Shown one piece after another: positions 1-48,195 of a DNA stretch of 48,195 bases (its first letter is position 1; every line of letters starts with the position of its first letter). The stretch comes from Phycisphaerales bacterium Planc_01. GTDB taxonomy: Bacteria; Planctomycetota; Phycisphaerae; Sedimentisphaerales; Anaerobacaceae. The translations under genes and the position numbers were made by a program. The stretch is taken from the NCBI GenBank assembly GCA_001603075.1, contig LVBB01000134.1:43646-91840 (forward strand), in the 5' to 3' direction. The notes beneath the pieces were generated by a model. That model was not told the origin of the DNA, made no database searches, and saw nothing but the letters and a program-made list of their open reading frames with translations.

Positions 1-1444
1 CCTGGCCGCCGTCGAGCCAGAGGATGTCCACCAAGCCGTAGCCGCTCATCAGCTCTTCGATCACGCCGTGCGTGAACTCGACGAACGTCGCCCATTTGTC
101 CGGATGTTCCGTGATGTCGTAGTTGACGTTGCGGTCGCGATGCGGCCACTCAGGGGCCCAGTACCCCGGATGGTGCCAGTCGCTCTTGGAGTAGTACACG
201 CCGATTCCGAACCCCTCTGCGCGAAATGCGTCGGTTATCTCCTTGACGAAATCAGCCCTCGGACTCTTATGGAACGGACACGACGGGTCGGTCGTGCGAT
301 ACGTGGTTTGCCTCGTGTCGAACATGCAGAAGCCATCGTGGTGCTTGGAGGTGAAGACGGTGTATCGCATTCCTGCGTCCCTGGCGGCATGCGCCCAGGC
401 TTGCGGATCGAAATGCTGTGGATCAAACGTCGTGTTGAGCGCGACATAATCCCGAGAGAAGCGGGCGAAGTCTTTGTCTCGCTCGGTCCAGGCCTTCAGG
501 TCGTCGGGCCGCGCCCACGTATCGACTTCGACAAGCGGCCACGACTCGATACAGCCCCATTGGCTGTAGATGCCCCAGTGGACCATGAATCCGAACTTCC
601 AGTCCTGGAACCGCTCCAGCTTCGCCAGGACCAGCGGGTCGGTCTCCTTGTCGCACGCGGCTGGTATTACGGGATCGAGTGAGAGGTAGTTGGCGAGGAT
701 GCGGCCGAGAATCTGCTCGCCCCGCTCGTTCGCATGGATGGGGTCGCGCTTGAACCAGTCCAGTTCCCTGCCGCTGTTGCGCAAGTAGGTCGCCCAGTGC
801 GTCTCCATGTCGAGAAAGGCGGCGTCCAATTCGTGTGCAAGGCCTTCGAGGCCCTTGCGGTAGTCGCTGTAGTGGTCTGAGTCGATGATTCGGCGCCACT
901 GCGGCTGGTCGTACGGATCGACGCTTCCGAATGCGCCGCTCATCAACAGGAAGTCAGGGCTCGACTTGTCGCGGATTTGCCCGATCACGTCGCGAATCGA
1001 CGCGAGGTCGTCGCGCTGGCTGATGCCCCCGATGATGACCAGGTCGGGATCGTGGTCGAGCACGAACTTCTGCACCCGTCCGGGTCCCTTGTACCACCAG
1101 CAGCCCGTCGAGCCGCGTACGGAGGTGACCTTCTCGATCCGGCAGTCGGGGTAGCGCTGCATCAGCACAAGGTCCCACGCCGAGCGGCTGGTGTCGTTGA
1201 CGATACTGTCGCCGAGCATGACCACGCGTAGCGTGCCGCCTTTGGCGAGTCGCTCCCTCGTGCGGCCCAGCCGGTCCCAACGGTCGGCCACAGGGCTGTA
1301 GCACACCGGCAGCATCTGAGCATAAGCCGCTTCGATCTGTTCGAGCGTTCTTTCATTCTGGCGGAGGATATAGCCGTCGTCGGCGGCCGCTGCCAACGAG
1401 GCGGCCAGCAGCGAGAGCAGGACCACGTGTTTCTTCGAGAGCAT
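1..1444 (-). CDS. Secreted SGNH/GDSL hydrolase fused to GH29 alpha-L-fucosidase (3' end outside window)
   Basis: This is a two-domain secreted enzyme whose C-terminus runs off the left edge. The start at 1444 reads MLSKKHVVLLSLLAASLAAA, a clear signal peptide. Residues about 60-260 form an SGNH hydrolase: block I is VMLGDSIVND (nucleophile Ser), block III-like GGISQRDD follows, and the catalytic Asp/His motif is RDPIHANERG. After a short linker, a GH29 fucosidase begins near residue 280 (FMVHWGIYSQWG, then YTVFTSKHHDGFCMFDTR) and reaches the segment ILWLDGGQ, where GH29 enzymes carry the catalytic nucleophile Asp. The pair would deacylate a sugar and release fucose outside the cytoplasm. The frame is open throughout the window, so no stop is seen. 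Substrate is inferred from family only. Confidence 0.85.
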   Translation of the reverse strand, partial: MLSKKHVVLLSLLAASLAAAADDGYILRQNERTLEQIEAAYAQMLPVCYSPVADRWDRLGRTRERLAKGGTLRVVMLGDSIVNDTSRSAWDLVLMQRYPDCRIEKVTSVRGSTGCWWYKGPGRVQKFVLDHDPDLVIIGGISQRDDLASIRDVIGQIRDKSSPDFLLMSGAFGSVDPYDQPQWRRIIDSDHYSDYRKGLEGLAHELDAAFLDMETHWATYLRNSGRELDWFKRDPIHANERGEQILGRILANYLSLDPVIPAACDKETDPLVLAKLERFQDWKFGFMVHWGIYSQWGCIESWPLVEVDTWARPDDLKAWTERDKDFARFSRDYVALNTTFDPQHFDPQAWAHAARDAGMRYTVFTSKHHDGFCMFDTRQTTYRTTDPSCPFHKSPRADFVKEITDAFRAEGFGIGVYYSKSDWHHPGYWAPEWPHRDRNVNYDITEHPDKWATFVEFTHGVIEELMSGYGLVDILWLDGGQ

Positions 1445-1459
1445 TGCACTATTCCTTGT

Positions 1460-2257
1460 CTACAGCGGGCGAATCCAGATGTTGCGAAAGCGGACCGGGT
1501 TGTTATGGCTCATCAGGCCGAGGGGCCCGGGCCCGACGGGGCCGCGATATTGCGGTATGTTGCGATGGCCGGTGGGGCCGTAGATCTCCTGGTTGTGGTG
1601 GACGAGCAGGCCGTTGTGCAGCATCGTGATATAGGCGGGCTTGACGAGCCTGTCGCCTTCGAAGACCGGGGCAAAGAAGATGATATCGTAGCTCTGCCAC
1701 TGCCCGGGCGGGCGGCAGGCGTTGACCAATGGCGGCGTCTGCCCGTAGACCGCAGCCGCCTGCCCGTCGGGATACAGCAGCGTCTGGTACGAGTCGTAGA
1801 TCTGGATCTCGTACAGACCCATCAGCAGCACGCCGTTGTTGCCGCGGTCCGACCAATCGCCGATTGGCGGGTCCGGCGCCTGCCACTCCAGGTGGATCTG
1901 GCAATTGCCGAACGATTCCTTCGTCCGCAGGTGGCCCGAGACGGCGATCAGCTCGCCGTTGTCGATCTTCCAGTCTGAGGCGTCCCACTTCGACAGGTCC
2001 GTCCCGTCGAACAGGAGGATCGCATCGGATGGGGCGCGACCCCGCGATCCCGGCGTAACGACCGGCGGCGCGGGGCGGTCCGGGTCGTGCACGTGATACC
2101 CGCACCAGGGCAGAACGGGCGTGTCTTTGTATCCGAAGATGCCGGAGCCGTCTCTGGCTTTGACCAGTTCGGCCGCCACGGTACGGGCGGCAACCCACAG
2201 ACAACAGACGGCGACAAGTGCGATGACGGCGGTGATAGCGGTGCGGCGATGATTCAT
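1460..2257 (-). CDS. Secreted 3-keto-disaccharide hydrolase domain protein (DUF1080)
   Basis: This 265-residue protein belongs to the DUF1080 family, a jelly-roll fold related to concanavalin-like glucanases, with members known to hydrolyse 3-keto-glucosides. The start at 2257 is chosen because an AGGAAAGGA ribosome site lies just upstream and the protein then begins with a signal-anchor-like stretch (MNHRRTAITAVIALVAVCCL). The family pattern is visible: LLFDGTDLSKWDASDWKIDNG near residue 80, NCQIHLEWQAPD, NNGVLLMGLYEIQIYDSY, the WQSYDIIFFAPVF segment and a final strand VRFRNIWIRPL. It ends 15 bases before the fucosidase gene, so the two probably share a transcript. The longer open frame upstream lacks a ribosome site and is not used here. 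Confidence 0.85.
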   Translation of the reverse strand: MNHRRTAITAVIALVAVCCLWVAARTVAAELVKARDGSGIFGYKDTPVLPWCGYHVHDPDRPAPPVVTPGSRGRAPSDAILLFDGTDLSKWDASDWKIDNGELIAVSGHLRTKESFGNCQIHLEWQAPDPPIGDWSDRGNNGVLLMGLYEIQIYDSYQTLLYPDGQAAAVYGQTPPLVNACRPPGQWQSYDIIFFAPVFEGDRLVKPAYITMLHNGLLVHHNQEIYGPTGHRNIPQYRGPVGPGPLGLMSHNNPVRFRNIWIRPL

Positions 2258-2493
2258 GGCCCATCCTTTCCTGTGTCGGCTTGCCTCAACCTCGCAAGGC
2301 AGGTTCAACGAATGGCTTGCCCGGCGGCCCGGACCCCACGGGGCACTATAGCGGGAATCGTCCGGCCCGGCAAGGTCTCGCCACCCACGGGCAACGCCGA
2401 CGGCGATGCACCCATTGCGTCGATCGGTGATGATCCGGGACTGTGAGGCCACGAAAGGAGCGAATGGCCCCCATTGCAGGGGGCCAGGGGGAC

Positions 2494-2584
2494 CGGAGAG
2501 GGCGGGATTCGAACCCGCGGTAGGGGTTTATACCCCTACGACGGTTTAGCAAACCGTTGCCTTCAGCCACTCGGCCACCTCTCC
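2494..2584 (-). tRNA. tRNA-Ser (GCT)
   Basis: The minus strand folds as a 91-nt class II tRNA with acceptor GGAGAGG/CCTCTCC, anticodon stem CGGT/ACCG around loop TTGCTAA (anticodon GCT, reading AGC/AGT), a long variable arm GTAGGGGTATAAACCCCTAC, T-arm GCGGGTTCGAATCCCGC and discriminator G. CCA is not encoded. Confidence 0.97.
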
Positions 2585-2709
2585 AAACCGTCAGAAGGTG
2601 TAGTGTACACGGTCGGTCCGGCCTCTGCAAGCAGATAAATCGCGGTTCTGCGGATTTTGCAGGAGCCGGCGCACGCCCGGCCGAGCGCGGGCGGTCCTTC
2701 GTTCTGAAA

Positions 2710-2758
2710 AAATACGTAGTTTCCGAACTTGACGCGGCATTGCCCGTCGGGCTATAGT
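2710..2758 (+). promoter_or_regulatory. Promoter with upstream TACGTAGTTTCC box (copy 1)
   Basis: The box AAATACGTAGTTTCC occupies 2710-2724. A -35 TTGACG lies at 2729-2734 and a -10 TATAGT at 2753-2758 (spacer 18). Transcription should start near 2765 and run into the non-coding unit that ends at the terminator at 3045-3076. The box starts 19 bases before the -35, as in the two other copies in the window. The box resembles FixJ/NarL-type response-regulator sites, which is an inference from memory. Confidence 0.75.
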
Positions 2759-2764
2759 TCCACC

Positions 2765-3076
2765 GGTTCGAAGCGCCGACGGTTCATCGCTTCCATTGTC
2801 ATGCGATGACGTGAGGCCCTGGCGGAGGAAAGGGCCAGGCGGGTTCGGTCTGCAACGACGCCTGTCTTGGAGGCGGCTGTGCAGACCGTTGCCGCGAACC
2901 GAGGCCGGGCTGACCACCGAGACGCTTTGTGTTGTCTTGGGTTATGCGATGCGTGGCGGTTCTGTCGTTCGCCGACGGGGTCTGCCATGTCGCAGGGTTG
3001 GATTTGCAGGAAGTGGAGGCTCTTAGAGCCGTTTCATCTTGTGGGGTTGCGGGATCGTCTTCCCGCAACCTTTTTC
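2765..3076 (+). ncRNA. Candidate structured small RNA (about 310 nt)
   Basis: The unit is bounded by a promoter at 2729-2758 and a perfect intrinsic terminator at 3045-3076. It has no convincing reading frame with a ribosome site, but it is rich in pairing. CATCGC (2785-2790) pairs with GCGATG (2803-2808). GGCCCT (2815-2820) pairs with AGGGCC (2831-2836) around a purine loop GGCGGAGGAA. A nested long hairpin pairs GGTTC (2842-2846) with GAACC (2896-2900) and GGTCTGC (2847-2853) with GCAGACC (2881-2887), with an inner GCCT/AGGC stem. GGCTC/GAGCC lies at about 3018-3030. It does not match RNase P, SRP, 6S or tmRNA landmarks that I know. The start is predicted and the function unknown. Exposed GGA motifs would suit a CsrA- or Shine-Dalgarno-interacting RNA, but this is weak. 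Confidence 0.6.
3045..3076 (+). terminator. Intrinsic terminator of the first small RNA
   Basis: A perfect 10-bp stem, GGTTGCGGGA (3045-3054) with TCCCGCAACC (3061-3070), carries a 6-base loop and is followed by TTTTT, the classic rho-independent form on the plus strand. Confidence 0.9.
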
Positions 3077-3148
3077 TATCGCACCGTCATCCACAGACGC
3101 TTGTTCCTGCTCCCATTGCAGGCATGGCTCTCGGCAGAAATGAGATAG

Positions 3149-3196
3149 AAATACGTAGTTCCCACAATTGACAGCACAATTTGGGCCCTTGAGAAT
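3149..3196 (+). promoter_or_regulatory. Promoter with upstream TACGTAGTTCCC box (copy 2)
   Basis: The box AAATACGTAGTTCCC occupies 3149-3163. The -35 TTGACA is at 3168-3173, again 19 bases from the box start, and the likely -10 is GAGAAT at 3191-3196 (spacer 17). Transcription would begin near 3203 and end at the hairpin and T-run at 3274-3328. Confidence 0.7.
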
Positions 3197-3202
3197 AGGC
3201 CC

Positions 3203-3328
3203 TCAATCTGCGGGTGCAAACCGACTCTTTGTGAGCAGTTTTCAATGGACTGAACTCGAGGCACCTCGCAGTGGGGAGACAAGGGTGATGAAGAGAAGTG
3301 CTTTACCATCCTTCCGTCTCCCTTTTTC
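3203..3328 (+). ncRNA. Candidate second small RNA (about 125 nt)
   Basis: This short unit lies between the box-carrying promoter at 3149-3196 and a terminator-like hairpin ending at 3322 with five T. It starts 73 bases after the first RNA's terminator and shares its promoter architecture but has no obvious sequence similarity to it. A possible 27-codon frame begins at ATG 3288, but it lacks a good ribosome site and runs through the terminator stem, so I treat the unit as non-coding. Function unknown. Confidence 0.45.
3274..3328 (+). terminator. Terminator-like hairpin of the second small RNA
   Basis: GGGAGAC (3274-3280) pairs with GTCTCCC (3316-3322) and is followed by TTTTTC. The 35-base internal part is only partly paired (AAGG with CCTT), so this is a long-looped terminator. 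No matching A-run lies on the left, so it serves only the plus strand. Confidence 0.6.
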
Positions 3329-3367
3329 GTTGGCGCTCCGGGATGGAGACAGGATGGGATCGGCAGG

Positions 3368-4540
3368 CTAAATTGCCCGGCGGCCGCGCAGCAGCGCCAC
3401 GGCGAGCAGGCCGATGGAGGCGAGCGTCAGAGCCCCCGATGCGGGCACCACGCGCGGCGTCGCCGTCATGACGCTGTAGACGGCGGTGTTGTCCATCACG
3501 CCGGCGATCCATTCGCTGTTGCAGCCCCAGCCGTAGATAGGCACATTGGCGCCGGTGTGTCCCGCGGTGCTCCAGGCGACATCGGGGTATTGGCCGACCC
3601 CCATGCCGGCCAGTACATCCAGTCCCCCGGTCTCATGATCGGCCGTCACGAGAATCAGCGTGTCCGAAGGCCCCGAACCGGCGGCCCAGTCCAGGGCTGT
3701 CTGAACCGCCCGGGAGAACTCCAGCGTCTCATGAATCATCCGGGCCAGATCGTGGTCATGTGCGGCCCGGTCGATTCGACCACCCTCGACCATCAGGAAG
3801 AAACCCATCGGATTGTTGTCGAGGATATCCAGCGCCGCCGCCGTCATCTCAGACAGATGCGGCTCGGCGGCTGTCTCGGTCCGGTCGTACTCGTAGGCCA
3901 TGTTGCCGGCGGCAAACTGACCCGAGACAAAGGTTGCGCTCTCGGCGTTCAACGCCTTGAGCTGGGCGGCATCTGTGACGACGGCATAGCCGGCGGCGGC
4001 CGCTTGCGACTCCGAGAGGTACTGACTGCCGCCGAACAGGACATTCGGCCGGGTCTGCTGGAGGTAGTCCTGGACGATCCCGGCCGAGTTGTATCTCGAA
4101 GGTTCGTGCGCCGCAAAGGCCGCCGGTGTGGCATGGCTGATGTCGGTGGTCGTCACGAGTCCGGTCGCCTTGCCTGCCGCAGCGGCCTGCTCGAGAACGG
4201 TGGGTAACTCACGGCCGTCGCCAGGGGAGGCGACGCTGATCACGCCGTTGTCGACCTTGCGGCCGGTGGCCATCGCTGTGGCAGCGGCGGCAGAATCGGT
4301 GATGGCCGCGTCGGCCGAGCGCGTGGTAACTTGCGCCTGATTGGGAAATGCCTCGAACGAAAGCGTTCCGGAAGCCCCGTGGGCATAGAGTCCCGCCGCA
4401 GCCACCTGATTGTGGCCCATGCCGTCGCCAATGAACAGGATGACGTTGGTGGGCATGGCGTCCCCGGGCCGCGCAAACCACAGGCCCAGTACGAAAAGCC
4501 ACCCGGCAAAACGTCGAAATGCAGGTTCATCCATGAACAT
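3368..4540 (-). CDS. Secreted alkaline phosphatase with PEP-CTERM-like anchor
   Basis: This 390-residue phosphomonoesterase belongs to the PhoA family. The start at 4540 follows AGGGGG at proper spacing; the longer frame would run into the tRNA-Arg gene. A signal peptide spans roughly residues 1-28. Visible active-site elements are NVILFIGDGMGHN (metal Asp near residue 39), TDSAAAATAMATG (nucleophile Ser near 83), HATPAAFAAHEPSR and VTADHETGG (metal Asp/His near 305). The C-terminus reads VVPASGALTLASIGLLAV and ends LLRGRRAI: a short Pro motif, a membrane segment and an Arg-rich tail, as in the PEP-CTERM (exosortase-sorted) variant of planctomycetes. It would release phosphate from organic esters outside the inner membrane. 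Its 3' end faces the small-RNA units. Confidence 0.9.
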   Translation of the reverse strand: MFMDEPAFRRFAGWLFVLGLWFARPGDAMPTNVILFIGDGMGHNQVAAAGLYAHGASGTLSFEAFPNQAQVTTRSADAAITDSAAAATAMATGRKVDNGVISVASPGDGRELPTVLEQAAAAGKATGLVTTTDISHATPAAFAAHEPSRYNSAGIVQDYLQQTRPNVLFGGSQYLSESQAAAAGYAVVTDAAQLKALNAESATFVSGQFAAGNMAYEYDRTETAAEPHLSEMTAAALDILDNNPMGFFLMVEGGRIDRAAHDHDLARMIHETLEFSRAVQTALDWAAGSGPSDTLILVTADHETGGLDVLAGMGVGQYPDVAWSTAGHTGANVPIYGWGCNSEWIAGVMDNTAVYSVMTATPRVVPASGALTLASIGLLAVALLRGRRAI

Positions 4541-4570
4541 GTGTACCCCCTGTGGTGCTGGTGTTTGAAC

Positions 4571-4644
<74 letters not shown>

Positions 4645-4732
4645 GATACTCCTTGAGCGGTCGCACTATAGCCGCCTGGCAGCGAGGCTGTCAAGGGTTT
4701 GTGCGAAAAATCACAATGCCATTCGGTGCAGG

Positions 4733-6973
4733 TCAGGGGTCGCAGGGGGACGGTTCCCATCGGAGGCGGGGATACGTCTGGTCCTCGCAGATTGCCCAGG
4801 TCCGGGTGAAATTCCAGCCGACGAAGCTGGCCTGCCGTCTCATCTGACCATCGGTCAATGGGATGCCGAGTCCGTTGTCCGGCACGCCGACGGCAGGGGC
4901 CAGGAAGTAGCTTGCGGCGATCCGGGAGAATTGCAGGTCTCTGCCGACGAGAGGGCCGGCGTATCGGCCGGCGCCGGCATTCATCACGCGACCTGTGGCG
5001 TAGCAGCCTGAGACGGTCCCGGTGTAGTTGAATCCCACCAATCCTCCGACGCGCGTTTCTGCCGCTATGGCTGAAACGACGGCGGTGGCGTAGCTGTCGG
5101 CAACGATGCCCTGTCGATTCGAGCCGGCGATGCCGCCGACGGCGAGGCCGCCCGAGCCGGCTGCGATGGTCCCGGTCACATAGCAACCGACAACATAGCC
5201 GGTGTTGGTTCCCGCCACTCCACCGACGTTGGTGATGCTGTCAGCGGCCACAATCGATAGGTCGTCCAAGCCGAGATCGTAGACCCATGCGCCGCTTTCG
5301 ATCCGCCCGAACAGGCCGCAATCGTTGGTGCCGGTGCCCTCGATGGTCAGGTTCGTGATGCGCCGGCCATTGCCGTTGAAGTACCCGCGCAGGACCGGGA
5401 TCGGGGCGCGGGCCCACGTGATGCCCCCCATGTCGATGTCGGCGACCAGTCTGTACCAGGCATATCGACTGTACCGCCCGACGGCGCCGAGGTCCTCGGG
5501 CGTGGCGATTCGGTAGGGATCGTGCGATGTGCCCGTCCCTTCGAGTGCGTGCAGATCGTTTGGATCGTCGAATGCGGTCAGTTGCGGATAGCCCCCGTCG
5601 ACGGGCATCCGCCAGATGTCGGCTGTGCCGTCTGAGCGGGCCCCGGCAAGGTCCCACCGAGCGGTGCGGAAGGTCTCGACATCGTGCATTTGCTCCGTCG
5701 TCAGCCCCACCCCGGCGGCGCTCTGCGAAGCGCCGCTGGCCTGTCGGTCCCAGAAGGACCGCGCGACGTCGATGCGCTGCGTGCCATCGACGGCGCCGAT
5801 CAGGCCGCCACGACCGTGGGGGACGCCCGCTTGCATGAGAGGGCCGGTCGCATAGCAATTGGCGACACTGCCGCCGGTGTGGACCCGGCCGATCAGGCCG
5901 CCGAGGGAACGGCTGCCCGAGCCACCTGCGATCGGGCCTGCGGCGTAACCGTTGCTGACCGTGCCGCCGAGGAGCGAGCCGAGCAGCCCGCCGAGGTTGT
6001 AGCTATCGTCGCCGGCCGTGACGCTGCCGGTCGCGTAGCCGTTGCTCGCCTCACCTCGCAGATGGCCGACCAGCCCGCCAAGGTCGCGGCAGGCATCGCT
6101 GCCCGTGACGGAGCCTGCGGCTCGGCAGAAGACGACCCAGGCGCCTGAGTCGGCGCTGCCGGCAAGCCCTCCGAGACTCCAGCTTCCTTTCAAGGCCGTG
6201 ACGTGGCCGGTGGCGTGACTGTTTTCGATGGAGCCTCCGATGCACGCGCCCGCAAGGCCTCCAAGGTCGAAACTTGTGCGTCCACCGGCGATATCGCCGG
6301 TCGCGCGGCTGTTGACGATGCGTCCGCGATGGACGCCGACCAGGCCGCCAAGCTGAAAGCTGCGGTCGCCGGCTGTCAGCGTTACCGCGGCATGGCAGTC
6401 GCTGATGCCGCCGGCGTTGGTCCCCACCAGCCCGCCGACCCAGTTGCTTTCGTCAGCGGTACGGATCGTCCCATCGACGTGGCAGTTGACGATGGAGCCT
6501 TCACTGGACCCGGCCAGGATGCCGATGCGACCGGGCCCCTCGATCGAGGCGTTCTCGACACGCAGATCGTAGATGCGTCCGGCCGCTCCCACGGCGCCGA
6601 ACAGGCCCAGGTACTGAAGCGTCTCGGTGCGAATCGTCAGATTCCGAATCACGTGGCCGTCGCCATAAAAGCGTCCGAAAAAGCTCGGATACGGGGCCGC
6701 ATCGGGTTGTCCATCGTGGGCGATGACCGCGCCATCGAATACCCGCCCGCCGGGAAGGTCCGGATCGAGGTCAAGGTCGTTGATGAGCAGATAATGCCTG
6801 CCGAGCAGATTGGGATCGTCGCCAATCGAGAGGAGTTGTTCAACGGTGGCAATTCGATAGGGGTCGGCCGGTTCACCTGTGCCGCCGGCGAACTCGGCGG
6901 CCGCCGCGCTCCAGGCGAACGTCGTGACCATCGCGACGCTGAGGCAGTAGGTTCGCAACGTGCTTGGGACCAT
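4733..6973 (-). CDS. Secreted GLUG-repeat protein
   Basis: This 746-residue protein consists mainly of GLUG motifs, a beta-helix-like repeat seen in bacterial surface proteins. Repeats of the form xxLGGLVGxxxGGxIxNCxATGxV recur about every 30 residues, for example GGLVGTNAGGISDCHAAV, GGLAGACIGGSIENSHATG and GGLLGSLLGGTVSNGYAAG. Two blocks are seen, each opening with a DPYRIAT segment (about residues 38-60 and 470-495) followed by an IDMGG or DLDLDP strand. The start at 6973 overlaps the stop of the preceding gene (TGATG) with GGAG upstream, so translation is coupled. A hydrophobic signal segment follows the start. It probably sits on the cell surface or is secreted. Ligand unknown. Confidence 0.85.
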   Translation of the reverse strand: MVPSTLRTYCLSVAMVTTFAWSAAAAEFAGGTGEPADPYRIATVEQLLSIGDDPNLLGRHYLLINDLDLDPDLPGGRVFDGAVIAHDGQPDAAPYPSFFGRFYGDGHVIRNLTIRTETLQYLGLFGAVGAAGRIYDLRVENASIEGPGRIGILAGSSEGSIVNCHVDGTIRTADESNWVGGLVGTNAGGISDCHAAVTLTAGDRSFQLGGLVGVHRGRIVNSRATGDIAGGRTSFDLGGLAGACIGGSIENSHATGHVTALKGSWSLGGLAGSADSGAWVVFCRAAGSVTGSDACRDLGGLVGHLRGEASNGYATGSVTAGDDSYNLGGLLGSLLGGTVSNGYAAGPIAGGSGSRSLGGLIGRVHTGGSVANCYATGPLMQAGVPHGRGGLIGAVDGTQRIDVARSFWDRQASGASQSAAGVGLTTEQMHDVETFRTARWDLAGARSDGTADIWRMPVDGGYPQLTAFDDPNDLHALEGTGTSHDPYRIATPEDLGAVGRYSRYAWYRLVADIDMGGITWARAPIPVLRGYFNGNGRRITNLTIEGTGTNDCGLFGRIESGAWVYDLGLDDLSIVAADSITNVGGVAGTNTGYVVGCYVTGTIAAGSGGLAVGGIAGSNRQGIVADSYATAVVSAIAAETRVGGLVGFNYTGTVSGCYATGRVMNAGAGRYAGPLVGRDLQFSRIAASYFLAPAVGVPDNGLGIPLTDGQMRRQASFVGWNFTRTWAICEDQTYPRLRWEPSPCDP

Positions 6974-7911
6974 CACTGCTCCTCGAAGATGTCGAGCACC
7001 GGCTCGAAGCCCGGCCACCACTCAGACCACTCCATGTCCTCGAAGTAGGCGGCCAGCACGCCGTTAAGATAGACGCCTCTGTTGCCCGGGCGAGGCCGGA
7101 GCCAGTCGTTGCCGGGGACCTTGCGATAGAACGCGTATCGCGCGAGGTTCTCGCCCTTCATGGCGCCGATCTGGAGTGTGGGACCATAGATCTGCTTGTA
7201 TTCGACGACGCGCTGCCAGGCGTGGACCAGCTCATGGGCCAGGCCGACCAGCGGCGGGAACGTGTCCCATGCGACCGGCGCCCCATAGGCCCGGGTGAGG
7301 GTCGGGTTCCAGTAGACCGTGCCCGAGGGCTGATGGCAGAGGTTCTCGCCGGTAGTGAACTCGATGTGCGGGGCCGTCCATGCCCGGGCGAACCGGTCGA
7401 AGACGAGCGGTCGGGTCTCGATGGCGGCCACGGTATCGCGCACCGCCGGACAGAGATACATCAGAGCCTGGAGCGGCCAGAAGATCTCTTCGTCGCCACG
7501 ACTCATCGCCCAGCCGGTCTGTTCGGTCTTACGGTCCGCCAGGTTCGGATCGTTGCGGGTATACCGGCACCAGGCGTCGATGCTGGCGAACGGCCGCGCC
7601 CAGACGAGGTTGTCGTCCTCGTCGAAACAGGCGAACGTCAGCATCGGGACGCCGTCGGCGTCGGTCATGGCACGGGGATCGTCCAGATCCAGGAATTCAT
7701 AGGACAGGGCGACTGCGTCGGGTTCGCCTGCCGTCTGTGCGAGGGTCTGTCGCGGCAGGAAGGGCAGCGCGCAGGCGCCCAGCAACGTCAGGACCAGGAA
7801 GGTCCGAGTCCGGTCGGACGCGCGGCGATGAGCTTCCAGGGGAGCTGCACCTGCGTCCTGCGGACGCCAGGCCGTCCGATGGGTTGCCCAGGTCATCTTG
7901 TGCCGGTTCAT
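6973..7911 (-). CDS. Exported HExxH protein, possibly an M91-like metallopeptidase
   Basis: The start at 7911 follows GAGGGA and gives a 312-residue protein. The longer frame upstream is antisense-like noise over the GH172 gene end. After a basic N-terminal region, a hydrophobic segment TFLVLTLLGACALPFL (residues about 37-53) serves as an uncleaved anchor or late signal peptide. Residues 222-232 read VGLAHELVHAW, a gluzincin-type zinc site in a context like the NleD/M91 peptidases (LAHELxHA). A later GENLARYAF may supply the third ligand. The neighbouring GLUG protein gene overlaps its stop, so the two are made together. The family assignment is tentative; the HExxH motif is directly seen. 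Confidence 0.65.
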   Translation of the reverse strand: MNRHKMTWATHRTAWRPQDAGAAPLEAHRRASDRTRTFLVLTLLGACALPFLPRQTLAQTAGEPDAVALSYEFLDLDDPRAMTDADGVPMLTFACFDEDDNLVWARPFASIDAWCRYTRNDPNLADRKTEQTGWAMSRGDEEIFWPLQALMYLCPAVRDTVAAIETRPLVFDRFARAWTAPHIEFTTGENLCHQPSGTVYWNPTLTRAYGAPVAWDTFPPLVGLAHELVHAWQRVVEYKQIYGPTLQIGAMKGENLARYAFYRKVPGNDWLRPRPGNRGVYLNGVLAAYFEDMEWSEWWPGFEPVLDIFEEQ

Positions 7912-8030
7912 GGTTTCCCTCGACCGTTCAGGCCGACGGAAGCCACCGGCCATCAGAGCATATGGAAACAACCACGGAAACCATGATAGCATAAGCAGGG
8001 CGGGATTTCCAGTCCGCCCGGCGATCGGGC

Positions 8031-9632
8031 TCAATCGTAGAGCAACGGCTCCTTTCGCCAGTCCTTGTCGGCGTCGTGGCCGTATGTGATGACGCGGGGG
8101 CGTCGCTGGCGCAGGCGGACGGATTCGATGCCGAGATAGTAGTCGGTCGAGAGCGGGTTCCTTCCGACGCATTCGAGCCGCAGCGTGTACTTTCCCGGTT
8201 CCGGCCAGAAGTCCAGCAGATGGAACTCGCGCGTTGCGACGTCCTTGCTGTAAAGGTCCATGACGCCGCCGAGCTTGACGCCGTTGAGATAGGCCTGGTA
8301 GCGGCCGAAGTCGTACGACTGCGTCAGGACCAGCAGCAGCCGCTTGGGCTCTTTCTTCTCGACTTCGAAGGGGATTTCGACCCAAGCGTTCTCCGAGTTG
8401 TCGGGCTTGTACAGCAGATGGCCGTTGGGATAGAGGTCCAGGTTCTGCGCCTCGGCCGGGCCTTGCCCGTGATACTGCTCGGCCGTGAACTGTCGGGCGG
8501 CGATGATCCGGTCGAGGTTGGGCAGCGTCCGCTCGCGCGGGGCCCGCGCCGTGAATGTGGGCCGGCCCGTCTGGTACCAGAAGGCGACGCTCGAGAAGTC
8601 GTCCTCCCGCTCGTTCCAGCTATGCGATTGGTACTGGGGGTTCTCATCGGGCGACATCCAGCCGAAGTGCTCGAACGTCACCTTGATGGCCGTATTGAAG
8701 ACAATGGGGTCCGTGACGTGCCAGCGATAGGCCGAGGTGTGACCGCCTACGATGCCCCATTGGTCGAAGTATGGCACGCCGAAATAGGGCGTGCTCGTCA
8801 TCTTGAGCCCCCAGGCCGAGAGGAAGTAGTCCTCGGTTCCGGTGCCCCAGATGGACGCCTTCGCTTCGCCGTCGATGTAGATCTTCTCGTCCCCTTCGCC
8901 GAACCACGAGGGGCTACGCGTCCGCACGCTCAGGACGGTGCCGACGTAATGCCCCTTGCCCCGTGTATCGAGCACGACGTAGTCCTTGCCCTTCTCGACG
9001 GGGTACTCCTGGCGGTACTGGGCGTAGAAGTAGGGGGCGTCGCCGTCGATCTTGTCCTTCTTGATCCAGTCGATGTTGTAGTAGAGCAGGCTGATCTGCT
9101 TTTCGCTCTGGTTGACCACCTCGACGCGCGCGGACTCGCGGAAAGGCATGTGCCAGAAGCAGTTGTAGGAGTCGGCGTCCTCGACGATCACCGGCAGGCT
9201 GATGACCTCGCTGCGTCTGCCGAAGCTGTTGGCGAAGAAGTCGCCGACGGGGGCCTCGACGCCCGGCCGCTCGTCGCCGTCCCAGTAGATCCGCAGCAGC
9301 ATCTCCTGGTGGTTGGCCGAGCCGTCCTTGGCCCAGGGGTGCGGCTCGGGCCCGAGGAACGTCATCCAGATGTGCGTGATGACGCCGGGACCCTTCACAT
9401 CCATCAGGACCTTCGTCTGGCCCGGCAGGACGTTGCTATTGTCACGATTGCTGTTCGGGTCGGGCTCGCCCTGCCAGCCTCGCGGGTCCTCGCCCAGCTT
9501 GTAGGTCGAGGTGGCCCGCATGCTGCGCCCCTCATGCGGCTTGGCCAAACCGGCCAGGAAGTCCGCCCAGCCGACCGTGCACAGACCGAGAACCAACAGA
9601 ACCGCCACCGCCTTGATCCGCTCGCTCGCCAT
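8031..9632 (-). CDS. Secreted GH172 (DUF2961) family protein
   Basis: This 533-residue protein matches the DUF2961 family, now GH172, whose characterised members act on fructofuranose or arabinofuranose linkages. A signal peptide (MASERIKAVAVLLVLGLCTV) precedes the start of the mature domain. Family landmarks are GPGVITHIWMTFLGPEPHP, LLRIYWDGDERPGVEAPVGD, a DADSYNCFWHMPF segment, a LLYYNIDW strand, IDGEAKASIWGTGTEDYF and YRWHVTDPIVFNTAIKVTFEHFG. Acidic catalytic residues in GH172 sit in such EAPVGDFF and GTGTEDYF segments. A C-terminal beta domain (residues about 395-510) resembles a sugar-binding module. The start at 9632 has AGGAG upstream. Substrate cannot be told from sequence. Confidence 0.88.
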   Translation of the reverse strand: MASERIKAVAVLLVLGLCTVGWADFLAGLAKPHEGRSMRATSTYKLGEDPRGWQGEPDPNSNRDNSNVLPGQTKVLMDVKGPGVITHIWMTFLGPEPHPWAKDGSANHQEMLLRIYWDGDERPGVEAPVGDFFANSFGRRSEVISLPVIVEDADSYNCFWHMPFRESARVEVVNQSEKQISLLYYNIDWIKKDKIDGDAPYFYAQYRQEYPVEKGKDYVVLDTRGKGHYVGTVLSVRTRSPSWFGEGDEKIYIDGEAKASIWGTGTEDYFLSAWGLKMTSTPYFGVPYFDQWGIVGGHTSAYRWHVTDPIVFNTAIKVTFEHFGWMSPDENPQYQSHSWNEREDDFSSVAFWYQTGRPTFTARAPRERTLPNLDRIIAARQFTAEQYHGQGPAEAQNLDLYPNGHLLYKPDNSENAWVEIPFEVEKKEPKRLLLVLTQSYDFGRYQAYLNGVKLGGVMDLYSKDVATREFHLLDFWPEPGKYTLRLECVGRNPLSTDYYLGIESVRLRQRRPRVITYGHDADKDWRKEPLLYD

Positions 9633-9730
9633 ACCTCACGCTCCTGACTTGCCGTGACCACACCCAGGTTCATGCTGCCCACGCTGCAGTGACGATACCC
9701 GAACGGTGACCGCACCGTCAAGCCACAGCA

Positions 9731-10816
9731 TCATCTTCCTTGAGTGGCCAGTGCCTCTTGTCGCTTCTTCAGCATGTGGGAGGCGAGACGCCGGACGTCG
9801 GCAGACGGATCGTTCATCGCCCGGCTCAACACGGCGATATTCTGTTCCAGCATCTCTGTCAGGCCCGCCGTTTGTGGCGCACCAAGAAAGGCCGTAAAAG
9901 CCCCTTCGTGATACCTCTTCAAGTTGCCCTCTTCGCGTCGCACGCGCCCCATGGACTTCCTCACATAGGCCTTGGCCTGGCCCAGTGCCTTTTGCCAGTC
10001 GAATTCGACCGGAATCGGGTGCGGGACAATTAGCTCGCAGAACGGCAAGGATGCGACCAAATAACCGTCCTCTTTGCGAATAAGGAAGGGGCCGGCGAAG
10101 GACAGATTGTCCTCGCACGGAACCTCTGCGGCCTGTTTCAAGTCATGCAGACAGTCATCACACAATCGCTGCTCTCGGTAGTAGAGATGCACCCTCCCTC
10201 CAATCTGCGACAGCAGATCGGGCGTCGGGAACATCAGGCAGCCATGCTTGTCGCAATGGGCTCCATCGCCATGAGCGGTGTTCCGGCACAGCCCCAGAAT
10301 GTGCCCCAGTTCGTGTCTGAGCATATCGAGCCTGGTCTGGTCGGGCCAGGACCGCGCGTAATCGACGTTCCAGAAGACGGTGGACGGGCAGGTGAACAGG
10401 ACACGAGGTTCGCGCATCGCCCCTTTGAATGCCGTCTTGCCGTCGTAGGCAACAACGTGGAGATACGCCGGCTGCGTGGCATGGTCCGGAGCGGGACCAT
10501 TGCAGCACAGGATCGACAACGCACTCAGGGGCATGTTCTCGAACTCGGAAGCCGGAATCGGCGGATCGAGAATGACCTCGACGCCGTCCGGCTTGGCACA
10601 GTGCTCACCCAGAAACGCCTTCAATTGGTCGACGAAAAAGGGCGGCAGGTCCACGCCTTCCGTCCGGTCGATCTCCACATAAAGACGTGTATAGGGTCTG
10701 TCCTGGAGGTAAAGACGCTCGGGATGCAGGTATGGTGCGGGAATCGAGGAGGGGGAGGCGCAGCCGGAAAACGCGGCGATCGAGAGCAGGGTTACGATCT
10801 CACGGGCGATCTTCAT
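9731..10816 (-). CDS. Archaemetzincin-like lipoprotein
   Basis: This 361-residue lipoprotein has a lipobox AAFSGC (Cys19). A zinc site RHELGHILG begins near residue 167, and a cysteine cluster follows: C188-x4-C193-x-M195 and C219-x2-C222. This is the archaemetzincin (M54) layout of HExxHxxG, HC-x4-C-x-M and CxxC, but about 11 residues are inserted between the Gly and the HC pair, and the Met-to-CxxC distance is longer than the usual 17. A C-terminal stretch (ADVRRLASHMLKKRQE) looks like one HEAT-type repeat. A GTG nine bases further upstream is an alternative start; neither has a strong ribosome site. It is probably an outer-membrane or periplasmic metalloprotease, with the gene alone in its unit. 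Confidence 0.65.
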   Translation of the reverse strand: MKIAREIVTLLSIAAFSGCASPSSIPAPYLHPERLYLQDRPYTRLYVEIDRTEGVDLPPFFVDQLKAFLGEHCAKPDGVEVILDPPIPASEFENMPLSALSILCCNGPAPDHATQPAYLHVVAYDGKTAFKGAMREPRVLFTCPSTVFWNVDYARSWPDQTRLDMLRHELGHILGLCRNTAHGDGAHCDKHGCLMFPTPDLLSQIGGRVHLYYREQRLCDDCLHDLKQAAEVPCEDNLSFAGPFLIRKEDGYLVASLPFCELIVPHPIPVEFDWQKALGQAKAYVRKSMGRVRREEGNLKRYHEGAFTAFLGAPQTAGLTEMLEQNIAVLSRAMNDPSADVRRLASHMLKKRQEALATQGR

Positions 10817-10926
10817 AATAGGCACCGACTGATTCAGTCATAAGAAGCCGTTCCGCACGCTGCAGATCGCGGTATCGTCGTACGCCTCTGTACTGTTGTG
10901 AGTATGCCCAATCTCTACGCGGGCTG

Positions 10927-11259
10927 TCAAGCCATGGCGCCGCCGAGGAGGGCGCCGATGAAGAGGGGGGCGCTGATGAAACCCATCGCCGCGAAGAAAC
11001 CTCCGGCGGCCAGGACGGCGCCGATCAGGGGCATGAACGTCAACGCCGTGCCGAGGGCGAAAAAGAGCAGGGCGAGCAGGACCGCCGGCAGGAGCACGGC
11101 CCCGAGGGCGGCACCGACGCCTCCGGCCTTCTTTCCCCCGACGAAACCCGCGATCAGCGGACCGAACAACGGAAGCCAGAACAGCAGCAGCGAGATGACG
11201 AACATCCACACCACCGCGGCCCCGATACTGCCTTTCCTTCCCGCGGGTCTGCCGCTCAT
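10927..11259 (-). CDS. Small Gly/Ala-rich integral membrane protein
   Basis: This 110-residue protein has a short basic N-terminus and about four hydrophobic segments (residues about 13-40, 46-72, 73-90 and 92-108) rich in Gly, Ala and Leu. AAGGAG lies at proper spacing before the ATG at 11259. I do not recognise the family. It lies downstream of mscL on the same strand with a 180-base gap, so co-expression is possible but not shown. Confidence 0.7.
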   Translation of the reverse strand: MSGRPAGRKGSIGAAVVWMFVISLLLFWLPLFGPLIAGFVGGKKAGGVGAALGAVLLPAVLLALLFFALGTALTFMPLIGAVLAAGGFFAAMGFISAPLFIGALLGGAMA

Positions 11260-11441
11260 TCCTGTCTCCTTCCTCAGTGCTTGCGCTGCCAGACGGCCCC
11301 AGGGGCCGACGCCGTCGTGACAGGGAATGTCCTTTGGAAACGCACAACCGCGACGTTGGTCCTCTCACTCGGCGGCGACGCTCTCGCATGGTCGCCGAGA
11401 TGGAGGACGTGTCAAAGAGAGGGGCCTGTCTGGCGCCGTTC

Positions 11442-11843
11442 CTAACTCCGCTTGAGCAGGTCGCGGATTTCCGTCAGGAGAACCTCTTCTCTGGGAGGTG
11501 CCGGGGGCGCTGCCGGGGCTTGTTCCTCTTTCTTCTTCAGCGAGTTCATCGCCTTGATCGCCATGAAGATCGCGAAGGCGATGATCAGGAAATCGATAAC
11601 GGTCTGGATGAACTTGCCGTAGTTCAGCGTGACTGCTGCCGTCTCGCCCACGGCGTCCTTCAGGGTAATGGCCAGGTCGGAGAAATCGACGCCCCCGAGC
11701 AGCAGCCCGATCGGCGGCATGATCACATCGGCGACAAAGGACGACACGATCTTGCCGAAGGCGCCACCGACGATAATGCCGACGGCCATGTCCACGACAT
11801 TGCCTCTCATGGCAAACGCTTTGAATTCCTGCATCATACCCAT
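11442..11843 (-). CDS. mscL: Large-conductance mechanosensitive channel
   Basis: MscL forms a homopentameric inner-membrane pore that opens under tension during osmotic downshock. At 133 residues it has family length. Landmarks are the N-terminal helix and first pore segment ([20 protein letters not shown]), the [20 protein letters not shown] stretch, the periplasmic loop, the second segment [20 protein letters not shown] and a Pro/Ala linker before the C-terminal bundle helix ([13 protein letters not shown]). GGAG lies 8 bases upstream of the start. Two Met codons follow within four residues. Confidence 0.97.
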
Positions 11844-12113
11844 ACTCGTGTCTCCTTACTCAGGGGTCTTGGTGTGTCCCGAATGTGCCGGCTGGTCAGA
11901 CCGTCTGGGCAGCCGCGATTCGCCATGTTGCGATCTTTCAGATGTTTGAAGGGTGTATACGTGATGGGCCCCCGTCAGGGTGCCGGACTTCGCCTCGATC
12001 CATTCTCCCACCCTTTCAATGAATGGCAGCGACCCTCCCCAATCCGACGTCCAATATGGCCCGGCTCGGGGCAACTGTCAAGCAGCATCCCTTCATGCCA
12101 TTTCGCAAGTCTA

Positions 12114-12142
12114 TTGACAGGTGGGGCCTCAATCCATCTAAT
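12114..12142 (+). promoter_or_regulatory. Promoter of the 3-dehydroquinate synthase gene
   Basis: TTGACA at 12114-12119 and TCTAAT at 12137-12142 are separated by 17 bases, a near-consensus housekeeping promoter 46 bases before the start codon. The rest of the 11844-12113 gap holds nothing I recognise. Confidence 0.75.
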
Positions 12143-12187
12143 CAGGCCAGTGAACCGCAAAATGGCTGACGTGCTGGAGTTGTGGAT

Positions 12188-13183
12188 ATGAAGAGACTTT
12201 GGGTCAATGTGAACCCGTACGAGAAGGACATCGCTATTGCGGCGTTGGAGAGCGGCGCCGAGGCGGTCGTGCTGCCGGATGGGCAAAGCGGTGCTGTTCG
12301 GCAGTTCGGCAAGATCAAGACGGTCGAGGCCGCCGGCGACCTGAAGCCCGGCGTGGACGTTGAGTTCATCGACATCAGCGGCAAGGCCGACGAGGACCGA
12401 GCCGCCGCGGTGTCCGCCAGTAAGCTCGTGGTCCTGAAGATGCTCGACTGGACGATCATTCCGATCGAGAACCTGCTGGCCCGGCGGGGCGGAAACCTGA
12501 TCGTCCAGGTCGAAAACAGCGACCAGGCCAGGCTCATGGTCGAGATCCTCGAAAAGGGCGTCGACGGCGTCCTGCTCAATACGACGAACGTCAACGAGAT
12601 CAAGAAGACCGCCCAGATCGTCCACGGGGTCAGCGAGAAGATCGGTCTGCTCGAGGCCGTTGTCACCACCGTCAAGCAGCTCGGCATGGGCGACCGGGCG
12701 TGCCTGGACACCTGCACGCAGATGACGCTGGGCGAGGGCATGCTGATCGGCAACACGGCCTCGGGCTTCTTCCTCGTGCACTCCGAGTCGATCGACAATC
12801 CCTATGTCGCCTCGCGTCCGTTCCGCGTCAACGCCGGCGCGATCCACGCCTATGCAATGGCGCCCGGCGGGAAGACCAAGTACCTGGCCGATCTGAAGAC
12901 GGGCGACGAGGTCCTGCTCGTCGATTGGCAGGGGCGCAGCCAGGTCGCGTACATGGGCCGCAACAAGATCGAACGAAGGCCCATGATGCTGATCGAGGCC
13001 GAAGCCGATGGGCAGCCCGTCAGTCTGGTCCTCCAGAACGCCGAGACGATCCGTCTGGTCGATCCGCAGGGCAAGGCCATCGCCGTCACCAGCCTCAAGC
13101 CCGGCGACAAGGTCCTCGCCCACACCACCCACGGCGGCCGCCACTTCGGCATGAAAGTCGACGAATCTCTCATCGAACGGTGA
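12188..13183 (+). CDS. 3-dehydroquinate synthase II (archaeal type)
   Basis: This 331-residue protein matches the DHQS II family. That enzyme makes 3-dehydroquinate from 2-amino-3,7-dideoxy-D-threo-hept-6-ulosonate by NAD-dependent deamination and cyclisation, replacing AroB at the head of aromatic amino acid synthesis. Seen features are the N-terminal MKRLWVNVNPYEKDIAIAAL, the family segment VLKMLDWTIIPIENLLA, the EVGLLEA-like turn (KIGLLEAVVTTV), GRACLDT-like residues (DRACLDTCTQM) and the C-terminal beta domain ending LKPGDKVLAHTTHGGRHFG. GGAG eight bases before the ATG fixes the start; a GTG six bases earlier is too close. The partner aldolase is not in the window. Confidence 0.9.
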   Translation: MKRLWVNVNPYEKDIAIAALESGAEAVVLPDGQSGAVRQFGKIKTVEAAGDLKPGVDVEFIDISGKADEDRAAAVSASKLVVLKMLDWTIIPIENLLARRGGNLIVQVENSDQARLMVEILEKGVDGVLLNTTNVNEIKKTAQIVHGVSEKIGLLEAVVTTVKQLGMGDRACLDTCTQMTLGEGMLIGNTASGFFLVHSESIDNPYVASRPFRVNAGAIHAYAMAPGGKTKYLADLKTGDEVLLVDWQGRSQVAYMGRNKIERRPMMLIEAEADGQPVSLVLQNAETIRLVDPQGKAIAVTSLKPGDKVLAHTTHGGRHFGMKVDESLIER

Positions 13184-13327
13184 TTGCTGCCACGCCTGGC
13201 GCATGTAGAAATGTCCTTCAGGCAGGAACCGCGCGAGATGGCAGCAGATTGGAGCTGCGTTGGGCTTCGGTGAGAACGCTGCGATTTGGGTCCGGGCGAC
13301 GGCACGGCTGGTGCGGCTGATGGGTTC

Positions 13328-13414
13328 CTAACACGAGAATACGATGCATCCGCTCAGTGACACCATCGCCAGGATTGCCGCCGCCAACAGCAGGATTCTC
13401 TCGATCGTCTTCAT
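13328..13414 (-). CDS. Very small lipoprotein, entericidin-like
   Basis: A 28-codon gene reads MKTIERILLLAAAILAMVSL and continues SGCIVFSC before TAG. It has a basic N-terminus, a hydrophobic core and a lipobox (SLSGC), so the mature lipopeptide would be only six residues. GGGAG sits eight bases before the ATG. Small lipoproteins of this form are common near housekeeping genes. The function is unknown. It lies divergent from the gcv operon. Confidence 0.55.
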   Translation of the reverse strand: MKTIERILLLAAAILAMVSLSGCIVFSC

Positions 13415-13564
13415 GGTTCGTGCTCCCAGGTACAGGTTTCCATCTCATGGGGCCCTTGCCCTGCATGTAAGAGGCAGTGCGCGGCAGGCGGGTAACCGGT
13501 CCCTGGGATGGGGGCAGGGGATCTCCCCGGTGCCCCTGCGGCGGGAGAATTGCGGACAAGGGGC

Positions 13565-13592
13565 TTGACGGCGGGGTGGATTGTCCTATCCT
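13565..13592 (+). promoter_or_regulatory. Probable promoter of the gcv operon
   Basis: TTGACG at 13565-13570 and TATCCT at 13587-13592 (spacer 16) lie 35 bases before the gcvT start. The 13415-13560 stretch has GC-rich hairpins but no glycine riboswitch that I can recognise. Confidence 0.5.
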
Positions 13593-13626
13593 ATGGCTTT
13601 TCACGTCCTGGAAAGGAGTCAACCAA

Positions 13627-14922
13627 GTGCAGGGAAGTATGCCTTCGGGCCAGTTCGTTTTCGAGCCAGCCGTTGCCGAGCCGTTGCCGAGTGTGCTGTA
13701 CGACGAGCATCTCAGGCGGACGAGCAAATCGCGGATGAGCCCCTTCGCGGGGTACGTGATGCCGCTGTGGTATTCGTCGATTGCCGCCGAGCACCAGGCC
13801 GTTCGTGAGGCGGCCGGGTTATTCGATTGCACCCACATGGGGGTGCTGGAGTTCTCCGGCGGCGGGGCGGCCGAGTTCCTCAACGCCGCCACCACCAATG
13901 ACGTTCAGAAGCTCGCCGTCGGGCGGGCCCAGTACAGCTACCTCCTCGACGCCGCCGGCAATATCCTCGACGACATCATCGTCTATCGCCGGGCCGAGAC
14001 GCTCTACATGGTCGTCGTCAACGCGGCCAACGAGCCGAAGGTCAAGGCCTATCTGACTGACTTGCTGGCCGGACGCGTGGTGATCGATGTCGAGCCCCAA
14101 CGGACGGGATTCCGTCCGTCCGAGCCGTGCATCTTCCGCGACATGCGGGATACGGCGAGCGGATCCGACTGCCGCGTCGATATCGCTCTGCAGGGGCCCG
14201 CGTCCATCGACGTGCTGGCGAAGCTGTCCTCGGACGGAACGATCGCCGAGAAGCTGTCGGGCCTGAAGGGGTTCGCGTTCTTCGAACAGGAGCTGTCGGG
14301 TATCGACTGCCTGATCTGCCGGACCGGGTACACGGGATCGAAGGTCGGTTTCGAGTTGTTCGTTCATCCCAACCAGGCCACCCGGCTTTGGAGCCTGATC
14401 CTGGAAGCAGGTGAGCCGCTCGGTGTGCTGCCGTGCGGACTGGGCGCCCGCGACAGCCTGCGGATCGAGGCGGGTTTGCCGCTCTACGGGCACGAACTGG
14501 ATGGCAAGTTTGGGATCTCGCCTTTCGAAGCCGGCTATGGATGGGCCGTCAAGCTCGACAAGGCGTTCTTCGTGGGCAAGACGCCGATGGCGAAGATCGC
14601 CCAGACGTACGAGATGCAGGTGGCGCGTCTGGAGTTTTCCGCGGCGAAAGGGGTTCGCCCGATCCGGCCGGATGACCCGGTCATTGACGGCTGCGGCGTC
14701 TGCGTCGGCTGGGTGCTCAGCAGCGCGACGGCCGGCGAGAAGCAGTATGCCCTCGCCTGCGTCAGCCGCAACGCGGCGACCGAAGGCAACGCCCTGGGCG
14801 TCTACTACCTGGCGCGAAGCCCCAGCCAGGTCCAGCAGGGCCGGGCCGAACGCATGGACAGAGGACAACAGGCACAGGCCGATCTGATGGGAACGGTCGT
14901 CGGCCGATTTGAGAAGTTCTGA
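13627..14922 (+). CDS. gcvT: Glycine cleavage T protein (aminomethyltransferase)
   Basis: The T protein moves the one-carbon unit from aminomethyl-lipoyl GcvH to tetrahydrofolate and releases ammonia. The 431-residue product has the family hallmarks: FAGYVMPLWYSSIAAEHQAV, LFDCTHMGVLEFSG, YSYLLDAAGNILDDIIVYR, GYTGSKVGFELFV, then GARDSLRIEAGLPLYGHEL and FVGKTPM in the C-terminal part. A GTG start at 13627 is preferred because AAGGAG lies eight bases upstream; ATG at 13639 is possible. It is the first gene of gcvT-gcvH-gcvPA-gcvPB. Length is somewhat above the usual 360-380 because of inserted loops and a C-terminal extension. Confidence 0.93.
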   Translation: MQGSMPSGQFVFEPAVAEPLPSVLYDEHLRRTSKSRMSPFAGYVMPLWYSSIAAEHQAVREAAGLFDCTHMGVLEFSGGGAAEFLNAATTNDVQKLAVGRAQYSYLLDAAGNILDDIIVYRRAETLYMVVVNAANEPKVKAYLTDLLAGRVVIDVEPQRTGFRPSEPCIFRDMRDTASGSDCRVDIALQGPASIDVLAKLSSDGTIAEKLSGLKGFAFFEQELSGIDCLICRTGYTGSKVGFELFVHPNQATRLWSLILEAGEPLGVLPCGLGARDSLRIEAGLPLYGHELDGKFGISPFEAGYGWAVKLDKAFFVGKTPMAKIAQTYEMQVARLEFSAAKGVRPIRPDDPVIDGCGVCVGWVLSSATAGEKQYALACVSRNAATEGNALGVYYLARSPSQVQQGRAERMDRGQQAQADLMGTVVGRFEKF

Positions 14923-14936
14923 CAGGAGGCAACGCA

Positions 14937-15317
14937 ATGGTCGTCGAGGGTTTGCTTTACACGAAAGACCACGAATGGGCGAAGGTCGAAGGCGACGTCG
15001 TCACGATGGGAATCACCGACTACGCCCAGGAGCAGTTGGGCGAACTCGTGTTTGTTGAGCTGCCGGATGTGGGCAAGGAAATCACGGCACGCAAGGAGAT
15101 CGCCGTGGTCGAAAGCTCCAAGGCGGCCGGCGACGTCTACAGCCCCGTCAGCGGGACCGTCACCGAGGTCAACCCCGCGTTGAGCGCGAAGCCTGAGCTG
15201 ATCAATGAAGACTGCTACAAGGGCGGCTGGATCTGCAAGCTCCAGCTCACCGACAAGAAATCACTCGACAACCTGATGGACGCCAAGAAGTACCAGGAGT
15301 ACCTCGACACCCTATAG
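14937..15317 (+). CDS. gcvH: Glycine cleavage H protein
   Basis: GcvH is the lipoylated carrier that shuttles the aminomethyl group between the P, T and L proteins. The 126-residue product carries YTKDHEWAKVEGD, GITDYAQEQLGELVFVELPDVG and the lipoyl-lysine hairpin VVESSKAAGDVYSPVSG, where the Lys of SSKA is the lipoylation site. It starts 14 bases after gcvT with AGGAGG upstream. Confidence 0.97.
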   Translation: MVVEGLLYTKDHEWAKVEGDVVTMGITDYAQEQLGELVFVELPDVGKEITARKEIAVVESSKAAGDVYSPVSGTVTEVNPALSAKPELINEDCYKGGWICKLQLTDKKSLDNLMDAKKYQEYLDTL

Positions 15318-15368
15318 GTCCAATCGGTCCTGTGGGTCCCGCGGGACTCCATCCTCGGAGCGAAGGCC

Positions 15369-16700
15369 ATGCCTTTCATACCACACACCGAACAACAGCA
15401 GCGCCAGATGCTTGCCGAGATCGGCCTGACGATGGACGGCCTGTTCGCCGACATCCCCGCCGATCTGAAGGCCAAGTCGTTCAATCTGCCGCCGGGTCTG
15501 AGCGAGATGGAGGCCCGCAGTCGTCTTGCCGAGTTGGCGGGCAAGAACTCGATCGACCTGACGCTCTTTCTGGGCGGCGGGTTCTACGATCATTTCATCC
15601 CGTCAGCCGTCTATTCGATCATCTCGCGCAGCGAATTCTATACGGCCTACACGCCGTATCAGCCCGAACTGTCGCAGGGCACGTTGCAGGCGATCTACGA
15701 GTACCAGTCCGCCATCTGCCGGCTCACCGATATGGAGGTCTCCAACGCCTCACTCTACGACGGTGGCACCGCCATGTACGAGGCGATGATGATGGCCCTG
15801 CGCATCACGGGCCGCAACAAGGTCATCATCGACGACAGCGTCAACCCGATCTACCGCGTGATGATTCACTCCTACACGCAGAACCTTCAGATCGACCTGG
15901 AGGAGACCCACTGCGCCAATGGCTTGGCCAACCGCGACGAGATCCTCGACAAGCTCGACGACCAGACTGGCGCCATCATCGTCCAGAACCCGAACTTCTT
16001 CGGCTGCATCGACGACTTCACCGATCTGGCCAAGGCGGCTCACGCCAAGGGGGCGCTGCTGCTGGTCTCGTGCTATCCGATCTCGCTGGGCATCCTCAAG
16101 ACGCCCGGCGCCATGGGCGCCGACATCGTCACGGGCGAAGGCCAGAGCCTGGGCATGCCGATGTCGTTCGGCGGTCCGTATCTCGGCTTCATGGCCGCCC
16201 GCAAGGAGCACGTGCGGAAGATGCCCGGCCGCGTCGTCGGCGAGACGACGGACCGCGAAGGCCGTCGGGCCTTCGTCCTGACGCTTCAGGCCCGCGAGCA
16301 GCACATCCGCCGCGACAAGGCGACCTCAAATATCTGCTCGAACGAGGCGCTGTGTGCTCTGACAGCATTGGTATACCTGTCGCTGCTGGGCAAGGAAGGA
16401 CTCAAAGAGACCGCCCAGCGCTGCGCCGACAAGGCCAGCTATGCCTACCAGAGGTTGACCGCTATCGCGGGCGTCGAACCCCGCTTCAAGACCCGGTGGT
16501 TCTTCAACGAATTCGTTGTAGACCTGCCTCGCGAGGCGGCCGACGTGATCGCCAAGCTGATCGAGAAGGGCTTTGCCGCCGGCTTTCCGCTGAGCCGGTA
16601 TTACGAAGGAATGGAGAACTCGATGCTGATCTGCGTGACTGAGAAGCGCACCAAGCAGGAGATCGGCATGTTGGCCGAAGCGTTGGAAAGCGTACTGTAG
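15369..16700 (+). CDS. gcvPA: Glycine dehydrogenase (decarboxylating) subunit 1
   Basis: This 443-residue protein is the N-terminal half of the split P protein, which decarboxylates glycine with pyridoxal phosphate in the GcvPB subunit. Family segments are MPFIPHTEQQQRQMLAEIG, FLGGGFYDHFIPSAV, TAYTPYQPELSQGTLQAIYE, NASLYDGGTAMYEAMMMA, GGPYLGFMA and REQHIRRDKATSNICSNEAL. It begins 51 bases after gcvH. The split into two subunits is common in many bacteria and archaea outside the Proteobacteria. Confidence 0.96.
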   Translation: MPFIPHTEQQQRQMLAEIGLTMDGLFADIPADLKAKSFNLPPGLSEMEARSRLAELAGKNSIDLTLFLGGGFYDHFIPSAVYSIISRSEFYTAYTPYQPELSQGTLQAIYEYQSAICRLTDMEVSNASLYDGGTAMYEAMMMALRITGRNKVIIDDSVNPIYRVMIHSYTQNLQIDLEETHCANGLANRDEILDKLDDQTGAIIVQNPNFFGCIDDFTDLAKAAHAKGALLLVSCYPISLGILKTPGAMGADIVTGEGQSLGMPMSFGGPYLGFMAARKEHVRKMPGRVVGETTDREGRRAFVLTLQAREQHIRRDKATSNICSNEALCALTALVYLSLLGKEGLKETAQRCADKASYAYQRLTAIAGVEPRFKTRWFFNEFVVDLPREAADVIAKLIEKGFAAGFPLSRYYEGMENSMLICVTEKRTKQEIGMLAEALESVL

Positions 16701-16718
16701 AATCAAGAATCAAACATG

Positions 16719-16787
16719 AAAGATCAAAATTGCGGACTCGCCTTCGGCGAAGGTCTTTTTGAGTTTGGGTTTCTGATTTTGATCTTT
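16719..16787. repeat. Nested inverted repeat between gcvPA and gcvPB
   Basis: Perfect 12-base arms AAAGATCAAAAT (16719-16730) and ATTTTGATCTTT (16776-16787) enclose a small hairpin CCTTC-GGC-GAAGG (16741-16753) followed by TCTTTTTG. The AT-rich DNA contrasts with the GC-rich genes around it. It may be a small mobile repeat, or an attenuator or processing site that lowers gcvPB expression. The inner hairpin with its T-run is terminator-like. Confidence 0.7.
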
Positions 16788-16822
16788 GCTTTCTACATTT
16801 TGATTTGCCTTATGGGTGTACT

Positions 16823-18271
16823 ATGAAGCTTCTATTCGAGAAGAGCGTGCCGGGCCGTTGCAGCGTCAGCCCAGGGCCGAGCGACGTGCCGACATCGGTC
16901 AATATCAAGGACGACCTGTTGCGCGACCGCAGTGCCGCGTTGCCGGAGCTGAGCGAGTTGGACGTCGTACGCCATTTCACCGAACTGTCCCGGCGCAACT
17001 TCGGCGTCGATACGAACTTCTATCCGCTTGGTTCCTGCACGATGAAGTACAACCCCAAGGTCGCCGAGCGCATCGCGACCTATCCGGGCTTCGCGCATCT
17101 GCATCCGCTGCTGCCGCAGTTGCGCATGGGCGGCATGCTCACCCAGGGCGCCCTGGCAATCCTCTATGAGATGGACCTGCTGCTGCGCGAGATCACCGGG
17201 ATGGCCGGCTTCACGATGCAGCCGATGGCCGGCGCGCACGGCGAGCTGACGGGCATGATGATCATGGCCGCTTACCATCGCGACAAGGGCAACAAGAAGA
17301 CCGTCCTGCTCGCTCCCGACAGCGCCCACGGCACGAACCCCGCCAGCGCCGCCATCGCGGGTTATCGCGTCGTCTCGATCCCCAGCGGCCCCGACGGCTT
17401 GATGGACCTGGCGGCTCTCAAGCAGGCGATCAGTGATGATGTTGCCGGCGTAATGCTGACGTGCCCGAACACGCTGGGCCTGTTCAACCCGCACATCCGC
17501 GAGATCTGCGATCTGATCCACAGCGTCGACGGCCTGGCCTATTACGACGGCGCGAACCTCAACGCGATCGTCGGCAAGGCCCGCCCCGGCGACTTCGGCT
17601 TCGACATCGTCCACCTGAACCTGCACAAAACCTTCGCCACGCCTCACGGCGGCGGCGGCCCCGGCGCCGGACCGGTTGGCGTCTGCGACCATCTCGTTCC
17701 GTTCCTGCCCGTCTCCATCGTGGTCAAACGCGCCGACGGCACCTACGCACTGGAATACGACCGGCCCAAGTCCATCGGCTACGTCGCGCCGTTCTATGGC
17801 AACTTTGGGATCGTATTGCGGGCCTACGTCTACATCCTGCTGCTGGGCAAGGATGGCCTGGCCCGTGTCGCGGAAAACGCGGTGCTCAACGCCAACTATG
17901 TCCGCTGCAAGCTCCGGGGTCACTACGCGGCCGCCTTCGACAAGCTCTGCAAGCATGAGTGCGTCTTCAGTACGACCGATGAGATGGCCGCCAACGGCGT
18001 GCACGCCATCGACATCGCCAAGGCTTTGATCGATCGCGGCTTCCATCCGCCCACGGTCTACTTCCCGACGATCGTCAAAGAGGCAATGATGATCGAGCCG
18101 ACCGAGACCGAGAGCAAGGAGACGCTCGACGCATTCATCGCCGCGATGATCGAGATCGCCGGGCTGGCACAAAAGGACCCCGAGACGCTCAAGGCGGCAC
18201 CCGTCACGACCCCCGTCTCGCGCCCCAACGAAACCGCCGCCGCCAAGAACCTGAATATAGCCTTGCTCTGA
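16823..18271 (+). CDS. gcvPB: Glycine dehydrogenase (decarboxylating) subunit 2
   Basis: This 482-residue C-terminal half of the P protein binds pyridoxal phosphate through the Lys in LNLHKTFATPHGGGGPG. Other family blocks are FYPLGSCTMKYNPK, AGFTMQPMAGAHGELTGMMI, DSAHGTNPASAAIAGY and GYVAPFYGNFGIVLRAYVYI. The start at 16823 (MKLLFEKS) fits homologues; the ribosome site is weak, so expression may depend on the AT-rich repeat region upstream. No L protein (lipoamide dehydrogenase) gene is in the window. Confidence 0.96.
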   Translation: MKLLFEKSVPGRCSVSPGPSDVPTSVNIKDDLLRDRSAALPELSELDVVRHFTELSRRNFGVDTNFYPLGSCTMKYNPKVAERIATYPGFAHLHPLLPQLRMGGMLTQGALAILYEMDLLLREITGMAGFTMQPMAGAHGELTGMMIMAAYHRDKGNKKTVLLAPDSAHGTNPASAAIAGYRVVSIPSGPDGLMDLAALKQAISDDVAGVMLTCPNTLGLFNPHIREICDLIHSVDGLAYYDGANLNAIVGKARPGDFGFDIVHLNLHKTFATPHGGGGPGAGPVGVCDHLVPFLPVSIVVKRADGTYALEYDRPKSIGYVAPFYGNFGIVLRAYVYILLLGKDGLARVAENAVLNANYVRCKLRGHYAAAFDKLCKHECVFSTTDEMAANGVHAIDIAKALIDRGFHPPTVYFPTIVKEAMMIEPTETESKETLDAFIAAMIEIAGLAQKDPETLKAAPVTTPVSRPNETAAAKNLNIALL

Positions 18272-18389
18272 CACCGGCAGGGTTGTAGGCGGGACGCGAA
18301 ACGGGCATGTGCGGAAGGCGATCAGACGAAAGAAAAACGCCGCAATCCGACCTGTCCGGCCGATCACGGCATGGTACCTCAAGAAACAA

Positions 18390-18460
18390 TGGAGACGAAG
18401 GGAATCGAACCCTCATTCCTGCGATGCGACCGCAGTGTGCTCCCGTTACACCACGTCCCC
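18390..18460 (-). tRNA. tRNA-Ala (CGC)
   Basis: The minus strand folds into a 71-nt tRNA with acceptor GGGGACG/CGTCTCC containing the alanine identity pair G3-U70, D-arm GTGT/GCAC, anticodon stem CTGCG/CGCAG with loop GTCGCAT (anticodon CGC), T-arm GAGGG/CCCTT and discriminator A. CCA is not encoded. Confidence 0.9.
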
Positions 18461-18544
18461 ATGGACTTCGCTGTCTATTCTACGCAACATCGGCAGATTG
18501 TCAACCGTTTCTTAAGTGGCTTTTCAAAAATCACTTAAGCACGG

Positions 18545-19060
18545 TCAGAAGCACCATTTCTCGTAACAGACGATCGACTCAACGGCCTCGCGGCGGTGCT
18601 CTTTGGGCGAATCGGCGGGATAGCCCAGTGCCAGAAGCTCGATGACCTCGATGTTCTCCGGAATCCCGACGACTGCGCGGACTTTGTCGGGATAGAACGA
18701 GCCGATCCAGCAGGTGGCCAGCCCTAACTCCGTTGCTTGCAAGCACATGTGTTCGATTGCGATGGCCACATCGATGGGCCCGATGGCTTGGCCACAACGC
18801 ATGACGTGCTCGCTGACGGTGCATGCAACGATGATCGCCCCGGCGTTCTCGATGAACGTCTGGCTGTTGGCGGCGGCGGCGAGCCTTCTTCGGGCTGCCT
18901 TATCCGTGACCACCACGAAACGCCAGTCCTGGAGGTTCTTCGCCGACGGGGCCTGCCGGGCCGCTTCGAGGATGGCCTCCAGCTTCTCCTTCTCCAGCGG
19001 CCTGTCTTCATAGTTTCGACACGAATAGCGAAGGCGAATTGCCTCAGATACGTCCATCAT
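18545..19060 (-). CDS. Nitroreductase family FMN protein
   Basis: This 171-residue oxidoreductase-like protein starts MMDVSEAIRLRYSCRNYEDR, with the family's N-terminal Arg-Ser-x-Arg FMN-phosphate motif (RYSCRNY). ARQAPSAKNLQDWRFVVVTD and the C-terminal IELLALGYPADSPKEHRR are typical of the short nitroreductase subgroup. GAAAGG lies five bases before the first of two adjacent ATG codons. These enzymes use FMN and NAD(P)H, often as dimers; the substrate is unknown. Confidence 0.9.
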   Translation of the reverse strand: MMDVSEAIRLRYSCRNYEDRPLEKEKLEAILEAARQAPSAKNLQDWRFVVVTDKAARRRLAAAANSQTFIENAGAIIVACTVSEHVMRCGQAIGPIDVAIAIEHMCLQATELGLATCWIGSFYPDKVRAVVGIPENIEVIELLALGYPADSPKEHRREAVESIVCYEKWCF

Positions 19061-19175
19061 TGGGCCTTTCTCGATTGTGAATTCTGCATGGGCACTATAC
19101 CTATGGGATCGTTGAATATACGGCGGCCGTCCGCTTGACGCAAGGACCAACCCGCGATATCCTCACACAACAACC

Positions 19176-19249
19176 GGGCGGTTAGCTCAGTCGGCTAGAG
19201 CACCTGCTTTACACGCAGGGGGTCACAGGTTCGAGTCCTGTACCGCCCA
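19176..19249 (+). tRNA. tRNA-Val (TAC)
   Basis: A 74-nt tRNA with acceptor GGGCGGT/ACCGCCC, D-arm GCTC/GAGC, anticodon stem CCTGC/GCAGG with loop TTTACAC (anticodon TAC), T-arm ACAGGTTCGAGTCCTGT and discriminator A. CCA is not encoded. Insertion-sequence DNA begins shortly downstream. Confidence 0.97.
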
Positions 19250-19499
19250 GTGCCGCAAGCCCTTAACAGCGAGATATTTGCGGCGAATCATTCCCGTGTC
19301 AGGTTCCTCGGCAAAAGCTGTACTACACTTTTGCCATGTATTCTGGAGGTACTACCAATGCCGAGGAGTAGACACGCGTCGGCCAGGGAGGGTGTCCCAG
19401 GGATAGTTGAAGGTTGGAAAAGCAATGGCTACTCCGGCCCGGTGGACGTACCATCGGGCCAAACAAAGACGATGAACAATCGTTCAGAAAGGAGTAGCC

Positions 19500-20795
19500 A
19501 TGCAATTGAAACAGTACCAGATCGCCGACAAGAACGATAGCACGAAACTGGCCCAATTCCTCGCCCAGGACGGCCAAGGACTCCTGCCGATGGTTGAATT
19601 GCTCTGCCAGGCCGAAATGGCCGTCGATGAAATCATCGACGTAGCCGGACGGGCCACCATCGAGGCGGTCCTGGCCCTATCGGCACGGCAAACGGCCGGC
19701 CCCAAGCATCCCGGCAAGGCCGCCGGCGAGATCACCTGGTACGGCCGCCAGAAGACGACCATCCCGCTGGCCGAACGCAAGCTCCGCATCCACAAGCCTC
19801 GCCTGCGACGCAAAGGCAAAGGCCCCGACAAGGAAGTGTCCATCCCGGCCTATGAAGCGATGCTGGAGAACGCTCCATTGGGCCGACGCATGCTGGAGAT
19901 CCTCATCCGCGGCGTCTCTACACGCCAGTACCGGCAGGTCTTGCCGGCGATGGCCGAAACCGTCGGCGTCAGCAAGTCGGCCGTCAGCCGCCAGGGCATC
20001 GAGGCCAGCGAACAGACGCTCAAGGAACTCTGCGAGCGACGGTTCGAGGACAAGGATATCCTGATCGTCTATCTTGACGGCATTCGGTTCGGGTCGATCC
20101 ATGTGATTGTGGCTCTGGGCGTCGATACCGAGGGCCACAAGCACGTTCTGGGTCTGCGAGAAGGCTCCAGCGAGAACGCCACGGTGGTCAAGGATCTGCT
20201 GACGGGCATCGTAGCCCGCGGGCTGAACCCGAAGCGACGCCGGCTGTTTGTCATCGACGGCAGCAAGGCGTTGCGGGCGGCCATCGACGAGGTCTTCGGC
20301 GACAAGAATCCGATCCAGCGTTGCCGCAATCACAAGATTCGCAATGTGCTGGACTATCTGCCGAAGGAGCGGCACAACAACGTCCGATCGGCGATGAAGG
20401 CGGCGTTCCAACTGCCGGCCGACCAGGGGATCGCCAAGCTCAAGAAACTGGCGCAATGGTTTAAGCAGGAGCATCCTTCGGTCATGGCGAGTCTCTTGGA
20501 AGGTCTTGACGAGATGTTTACGATCAACCGGCTGGACTTGCCCCGCGATCTCTGTCGCTGCTTGGGCACGACGAACATCATCGAATCGCCGAACGCCGGC
20601 ATCCGGCAGCGGACCGGGCGAGTCACCCATTGGCGGGACGGGCAGATGGTGCTGCGTTGGACGGCGGCGGCGTTGCTGTCGATGGAGAAACGTATGCGAC
20701 GGATCATGGGTTACCAGCAGTTGTGGATCCTGGAGGCGAAACTCCAGGCGGCCGAGGAACAACAAGACCTTGCCCCCGAACAGAAACGAGCATAA
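19500..20795 (+). CDS. IS256-family transposase
   Basis: This 431-residue DDE transposase of the IS256 (MuLE-like) group cuts and pastes its element. Seen are the N-terminal segment followed by KPRLRRKGKG, the VSTRQYRQVLPAMAE region, the first catalytic Asp in IVYLDGIRFGSIHV, the second in RLFVIDGSKALRAAI, the CRNHKIRNVLDYLPK block and TTNIIESPNAGIRQRTGRVTHWRDG with the catalytic Glu. It appears intact. AAAGGAG precedes the ATG. I could not define the element ends: an 8-bp repeat GGCAAAAG/CTTTTGCC lies upstream at about 19310-19335, and a strong hairpin CCCCCGGC-TCT-GCCGGGGG lies downstream at 20810-20828. Confidence 0.95.
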   Translation: MQLKQYQIADKNDSTKLAQFLAQDGQGLLPMVELLCQAEMAVDEIIDVAGRATIEAVLALSARQTAGPKHPGKAAGEITWYGRQKTTIPLAERKLRIHKPRLRRKGKGPDKEVSIPAYEAMLENAPLGRRMLEILIRGVSTRQYRQVLPAMAETVGVSKSAVSRQGIEASEQTLKELCERRFEDKDILIVYLDGIRFGSIHVIVALGVDTEGHKHVLGLREGSSENATVVKDLLTGIVARGLNPKRRRLFVIDGSKALRAAIDEVFGDKNPIQRCRNHKIRNVLDYLPKERHNNVRSAMKAAFQLPADQGIAKLKKLAQWFKQEHPSVMASLLEGLDEMFTINRLDLPRDLCRCLGTTNIIESPNAGIRQRTGRVTHWRDGQMVLRWTAAALLSMEKRMRRIMGYQQLWILEAKLQAAEEQQDLAPEQKRA

Positions 20796-20877
20796 GTAAC
20801 AGAGGTAACCCCCCGGCTCTGCCGGGGGACTCACAGTGTTTGACATATACAGGAGTCGTCCATCAGACTCTCGGACT

Positions 20878-21390
20878 GTGAACCGCTCAAAGTTTCACAG
20901 AAAGGAGATCTGATGGACGACTACGAAAGCCTAAAGCATACAAAATGGGAATGCAAATACCATGTCGTGTTCATCCCCAAATGCCGGCGCAAGAGGCTAT
21001 ACGCGCAGTTGCGTCAGCACCTTGGGGAGGTATTTCGCCGTTTGGCCCAGCAGAAGGAGAGCCAGCTTCTGGAAGGGCACCTGATCGTGGATCACGTGCA
21101 CACGCTGATCTCGATCCCGCCGAAGTACGCGGTGTCGCAGGTGGTCGGGTAGATCAAAGGCAAGAGTGCGATTCATATTGCCCGCACGGCAGGGGGCCGG
21201 CGACGGAATTTCCCAGGACAGCACTTCTGGGCTCGCGGGTACTTCGCCTCCACAGTGGGACGCGACGAGAAAGCGATCCGCGAGTACATCCGCCGACAGG
21301 AAGCCGAGGATCGGCGCTTGGATCAGATGCAGATGTTCGATTGACCGCCGCCGCAGGCGGCTCCCAAACAACCCGCTTTGAGCGGTTCAC
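20878..21390 (+). mobile_element. IS200/IS605-type element
   Basis: A perfect 15-base inverted repeat GTGAACCGCTCAAAG (20878-20892) and CTTTGAGCGGTTCAC (21376-21390) brackets a tyrosine HUH transposase gene. A subterminal hairpin GCCGCC-GCA-GGCGGC (21347-21361) follows the gene, as expected for the imperfect hairpin ends of IS200/IS605 elements, although true ends may extend a few bases beyond the repeat. Confidence 0.7.
20913..21344 (+). pseudogene. tnpA: IS200-like transposase (TnpA), interrupted by in-frame TAG
   Basis: The frame reads MDDYESLKHTKWECKYHVVF and continues to residue 143 except for a TAG at 21150-21152 within VVG-stop-IKGKSAIHIAR. In related proteins this position is an aromatic residue (the second IS200 copy in this window has GFLKGKSA). 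The HUH histidines lie in VDHVHTLISIPP and the catalytic Tyr in AIREYIRRQEAED, which is beyond the stop. The gene is therefore inactive unless the TAG is read through. AAAGGAG precedes the start. Confidence 0.85.
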
Positions 21391-21755
21391 ATTCCAAGCC
21401 TCCGGCTCTGCCAGAGATACTGACCGTCAGTACGGGGGAGAACACCACTTCTCTTGCGGTCAGCCCGCCCAACCACCGCACTCCGCTGTCGCATGCGGCC
21501 TTGTACACCGGTTTCTCGTATGCCTGTCATTCGCCCCTCACCATTCACATCCCCCGTTCATTCACAACATAGGCTATCGCAATTGCAGGAAATTGTCAAT
21601 GGAGGCAGGTGGAGATGGATGGCGTTCGTTGAGGGTCAACTCGGGGCCGGATGGCAGGAATGACGTGTGGGGGCAGCGCCAAACGGCGATGTGCCGAAAG
21701 CAATGGGCGAGTTCCCGTCCGGCCAGGATGTGCCCCGAGTACGCGCCTCGCCCGA
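21391..21755. other. Intergenic stretch without recognisable genes
   Basis: Short frames exist here but none has a ribosome site or family similarity. I see no promoter, tRNA or clear terminator; it separates the IS200-like element from the end of the Tad operon. Confidence 0.5.
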
Positions 21756-22376
21756 TTACTGCTTGCGCGCCCAGGTGGCCAGGATCGCGTTGACCCTTGT
21801 CTGGATGAGAGCACCCCATAGCAAAGCGAACAGGACAGTGGCAAAGGCACCGGCAAGGATGACACCATACAGGGCGATTCTATGGTTGCTCAAGAACGCC
21901 TGACGATGCGCGATATGCCTCTTCCCGGCCTGCGCAAGGACCAGATCCGCTTTCTTGTGTCGTACGGCCGTTTGCGAATCCGCCATGCCCTTCTGCAGGG
22001 CCTCGTGGCGGCGCCATATTTCTTCCACTCGCGCTCGGCCCATCTGCGACCAGCGGGTGTCCGGGCCCCAGAGATTGGCCTGCTCCGATCCGCTCGAGAA
22101 CACCTGCTCGGCTCGCGCGATATCGAGCACCTCTGCTTCCAGGCCGGCGAGGCGATCTGCGTCCGAGGCGATCTGCCGATCAAGCGATTCGATTTCGGCT
22201 TCAAGACTCGCGAGTCGACCGTCCAGGAGGATCTCCCTGGACTCCAACCAAAAACGCGAGTGCACGATCGCACTCGGTATGAGAACCAGAAGGACCAGGG
22301 AGGTGAAGAACATGACTTTGTAGAAGTTGGGAATGCCCTGGAGGCTCAAGCAGCCTTGCAGTTCATGACCTGCCAT
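21756..22376 (-). CDS. Two-membrane-segment coiled-coil protein at the end of the Tad operon
   Basis: This 206-residue protein starts at 22376, where AAGGAAG lies eight bases upstream. One membrane segment (VMFFTSLVLLVLIPSAIV, about residues 20-40) is followed by a long heptad-rich region (LASLEAEIESLDRQIASDAD and on through the KKADLVLAQAGKR stretch), and a second segment near the C-terminus (IALYGVILAGAFATVLFALL). The coiled coil would lie between two inner-membrane anchors. I do not recognise the family. Position suggests a structural accessory of the pilus machine. Confidence 0.65.
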   Translation of the reverse strand: MAGHELQGCLSLQGIPNFYKVMFFTSLVLLVLIPSAIVHSRFWLESREILLDGRLASLEAEIESLDRQIASDADRLAGLEAEVLDIARAEQVFSSGSEQANLWGPDTRWSQMGRARVEEIWRRHEALQKGMADSQTAVRHKKADLVLAQAGKRHIAHRQAFLSNHRIALYGVILAGAFATVLFALLWGALIQTRVNAILATWARKQ

Positions 22377-22474
22377 CTTCTTGTCTTCCTTTCCGCCAGG
22401 AACCATGGCCATCGAACGTCTGGATTCACGCAATGTGTGACAGCCTGCCGGGCCTGCATACCAGCCGGAACGGG

Positions 22475-22687
22475 TCAGTCTGCCGTATCTGTCGTGACCA
22501 TATGCAGATCCTTGATGTCGTTCCGGAACAGATGTTCACATCCGAAACACTTGACGAAGAGTATGCCGATGCTGTCCACGTCGTGCTTCAATTCGGACGG
22601 CTCGGCAACGATCTCGAAGGCGGAGGCGCCGCAGTACGGACATGTGAAATCGGTTGACGCTTCGGGCAGTGGCGATTCGCTCTGCAT
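22475..22687 (-). CDS. Small zinc-ribbon protein
   Basis: This 70-residue protein has two CxxC pairs, FTCPYCGASAFEIV near residue 15 and VKCFGCEHLFRND near residue 47, spaced as in a zinc ribbon. GAGGTG precedes the ATG at 22687. It may be a cytosolic regulator or assembly factor co-transcribed with the Tad genes; no specific function can be assigned. Confidence 0.65.
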   Translation of the reverse strand: MQSESPLPEASTDFTCPYCGASAFEIVAEPSELKHDVDSIGILFVKCFGCEHLFRNDIKDLHMVTTDTAD

Positions 22688-22868
22688 ACTTCACCTCAAG
22701 AGGACCCAACAAAGAACCGGCGGAGTTCTTATCCGTTGTTCTTATCGGTGAGCGGCCAAGCCTGCTTTAGTCATTCCTTCGGCAGATCGTCAACCTTTCT
22801 CTGCGCCAGTGCTTCCGCAGGACCTCGCGCATCCCCGTGTGGTGCTGTCATTCGAGACTGTGGCCGTG

Positions 22869-23555
22869 TTAGTCGTTGCCGGACCGGATCTCAGTCAACT
22901 GTCCCTGGCCATTTTCGGACGTTGCCGAGGCCTTCTGTCGGGCCCGTCTCAACACCTCGACATTGTGCACGGCCATCTCTTCCGGCAGGATCTGCCGGAG
23001 CACCGCCAACGCCTCGGCGTCCCGGCCGAGCATCCCGAGACTCGTCGCCCTGTTGGCCTGGTACTTGGGACGGTCCGGAGCACGCGCCGCAGCACGCGTG
23101 AAGAACGCCAATGCCGTCTCATAATCTCGATGAATCAGACAGCACATGCCCATGTTGTTCAGGAGCACCGCATCATGGGGCCAGACTTGCAGGGCCTTGG
23201 CCAGCCCCTCTGACGCCTCCGCGATCCGTCCCTGACGGATCTGCAATTCGGCAAGACTGTTGTAGGCGGGGACAAAATCCGGGTGCTGGCGAATGCAGGT
23301 GGAAAGGACGAATTCACAGTCCTTGTCCTTGCCCTGAGCCGCCAGGATGTCCGCCAGGGCCAGAAGGGTCCTGGGGGTCGGCGCCGGTTCTGTCTGCGAT
23401 TTGGCTGCAGATGCCGACCTGCTGAAGCGAGCGTTGTCCCCTTGGGCCGGCTGCACGGATTCGGCGCACCCGGCCATCACGATGAGAACCACGACACCGA
23501 TGAGCAGCGCCGCCGCAGGGGCGGTGACTGGAAATGGTCGCTTTCGTAGAATCAT
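22869..23555 (-). CDS. TPR lipoprotein, TadD-like
   Basis: This 228-residue protein has a lipobox (VLIVMAGC) and about four tetratricopeptide repeats (for example FVPAYNSLAELQIRQGRIAE, AVLLNNMGMCCLIHRDYETA, PKYQANRATSLGMLGRDAEA). TadD proteins of Tad loci are TPR lipoproteins that help assemble the outer-membrane secretin, and the position in this operon supports that role. Its ATG overlaps the stop of the preceding gene (ATGA type), so the two are translationally coupled. Confidence 0.8.
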   Translation of the reverse strand: MILRKRPFPVTAPAAALLIGVVVLIVMAGCAESVQPAQGDNARFSRSASAAKSQTEPAPTPRTLLALADILAAQGKDKDCEFVLSTCIRQHPDFVPAYNSLAELQIRQGRIAEASEGLAKALQVWPHDAVLLNNMGMCCLIHRDYETALAFFTRAAARAPDRPKYQANRATSLGMLGRDAEALAVLRQILPEEMAVHNVEVLRRARQKASATSENGQGQLTEIRSGND

Positions 23556-24043
23556 CGCGTTGTCATCCCACCATAGGACGTGCCTTGTGCCGAACCGAGA
23601 CCGGACGGACTCTTCAGAATGGTAACCACATGCTCGCTTGGCATCCCCGACCCGCCGGGCATGCCGTCCGCGATGCTCATGCGACCGGTGTCGACCCCCG
23701 CCTTGCCGAGCTCCTCGAGGACGTGAGTAACCCGTGCTTCGTAAAGCTCCGGCGCCGTGTCTCCTCGCCGCACGTTCAGGGTTCCTTCGTGCTCCGCGAA
23801 GTGGCCGGCCAGGATCGACAGATCGCGGGCCCCCAGTTCATTGAGCACGGCGCTGTCAGCCACGAAGTGATAGGGGTACAGCGTGTGTTGCGCAATGATG
23901 GCCCGGTCCACTCCAATGCGGTTCAGGCTGTTGACAAGCTCAACATCCACATTGCCGTCGCCCCGACTCTCGTGCCGGTTCTCCTGGCAGCTCATCCCCA
24001 AGCTGCAGACCAGACAAACCGCGAGCACACCATACCATTTCAT
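23552..24043 (-). CDS. CpaD-like lipoprotein of the Tad locus
   Basis: This 163-residue protein begins MKWYGVLAVCLVCSLGMSC, a lipoprotein signal with lipobox LGMSC. The rest has the CpaD/OmpA-like pattern of a short alpha/beta domain: LSILAGHFAEHEGTLNVRRG, ELYEARVTHVLEELGKAGVD and TGRMSIADG, i.e. increment-style repeats in which the last strand gives a residue-numbered property. AAGGAG precedes the start. It overlaps the TPR gene. The CpaD assignment rests on pattern and position, not on strong identity. Confidence 0.6.
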   Translation of the reverse strand: MKWYGVLAVCLVCSLGMSCQENRHESRGDGNVDVELVNSLNRIGVDRAIIAQHTLYPYHFVADSAVLNELGARDLSILAGHFAEHEGTLNVRRGDTAPELYEARVTHVLEELGKAGVDTGRMSIADGMPGGSGMPSEHVVTILKSPSGLGSAQGTSYGGMTTR

Positions 24044-24099
24044 AAGCGTTCTCCTTGCATTTGACCGTTTCCTTTTGGTCTCTTCGCGTATTGCCTCGT

Positions 24100-25050
24100 T
24101 CACGGAGCCATCAGGGTACGAGACAAGTGAATCATTGCGGGGCCCATCGCCACCACCATGATGGCCGGAAAGATGAAAAAGGCCATCGGAAAAAGCAATT
24201 TCATCGGCAATTTCTCGGCACTTTCCTCTGCCGTGAAATGGCGCTCCTCGCGCATCCAGTTGGCAAACTCCTGAAGCGCGGTCGCCATGCTTGTTCCAAA
24301 CCGCTCGGTTTGCACCAGGATCGCGGCGAGAGACGAGAGCGATTCGGCGCCCGTGCGGGTCGCCATGTTCCGCATGGCCTCCGTCCGACTGGCGCCGAGG
24401 TGGATTTCGAAGTTGCTCAGGTCCATGGCACTGCCGAGGACCGCACTGACATGGTGGATTTCCTCGGCAACCATGTTCCAAGCCATATCGAGTCCGATTC
24501 CCGACGAGACGCAGATCTCCAGAAGATCGACGGCATCCGGAAGATACTGTCGAATCTCCTCCCGCCTCTTCTTCTCCTGCATCCGAACGAGTAGATTCGG
24601 GACAAAGAACGGCACGGCACCACTGAGGGTGATCAACCAGATCTTTCGCACCAGACTCATTTCGAGGGGAACCACGAGAACTGCCGCGACAGAGATGCCC
24701 ACGGCGAGAAGAAGCATCTTGATGCCGGTGTAGATCGCCGGCGCACCGCGCCCCATGTAGCCGGCCCGGACAAGCTGCTCCCAGAGGCTCGTGCTGGCCC
24801 GCCCGTGCGAGACGTAGTTGCCCACCTGTTCGATGAATCTCAGAAGACGCGACTCTCGAGGGGCCACGGCAGAGCGTCTGTCGGGCTCGCGGGTCTCGAA
24901 GAGTCTCTTGCGTACGGCTCTACGACGTTGCTCCCGGAGGAACAGCACACTGACGCCGATGAAGACAACCGCGACGAAGGCCAGCACTCCGACGAGAATC
25001 TCCGGACTGGCGAAGTCGAACTCGATGTTTTCCAGTGCTTCTCTCAACAT
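24100..25050 (-). CDS. tadC: Tad inner-membrane platform protein TadC
   Basis: This 316-residue protein has the type II secretion F domain in its C-terminal half (PDAVDLLEICVSSGIGLDMA, LVQTERFGTSMATALQEFA, KLPMKLLFPMAFFIFPAIMV) with an N-terminal membrane segment, a central pair (IKMLLLAVGISVAAVLVVPL and a second) and C-terminal ones. TadB and TadC together form the platform on which the TadA motor acts. It starts 15 bases after tadB. Confidence 0.93.
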   Translation of the reverse strand: MLREALENIEFDFASPEILVGVLAFVAVVFIGVSVLFLREQRRRAVRKRLFETREPDRRSAVAPRESRLLRFIEQVGNYVSHGRASTSLWEQLVRAGYMGRGAPAIYTGIKMLLLAVGISVAAVLVVPLEMSLVRKIWLITLSGAVPFFVPNLLVRMQEKKRREEIRQYLPDAVDLLEICVSSGIGLDMAWNMVAEEIHHVSAVLGSAMDLSNFEIHLGASRTEAMRNMATRTGAESLSSLAAILVQTERFGTSMATALQEFANWMREERHFTAEESAEKLPMKLLFPMAFFIFPAIMVVAMGPAMIHLSRTLMAP

Positions 25051-25065
25051 GGATAGATCGATCCC

Positions 25066-26043
25066 TCAATATCGAATGATGGACAGTCGGCCCATGACCC
25101 AAGCCCCAAAGAGCATGCTTACGGCGGTCCCGATGAGCATGGCTCTTCCAATCCACGTGGAATACATCACGTCCACGTACTCGGGCGACGCGATGTTCAG
25201 GAACAGAAAGAGAAAGACGGGAACGGCCAACAGCGTGTTCTTGCTCATCCGGCTGGACGAAGTCAACACGCGCACCTTGCGATTCAGACGCATGCGTCCG
25301 CGCATGACGGTCGCCAGGCTCTCCATCACCTCCGCCAGATTGCCGCCCGTGGTCATCTGGATGCTCACCGCTGTGGCGAAGAGCTTCAGATCCATGTTGT
25401 GCGCGCCATCGGCCACCCTGCGGATCGACTCCTGCAGGTCCCGACCCAGCGTCTGTTCCTGGCAGATCTCGGCGAAGATGGTTCCGACGGGATCGTCGAT
25501 TTCCTCGCTGATGGCGTGAAACGCTCCCGTCAACGGATGGCCGGCACGGAGGGCCCTGGCCGCGATGCGCAGCGAATCCACGAACTGGGTTTCAAACAGG
25601 GTAATGCGTGTGCTGATGCGTTTCTTGGTCATCACATGAAACGCCACAACGATCAACGTGGCCGTACCGAGGCCCAGCCAGAGTCCATATCCCAGGGTGA
25701 AGACAGCGACGGCAACCAGAACCGCTGTTCCGGCCACGGCCAGCAGAACGATATGGGCCGGGGTCTTCCAACCCGCCGCCTGGCGCAGCCGGTCGAGACG
25801 TGCTGCCAGAGGCTCCTTCGCTCGTCTTCGCCCGCCCCGTCGGATCTGCTGGTCCTCGCGCCACAACTGCAGCGCTTCGCTGCGTCGGGTTTCGGCGTCG
25901 ATCACCCCCATGCGCTTTTGCAGCCGCTTGCGGCGCCGACTGTACTGAACCATCCACAGCAGAACGCAACTGGTCCATGCCGAGAAGACCAGCACGAACA
26001 CCGAGGCCATGATGACGGTATTGAATAGTTCCTGTCTATTCAC
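25066..26043 (-). CDS. tadB: Tad inner-membrane platform protein TadB
   Basis: This 325-residue protein has an N-terminal membrane anchor (ASVFVLVFSAWTSCVLLWMV), a basic cytoplasmic region, a central pair of membrane segments and the T2SF domain (FETQFVDSLRIAARALRAGH, GAFHAISEEIDDPVGTIF, KLFATAVSIQMTTGGNLAEV). The GTG at 26043 with GGGGA 11 bases upstream is my preferred start; ATG at 26010 is an alternative. It follows tadA in the operon. Confidence 0.92.
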   Translation of the reverse strand: MNRQELFNTVIMASVFVLVFSAWTSCVLLWMVQYSRRRKRLQKRMGVIDAETRRSEALQLWREDQQIRRGGRRRAKEPLAARLDRLRQAAGWKTPAHIVLLAVAGTAVLVAVAVFTLGYGLWLGLGTATLIVVAFHVMTKKRISTRITLFETQFVDSLRIAARALRAGHPLTGAFHAISEEIDDPVGTIFAEICQEQTLGRDLQESIRRVADGAHNMDLKLFATAVSIQMTTGGNLAEVMESLATVMRGRMRLNRKVRVLTSSSRMSKNTLLAVPVFLFLFLNIASPEYVDVMYSTWIGRAMLIGTAVSMLFGAWVMGRLSIIRY

Positions 26044-26101
26044 GCTTGTCGTGTTCCCCAAATGGACAATCTATGCTCGACCGACTACCATGCAGACACG
26101 C

Positions 26102-27505
26102 TCAGAGCCAAAATCTCTTCTTGGGCTGGGCTTCGGGTCCCTCTGCGGCCTCGTCGGCGATCGGCGCGGGCTCCGGTTCCAGCCGTGGCTTGGTGAGGAT
26201 GCGACGCTGGAACATGTCCGGGGGCATTTCGATGCCGTGCGCCTTGAGTTTTCCCAGCAGATGGGGCCGTACGCCGCACACCTCGAAGTCACCATACGCG
26301 TCGCCGTTGACGTCCACCCCTCTCTGAATGAAATGAAACAGATCGTGCAGACAGATCGTGTCGCCTTCCATGCCCGTGATCTCGACGATCTGGACGACCT
26401 TGCGCGACCCGCCGGCCATTCGGCCGAGATGGATCATCACGTCCAACGCCGAACTGATCTGCTCGCGAATGGCGTGCACCGGATAGTTCAGGCCCGCCAT
26501 ACTGACCATGTTCTCCAGACGGCGCAACGCATCACGAGGATTGTTCGCGTGCACCGTCGTCATCGACCCTTCGTGTCCGGTGTTCATCGCCTGGAGCATA
26601 TCCAGGGTCTCGCTGCCGCGCACCTCACCGATGATGATCCGGTCCGGACGCATACGCAGGCTGTTCTTCAACAGGTCGCGCTGGGTGATCTCCCCCTTGC
26701 CCTCGATGTTGGGCGGACGCGTCTCGAGGCGCACCACGTGCTCGCGCTGAAGCTGGAGTTCGGCGGCATCCTCGATCGTCACGAGACGTTCGCCCGAAGG
26801 CACCCAGCGTGACAGCGCGTTGAGGAAGGTCGTCTTGCCCGTACCCGTTCCGCCGGAGATCAAAATGTTCAGCTTGCACTGCACGCACGCCTCGACGAAG
26901 CTCGCCATCTCCGGTCGCAGGGCGTCGATCGCGATCAGGCGAGCCATATCGAGCGGGTTGGTGCCGAAGCGACGAATGCTCACCGCCGGTCCGTCGAGGG
27001 CCAGAGGCGGCACGATGGCATTCACACGAGAGCCGTCGGGCAGGCGGGCATCGAGCATCGGCGTACTCTCATCGATGCGGCGGCCCACATGGTCGGCAAT
27101 GCGGCGGATCACACGCATCAGGTGCTGATCGTCGAGAAACGTCGCATCCGTCGCCTCCAACCGGCCGCGACGCTCGATATACACCTTGTGCGGACCGTTG
27201 ACCAGAATGTCACTGATCGTCGGATCCCGCAGAAAATCGTTGAGCGGCCCGTAGCCGAAGACCTCGTCCATCACCTCCCGGATCAACTGCTGCTTCTCCG
27301 GGCCCGACAGAGGGATCTTCTCCTCGCGCAGCAGGGCATCCACCCGCTCGGCGCACTGCGCGTGCAATTCGTGTACGGAGAACCGTCGCGCCTCGGTCAG
27401 ATTCATCACTTGCAGCAGCTTGCGATGGATCTTGGCCTTCAGTTGCAGCGCCTGCGACCCACTGTCTGTCTGGGCCGGCTCATTCTTCCCGTCAAACACT
27501 GCCAT
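26102..27505 (-). CDS. tadA: Tad secretion ATPase TadA (CpaF)
   Basis: This 467-residue hexameric ATPase powers pilin assembly. The N-terminal domain is followed by [20 protein letters not shown], Walker [17 protein letters not shown] (about residues 216-230), the Asp box [15 protein letters not shown], Walker B-like [14 protein letters not shown] (Glu294) and the His box [29 protein letters not shown] ribosome site overlaps the intergenic gap after tadZ. All catalytic motifs appear intact. Confidence 0.96.
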
Positions 27506-27517
27506 GCTCCTCCCCGA

Positions 27518-28672
27518 TCAGTCCCCGTTACAGGTCCAGCGTTTCAATTGCGCCGCAACCCGTCGATAATCCCGTCGCAGGCCCGAGAACCGGGCGCTGA
27601 CGCCCAACGGCTGGCCGTGATTCATGCTCTTGACGGCCTTGCGCCACTGATTCCGGAGGCAATAGAGCGATTGCGTCCCGATGGCGCGCCGGCTGTCCTC
27701 CAGCCGCAGCATCGGTCCATGCCTCTTGACCCGGTTGGCCAGCGGCACGATACGGTCGCGGTCCATTTTGTGCTCGCCCAGAAAAGCGATGATCGACTTG
27801 GCGAACGCCACGTCACGCACCATCAGTTGAAATACGACCACCGCCGCCTGGCTGACCGCCGCCAGATCGGCCATCGCCTGCTTCGGCACCCGCGGGGCGT
27901 CCACCACCACGATGTCGTGCGACTCCCGGCAGGCGTCGAGCACGCGCGGCAGATTCTCATACCGCAGCGGCTGCCCCACGTCGGCGGTTGCCGCCGCCGG
28001 GCTGAGCAGCACATCGACCCCGTTGGCGGCCCGCACCACGCTCGTCTCGATCAGGTGCCGGTCGATCGTCCCTTTGCGGCCCAGGATATGAGCGATCCCG
28101 TACTTGCCCGAGACGCCCAGATGCTGGGCCACCGAACCGTAGTGTTCGTCGAGGTCGATCACCAACGTCGATTTCGATGCGCCGGCGTGCAGCTCATGGG
28201 CCAGATTCACCGCCACGGTAGTCGCGCCGCAACCGCCGCCGCAGGAGAACACCGAGACGATGCGGCCCAGGCGGCCGGTCGCCTCCGTCTCCTGAGCCAG
28301 CAGGCTGCCGAGCACGACCGCCAGCTCGCCACCGATGGAACTCTTTCTCAGAAAGTGCCTGGCCCCGACCTGCATCGCCTGGAGCACCAGGTCCTCGTTG
28401 AATTCGTTCGAAACGACCACACATCGCATCTGCGGCGACGCCGTGGTCAGCTTGCTCAGCTCGAACAGCAGCCGTCGAGGCTCCTGGTCGATGTCCACAA
28501 TGGCCACCAGCGTGCCGCCGCCCGCCGCGTGCGACAGACGGGTCCGCAGCTCGGAGATGTCCCGGCACAGATTCACCGTGGCGTTCTCCGCCAACGGCTC
28601 GACTGCCGAGCGGGTCGCCGTGGCCGTGTCTTTGTCGGCCGTCACCAGCACGATTTCCAACGACTTTTTCAA
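27518..28672 (-). CDS. tadZ: Tad localisation protein TadZ (CpaE)
   Basis: This 384-residue protein has an N-terminal atypical receiver-like domain (EIVLVTADKDTATATRS, then VAIVDIDQEPRRLLFELSKL) and a C-terminal MinD/ParA-like ATPase domain. The P-loop reads FSCGGGCGATTVAVNLA (about residues 142-158): the usual Lys before the double Thr is Ala, so ATP turnover is doubtful, as known for some TadZ proteins. STLVIDLDEHYGSVAQHLG and DIVVVDAPRVPKQAM are the switch-like segments. A TTG start at 28672 with GGGAG seven bases upstream is used. It would set the polar position of the pilus. Confidence 0.9.
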   Translation of the reverse strand: MKKSLEIVLVTADKDTATATRSAVEPLAENATVNLCRDISELRTRLSHAAGGGTLVAIVDIDQEPRRLLFELSKLTTASPQMRCVVVSNEFNEDLVLQAMQVGARHFLRKSSIGGELAVVLGSLLAQETEATGRLGRIVSVFSCGGGCGATTVAVNLAHELHAGASKSTLVIDLDEHYGSVAQHLGVSGKYGIAHILGRKGTIDRHLIETSVVRAANGVDVLLSPAAATADVGQPLRYENLPRVLDACRESHDIVVVDAPRVPKQAMADLAAVSQAAVVVFQLMVRDVAFAKSIIAFLGEHKMDRDRIVPLANRVKRHGPMLRLEDSRRAIGTQSLYCLRNQWRKAVKSMNHGQPLGVSARFSGLRRDYRRVAAQLKRWTCNGD

Positions 28673-28764
28673 GGAGCATCTCCCGTCATCAACCCTTCCG
28701 CAGACCCCCGATGTTCGCAGGGCCCGTCATCGGCAAAAGACACTCCGGACGACTCGCCCGGTTC

Positions 28765-29862
28765 CTACGGCACATCCGCGATCCAATCCGGGGGAACATC
28801 CCATGCCCGGACCTTGATCCCGGTGCCGTTGGCCACCGGCTCGATCTCCTCGCTCGGCGGCGCCGCCGGTGCGGTCTTGCCGTCGTGAGCGTCCCAGGCG
28901 CCGGGACCGATCAGTTTGTCCAGGCCCATCTGGCGCATCGCCTCGGCGGTCGCCGGGTCGAGTTTGGCGGGCTCGGCCGCTTCCAGGCGGCCTTCGACGT
29001 ACAGTTCCCAGTCGCTGGGCTTGGCGTGTGTGACGCCCGGCACCGGCGGCTTGCCGGCCAGGTTCATCGGTTCGATCAGCGAGGCCGTCACCAGGATCAC
29101 CAGCTCGGTCTCACTGTTCTGATACTTCACCGAACGGAACAGCGGGCCGAGAATGGGCAGATCGCCCAGCCCGGGAACCCGCGAATTGATGGCCGAGTCT
29201 TTGTTCTGAATCAGTCCGGCGATGGCGAACGACTGGCCGCTCTTGAGCTCCAGCGTCGTCTCGGCCCGGCGCGTGATCAAGCCGGGCACGTTGTACCCCT
29301 CGATCGTCACGCTGCCGGTGTCCGTCAGCTCGCTCACCTCCTGGATCGCGTGCAGATGGATGCCCCCGTCGCCCAGCACGATCGGGCGGAACCGCAGGCG
29401 AACGCCGAACTCCTTGTACTCGATCGTGATCGTCCCGCTCGCGCCCCCGCTCGTCTGCGGGACGGGAATCGGGAACTCCCCGCCGGCCAGGAAGTCCGCC
29501 TGCTCGCCGCTCAGCGCGATCAGCGTCGGATTCGCCAGCAGGCGCAGATACTGGTTCTCCGCCAGGGCCTGGAGGAAGATCTCCAGGTTCGAGTGCGGAA
29601 AGCCCGCAAACAGCGTCACCGCCGAGCCGGCGCCGATGCCGTCCTCGGGCGTGACGAACAGCAGGTTGTCCGCAGCCGGCTGGCCGCCGGCGGCGCCGAT
29701 GTTGATCTCGGGCGCGTTAAGGCGCTGGCCGTAGAACATCCCGTGTCCGGCGTCGGTCTGGTAGAAGTTGATCCCCAACATGCGTGTGGCCGCCCGGCTG
29801 ACCTCGGCGACGCGGACCTGCAACTGCACCTGCTGAATCCCCGCCACGCTCGTCATGTCCAC
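28765..29862 (-). CDS. cpaC: Tad outer-membrane secretin (CpaC/RcpA) lacking its N-terminus
   Basis: The 365-residue product has the secretin core: QVQLQVRVAEVSRAATRMLG, LEIFLQALAENQYLRLLANP, ALSGEQADFLAGGEFPIPVP, GVRLRFRPIVLGDGGIHLHA, ELKSGQSFAIAGLIQNKDSA and the hallmark VPGLGDLPILGPLFRS. Normal CpaC proteins begin with a signal peptide and a BON-like domain of about 130-200 residues; here they are absent, and the DNA upstream shows no coding trace of them. The first codon GTG (29862) or ATG (29856) lies at the predicted transcription start of a strong promoter, so the mRNA would be leaderless. Without a signal peptide the product should stay in the cytoplasm, so the locus may be crippled or the N-part encoded elsewhere. 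Confidence 0.85.
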   Translation of the reverse strand: MDMTSVAGIQQVQLQVRVAEVSRAATRMLGINFYQTDAGHGMFYGQRLNAPEINIGAAGGQPAADNLLFVTPEDGIGAGSAVTLFAGFPHSNLEIFLQALAENQYLRLLANPTLIALSGEQADFLAGGEFPIPVPQTSGGASGTITIEYKEFGVRLRFRPIVLGDGGIHLHAIQEVSELTDTGSVTIEGYNVPGLITRRAETTLELKSGQSFAIAGLIQNKDSAINSRVPGLGDLPILGPLFRSVKYQNSETELVILVTASLIEPMNLAGKPPVPGVTHAKPSDWELYVEGRLEAAEPAKLDPATAEAMRQMGLDKLIGPGAWDAHDGKTAPAAPPSEEIEPVANGTGIKVRAWDVPPDWIADVP

Positions 29863-29870
29863 GAACTGGC

Positions 29871-29900
29871 ATTGTACCTTTTTCCGGGGCTTCCTGTCAA
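29871..29900 (-). promoter_or_regulatory. Promoter at the start codon of the Tad operon
   Basis: On the minus strand TTGACA (29895-29900) and TACAAT (29871-29876) are 18 bases apart. Transcription should begin near 29864, one or two bases from the GTG start of the truncated secretin gene. Confidence 0.8.
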
Positions 29901-30220
29901 GGCTTTGGCGGGGTCGTGCCGGCCTGCGGCCGGTGCGTGCGGACCCTCTCAGGCGAGATAGATCCGCAAAGGCAGCATTGAAAGAGGCAGTGTTATCGGG
30001 CGTGCGGCGGGACGATGCCGTCTCTGCTCGAAGCAGGGTCGCCTATTATCGGGCCGGCGACGGACGGCGCGGCGCTGTGGCTCTCCATCCGCCGGCCCAG
30101 ACGAGGCGCGAAAAAAACTTCACAATTCCGCACGACGGCCCGCCGAACGTCCCGATCACGCGCGCGGCTCGTCGCGCGTCTTGCGTCTTGCGTCGCGCGA
30201 CGAAGCGACGCACGACGAAC

Positions 30221-30343
30221 CTACCGTTTCTCGATGGCGTCGAGGCGTTTCTGGAGGCCGTCGATCCGCTTGGACTGGAGGAAGTTCCACACGATCACCA
30301 GGGCCAGCGCCGCGATTCCAGCGATTGCACCGACAGAGTCCAT
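30221..30343 (-). CDS. Small single-pass membrane protein
   Basis: A 40-codon gene starting MDSVGAIAGIAALALVIVWN has an N-terminal hydrophobic span and a charged helical tail (QSKRIDGLQKRLDAIEK). AAAGGAG lies seven bases before the ATG, which strongly supports it. The longer frame extending upstream through the repeat array is not coding. Similar tiny proteins with a membrane anchor and short coiled coil are often unannotated. Function unknown. It is transcribed toward the Tad operon, ahead of the operon's own promoter. Confidence 0.65.
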   Translation of the reverse strand: MDSVGAIAGIAALALVIVWNFLQSKRIDGLQKRLDAIEKR

Positions 30344-30358
30344 AGTCGCTCCTTTGCC

Positions 30359-30446
30359 GTAGGGTGTGCACCGCACACCATGCCGTTGCGAATGGTGTGC
30401 ACCGCACACCATGCCGTTGCGAATGGTGGGCACCGCCCACCCTACG
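30359..30446. repeat. Palindromic REP-like element with two 31-bp direct units
   Basis: Units at 30363-30393 and 30394-30424 are identical and each holds the palindrome GGTGTGCACCGCACACC. A third half-unit (30425-30441) has GGTGGGCACCGCCCACC. The outer ends GTAGGGTG and CACCCTAC are inverted, so the block forms a cruciform-capable element of a type seen dispersed in many bacterial genomes. Confidence 0.8.
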
Positions 30447-30515
30447 CACAGTATCGGCCGAAGCGGGCGAAAGACTTGCGGCAAAGTCGTCGCCCGTGCC
30501 CCGTGACCCGTCGCA

Positions 30516-30611
30516 CGACGCACCCCGCGCGACGCACCCCGCGCGACGCACCCCGCACGACGCACCCCGCGCGACGCACCCCGCACGACGCACCCCGCAC
30601 GACGCGCGACG
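30516..30611. repeat. 14-bp tandem repeat, six and a half copies
   Basis: The unit CGACGCACCCCGCR is repeated head-to-tail from 30516 to 30599 with only the last base varying (G or A), followed by the related CGACGCGCGACG. A related palindrome-rich stretch with CGTCGCGCG and CGCGCGACG lies at about 30160-30220. No spacers are present, so this is not a CRISPR array. Confidence 0.9.
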
Positions 30612-30634
30612 AATCGACGAATCCCTCGCGACGC

Positions 30635-30664
30635 TTGACACGATGGGGTCTGTCATGCTATAGT
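30635..30664 (+). promoter_or_regulatory. Promoter of the first TadE/G-like gene
   Basis: TTGACA (30635-30640) and TATAGT (30659-30664) with an 18-base spacer directly follow the tandem repeat. The predicted start near 30671 lies after the first possible ATG codons of the frame, so translation begins further downstream at 30756. Confidence 0.85.
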
Positions 30665-30755
30665 GATGGTGGAGCGTTGTTGTGGGAGTTTTGCCTATGG
30701 TGCGGAGGCCACCCGGAGGATGGTGCCGCCCGACAGATCATCGTGGAGGTGGAGC

Positions 30756-32090
30756 ATGCGCGGCGCAGAGGCGACAGCCGCAATGAACCGGGCCGCATCC
30801 GGCGGCAGGCAGCGCCTGCGACGGAGGTTCCCCAAGGGGATCGCGCTGGTCTGGGCGTCCGTGATGATCCTGGTGATGCTGTTGATGGTGGGCCTGGGCA
30901 TCGACATGGGCAAGCTGGCCTACAATGTCCATCAACTCCAGAATGCGGCCGATGCGGCGGCCCTGGCAGGCGCGCAGGTCGTCCGCAGCGACCCGGGCCG
31001 GGCCCGCGACCTCGCCCTGCAGTTGGCTCTGGCCAACCGTGCCGAGGGCCTGCCGGTCGAGATCGATCGCAACGACGACAACGACGAGGCAGGCGATCTC
31101 GTTCTGGGGTATTGGCACCAGAACACGCAGGTCTTCACCGCGACGTCGGGCAATTACAACGCGGTCAAGGTGGTGGCCCGCCGGACCGACGCCGCCCACG
31201 GGCCGGTGGCGATGATCTTCGGCCGTCTGATCGGCATCCACACCGCCGACCTCTCGCGCCAGGCCATCGCCACCTGCTCGTCGTCGACGGGGCCGGGGAT
31301 TCTGTCTCTGTACGCCGGGATCAGCGAGATCGGGCTGGAGTTCCAGGGCACTCCCACCGTGATCTGCGAAGACGGCTGCGTCCAGGTCAATTCCAAATAT
31401 CCGTATGCGTGCGCGGCGAACGGCCGGCGAGGCCGCGAGGCCCTGATCTGTGAGGCGGTCAACGTCTGCGGCGACCCGGGCGCCGATGCGATCGAAGACC
31501 CGCTGAGGGATGAGCCTCGGCCGGGCACCGCCGGTGGCACGCCCGGCCCGGAAGTCTACAACACGCCCCGCACGCAAAACGGCGCCACGCTGCACCCGGG
31601 CTACTACCCCAACGGCCTGAAGTTCACCGGCCATGCCACGTACACGCTGCTGCCCGGCGTCTACATTCTCGGCGACGGCCTGGATATCAAGGGCAAGGTC
31701 ACCGTCAACGCATACTATTGCCAGTTCTACATTGCCGGCGGCAGCGTCGATTTTGCGGCAACAGCAACGGTCAACATCAGCCCGCCGGGCGACAATCCCG
31801 CCCACTGGGTCGATGGCGAACCGGTGATCGACGGGGCGCTCGGCGTGAGCCTCTGGCAGGCCGACGGCAACACGGCCACGGCGAAGATGACCGGCACGAC
31901 CAGCGGCGACGGCATCAAAGGCTGCCTGTATTTCCCCAAGAACTCCGTGGAGGTGGGCGGAACGAATTTCGCGGCCGGCGAGCAGCTCATCGCGCATCAG
32001 GTGCTGGTGTTCGGCACGGGCGACGTGCGCATCCGCTACGACGGGCGCAACTCCGGCGTCGCGCCGGGCCGGTCGATCCTCGTCCGATAA
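30756..32090 (+). CDS. TadE/G-like pilus-assembly protein 1
   Basis: The 444-residue protein starts at 30756, after GGAGGTGGAG. It has an Arg-rich N-terminus (RLRRRFPKGIALVWASVMIL), one membrane segment and the family block GLGIDMGKLAYNVHQLQNAA followed by DAAALAGAQVVRSDP, the Tad (TadE/G-like) signature. The rest is an extracytoplasmic beta-rich domain ending ILVR, including DVRIRYDGRNSGVAPGRSIL. TadE/F/G-like pseudopilins are anchored in the membrane with the bulk outside and take part in Flp pilus assembly. It is paralogous to the next gene. Confidence 0.85.
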   Translation: MRGAEATAAMNRAASGGRQRLRRRFPKGIALVWASVMILVMLLMVGLGIDMGKLAYNVHQLQNAADAAALAGAQVVRSDPGRARDLALQLALANRAEGLPVEIDRNDDNDEAGDLVLGYWHQNTQVFTATSGNYNAVKVVARRTDAAHGPVAMIFGRLIGIHTADLSRQAIATCSSSTGPGILSLYAGISEIGLEFQGTPTVICEDGCVQVNSKYPYACAANGRRGREALICEAVNVCGDPGADAIEDPLRDEPRPGTAGGTPGPEVYNTPRTQNGATLHPGYYPNGLKFTGHATYTLLPGVYILGDGLDIKGKVTVNAYYCQFYIAGGSVDFAATATVNISPPGDNPAHWVDGEPVIDGALGVSLWQADGNTATAKMTGTTSGDGIKGCLYFPKNSVEVGGTNFAAGEQLIAHQVLVFGTGDVRIRYDGRNSGVAPGRSILVR

Positions 32091-32144
32091 GACTTCCTGC
32101 GATCTGCGATCCTGGCCTTTTCTGTCTGAAAAAGCGGCAAATCC

Positions 32145-32174
32145 TTGACCTCCGGCCCGTTCTGGACGTATAAT
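32145..32174 (+). promoter_or_regulatory. Promoter of the second TadE/G-like gene
   Basis: TTGACC (32145-32150) and a perfect TATAAT (32169-32174) with an 18-base spacer lie 95 bases before the start codon. Confidence 0.85.
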
Positions 32175-32268
32175 GGATCATTAAGGCGGCCTCGGATCGT
32201 GCGCGCCCGCCGCGAGCGGCCCGCCGAACGCCCGGCGCTGCCCGATGGAAAAGATCGGGAGGTGGAGA

Positions 32269-33792
32269 ATGAGACAGACCCAGACAACAAGACGACGCCT
32301 GCGAAGGCGATTTGCCAAGGGCATCGCGCTGCCCTGGGCGGCGATCATCATCCTCGTGATGGTGCTGATGGTGGGCCTGAGCATTGACATGGCCATCGCC
32401 GCCGTCGGCAAGCATCAGTCGCAGAACGCCTCCGACGCCGCCGCACTGGCCGGCGCGCAGATCGTCAAACGCAGTCCCGTCGGCGATGTGATCGACCGCG
32501 CCTGGGACACCGCCAACAAGAACCAGGTGATGAAGCTGGCCGTCGAACTGGACAAGACCGTGCAGACCGGTGACAACGTCGATACGATCGACGTGATCGT
32601 CGGCCGCTGGGTCACCTACAACAAGACCTTCGTACCGACCTTCGACGCGCCGAATGCGGTGAAGGCCGTCGTCCGTCGCGGCACAAGCGAGGGCGGCCAA
32701 GGTCCGATCTCCCTGATCTTCGGCCACGTGGTAAGCCCCGAGGCCGCCACCGTGGCGCTGGAGTCGCGCGCGATCGCCTGGTGCAACGATTCGTCCGGCT
32801 CCGGCCTGATCTGCCTGTCCAGCAGCGCCGTGCCGGGCCTGCTGTTCTCGGGTACCTGCAATATCGATGTCGAAGGCGGCGGCATCCACGTCAATTCCAC
32901 CGCAGAGGGAAACAACAACAAGTCGGGCGCGTGGGTGCAGGGCGACGCCACGATTGACTGCGGTTTCATCAACGTCGTCGGTGGCATCGACCCGGCGCCC
33001 GAGAGCAGCGACTGGGCGAGTTACATCCCAGGCACAGGCGACCCCGCCGGCTTCTCGGTCACGGAGGGCGCCGACTATCTACCCGACCCGCTCGCCGCGA
33101 CGATGCTGGCCAACAACGCGGCCTACGTGGCGGGAATAGGGAACCGTCTGAATCTCCCCGCTCTGTTTGACAGCGCGGGCGGACCGATCGTGACGCATGA
33201 TATTCCAACGGTTACAGGCACGGCGACATTGCAGCCGGGGTACTATCCCAACGGAGTGAACATAAACAACGGCCAGACGGTGACACTGGCGCCGACGTCT
33301 GCATCAGGGGCCGGCACACTCTTCGTCTTCGGGGGCGCCGGCTTGCAGGTCAAAGGGCAACTGATCGGTCACGGCGTGACCTGTTACGTCACCAAGAACT
33401 GGTCCACGGGGGCGATCGGTGCGACGGATTGGGCGGCCGGCGCGATGCTTGATCTCTGGTCTCCGGGGGACTGGGCCAACAAGGACGCCGAGATTCCCAA
33501 TGAGGCCCTCTGGCAGGGACTCAACGGCGTCGCCGTCTGGCAGGACCCCACGATGGTCGACAAGAAGGGGGTGCCCCCGATTGTGAAACTCAACGGTTCG
33601 CCCTCCGGCGGCGTGCATGGTACGCTCTACTTCCCCGATCCGATCCATGTGGAACTCAACGGCAAGTTGGGGCAATTGGGCAACCAGATTCTCTGTGGCA
33701 GCGCCGAAATCAATGGTACGGCCACGATCAGCGTGGATTATGACGGGCGGAACGCGGGCGAGCCGACGTTTCGGTCGATGCTTGTCAAATAA
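32269..33792 (+). CDS. TadE/G-like pilus-assembly protein 2
   Basis: The 507-residue paralogue starts at 32269 after GGGAGGTGGAG, the same ribosome site as the first copy. The N-terminus RRRLRRRFAKGIALPWAAII leads into a membrane segment and the block GLSIDMAIAAVGKHQSQNAS plus DAAALAGAQIVKR. The beta-rich exterior domain contains LQPGYYPNGVNINNGQTVTL, parallel to LHPGYYPNGLKFTG in copy 1, and ends ISVDYDGRNAGEPTFRSMLV, parallel to copy 1. Central parts differ, so the duplication is old. Both keep their own promoter. Confidence 0.85.
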   Translation: MRQTQTTRRRLRRRFAKGIALPWAAIIILVMVLMVGLSIDMAIAAVGKHQSQNASDAAALAGAQIVKRSPVGDVIDRAWDTANKNQVMKLAVELDKTVQTGDNVDTIDVIVGRWVTYNKTFVPTFDAPNAVKAVVRRGTSEGGQGPISLIFGHVVSPEAATVALESRAIAWCNDSSGSGLICLSSSAVPGLLFSGTCNIDVEGGGIHVNSTAEGNNNKSGAWVQGDATIDCGFINVVGGIDPAPESSDWASYIPGTGDPAGFSVTEGADYLPDPLAATMLANNAAYVAGIGNRLNLPALFDSAGGPIVTHDIPTVTGTATLQPGYYPNGVNINNGQTVTLAPTSASGAGTLFVFGGAGLQVKGQLIGHGVTCYVTKNWSTGAIGATDWAAGAMLDLWSPGDWANKDAEIPNEALWQGLNGVAVWQDPTMVDKKGVPPIVKLNGSPSGGVHGTLYFPDPIHVELNGKLGQLGNQILCGSAEINGTATISVDYDGRNAGEPTFRSMLVK

Positions 33793-33830
33793 GGGCTTCG
33801 CGCCGGTTGGCGCGGTTTGAGGGGACTGTT

Positions 33831-34535
33831 GTGGGTCTATTCGGCAGGAAAGGCATGCTTCTTCGTTCGCAGAAGAAGGCGGTGTTCGAGATGCTTCGGA
33901 CGGCGGGGTTCGAGCCGTCGGACTTCGACTGGTCTCTGGAATCGAGCGACGGGGTGGCGGTCGAGCGTCTGAGCTATCGCGAGGACGCGTATTACTTCCA
34001 GTTCTCGTCGTACGAGTCCGGGGCCTGCTGCATGAGCAGTCCGGGCGCGTATCAGCTTGTCGAATACGAGTATCCACGGGCCTGGGCGCAGCAGGCCGAT
34101 TCGTTCCGCAACTGGACGGAGCGACTGCGTCGGGAGATCGCGTGCGGCGATCCGTGGGAGGCGCTGGCGAAGTATCGGCTGGCGGTGGCGGCCGGGGGCG
34201 GGCTGGACGGGCCGAACGAGACGCTCTCGGGCGCCGAGGTCGAGCAGATCGCGCGGCGTCTGGCGGCGCTGGGCGAGGAGATCGAGCTGGCGTTCGAGCT
34301 GGAGGGCGAGTCGTCGGCGTTCGCGCGGGAGCGTCTGGCGTATCTGGCGGAGGCGGCCAAGCGGCTCAAGAGCCGGGACTGGTGCTATGCCGCCGTGGGC
34401 GTGTGCGCGACGATGGCGATGATGTTGTCGCTCGACGAAGACCAGGCGGGGCGGCTCTGGTCGATGGTCAAGGACCGCGTGGGCACATTCGTCCGCCTCA
34501 GCGACCGCCAGAGCGGTCCCTCTGCGGCCGCTTGA
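33831..34535 (+). CDS. Protein of unknown function
   Basis: This 234-residue soluble-looking protein starts with GTG at 33831 after GAGGGG; the upstream TTG frame start lacks a ribosome site. It opens VGLFGRKGMLLRSQKKAVFE, has an acidic/aromatic middle (YREDAYYFQFSSYESGACCM), then helical segments rich in Glu and Arg (EVEQIARRLAALGEEIELAF) and a short hydrophobic stretch (AAVGVCATMAMMLSL). I do not recognise the family. The spacing of 38 bases after the TadE/G gene suggests co-transcription. Confidence 0.75.
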   Translation: MGLFGRKGMLLRSQKKAVFEMLRTAGFEPSDFDWSLESSDGVAVERLSYREDAYYFQFSSYESGACCMSSPGAYQLVEYEYPRAWAQQADSFRNWTERLRREIACGDPWEALAKYRLAVAAGGGLDGPNETLSGAEVEQIARRLAALGEEIELAFELEGESSAFARERLAYLAEAAKRLKSRDWCYAAVGVCATMAMMLSLDEDQAGRLWSMVKDRVGTFVRLSDRQSGPSAAA

Positions 34536-34553
34536 GCCGGTGGGGCGGGGCTC

Positions 34554-35135
34554 CTACGGCCCGATCGACGCACGCAGGGCGTGATAGGTCGCCGCCGCTT
34601 CGGCGTGCAACTCCTTGATCCGTTTTTCGCTGATCCTCTCGGTAGCGGCAACGTCGGTGATCCGCCGGGCGGCGTACCCTTTGATGTAGCCGGCCTTCCA
34701 GCCCAACGCCACGCCCCGTGAGACACCCAGACTGCTGTGAATGGTGCCCTGAATCTGCTCGCTGGTGACCGTCCCGGCGGCGTGTCTGCCGCCAAGCTCG
34801 CGGGCGGTCTCGAACTGGCTGCCGCTGATCGCGTCCTGGAGGACGGTGCGCCAGGCGGTCGCGGTGTCGGCGGCCCCGCCCTGGGTCAGGCCGACCTGGA
34901 AGCCGTCGAGGAAGTCGGCCCGCAGGTCGGTGCGGATCTCGGAGAGGCTCCAGACCAGGGCGTAGTCGGGCAGTTCTTTGGCCCCGTAGCGGCGGCCGAG
35001 ATCGCGGCCCTGGAGGTAAGACGCCGAGAAGGTGCCTTCCGGCGTCATGACGATCTCTTCGTTCTCATTGCATCCGCTGCACAGCCCCAGCAGGATCGAG
35101 CCGGTCGCAACGGTTAGAATCAGCAGACGGTTCAT
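34554..35135 (-). CDS. Lipoprotein of unknown function
   Basis: This 193-residue protein has a lipoprotein signal MNRLLILTVATGSILLGLCS with lipobox LCSGC. The mature part is helical with a pair of glycine-rich turns (SASYLQGRDLGRRYGAKELP; VALGWKAGYIKGYAARR). I do not recognise the family. It lies downstream of another lipoprotein on the same strand (31-base gap), so the two are probably one unit. Confidence 0.75.
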   Translation of the reverse strand: MNRLLILTVATGSILLGLCSGCNENEEIVMTPEGTFSASYLQGRDLGRRYGAKELPDYALVWSLSEIRTDLRADFLDGFQVGLTQGGAADTATAWRTVLQDAISGSQFETARELGGRHAAGTVTSEQIQGTIHSSLGVSRGVALGWKAGYIKGYAARRITDVAATERISEKRIKELHAEAAATYHALRASIGP

Positions 35136-35166
35136 CTTCGTATTCTCCCAAAGCTGCGTTTGGTCC

Positions 35167-35976
35167 CTACTTCTGCGCCGATTCCCAGTCCATCGGCGGC
35201 GCGGTTGCCAGGCGGTAGAGCCGCTGACGCTCGCTGGCCGGCATCGCGGCCAGGACCTCGCGCACCGTGGCGCCGTCGAACTGGATCAGGTTCCTTCGCT
35301 TGCCCGCCTCGATGGCCCGGGTGGCGATCTCCGTGAAGATCCGCCCTTCGCTGGTCCTGTGCAGTGCCAGGGCCCGGTACTTGCTCAGGTCGGCCTCGTT
35401 GCGCCAGAAGAGCATGTAGTGGGCCCAGATGAGATTGGCCAGGTAGTCGGCGAGCGAGTTCTCGCTGGCGATCCAGGGATAGCCGGCCACGTCTTCGGGA
35501 TAGACGGTGAGGATGCGCAGCGGTTCGGCCCCGGCGACGGGACTGCGAACGTAGACGGCTGGATAGGGCGGCGCATCGGCCTGGGCTTGGCTGCGGAAGG
35601 CATTCCAGTCGTCGGGGGCCACCTCCAGCCGGGCGCCGTGGTCCATAAGGGTCCAGGCATGGAGAAGACGTTCGGCGATGCTCTTGGCTCGGGCTTCGGC
35701 GTGATCGGGACTGTCGAGTGGCGATGGGCGGTGATGCAGGCCGGCGTATTGGATCGAGAAGATGGGCACGGGCGTAATCGTCTCGCCGAGCGATACCTCG
35801 ATGTCCCGATGGACGAGCTTCTGGCCCACGAGCAGGACCTCGCCGGAGACATCGTCGATCGCGGCGGTGTAGCCGTGCAGGCCGACCTTCGACCGGGCCC
35901 AGCCACAGGAGGCCACCGTTGCCAGCAGTAGAATAATCAACTGATACGAGATTGCATTCTGTCTCATCATCCGCAC
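35167..35976 (-). CDS. Probable lipoprotein of unknown function
   Basis: This 269-residue protein begins MRMMRQNAISYQLIILLLAT with a lipobox-like TVASC. The mature part has VGLHGYTAAIDDVSGEVLLV, a hydrophobic YLANLIWAHYMLFW stretch near residue 190 and a C-terminal helical section (ATVREVLAAMPASERQRLYR). No family is recognised. A shorter start at the second or third Met is possible. Confidence 0.7.
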   Translation of the reverse strand: MRMMRQNAISYQLIILLLATVASCGWARSKVGLHGYTAAIDDVSGEVLLVGQKLVHRDIEVSLGETITPVPIFSIQYAGLHHRPSPLDSPDHAEARAKSIAERLLHAWTLMDHGARLEVAPDDWNAFRSQAQADAPPYPAVYVRSPVAGAEPLRILTVYPEDVAGYPWIASENSLADYLANLIWAHYMLFWRNEADLSKYRALALHRTSEGRIFTEIATRAIEAGKRRNLIQFDGATVREVLAAMPASERQRLYRLATAPPMDWESAQK

Positions 35977-36091
35977 CTTTCACAGACAGCCCTGTCCGGC
36001 CCACCGCGTCCACAGGCGCACGTGGCCGGACGTTGCTATGTCCTACCGATCCAAGGACCATAGATGCTATCGGCAGAAATGGCGCCGGGAA

Positions 36092-36535
36092 TCAAGTGTT
36101 TTCTGGACCTGGCTGCCCCGTCTGCCCCGTCGCCCGCCTCCTCCGGAACGCAAGAGCACCTCTGCCCGATGCACAGGCCGCCTGCTTACAGCCGCAGACG
36201 ATGCTCGCGATGCGGGTGGCCCAGAAATGCAGCCCGGTCATCCGTCGCTCATACAACCGTTCGCGGTGAATTCGCACGGCGCTCTTGCCCTTGAGAAATC
36301 CCATCATATGGGCCACACTGTACTTCGGCGGGACGCTCAGGCACATGTGGATGTGGTCGGGCATACAATGCCCTTCCAGCAGTTCGACGCCTCTCTGTTG
36401 GCACAACTCTCGCAGGATCCGCCCAATCCGATGCCGGATCTTGCCATACAGCACTTTTCGCCGGTACTCTGGTATAATCACCACGTGATACTTGCACTCC
36501 CACCGAACGTGGGACAGGCTTTGCCATTCATGCAT
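36092..36535 (-). pseudogene. 3'-truncated IS200-like transposase remnant
   Basis: From ATG 36535 the frame reads MHEWQSLSHVRWECKYHVVI and on through EGHCMPDHIHMCLSVPPKYS and GFLKGKSAVRIHRE to GLHFWA, parallel to the intact-length copy at 20913. After HFWA similarity stops, and the last 50 codons are unrelated. The segment with the catalytic Tyr is therefore missing, so the protein cannot be active. No matching inverted ends were found around it. Confidence 0.8.
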
Positions 36536-36614
36536 GGTTCGGTGAGGTGCTCCTTGATGGTCGGGTGAGCATGCTGCATTCCGCTGCGGGTCCAATAAAA
36601 TCCCGAAAACACGG

Positions 36615-36644
36615 TGGACAAATGGGGTATTCCGGCGTGATAAT
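36615..36644 (+). promoter_or_regulatory. Promoter of the duplicated YidR-like gene
   Basis: TGGACA (36615-36620) and GATAAT (36639-36644) are 18 bases apart; an overlapping TAATAT is an alternative -10. A short leader with AAGGAG before the ATG at 36721 follows. Confidence 0.6.
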
Positions 36645-36720
36645 ATGACTTGGCTCGGCAGCGGGCCGGGCGAGGTCATGTGCAAGGTGTCGGGTCATAT
36701 CACTTCTTAAGGAGCGGATT

Positions 36721-39363
36721 ATGAAAAGGCTCATCCTGACTGGTCTCGTCGTTCTCCTGTTTGTCCTGCTGGCCGCACCGACCGCGTTCTCCTATTGGCA
36801 GGAGAGGCAACTGACGTTTGACGGGGACCGGAACCACCAGTTGGACAACAATCTCAACTGGTCGCCCGACTGCCGCTGGATTGCGTATGACACACGAGCC
36901 TTCTCCGGCGGAATCGGGAACACGCTGACGCTGGAGAAGGTCAATATTGTGAGCGGGGAAGTCGTCACGATCTACACCGCGCCGAATCCCGATCCGGCCA
37001 ACGGCTTCGGTCCCGGCACGGCGGCGGTGAGCTTCTTCCCGGCTGAAGACATGGTGATCGCCATTCGCGGCATCGACGGCGTGCAGTACGGCGGCACCGC
37101 GCGGTTCGGCGCGATGGTCAGCCCGACTGACGGCAGCGTGGGCGGTGCGGATTATGTGATCTCCGACGCCCGCGATGTGACCGAGCCGTTCACGCCGGGC
37201 GCGCTTCGCGGCGGGACGCATCGCCATGAGCCCAGCGGAGATGGGCAATGGATCGGCTTCACGTACAACGACCGGATCATGGAGGGCCTGGGCAAGAATC
37301 TGCGTACGATCGGCGTGACAAAGCTGGGCATCCCGGTCAACGTAGACGACGCTCTGGGCAATCAGGACGGCGTCGGGTTCACGGTGCTGGTGGTGAAGGT
37401 CACGCCGCAGGCGGAGATCGCGCCGGGCAGCGACGACATCTTCCAGGGTTCGGAGGATGCCTGGGTGGGCGAGAAGGGCTATCAGAAAGAGGATGGGACC
37501 TGGCAACGCGCGCGGGCGTTCATCGGCAAGACGGTGACGAGCACGGGCGCGGTTCGCAACGAGGTCTACATCGTCGATATCCCCGAGGACATCACGGTGG
37601 CCGGAGCGGATGGTCCGCTGGAAGGGACCGCGACGACGTTCCCGATGCCACCGTTGGGCACGGTACAGCGGAGGCTGACGTATAGCGACTCGGATTGCGG
37701 TGGGATCATTCGTTGCAGCCTGGACGGCTCGCGGATCGCGTTCACGCGAGGCGGGCAGATTCACCTGATCTCCCCGCTGGGCGGCGATGCGGTGCAGGCG
37801 ACCTCGCTGCCGGCCGGCGCCACCAAGCCGTGGTGGGACCCCTCGGGCGACTACATCTACTGCGTCTCTGACAACTCGATCTGGCGGACGAACGTGATCG
37901 AGGGCGATGCGCAGTTCGGCCAGTCGGAGCGGATCACCGACGCGACGCTGTATCCCGGCAGTGCGCCGGACGCCCTGTGCGTGGCGCCCAACGGCCGCTG
38001 GATCGCCTTCAACCGGAAAGTGAACCGGGGGGACGGCACCGCCGTCAACCAGGTTTTCATCGCGGCCGCGCCCGCTACAGAGGAGAGGCAACTGACGTTT
38101 GACGGGGATCGGAATCACCAGTTGGACAACAACCTCAACTGGTCGCCCGACTGCCGCTGGATCGCGTACGACACGCGGGCTTTCTCCGGCGGAATCGGGA
38201 ATACCCTGACGCTGGAGAAGGTCAACATCGTCAGCCAGGAGATCGTCACGATCTACACGGCGCCCAATCCCGATCCGGCCAACGGCTTCGGTCCCGGCAC
38301 GGCGGCGGTGAGCTTCTTCCCGGCCGAGGACATGGTGATCGCCATTCGCGGCATCGACGGCGTGCAGTACGGCGGCACCGCCCGGTTCGGCGCGATGGTC
38401 AGCCCGACCGACGGCAGCGTGGGCAGTTCGGACTATGTGATCGCCGACGCCCGCGATGTGACCGAGCCGTTCACGCCGGGCGCGCTTCGCGGCGGGACGC
38501 ATCGCCATGAGCCCAGCGGAGATGGGCAATGGATCGGCTTCACGTACAACGACCGGATCATGGAGGGCCTGGGCAAGAATCTGCGTACGATCGGCGTGAC
38601 GAAGCTGGGCATCCCGGTCAACGTAGACGACGCTCTGGGCAATCAGGGCGGCGTCGGGTTCACGGTGCTGGTGGTGAAGGTCACGCCGCAGGCGGAGATC
38701 ACGCCCGGCAGCGACGACATCTTCCAGGGTTCGGAGGATGCCTGGGTTGGCGAGAAGGGCTATCAGAAAGAGGACGGCACCTGGCAACGTGCGCGGGCCT
38801 TCATCGGCAAGACGGTGACGAGCACGGGCGCGGTTCGCAACGAGGTCTACATCGTCGATATCCCCGAGGACATCACGGTGGCCGGAGCGGATGGTCCGCT
38901 GGAAGGGACGGCGACGACGTTCCCGATGCCACCGTTGGGCACGGTGCAGCGTCGGCTGACGTGGAGCGACTCGGACTGCGGCGGGATCATTCGTTGCAGC
39001 CTGGACGGCTCTCGGATCGCGTTCACGCGGGGCGGGCAGATTCACCTGATCTCGCCGCTGGGCGGCGATGCAGTGCAGGCGACCTCGCTGCCGGCCGGCA
39101 CCACCAAGCCGTGGTGGGACCCCTCGGGCGACTACATCTACTGCGTCTCTGACAACTCGATCTGGCGGACGAACGTGATCGAGGGCGATGCGCAGTTCGG
39201 CCAGTCGGAGCGGATCACCGACGCGACGCTGTATCCCGGCAGTGCGCCGGACGCCCTGTGCGTTGCCCCCAACGGCCAGTGGATCGCCTTCAACCGGAAA
39301 CTGAACCGAGGAGACGGCACCGCCGTCAACCAGATCTTCATCGCCCCGATCCCGCTGCAGTAG
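36721..39363 (+). CDS. Exported YidR-like (DUF3748) beta-propeller protein with tandem duplication
   Basis: This 880-residue protein has a signal peptide (MKRLILTGLVVLLFVLLAAP) and two nearly identical copies of a 427-residue unit, starting at ERQLTFDGDRNHQLDNN (residue about 28) and again near residue 455. The unit follows the DUF3748/YidR pattern as I recall it: WTPD-like start (NWSPDCRWIAYDTR), TEPFTPGALRGGTHRHEPSG, GFTYNDRIMEGLGKNLR, QAEIAPGSDDIFQGSEDAWV, RAFIGKTVTSTGAVRNEVYI, GPLEGTATTFPMPPLGTVQR and WIAFNR. TolB-type blades (SLDGSRIAFTRGGQIHLISP) are present. It would be a periplasmic or surface six-to-seven-blade propeller pair. Function of YidR is itself unknown. Confidence 0.85.
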   Translation: MKRLILTGLVVLLFVLLAAPTAFSYWQERQLTFDGDRNHQLDNNLNWSPDCRWIAYDTRAFSGGIGNTLTLEKVNIVSGEVVTIYTAPNPDPANGFGPGTAAVSFFPAEDMVIAIRGIDGVQYGGTARFGAMVSPTDGSVGGADYVISDARDVTEPFTPGALRGGTHRHEPSGDGQWIGFTYNDRIMEGLGKNLRTIGVTKLGIPVNVDDALGNQDGVGFTVLVVKVTPQAEIAPGSDDIFQGSEDAWVGEKGYQKEDGTWQRARAFIGKTVTSTGAVRNEVYIVDIPEDITVAGADGPLEGTATTFPMPPLGTVQRRLTYSDSDCGGIIRCSLDGSRIAFTRGGQIHLISPLGGDAVQATSLPAGATKPWWDPSGDYIYCVSDNSIWRTNVIEGDAQFGQSERITDATLYPGSAPDALCVAPNGRWIAFNRKVNRGDGTAVNQVFIAAAPATEERQLTFDGDRNHQLDNNLNWSPDCRWIAYDTRAFSGGIGNTLTLEKVNIVSQEIVTIYTAPNPDPANGFGPGTAAVSFFPAEDMVIAIRGIDGVQYGGTARFGAMVSPTDGSVGSSDYVIADARDVTEPFTPGALRGGTHRHEPSGDGQWIGFTYNDRIMEGLGKNLRTIGVTKLGIPVNVDDALGNQGGVGFTVLVVKVTPQAEITPGSDDIFQGSEDAWVGEKGYQKEDGTWQRARAFIGKTVTSTGAVRNEVYIVDIPEDITVAGADGPLEGTATTFPMPPLGTVQRRLTWSDSDCGGIIRCSLDGSRIAFTRGGQIHLISPLGGDAVQATSLPAGTTKPWWDPSGDYIYCVSDNSIWRTNVIEGDAQFGQSERITDATLYPGSAPDALCVAPNGQWIAFNRKLNRGDGTAVNQIFIAPIPLQ

Positions 39364-39380
39364 GCATTGCGGACACAGGA

Positions 39381-39483
39381 ATGTAGCCCAGCGTCGGCGC
39401 ACAGCACAGGGGCCTATACCGAGAAGATCGGTATAGGCCCCTGGCCGATGCAAAGTCGTCAGCCGACGAGTGCGGGGCTACAT
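39381..39483. terminator. Large nested inverted repeat between convergent genes
   Basis: A perfect 15-bp stem CAGGGGCCTATACCG (39407-39421) and CGGTATAGGCCCCTG (39429-39443) with a 7-base loop sits inside outer pairs CGTCGGC (39392-39398)/GCCGACG (39462-39468) and ATGTAGCCC (39381-39389)/GGGCTACAT (39475-39483). It lies exactly between the ends of the YidR-like gene and the LamG gene and overlaps the LamG stop codon, so it probably acts as a bidirectional terminator or transcript stabiliser, although no T-run is present. Confidence 0.65.
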
Positions 39484-42120
39484 ACCCGCCATCATGTCTA
39501 CGATCTCGTCTTGCGACAGCGCCCGCGTGTACAGGCGGAATTCGTCCATCAGGCCGGTGAAGGGGCGTGCGTCATCGATGTTCTTGCCCACGCGAGCGCC
39601 CATGGCCCAATCTCCGGCGATATCCGCAGGGGCGGCCACGTCAACCTCCGAGGCCAACTCTCCATTGACGCACACCGCCGCCTTGCCCGACACCTTGTCA
39701 TATGTGCCGGCGAAATGCAGCCACTCATCCCACGTCACGACACCGGCGCGCACGTCGAACATGGTGGTGCCGCCGTAGGAGCGGAGCAGCCATCGGAACT
39801 CGCCGTTGCTGCGGGCCTCGGGGTGAACCACCCACGTCTGGTCGGACGCCCTGGCGTTGAAGAGGGCGTGATGGTCGCCCGTGTTCTCGCACTTCATCCA
39901 GGCCGCGAGCGTCATGCCGGATGTCGGGATGAATTCGGCGGGAAAGCTCGGCCCATCGAGATCGATGTAGCCGGCGTTGGCGAATCTGGCCGCTCCATCG
40001 AAGACACCGTCGGGGTCCGCCAGTACATCGCCAACCACGACTCCATCAAGGCCTTTACCGGATTGATCCGCAACCACGTCACCGACCTCGTCAAAGGAGT
40101 AGTAAATGCTCAAAGATGGGTCCTGGCCGGTGTCGGCACGGTAGCCGGCCAGATAGAGCATTTCTTCGGCGGACAGGGCCCTGTTGTATACGGCGACTTC
40201 GTCAATCGCGCCGATCCAGTCACAACTCCATCCGTCCGTGCCGATCAGCAGCGGGGTCGGACTGCTGGTGATGGCGCCCATGGGCGTGGATTCGGTGGCC
40301 AGGCCGTTGAGATAGGCCGTCAGCGTTTCGCCGTCGGCCGAGCAGGCGATATGGTGCCACTCCCCCTGCGCCAGCTTCTGCCCGACGTAGGCCCAGGCCC
40401 TCGGCGAGGTATTGAACGTGAACGCCATGTAAGGCTGCGGGCTGCCCCAGCCGTAACGCACCTGCCAGCTCCAAGGCGGACTGGCGGTGCTGCCGGCCTT
40501 GGCCATCGGCGCGGTTTCCGTGCCCCGGCCCTCCGGGTCCTCGGCGTCCGGGCGAATCCACAGCGACAGCGAAATCGCACCGGTGATGTCCAGCGCGGCA
40601 TCATGGGCCACTTCGATGTAGTCGCCGTCGCCGTCGAACAGCATCGCGCCGCCCATGATTCCGTCAATCAGCCTGGTATCGCCCATCACGACCCCATCCA
40701 GGCCATTGCCCGATGCATCGTCGGCATCGGCGTCCAGCGGATAGTAGGCCACCAGGCCATCCGTGCCCGGATCCACCGGCGTCGGCGGGACCGCCAGGAT
40801 GGCCGTACCCCACTGCGAGGCATCGTTCCAGCCTTCTACGGCAGAGAAGGACAGCATCTTGCCTTCGCGTGAATCGCCGCCGTCATCATCGTCATTGTAG
40901 TAGCAGTCAATGCCGATCAGGTCACCTGCCTGAGGCGCCGCGCCTTGGATCGAAAGCCAAGGCATCTTGATCTCGATCCGCCAGCCGGTTGCCGTGGTTA
41001 CCTGAGCGTGTTCAATGCCTTCGGTATATCCGGCAATGTTGGTTCCCTGTATGTCGTCTGCGGTCCACCCGAAGGTATACTGGTGGTCGTCTCCGGACAG
41101 CGGGGTGCTCAGCTTGGTGTTGCCGCCGTCGAAGTAGACCTCTACGCTGTCGTCCTGCCAGGCCGCCTCGGAATCGTTCTGCAGGCTGTCGTCGGTGATG
41201 TCCACGAGAACATAGAGGTTTTCCATGTCATACAACACCTTCCATGTGCCGGAGGCGTTGGCCGGATCGGCCAGCGGGACGAAAGACTGCGTCGAGGCGA
41301 CCGACCAGATGGCATCGACCTCGCCGTCGATGACGGGAGGCACTACGGCAAAGCCGACTTCCATGTCGATCCGCTCGACGCCCGCGATCACCGCCAGGAT
41401 CTCGAGTCTCGTTGCGGCCTTGTTGTAGATCCGCACGTCGCTCAGATAGCCACACCAGGCCTCCTGCACGCCGTTGAAGCCATCGGCGCCCATGTAGAAG
41501 GGGTTGGCGTCCACTGTCTTGGTGAGCGTGATCGAGCGCACCTCGAAGCCGTCGCGATAGTAGGTGAGCTTGTCGCCGTCTTTCACGGTCACGTTGTGGA
41601 CCCATACGCTGGACGGCATCACCTCCGGATAGGTGATGAAGTTGGTGTTGTCGCCGTTGTAGAACTCGAAATTCGTCGGGGTAAACTTGACGAATTGCAG
41701 CGGCGCGGCCGTCCCGCCATAGCGGTTGCCCAGTATGACGTCATTGCCCCCCGTCGCCGAAGTGAACCCTTGGCTCGCGTCCTGCTTGCACCAGAACATC
41801 CACGTGAAGTCCGTCGTCAGGTCCATGGCCGGGATCGTCACGCCGGTCGTGACGCAGGCCCCGGTGCCGTTGACGCCATTGAAGCTCAGGACCATGCCCC
41901 GTTCGGGGTCCTCGACCCAGACCGAGCCATCGAGTCCCAGACCGCCACTGGGGTTGTTGATCGTGCCGCCATGGCCGTTGCCGGACAGATCGACAGCAAT
42001 TTCCCCAAAACCTTCATTCAGGGGCCACCACCCAAGAAGATCGGGGTCGGCCGCTCCTGCTCCGCCGACCAGGCTGAGCAACAGAACAAAGGAAGCCAGA
42101 TAGGTCAATTTCTTGCACAT
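39478..42120 (-). CDS. Large secreted LamG/CBM9-like carbohydrate-binding protein
   Basis: This 880-residue protein has a signal peptide (MCKKLTYLASFVLLLSLVGG) and the order LamG (about 28-240: LLGWWPLNEGFGEIAVDLSG, ending DVRIYNKAATRLEI), CBM9-like domain (about 255-445: PPVIDGEVDAIW, YDMENLYVLVDITDDSL, WQDDSVEVYFDGGN), LamG (about 455-660: GLVAYYPLDADADDASGNGL, ending DEVAVYNRALSAEEM) and LamG (about 670-880: LSIYYSFDEVGDVVADQSGK, ending DEFRLYTRALSQDEIVDMMA). LamG domains bind glycans; such multi-domain proteins are abundant in planctomycetes. AAGGAGG precedes the ATG at proper spacing. No enzyme domain is seen. Confidence 0.9.
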   Translation of the reverse strand: MCKKLTYLASFVLLLSLVGGAGAADPDLLGWWPLNEGFGEIAVDLSGNGHGGTINNPSGGLGLDGSVWVEDPERGMVLSFNGVNGTGACVTTGVTIPAMDLTTDFTWMFWCKQDASQGFTSATGGNDVILGNRYGGTAAPLQFVKFTPTNFEFYNGDNTNFITYPEVMPSSVWVHNVTVKDGDKLTYYRDGFEVRSITLTKTVDANPFYMGADGFNGVQEAWCGYLSDVRIYNKAATRLEILAVIAGVERIDMEVGFAVVPPVIDGEVDAIWSVASTQSFVPLADPANASGTWKVLYDMENLYVLVDITDDSLQNDSEAAWQDDSVEVYFDGGNTKLSTPLSGDDHQYTFGWTADDIQGTNIAGYTEGIEHAQVTTATGWRIEIKMPWLSIQGAAPQAGDLIGIDCYYNDDDDGGDSREGKMLSFSAVEGWNDASQWGTAILAVPPTPVDPGTDGLVAYYPLDADADDASGNGLDGVVMGDTRLIDGIMGGAMLFDGDGDYIEVAHDAALDITGAISLSLWIRPDAEDPEGRGTETAPMAKAGSTASPPWSWQVRYGWGSPQPYMAFTFNTSPRAWAYVGQKLAQGEWHHIACSADGETLTAYLNGLATESTPMGAITSSPTPLLIGTDGWSCDWIGAIDEVAVYNRALSAEEMLYLAGYRADTGQDPSLSIYYSFDEVGDVVADQSGKGLDGVVVGDVLADPDGVFDGAARFANAGYIDLDGPSFPAEFIPTSGMTLAAWMKCENTGDHHALFNARASDQTWVVHPEARSNGEFRWLLRSYGGTTMFDVRAGVVTWDEWLHFAGTYDKVSGKAAVCVNGELASEVDVAAPADIAGDWAMGARVGKNIDDARPFTGLMDEFRLYTRALSQDEIVDMMAGM

Positions 42121-42669
42121 GACAGTCCTCCTTCGAACAAAATCTTGAAAACGACATGGTCACCGAACCCTCTCGCCCCTCCGTTTCGTGTGACGGGCCC
42201 CTGGGTCGGTGTCCGATCCGGACGACATCGTTCGGACCGCCGCATGAGGCACCCTACAGCGTCTCATGCCTGTAAAGCTCGGCGTGCCTCATCTGTACGC
42301 GCCGTATGCCCGACAAACGACAAGCACCTGTGAGAAACACCGATGGCTGTCAGCCGGGACCTGCACGGACCTCCTTCCCCGTAACGGTGTACTACGACGT
42401 TCGAAATGGCCTTGAGGCGCACGACCTCAACACGAGTAGATCACCACTCACCTCAGAATCGGCGTTCCAGGCACCGTCGCCGTTTGGCCGTCCACACCAT
42501 GCCCGCGGCCTCTGAGAATGGGAATCGCAGGATGCCTCACTTACCTTATACACCATTCGCCGTCAGGCGATCAAATAAGAATCAAACCCTTTCCGAATCG
42601 CTTTCCAAGGCGTCGGCTGCGCCGCGCGCCCAGCGAACCGGATCGACGTTGGCCTGGGTCAGCCGACGG
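42121..42669. other. Long leader of the LamG gene
   Basis: About 550 bases without a convincing frame separate the prepilin-like gene from the LamG gene. The only clear signals are the minus-strand promoter at 42545-42574 and an inverted repeat ATGAGGCAC (42244-42252)/GTGCCTCAT (42284-42292) in the untranslated leader. The transcript leader would be about 420 nt, which is long enough for RNA-based control. Confidence 0.5.
42545..42574 (-). promoter_or_regulatory. Probable promoter for the LamG gene at 39478-42120
   Basis: On the minus strand TTGATC (42569-42574) and TATAAG (42545-42550) are 18 bases apart, the spacing that recurs at other promoters in this window. Confidence 0.5.
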
Positions 42670-43479
42670 TCAGAAGTCCCGATACCGACGCATCCAGCCG
42701 GGCCAGTCGTCGGGGTTGACGCCGCCGGCCAGGGTCCACGGGCCGGCGGTGTCATAGGTCTTGTGCCACTTCAACGTCCACAATTCCTTCAGATCGACCT
42801 TCCGCACCGACCAGTCGAGGAACGCCATATTGGTGCCCCCGTCGTGCCGGTCGATGCAGATGCGCCGCATGTGCTGTGTGCCCTGCCACGCCATATCCGG
42901 GACATCGGGCGGATTGTCGACCGGCAACGGGAAGACATTGAATCGCAGGGCGTCCATGAACAGGGGCACATGCCCCGCTCCCTTGACGTCGGGCGTCCTC
43001 CAGTTGTTTTTGGTCTCAAAACCCTCGTACACCGTGACGTAGTCGGGCGGCGGATTCTCGACCCAGCCGTTGATTCCGTAGCTGCCCCAATCGCCTTCCT
43101 CCGCGTATCCCTCGCCCCAGAACCGGCCCCAGGCGCTGAACACGTTCCACACCGGCGCGGCCTGGCCGTACTCGTCGACGATGGGCTTCAGGGCCGTGGG
43201 GCAACAGCGAATCTTGTGGTCGTTCTTGTACAGCGGCCGCAGTGCGTTCATCCAGTGGTGGGTGTGGCCGCTTCCCACGCCCGCCTGAAATTTCCCGTTG
43301 TTCTCCTGGGTGAACATGGAGAAAAAGAGATTCCACTGCTTGAGGTTCGCCCGGCAGGCTACGGTTCGCGCCTGCTGTCGCACCCTTGCCAGCGCCGGCA
43401 TCAGAACGGCCATGAGCAGGGCGATAATGGCGATGACCACGAGCAGTTCGATCAATGTAAAGGCTTTTCGCTTACGCAT
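42670..43479 (-). CDS. Prepilin-like (type II pseudopilin/DUF1559-type) protein
   Basis: The start at 43479 gives [20 protein letters not shown], the type IV prepilin leader with cleavage before Phe and an N-terminal hydrophobic helix. The 269-residue protein then has a globular domain rich in aromatic residues and ends with the planctomycete pattern [20 protein letters not shown] followed by KWHKTY. Large families of such proteins occur in planctomycete genomes and probably form or bind extracellular fibres after processing by a type IV prepilin peptidase, which is not in the window. AGGAG precedes the start. Confidence 0.88.
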
Positions 43480-43535
43480 CGTGTACGTTCTCCTGCCACA
43501 TAGGCCGCCTTCTTCCAATCGGACTCGACGTACGT

Positions 43536-46436
43536 CTAATTCGGACTTGCGATTTCGTTTGAGAAGGCGTAATGGTGCCATGAATCGCCTGTCACAAGGG
43601 CGTCGAACATGAAGCTCATTTCGGTGCCCGTCGCGATGTAGGTATACGTGATCCGTTGTCCATTGCCGGAGCCGGCGCCGTTCTGATCGATGCGCGTCGG
43701 ATTGTTCGGATTGTCGCCGGGCGTGATGTCGGTGAAGCGTCCTCCGGCTCCGCCGTACCCGACGGTGTAGAACGTCGCCACATACAGAGTGCCGGGCACC
43801 AGGCCGGTCAGGGTCAGCACGGGATGATTGTCGTCCTGGTCCCCGTAGAAGAACCCTCGCACGAGGGCGGCGCTGTCACCGGTGACGTTGACGGGGTTGC
43901 TCGTGTCGAAGACGTTTGTCGCAGGACCCGTCAATGCCCAGTTCGTCCCGGAACGATTCGTATCGCGCTCGAAATACACGCCGTTGCCTGCGAGGAACGG
44001 TTCGCCGTCAGCGCCTTCGCCGCTGAACTTGCCGGTGTGTGTATAGATCGTGTCGCTGCGTAGGGCCGAATCGTGGTCGCCGGTCCACGGATGGACGGAG
44101 AATGTGCCTCCGGGAGAAGTGGTCGGTTCGAGCCGGATGTCGTCGAAGTACACCACTCCCGCGCCGCCCGTCGCCCCGACGCGCTCGAAGCCGATGCTCA
44201 GTTCGGTGACATTGCGGAGGTTCACGTTCAGATCGGCCAGGTTCACACTCCACGGCCGCCACAGCGTCTGCTTCAGGTCGTCGGCTTCGCCACCGTACAG
44301 AATCTTGGAGCCATTGACCTTCACATACATCTGCTGGGCCGCATTGTCCGGATCGCCATAGAAGTGCAGCGTCAGAGCCTGAATGCCGTGCTGGGTCCAA
44401 TCCTGGCCGACCTGCAGATCGGCCACATTCACGGTCGCCTCCGAATACGTGGCGGCGTTGTTGTCATAGTAGAAAGGCATGGACTGGCGACCGCTTCGAA
44501 CGATGCTCTGCTCGGCAAACGGGGTCTGGAGGTGGCCGACGGTTGAACCGGTGTTGTTGACCCAGCCGTCGATCCAGGTGTCGAAGATCGCCTCGCCGGC
44601 GTCGATATCGTCGGTGTAGCTTTCAAAGTCTTCGACGAGCAGATACTGTTGTGTGGCAAAGCTCCAGAGAGTGCCTTGCCATGACTCGGTCTCCTGCACG
44701 GCATTGATCTGCCAGTAGTACGTGGTGGCCAGATGCAGCGCGCCGGGAACGTAGCTGTTGCCGGCGACGACACCGGCCAGCGTCAGTGCCTCGGCCTCGG
44801 TGCCCAGATACACCTCGTGTGAGACGGCGTCGCGGCCGGCCCTCCAGGCCAGCGTGCTGTCCACGGCAACGTTCGCGGCGCCGTCGGCCGGCTGCGGCTC
44901 GCGAGCCTGTACGGGAATGTACGTGAAACGGACCTCGCTGAGTCCGTACTGGCCCCGTGTTCCCCATCCGCTGTTGACGGTCAGCCGGATGAATTGGGCG
45001 GCGATGCCCTGCAAACCGACGACGGTGTTGGCGGTATAGTCGTCCCTTGCGGTTGCCTGGGCGAACTCCGCGTCGTCCAGAACCGTCCAATCGGCGCCGT
45101 TCTCGGAGTACTCGATCGTCACGTCTTTGACTCCGAAGCCAAGCACCGGCTCGAACTGTACGTTGTAGTTCCAGACCAGGAGTTCGTGGAGCTTGTAGAT
45201 GCGATCGAACTCGTATTGGATGTACAGAGCTTCACCTGCAGGCGGGGAGGCCAGCCACATGTCGGCGCTCTCGACGGAGTGCTGGCCGCCTGCGTTGAGA
45301 CCTGAACCATCGACCGTCCGTTCCGGCAGGAACGCCTGATCCGAAATCCCGTTGCTGGTTGCGACCCCGTTTTCGATCGGGTAGCCGACGGGTTCGGTGG
45401 TGAAGCTCCAGACGGCGCCTTTGAAGATCGTACTGTCCGGCGGCGCATTGATCTCATCGACCCGCCAATAGTAGACGGTTTCGAAGTCGAGTGCGTCGGC
45501 CGGTACGTATGTGGTCCCGGCCTGGCCCCGGCTGACGAGCACCCCCATCGGGTTGGACCGACTGGCATCATTCACATCGTCGAAGGCCGTTCCAAAGTAG
45601 ACATCGCGCGTCGTGGCGGTCTTGGCCGGATCCCAACTCAAGACCACATCCCTCGGCACATCGACGGCCTCATCGGCCGGCTGCGGATTGAACGCCGTCT
45701 TTCCGGCGTACCCGGTCATGACGATATGGACTTCCTGCGGCGACAATGCCCGGCTGTAGATGCGAACGTCGTCCATCAGGCCCTGGAAGTAGCCATAGGC
45801 CATGCCGCCGAATTGGATCGGCGCATACACGATCTGCCTTGGTGACGTGACGCCTGTATGAACCGCCACGCCGTTCAGGAAGATCGTGGGCTGCTTGTCG
45901 GCATAGACCACCATGACGTGGTTCCAGTCCTCTCCCAACGCGGTCGGATAGGCCGCCGTGGCAGGCATGTAGTTGCTTCCGTGCTCGTAGACGGCCACGC
46001 CATTGGTTCCGACGGACAATCCGGCGCCGGCGTTCTGATCTCCGCCGTGGCTTGGATCGAATGCGTACCTCTGGTTGTTCACCCCGACGGTCCCGGACGA
46101 GGCCTGCGCATCCAGTTCGTGCGTCGCCGATGTCTTCAGCCACGCTCCGAAAGTGAATGTGTCGGTCGGCCGTCCCGTAGTCCCCACCACAACATGATCG
46201 TCCGTTCCATCGAATTGCAGCGCTCCGGCCACGATCCCGGTGGTCCACACCGGCCCATTGTTGAGGGTGCCATGGTTTCCATTGCCGCTCTGGTCGTAGG
46301 CGGTGGTCCCGGAGCCCTCGTCGAAGGGCCACCATCCAACAAGCTCCGGTTGAAGTCCTGCGTCAAAGGCCCTCGCCGGCGCGCCCGCCCCCAACACCAT
46401 CAGTGGAACGACAAGCCAACCCAGTCTCTTGCACAT
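43536..46436 (-). CDS. Large secreted LamG/F5-8C-like multidomain protein
   Basis: This 966-residue protein has a signal peptide ([20 protein letters not shown]) and the order LamG (about 28-250: [20 protein letters not shown], ending [15 protein letters not shown]), an Ig/Fn3-like module ([20 protein letters not shown]), an F5/8 type C-like domain (about 355-510: [17 protein letters not shown]-like discoidin strand, [35 protein letters not shown]), a second Fn3-like module, a CBM-like block ([30 protein letters not shown]) and a C-terminal beta domain. The second of two nearby ATG codons is used because AAGGAGG abuts the first. It shares the MCK start and LamG with the 39478-42120 gene. It probably binds surface or environmental polysaccharide. 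Confidence 0.88.
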
Positions 46437-47083
46437 GGTCATCCTCCTTCAAACAATGGTCAAAGCCCGATGCGCATCCTCCGGCAACATGCCACACAAC
46501 GTGCCACTCCCCCGGCAACAGGCCGTCGCCGAGGTCGATGTTCTCTTGTGATACGGGGCTCGACAGAAAAGACATGAGAACTCATCTCCCTCCTGTGGCC
46601 GACGTGCGAACGATGATGTGAACGTGGATCTTCCACGATGCGCCGAAACTCCGCAACCCGCGCCCCCGGTCCTGCTTTCGTGCGAGGCAGAATGCATGGA
46701 AGACGGCCTCCAACCGAACGGGGCCCGCCGGCCGGTTGCAGAGGGCGCCCCCCTCACGACTCTGCAATCGGCGTCAGGTCCTCAAAAGAACCTTCGCGAC
46801 AACCTCCATTTGTACCAGATTGCGTGCGTTCGAGCAACAATCTCCTCGACGCGATTTGGCGCATCCGAATGCGAACAACCTCAAACCCACCTCAGACGAC
46901 GGTGTCCTGCTGCGTCTGGGCGCCGTCGAGGGGGGCTGACTCGTTCGTCGTTCATATCGTCTGAGAGTGACGGTATGGTCATGTGTCCGATGCGACGATT
47001 CCGTCATCGTCGCCCCAGCGGCATCGCTGATACCGCGAGAGCAGGTGTATTGGGCACCCATGTTGCCGCAGCTTCCTATTGTC
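46437..47083. other. Leader region upstream of the LamG/F5-8C gene
   Basis: About 650 bases hold no gene I can support. A weak minus-strand promoter (TTGCTC at 46832-46837, TACAAA at 46809-46814, spacer 17) could drive the LamG/F5-8C gene with a leader of about 370 nt, and short stretches (CTGAGGTG near 46900) resemble the leader of the other LamG gene. Confidence 0.4.
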
Positions 47084-47131
47084 AAATACGTAGTTTCCAC
47101 AATAGACGGGTCACTTCCATCGTAATACACT
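47084..47131 (+). promoter_or_regulatory. Promoter with upstream TACGTAGTTTCC box (copy 3)
   Basis: The box AAATACGTAGTTTCC (47084-47098) is identical to copy 1. A -35 TAGACG (47103-47108) starts 19 bases from the box start and a -10 TACACT (47126-47131) follows with spacer 17. It precedes the proline/tryptophan-rich gene at 47208. Confidence 0.75.
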
Positions 47132-47207
47132 GCTGCCCGTCGTTTCGAGGAGGCCGAGGAGGGAACTGTCGCATTGCGGTGTATGTGCCTTGTGGGAAAG
47201 GAAACCC

Positions 47208-47606
47208 ATGGACTCGAAGAGACCGACACGGAGGCGAAGCGTGCTGGCCAGGTTGATGACGGGTGGGGCGGTGCTGCTGCTGTTTGTCCTGCTGGTGAGC
47301 CCCGGTGACGCCGCTCCGGGCGTCGGCGTGGTCAGTCCGACCACGACGATCGCCGTTCAGCAGGCCCTGGCGACGAACGCGGTTGCCATGGGCTGGGGGG
47401 GCTGTAGCTGGGTTCACATCCCGGATTGGATGCTGCCGCGCAGCCCGTGCCAGCCACCGTGGGTCCCGGCGCCGCCGATCTGGATCCCGCAGCCACCGAT
47501 CTGGATCCCGCAACCGCCAATCTGGATCCCGCAGCCGCCGGTCTGGACGCCGGGGCCGCCGGTCTGGGTCCCCAGGCCGCCGGTCTGGTTTGGCCCTCGG
47601 TGGTGA
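47208..47606 (+). CDS. Small exported Pro/Trp-rich repeat protein
   Basis: This 132-residue protein has a basic N-terminus and signal peptide (RRSVLARLMTGGAVLLLFVL, then LVSPGDAAPG) and a C-terminal run of six to seven copies of a six-residue unit, PPIWIPQ-like (PPWVPA, PPIWIPQ three times, PPVWTPG, PPVWVPR, PPVWFGP). The repeat is built from near-identical 18-bp DNA units. AAAGGAAA precedes the ATG. I do not recognise a family; the run of Pro and Trp suggests an extended rod that contacts polysaccharide or protein partners. The gene lies under a TACGTAG-box promoter and 200 bases before the export lipoprotein gene. Confidence 0.8.
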   Translation: MDSKRPTRRRSVLARLMTGGAVLLLFVLLVSPGDAAPGVGVVSPTTTIAVQQALATNAVAMGWGGCSWVHIPDWMLPRSPCQPPWVPAPPIWIPQPPIWIPQPPIWIPQPPVWTPGPPVWVPRPPVWFGPRW

Positions 47607-47806
47607 TGGCTGGGTCGGTCGGAGCGGCCCGAATCAAGGGCCAATGGGATGATCCGGGCATTCGCGGCGTTTCGACGTCGCCGGTGCAGGGAGCCGCTGC
47701 GCATCGGCCAGCGCGGTGCGTGAGGATACAAGCATGCGGGTGAGGTCAACGGGAGTTTGCCCGCGAGAGGATAGCGGGCAGAGAGATTGGTAAGGGGAGA
47801 AAACAA

Positions 47807-48195
47807 GTGAACCTCGCGAATGGTGCTTTGCGCCGGCGATTGCTGTGCGCCTGGCACGGGGGCCCGGGGACTGTCCTGGCGGTGGTCCTGGTCCTTTCGT
47901 TGTCGGGTTGCAGCGATCAGGTTCGGATGCCACAGCCGGAAGAATTGGAGGCCTTCGAGCGGGCCCGCGCGGCCGTGACGACGGTGGACATGGACCGGAT
48001 CGAGAAGGCCAAGCTCAAGACCGGTCCCTATCGAGTCGTTCCCGGCGACGTGCTGGAATTCACGATGCCTGCGCTGCTCCAGGCGGTCACCGCCAGGGAG
48101 GTGCAGGCGGCGCAGGCGCGAAGCCAGGGGGACTACCCCAATCCTGTTCGGCCCGAGAATTGCTGTGTCTTGATGGAGCAGGATTCGAGGCGTAG
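47807..48195 (+). CDS. Polysaccharide-export lipoprotein (Wza-like), 3' end outside window
   Basis: The GTG start at 47807 has AAGGGGAG seven bases upstream. The frame reads a basic N-terminus, a hydrophobic core (TVLAVVLVLSLSGC, with lipobox LSGC), then a linker and the Poly_export opening GPYRVVPGDVLEFTMP, the conserved YxIxPGDxL-type motif of Wza/GfcE outer-membrane polysaccharide exporters. The frame is open at the window end (two bases of the next codon). Its role would be exopolysaccharide or capsule export across the outer membrane. Confidence 0.75.
   Translation, partial: MNLANGALRRRLLCAWHGGPGTVLAVVLVLSLSGCSDQVRMPQPEELEAFERARAAVTTVDMDRIEKAKLKTGPYRVVPGDVLEFTMPALLQAVTAREVQAAQARSQGDYPNPVRPENCCVLMEQDSRR

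Follow-up and report, generated by a model that had tools for sequence, protein, structure and literature searches.

A putative FixJ-type operator precedes small RNAs and exopolysaccharide-export genes in a Sedimentisphaerales planctomycete

The stretch of DNA analyzed here (the window; 48,195 nt) belongs to a 5.65-Mb draft genome that is 97% complete (the host). A 15-base box, AAATACGTAGTTTCC, occurs in the window three times, exactly at 2710 and 47084 and with one mismatch at 3149 (Table 1). Shuffled versions of the window contain a mean of 0.13 copies, and none of 100 reached three. At all three boxes, a -35 hexamer begins 19 bases after the box start and is followed by a -10 hexamer, with spacers of 18, 17, and 17 bases, respectively. 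A preliminary description had reported both these positions and this geometry, and we find both borne out, the former beyond chance expectation. Its statement that no other intergenic copy exists holds within the window, where no further site was found at ≤3 mismatches, but not for the whole genome. By aligning the flanks of 15-mer matches, we find that the box forms the left-hand portion of a longer, 24-base element, AAATACGTAGTYNCCACAATTGAC, which extends into the -35. The -35 of promoter 3 (TAGACG) and the -10 of promoter 2 (GAGAAT) are weak, and such poor hexamers would suit activator-dependent promoters.

Table 1. Positions of the predicted regulatory and transcribed features within the window.
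Feature	Position	Strand	Remarks
Box 1, putative operator of unit 1	2710..2733	+	24-base form, 3 mismatches
Promoter 1	2729..2758	+	-35 TTGACG 2729-2734, -10 TATAGT 2753-2758; read on sequence; geometry as in the 98 sites
Unit 1, non-coding RNA, predicted start	2765..3077	+	Terminator 3045-3075; no called gene; fold z -4.5; 83% identical in G001
Box 2, putative operator of unit 2	3149..3172	+	24-base form, no mismatch
Promoter 2	3168..3196	+	-35 TTGACA 3168-3173, -10 GAGAAT 3191-3196 (weak); read on sequence
Unit 2, structured small RNA, without Rfam match	3203..3328	+	Terminator 3273-3327; fold z -3.8; covariation; R1 match
Box 3	47084..47107	+	24-base form, 1 mismatch
Promoter 3	47103..47131	+	-35 TAGACG 47103-47108 (weak), -10 TACACT 47126-47131; read on sequence
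Pro/Trp-repeat ORF, signal-peptide-like start	47208..47606	+	Start codon chosen by eye; no Pfam/NCBIfam match
Exopolysaccharide-export gene, 5' part, cut by contig end	47807..48195	+	56% identity over 98 aa to Poly_export/SLBB protein of the C5 operon; no Pfam match for the fragment alone

The first two boxes precede non-coding units, as had been proposed: neither contains a gene called by our simple caller, both have terminators, and both fold better than shuffled sequences. The third box, again as described earlier, stands before a Pro/Trp-repeat ORF, which is followed by an export gene recognized by its similarity to a Poly_export/SLBB protein encoded elsewhere in the host. An alkaline phosphatase gene (PF00245; 3368-4540) lies convergent with unit 2, and by eye the C-terminus of its product resembles a sorting or anchor signal. 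The last 59 bases of the window (48137-48195), at the contig end and inside the export gene, recur reversed at the start of host contig C125 (L375:3-61), and this repeat is perhaps a mobile element or an assembly joint.

The element is not confined to the window. In the host, the 15-mer has 26 matches at ≤2 mismatches (two palindromic places being counted twice), against 2 for the reversed pattern, and the 24-base form has 16 matches at ≤3 mismatches, against none. We estimate that the host carries about 20 sites. Among 61 genomes surveyed, host included, 18 carry 24-base matches, while the reversed pattern has 2 in all 61. All six genomes of the host's genus are positive, with 14-40 matches each. 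Among 31 other family members, 6 have 6-24 matches, 6 have one or two, and 19 have none. The element was found in none of 24 genomes from other families. With some 20 sites estimated in the host and up to 40 matches in a genome of its genus, the regulon is thus not the small one that the preliminary description suggested.

The promoter geometry is also general. Across 98 unique sites from the collected loci (≤5 mismatches), a TATAAT-like -10 hexamer stands at +41 to +43 from the box start in 75, compared with 2-9 of 98 in seven control windows. An eighth control window, which reached 78 of 98, was set aside since it fell on the box. A genome-wide scan with the offset had been suggested earlier. 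We find that the offset and the -10 recur across genomes, and the boxes therefore do not lie at random positions unrelated to -35 elements. Only 1 of 84 unique sites (≤4 mismatches) falls inside a called gene. For 57 of these 84, a same-strand ORF comes first within 900 bp; for 27, it does not. By a crude rule of our own, a signal-peptide-like start is seen in 21 of these 57 ORFs, compared with 75 of 388 other genes.

Such an element might instead be a spreading DNA repeat or the extended promoter of another sigma factor, given that its 24 bases include the -35 and that three host copies (L002, L008, and L011) share longer flanks. We consider this highly improbable. Over the 98 sites, element columns are 76-100% conserved, two free positions excepted (values partly inflated, since sites were picked by motif), whereas conservation outside the element is at background except for one A just 5' (81%). 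Furthermore, the TATAAT-like -10 persists at sigma-70 spacing.

The box is repeatedly found beside one kind of regulator gene. FixJ-like regulator genes adjoin it in several genera, and the box occurs in 13 of 30 loci encoding homologs of the host regulator L093 at ≤6 mismatches, compared with 0 for the reversed motif and a mean of 0.6 (maximum 8) for 200 permuted motifs. We also scanned named genomes for regulator loci and divided the resulting 80 along the similarity ranking into 49 near and 31 more distant loci, a split of our own making. The box or its diverged form lies within 600 bp (≤6 mismatches) in 19 of 49 near loci versus 0 of 31 distant loci; the 49-locus and 30-locus sets overlap and contain near-duplicates, and these counts are not independent. 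At ≤7 mismatches, 21 near and 4 distant loci are positive, and the reversed motif has 6 matches over all 80. The near loci are mostly titled Planctomycetota, Phycisphaerae, or Sedimentisphaerales, with two titled only “uncultured bacterium,” and the distant loci come from Legionella, alphaproteobacteria, and other organisms in addition to eight planctomycete records. Sixteen of the 19 loci have the box ~84-148 bp downstream of the regulator, whose strand is shared by 22 of 23 matches. The single box of genome G018 and a box of G014 both adjoin a FixJ-like regulator gene, in two loci that are near-identical. In sister genera, the box takes a diverged form, AATCCCGTAGTTNCCACGATTG (also written AATCCCGTAGTT), which is present in 9 of 15 chosen genomes with 1-8 matches each and no reversed match.

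The proteins encoded at these loci have the architecture of a two-component system. Both regulators that we scanned combine PF00072 (REC) with PF00196 (GerE), and the phospho-acceptor D57 is invariant in 15 aligned regulators. Two kinases scanned, both with N-termini cut by locus edges, carry PAS, HisKA, and HATPase domains. Searches for solved relatives, made with proteins of the host's relatives, returned FixJ (5xso, 2.4e-31) as best match for the G018 regulator, with 1yio a close second (1.9e-30), and fusions holding FixL's kinase part as best matches for the G021 kinase. The site itself also resembles FixJ sites. Excerpts of PMC4999443 give the FixJ selection consensi GTAGTTTCCC and GTAMGTAG, and excerpts of PMC13327599 name the fixK promoter site GTACGTAG. 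The window boxes, whose copies contain ATACGTAG and GTAGTTTCC/GTAGTTCCC, match 8-9 of 10 positions of the former consensus and 7 of 8 of the latter.

It is quite unlikely, in our assessment, that some other regulator binds the box and that its FixJ-like neighborhood reflects coincidence or co-regulation. The host does have 18 GerE-domain matches, and LuxR-type proteins with only a helix-turn-helix (L100, L133, and L162) also occur in box loci. However, this reading is opposed by the neighborhood counts (13/30 and 19/49, with 0/31 among distant loci), by the way in which box and regulator have diverged together from genus to genus, and by how closely the site matches the consensi of FixJ itself. 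The box is probably the operator of a FixJ-type two-component regulator acting on sigma-70 promoters, even though no box was found at ≤6 mismatches in 30 of the 49 near loci. The earlier suggestion of a FixJ/NarL-type site abutting the -35 is supported by the adjoining regulator genes and by FixJ as the best solved relative. The regulator probably acts as an activator, we infer.

Within the host, two FixJ-like candidates have an intact receiver with its Asp: L093 (C6:66626), which lies behind a kinase, and L104 (C109:105398), which is ~2.5 kb from the nearest box. Regulators L094 and L102 have Asn at the phospho-acceptor position, and L095 as called is without its N-terminal part. The only FixJ-like regulator that abuts a box in the host is the receiver-degenerate L102, the called end of which overlaps the box start. 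Neighborhood had pointed to L093 as the host's binder, a candidacy that the tree does not bear out: L093 falls in a 17-row clade (support 98/82) without any box-adjacent member. Box-adjacent regulators are spread over other branches, where one of them, L232, groups with L104. LuxR-type proteins with GerE and no receiver (L133, L162, L100, and L096) are found before or after boxes in G004 and G028; the host relative, L100, is at a contig edge.

Unit 2 is a conserved, multicopy RNA. Seven of its base pairs, including four of the outer helix, show changes in both partners, a number that 7 of 500 shuffles reach. A covariance model built from 11 unit-2 copies, box not included (R1), matches the window at 3206-3328 with 132 bits, this copy being part of the training set. 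R1 has matches in 45 of 89 family genomes and 24 of 45 genera. Beyond the genus, the seven best alignments retain the outer helix via changed pairs, together with the terminator. Rfam at the gathering threshold recovered only tRNAs in the window, and under relaxed settings four loci of the unit-2 family yielded only two matches, both at chance level. We rejected a conserved small ORF in unit 2 (AUGAAGAGA...), as its reading frame is soon interrupted by a stop codon in the member G004_C465 and differs in length among copies.

Within the genus, every one of the 14 R1 matches is preceded by a box, which begins 53-58 nt upstream and has ≤2 mismatches in 13 cases and 6 in the other; most of the unit-2 copies had first been found with a query that contained the box. 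Of four R1 matches in G029, two are preceded by the box at 54 nt and the remaining two are at contig ends. Among 23 R1 loci in other genera, 22 have no genus-type box at ≤6 mismatches and the one in G021 has no box at that place. By eye, no diverged box was seen in 22 stretches upstream of other-genus unit-2 RNAs, and 20 diverged-box loci contain no R1 match. The unit-2 RNA thus predates its link to the box, given that R1 loci of other genera have no genus-type box there.

Unit 1 is fast-evolving. In the host, G001, G002, G004, and G005, unit 2 is preceded at a distance of 316-439 bp by a box-led unit, and in G029 a box-led unit ending in a terminator comes after unit 2. A second structured RNA motif, R2, consists of a GCYGGG hairpin and then a CACGG/CCGUG hairpin. 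Of the 89 family genomes, 36 carry it; for the window's genus, the count is 0 of 6. Copies are frequently arranged in tandem, such as the five that G094 has in ~1.3 kb. R2 loci include L185, L189, L192, L197, L201, L203, and L209, where the motif comes after a regulator-adjacent box, and L341, L342, L343, and L345. No Rfam match was obtained in nine R2 loci searched. Membership of unit 1 in this family was rejected: neither the window nor the unit-1 loci searched match R2, which the six genus genomes do not carry.

Candidate targets in the host include surface and export genes. A box-led operon on contig C5 encodes an exported 340-aa protein, a Pro-rich protein, a Poly_export/SLBB protein, and a Wzz/AAA_31 protein. 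The C5 locus and that at 47084 in the window are best read as two paralogous exopolysaccharide-export operons and putative regulon targets. Other boxes precede a 699-aa AAA_31 ATPase (C109), a family-2 glycosyltransferase (C6, behind two boxes 331 bp apart), an exported subtilase (C22, where the genes beyond resemble polysaccharide genes by eye only), GLUG-repeat proteins (C16), and the host's second unit-2 RNA (C154). For several host first ORFs, no family match was obtained. Small exported proteins encoded behind boxes in the host and G005 (L080:3284-3622 and L373:9251-9574) belong to one unnamed family and are 59% identical, and the host member has no Pfam match. Copies of the C154-type unit-2 RNA (L112, L113, and L117-L120) have an inverted repeat, ~TCATCA-N4-TGATGA, directly upstream of the box, which is possibly the site of a second regulator.

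In some relatives, the box is associated with csrA. It lies before two csrA paralogs in G004 and one in G003. In G029, a unit-2-type RNA (28 bits) stands directly before a csrA paralog at a contig end, and in G006 the R2 motif lies 260 bp before a csrA. CsrA is encoded in 54 of 61 relatives, host included (C75:16879-17034). Host contig C125 starts just inside the G029-type csrA neighborhood, and a host csrA paralog may sit in an assembly gap. These observations, together with an alternative fold of unit 2 (available to 10 of 11 aligned copies, with one doubly changed pair) whose hexaloop presents A[UCA]GGAC, would be consistent with a FixJ-type regulon working as a Gac/Rsm-like switch. Its small RNAs would titrate CsrA, csrA paralogs would be driven as well, and surface synthesis would be coupled to post-transcriptional control. 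We regard this as rather doubtful. GGA counts in units 1 and 2 equal those of shuffles in all five sequences tested, and in the best fold of unit 2 the GGA is paired. In sequence stretches from other genera, the hexaloop is not retained. Gac/Rsm small RNAs bind CsrA through repeated exposed GGA motifs, which were not found here; unit 2 has a single possible GGA hexaloop. Furthermore, no box was found near the only csrA found in the host, the main csrA of G003, or a second G003 copy. A role as CsrA sponge is possible for units 1 and 2, but with GGA counts equal to shuffles we keep it only as a rival reading.

We therefore return to the FixJ-type operator as the best explanation. The response regulator would combine a receiver with a LuxR/GerE helix-turn-helix, and in many relatives its gene follows that of a PAS-domain histidine kinase. 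Relative to the predicted start, its operator spans about -54 to -31 and so overlaps the sigma-70 -35, and the regulator most likely activates these promoters. Its regulon would have expanded in the genus to the present 14-40 matches per genome. Under its control would be units 1 and 2 as small RNAs, operons for exopolysaccharide export, and genes for exported proteins, to which two relatives add csrA paralogs. The DNA itself shows the site with its promoter geometry and conservation, the regulator's repeated neighborhood and kinship, and the RNA family, while binding, activation, a signal, and regulation of other genes by the RNAs are what we infer.

The regulon thus appears real and FixJ-type by site, protein, and neighborhood, with targets that are new. 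In the open-access papers searched, we found no description of such a regulon in Sedimentisphaerales or Phycisphaerae. A broader proposal can be offered only tentatively, as a speculative possibility: that in Sedimentisphaerales-type planctomycetes a FixLJ-type system has been rewired to act globally on surface genes and post-transcriptional control, as a switch convergent with Gac/Rsm. A single operator would fire an undescribed small RNA family, exopolysaccharide export, and CsrA paralogs, with operator and regulator having co-diverged between genera. If the reading as a FixJ-type operator is true, the regulon can be listed in uncultured genomes from sequence alone, and a family-wide RNA without Rfam match becomes linked both to surface genes and to a regulator class that has a name. 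It would also suggest that FixJ-type DNA recognition has been kept across phyla while the targets changed.

The system shares several features with FixL/FixJ of alphaproteobacteria: a REC and LuxR-HTH regulator with a PAS kinase, and a site resembling GTAMGTAG and GTAGTTTCCC, the consensi in the excerpted parts of PMC4999443. FixJ footprints at -69 to -44 and -57 to -31, from the same excerpts, are near the place predicted here. In contrast, the system described here has up to 40 sites and belongs to another phylum, whereas those excerpts of PMC4999443 report four candidate targets in Rhizobiales. The targets also differ, here being small RNAs and surface or export genes. FixLJ systems regulate fixK and nifA, neither of which was recognized among the host targets looked at. 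FixL senses oxygen through a haem-PAS domain; the kinases here have PAS domains.

With GacS/GacA-Rsm (BarA/UvrY-Csr), the system shares a LuxR-HTH response regulator placed to drive small RNAs and, in some relatives, a csrA tied to the regulon. It differs in that there is no excess of GGA motifs and the box abuts the -35. GacS/BarA is a hybrid sensor kinase with receiver and HPt domains; the two kinases here, scanned with N-termini cut by locus edges, match neither. The present regulon may also resemble exopolysaccharide/PEP-CTERM regulons, in which one regulator serves exported proteins as well as genes for export and chain length.
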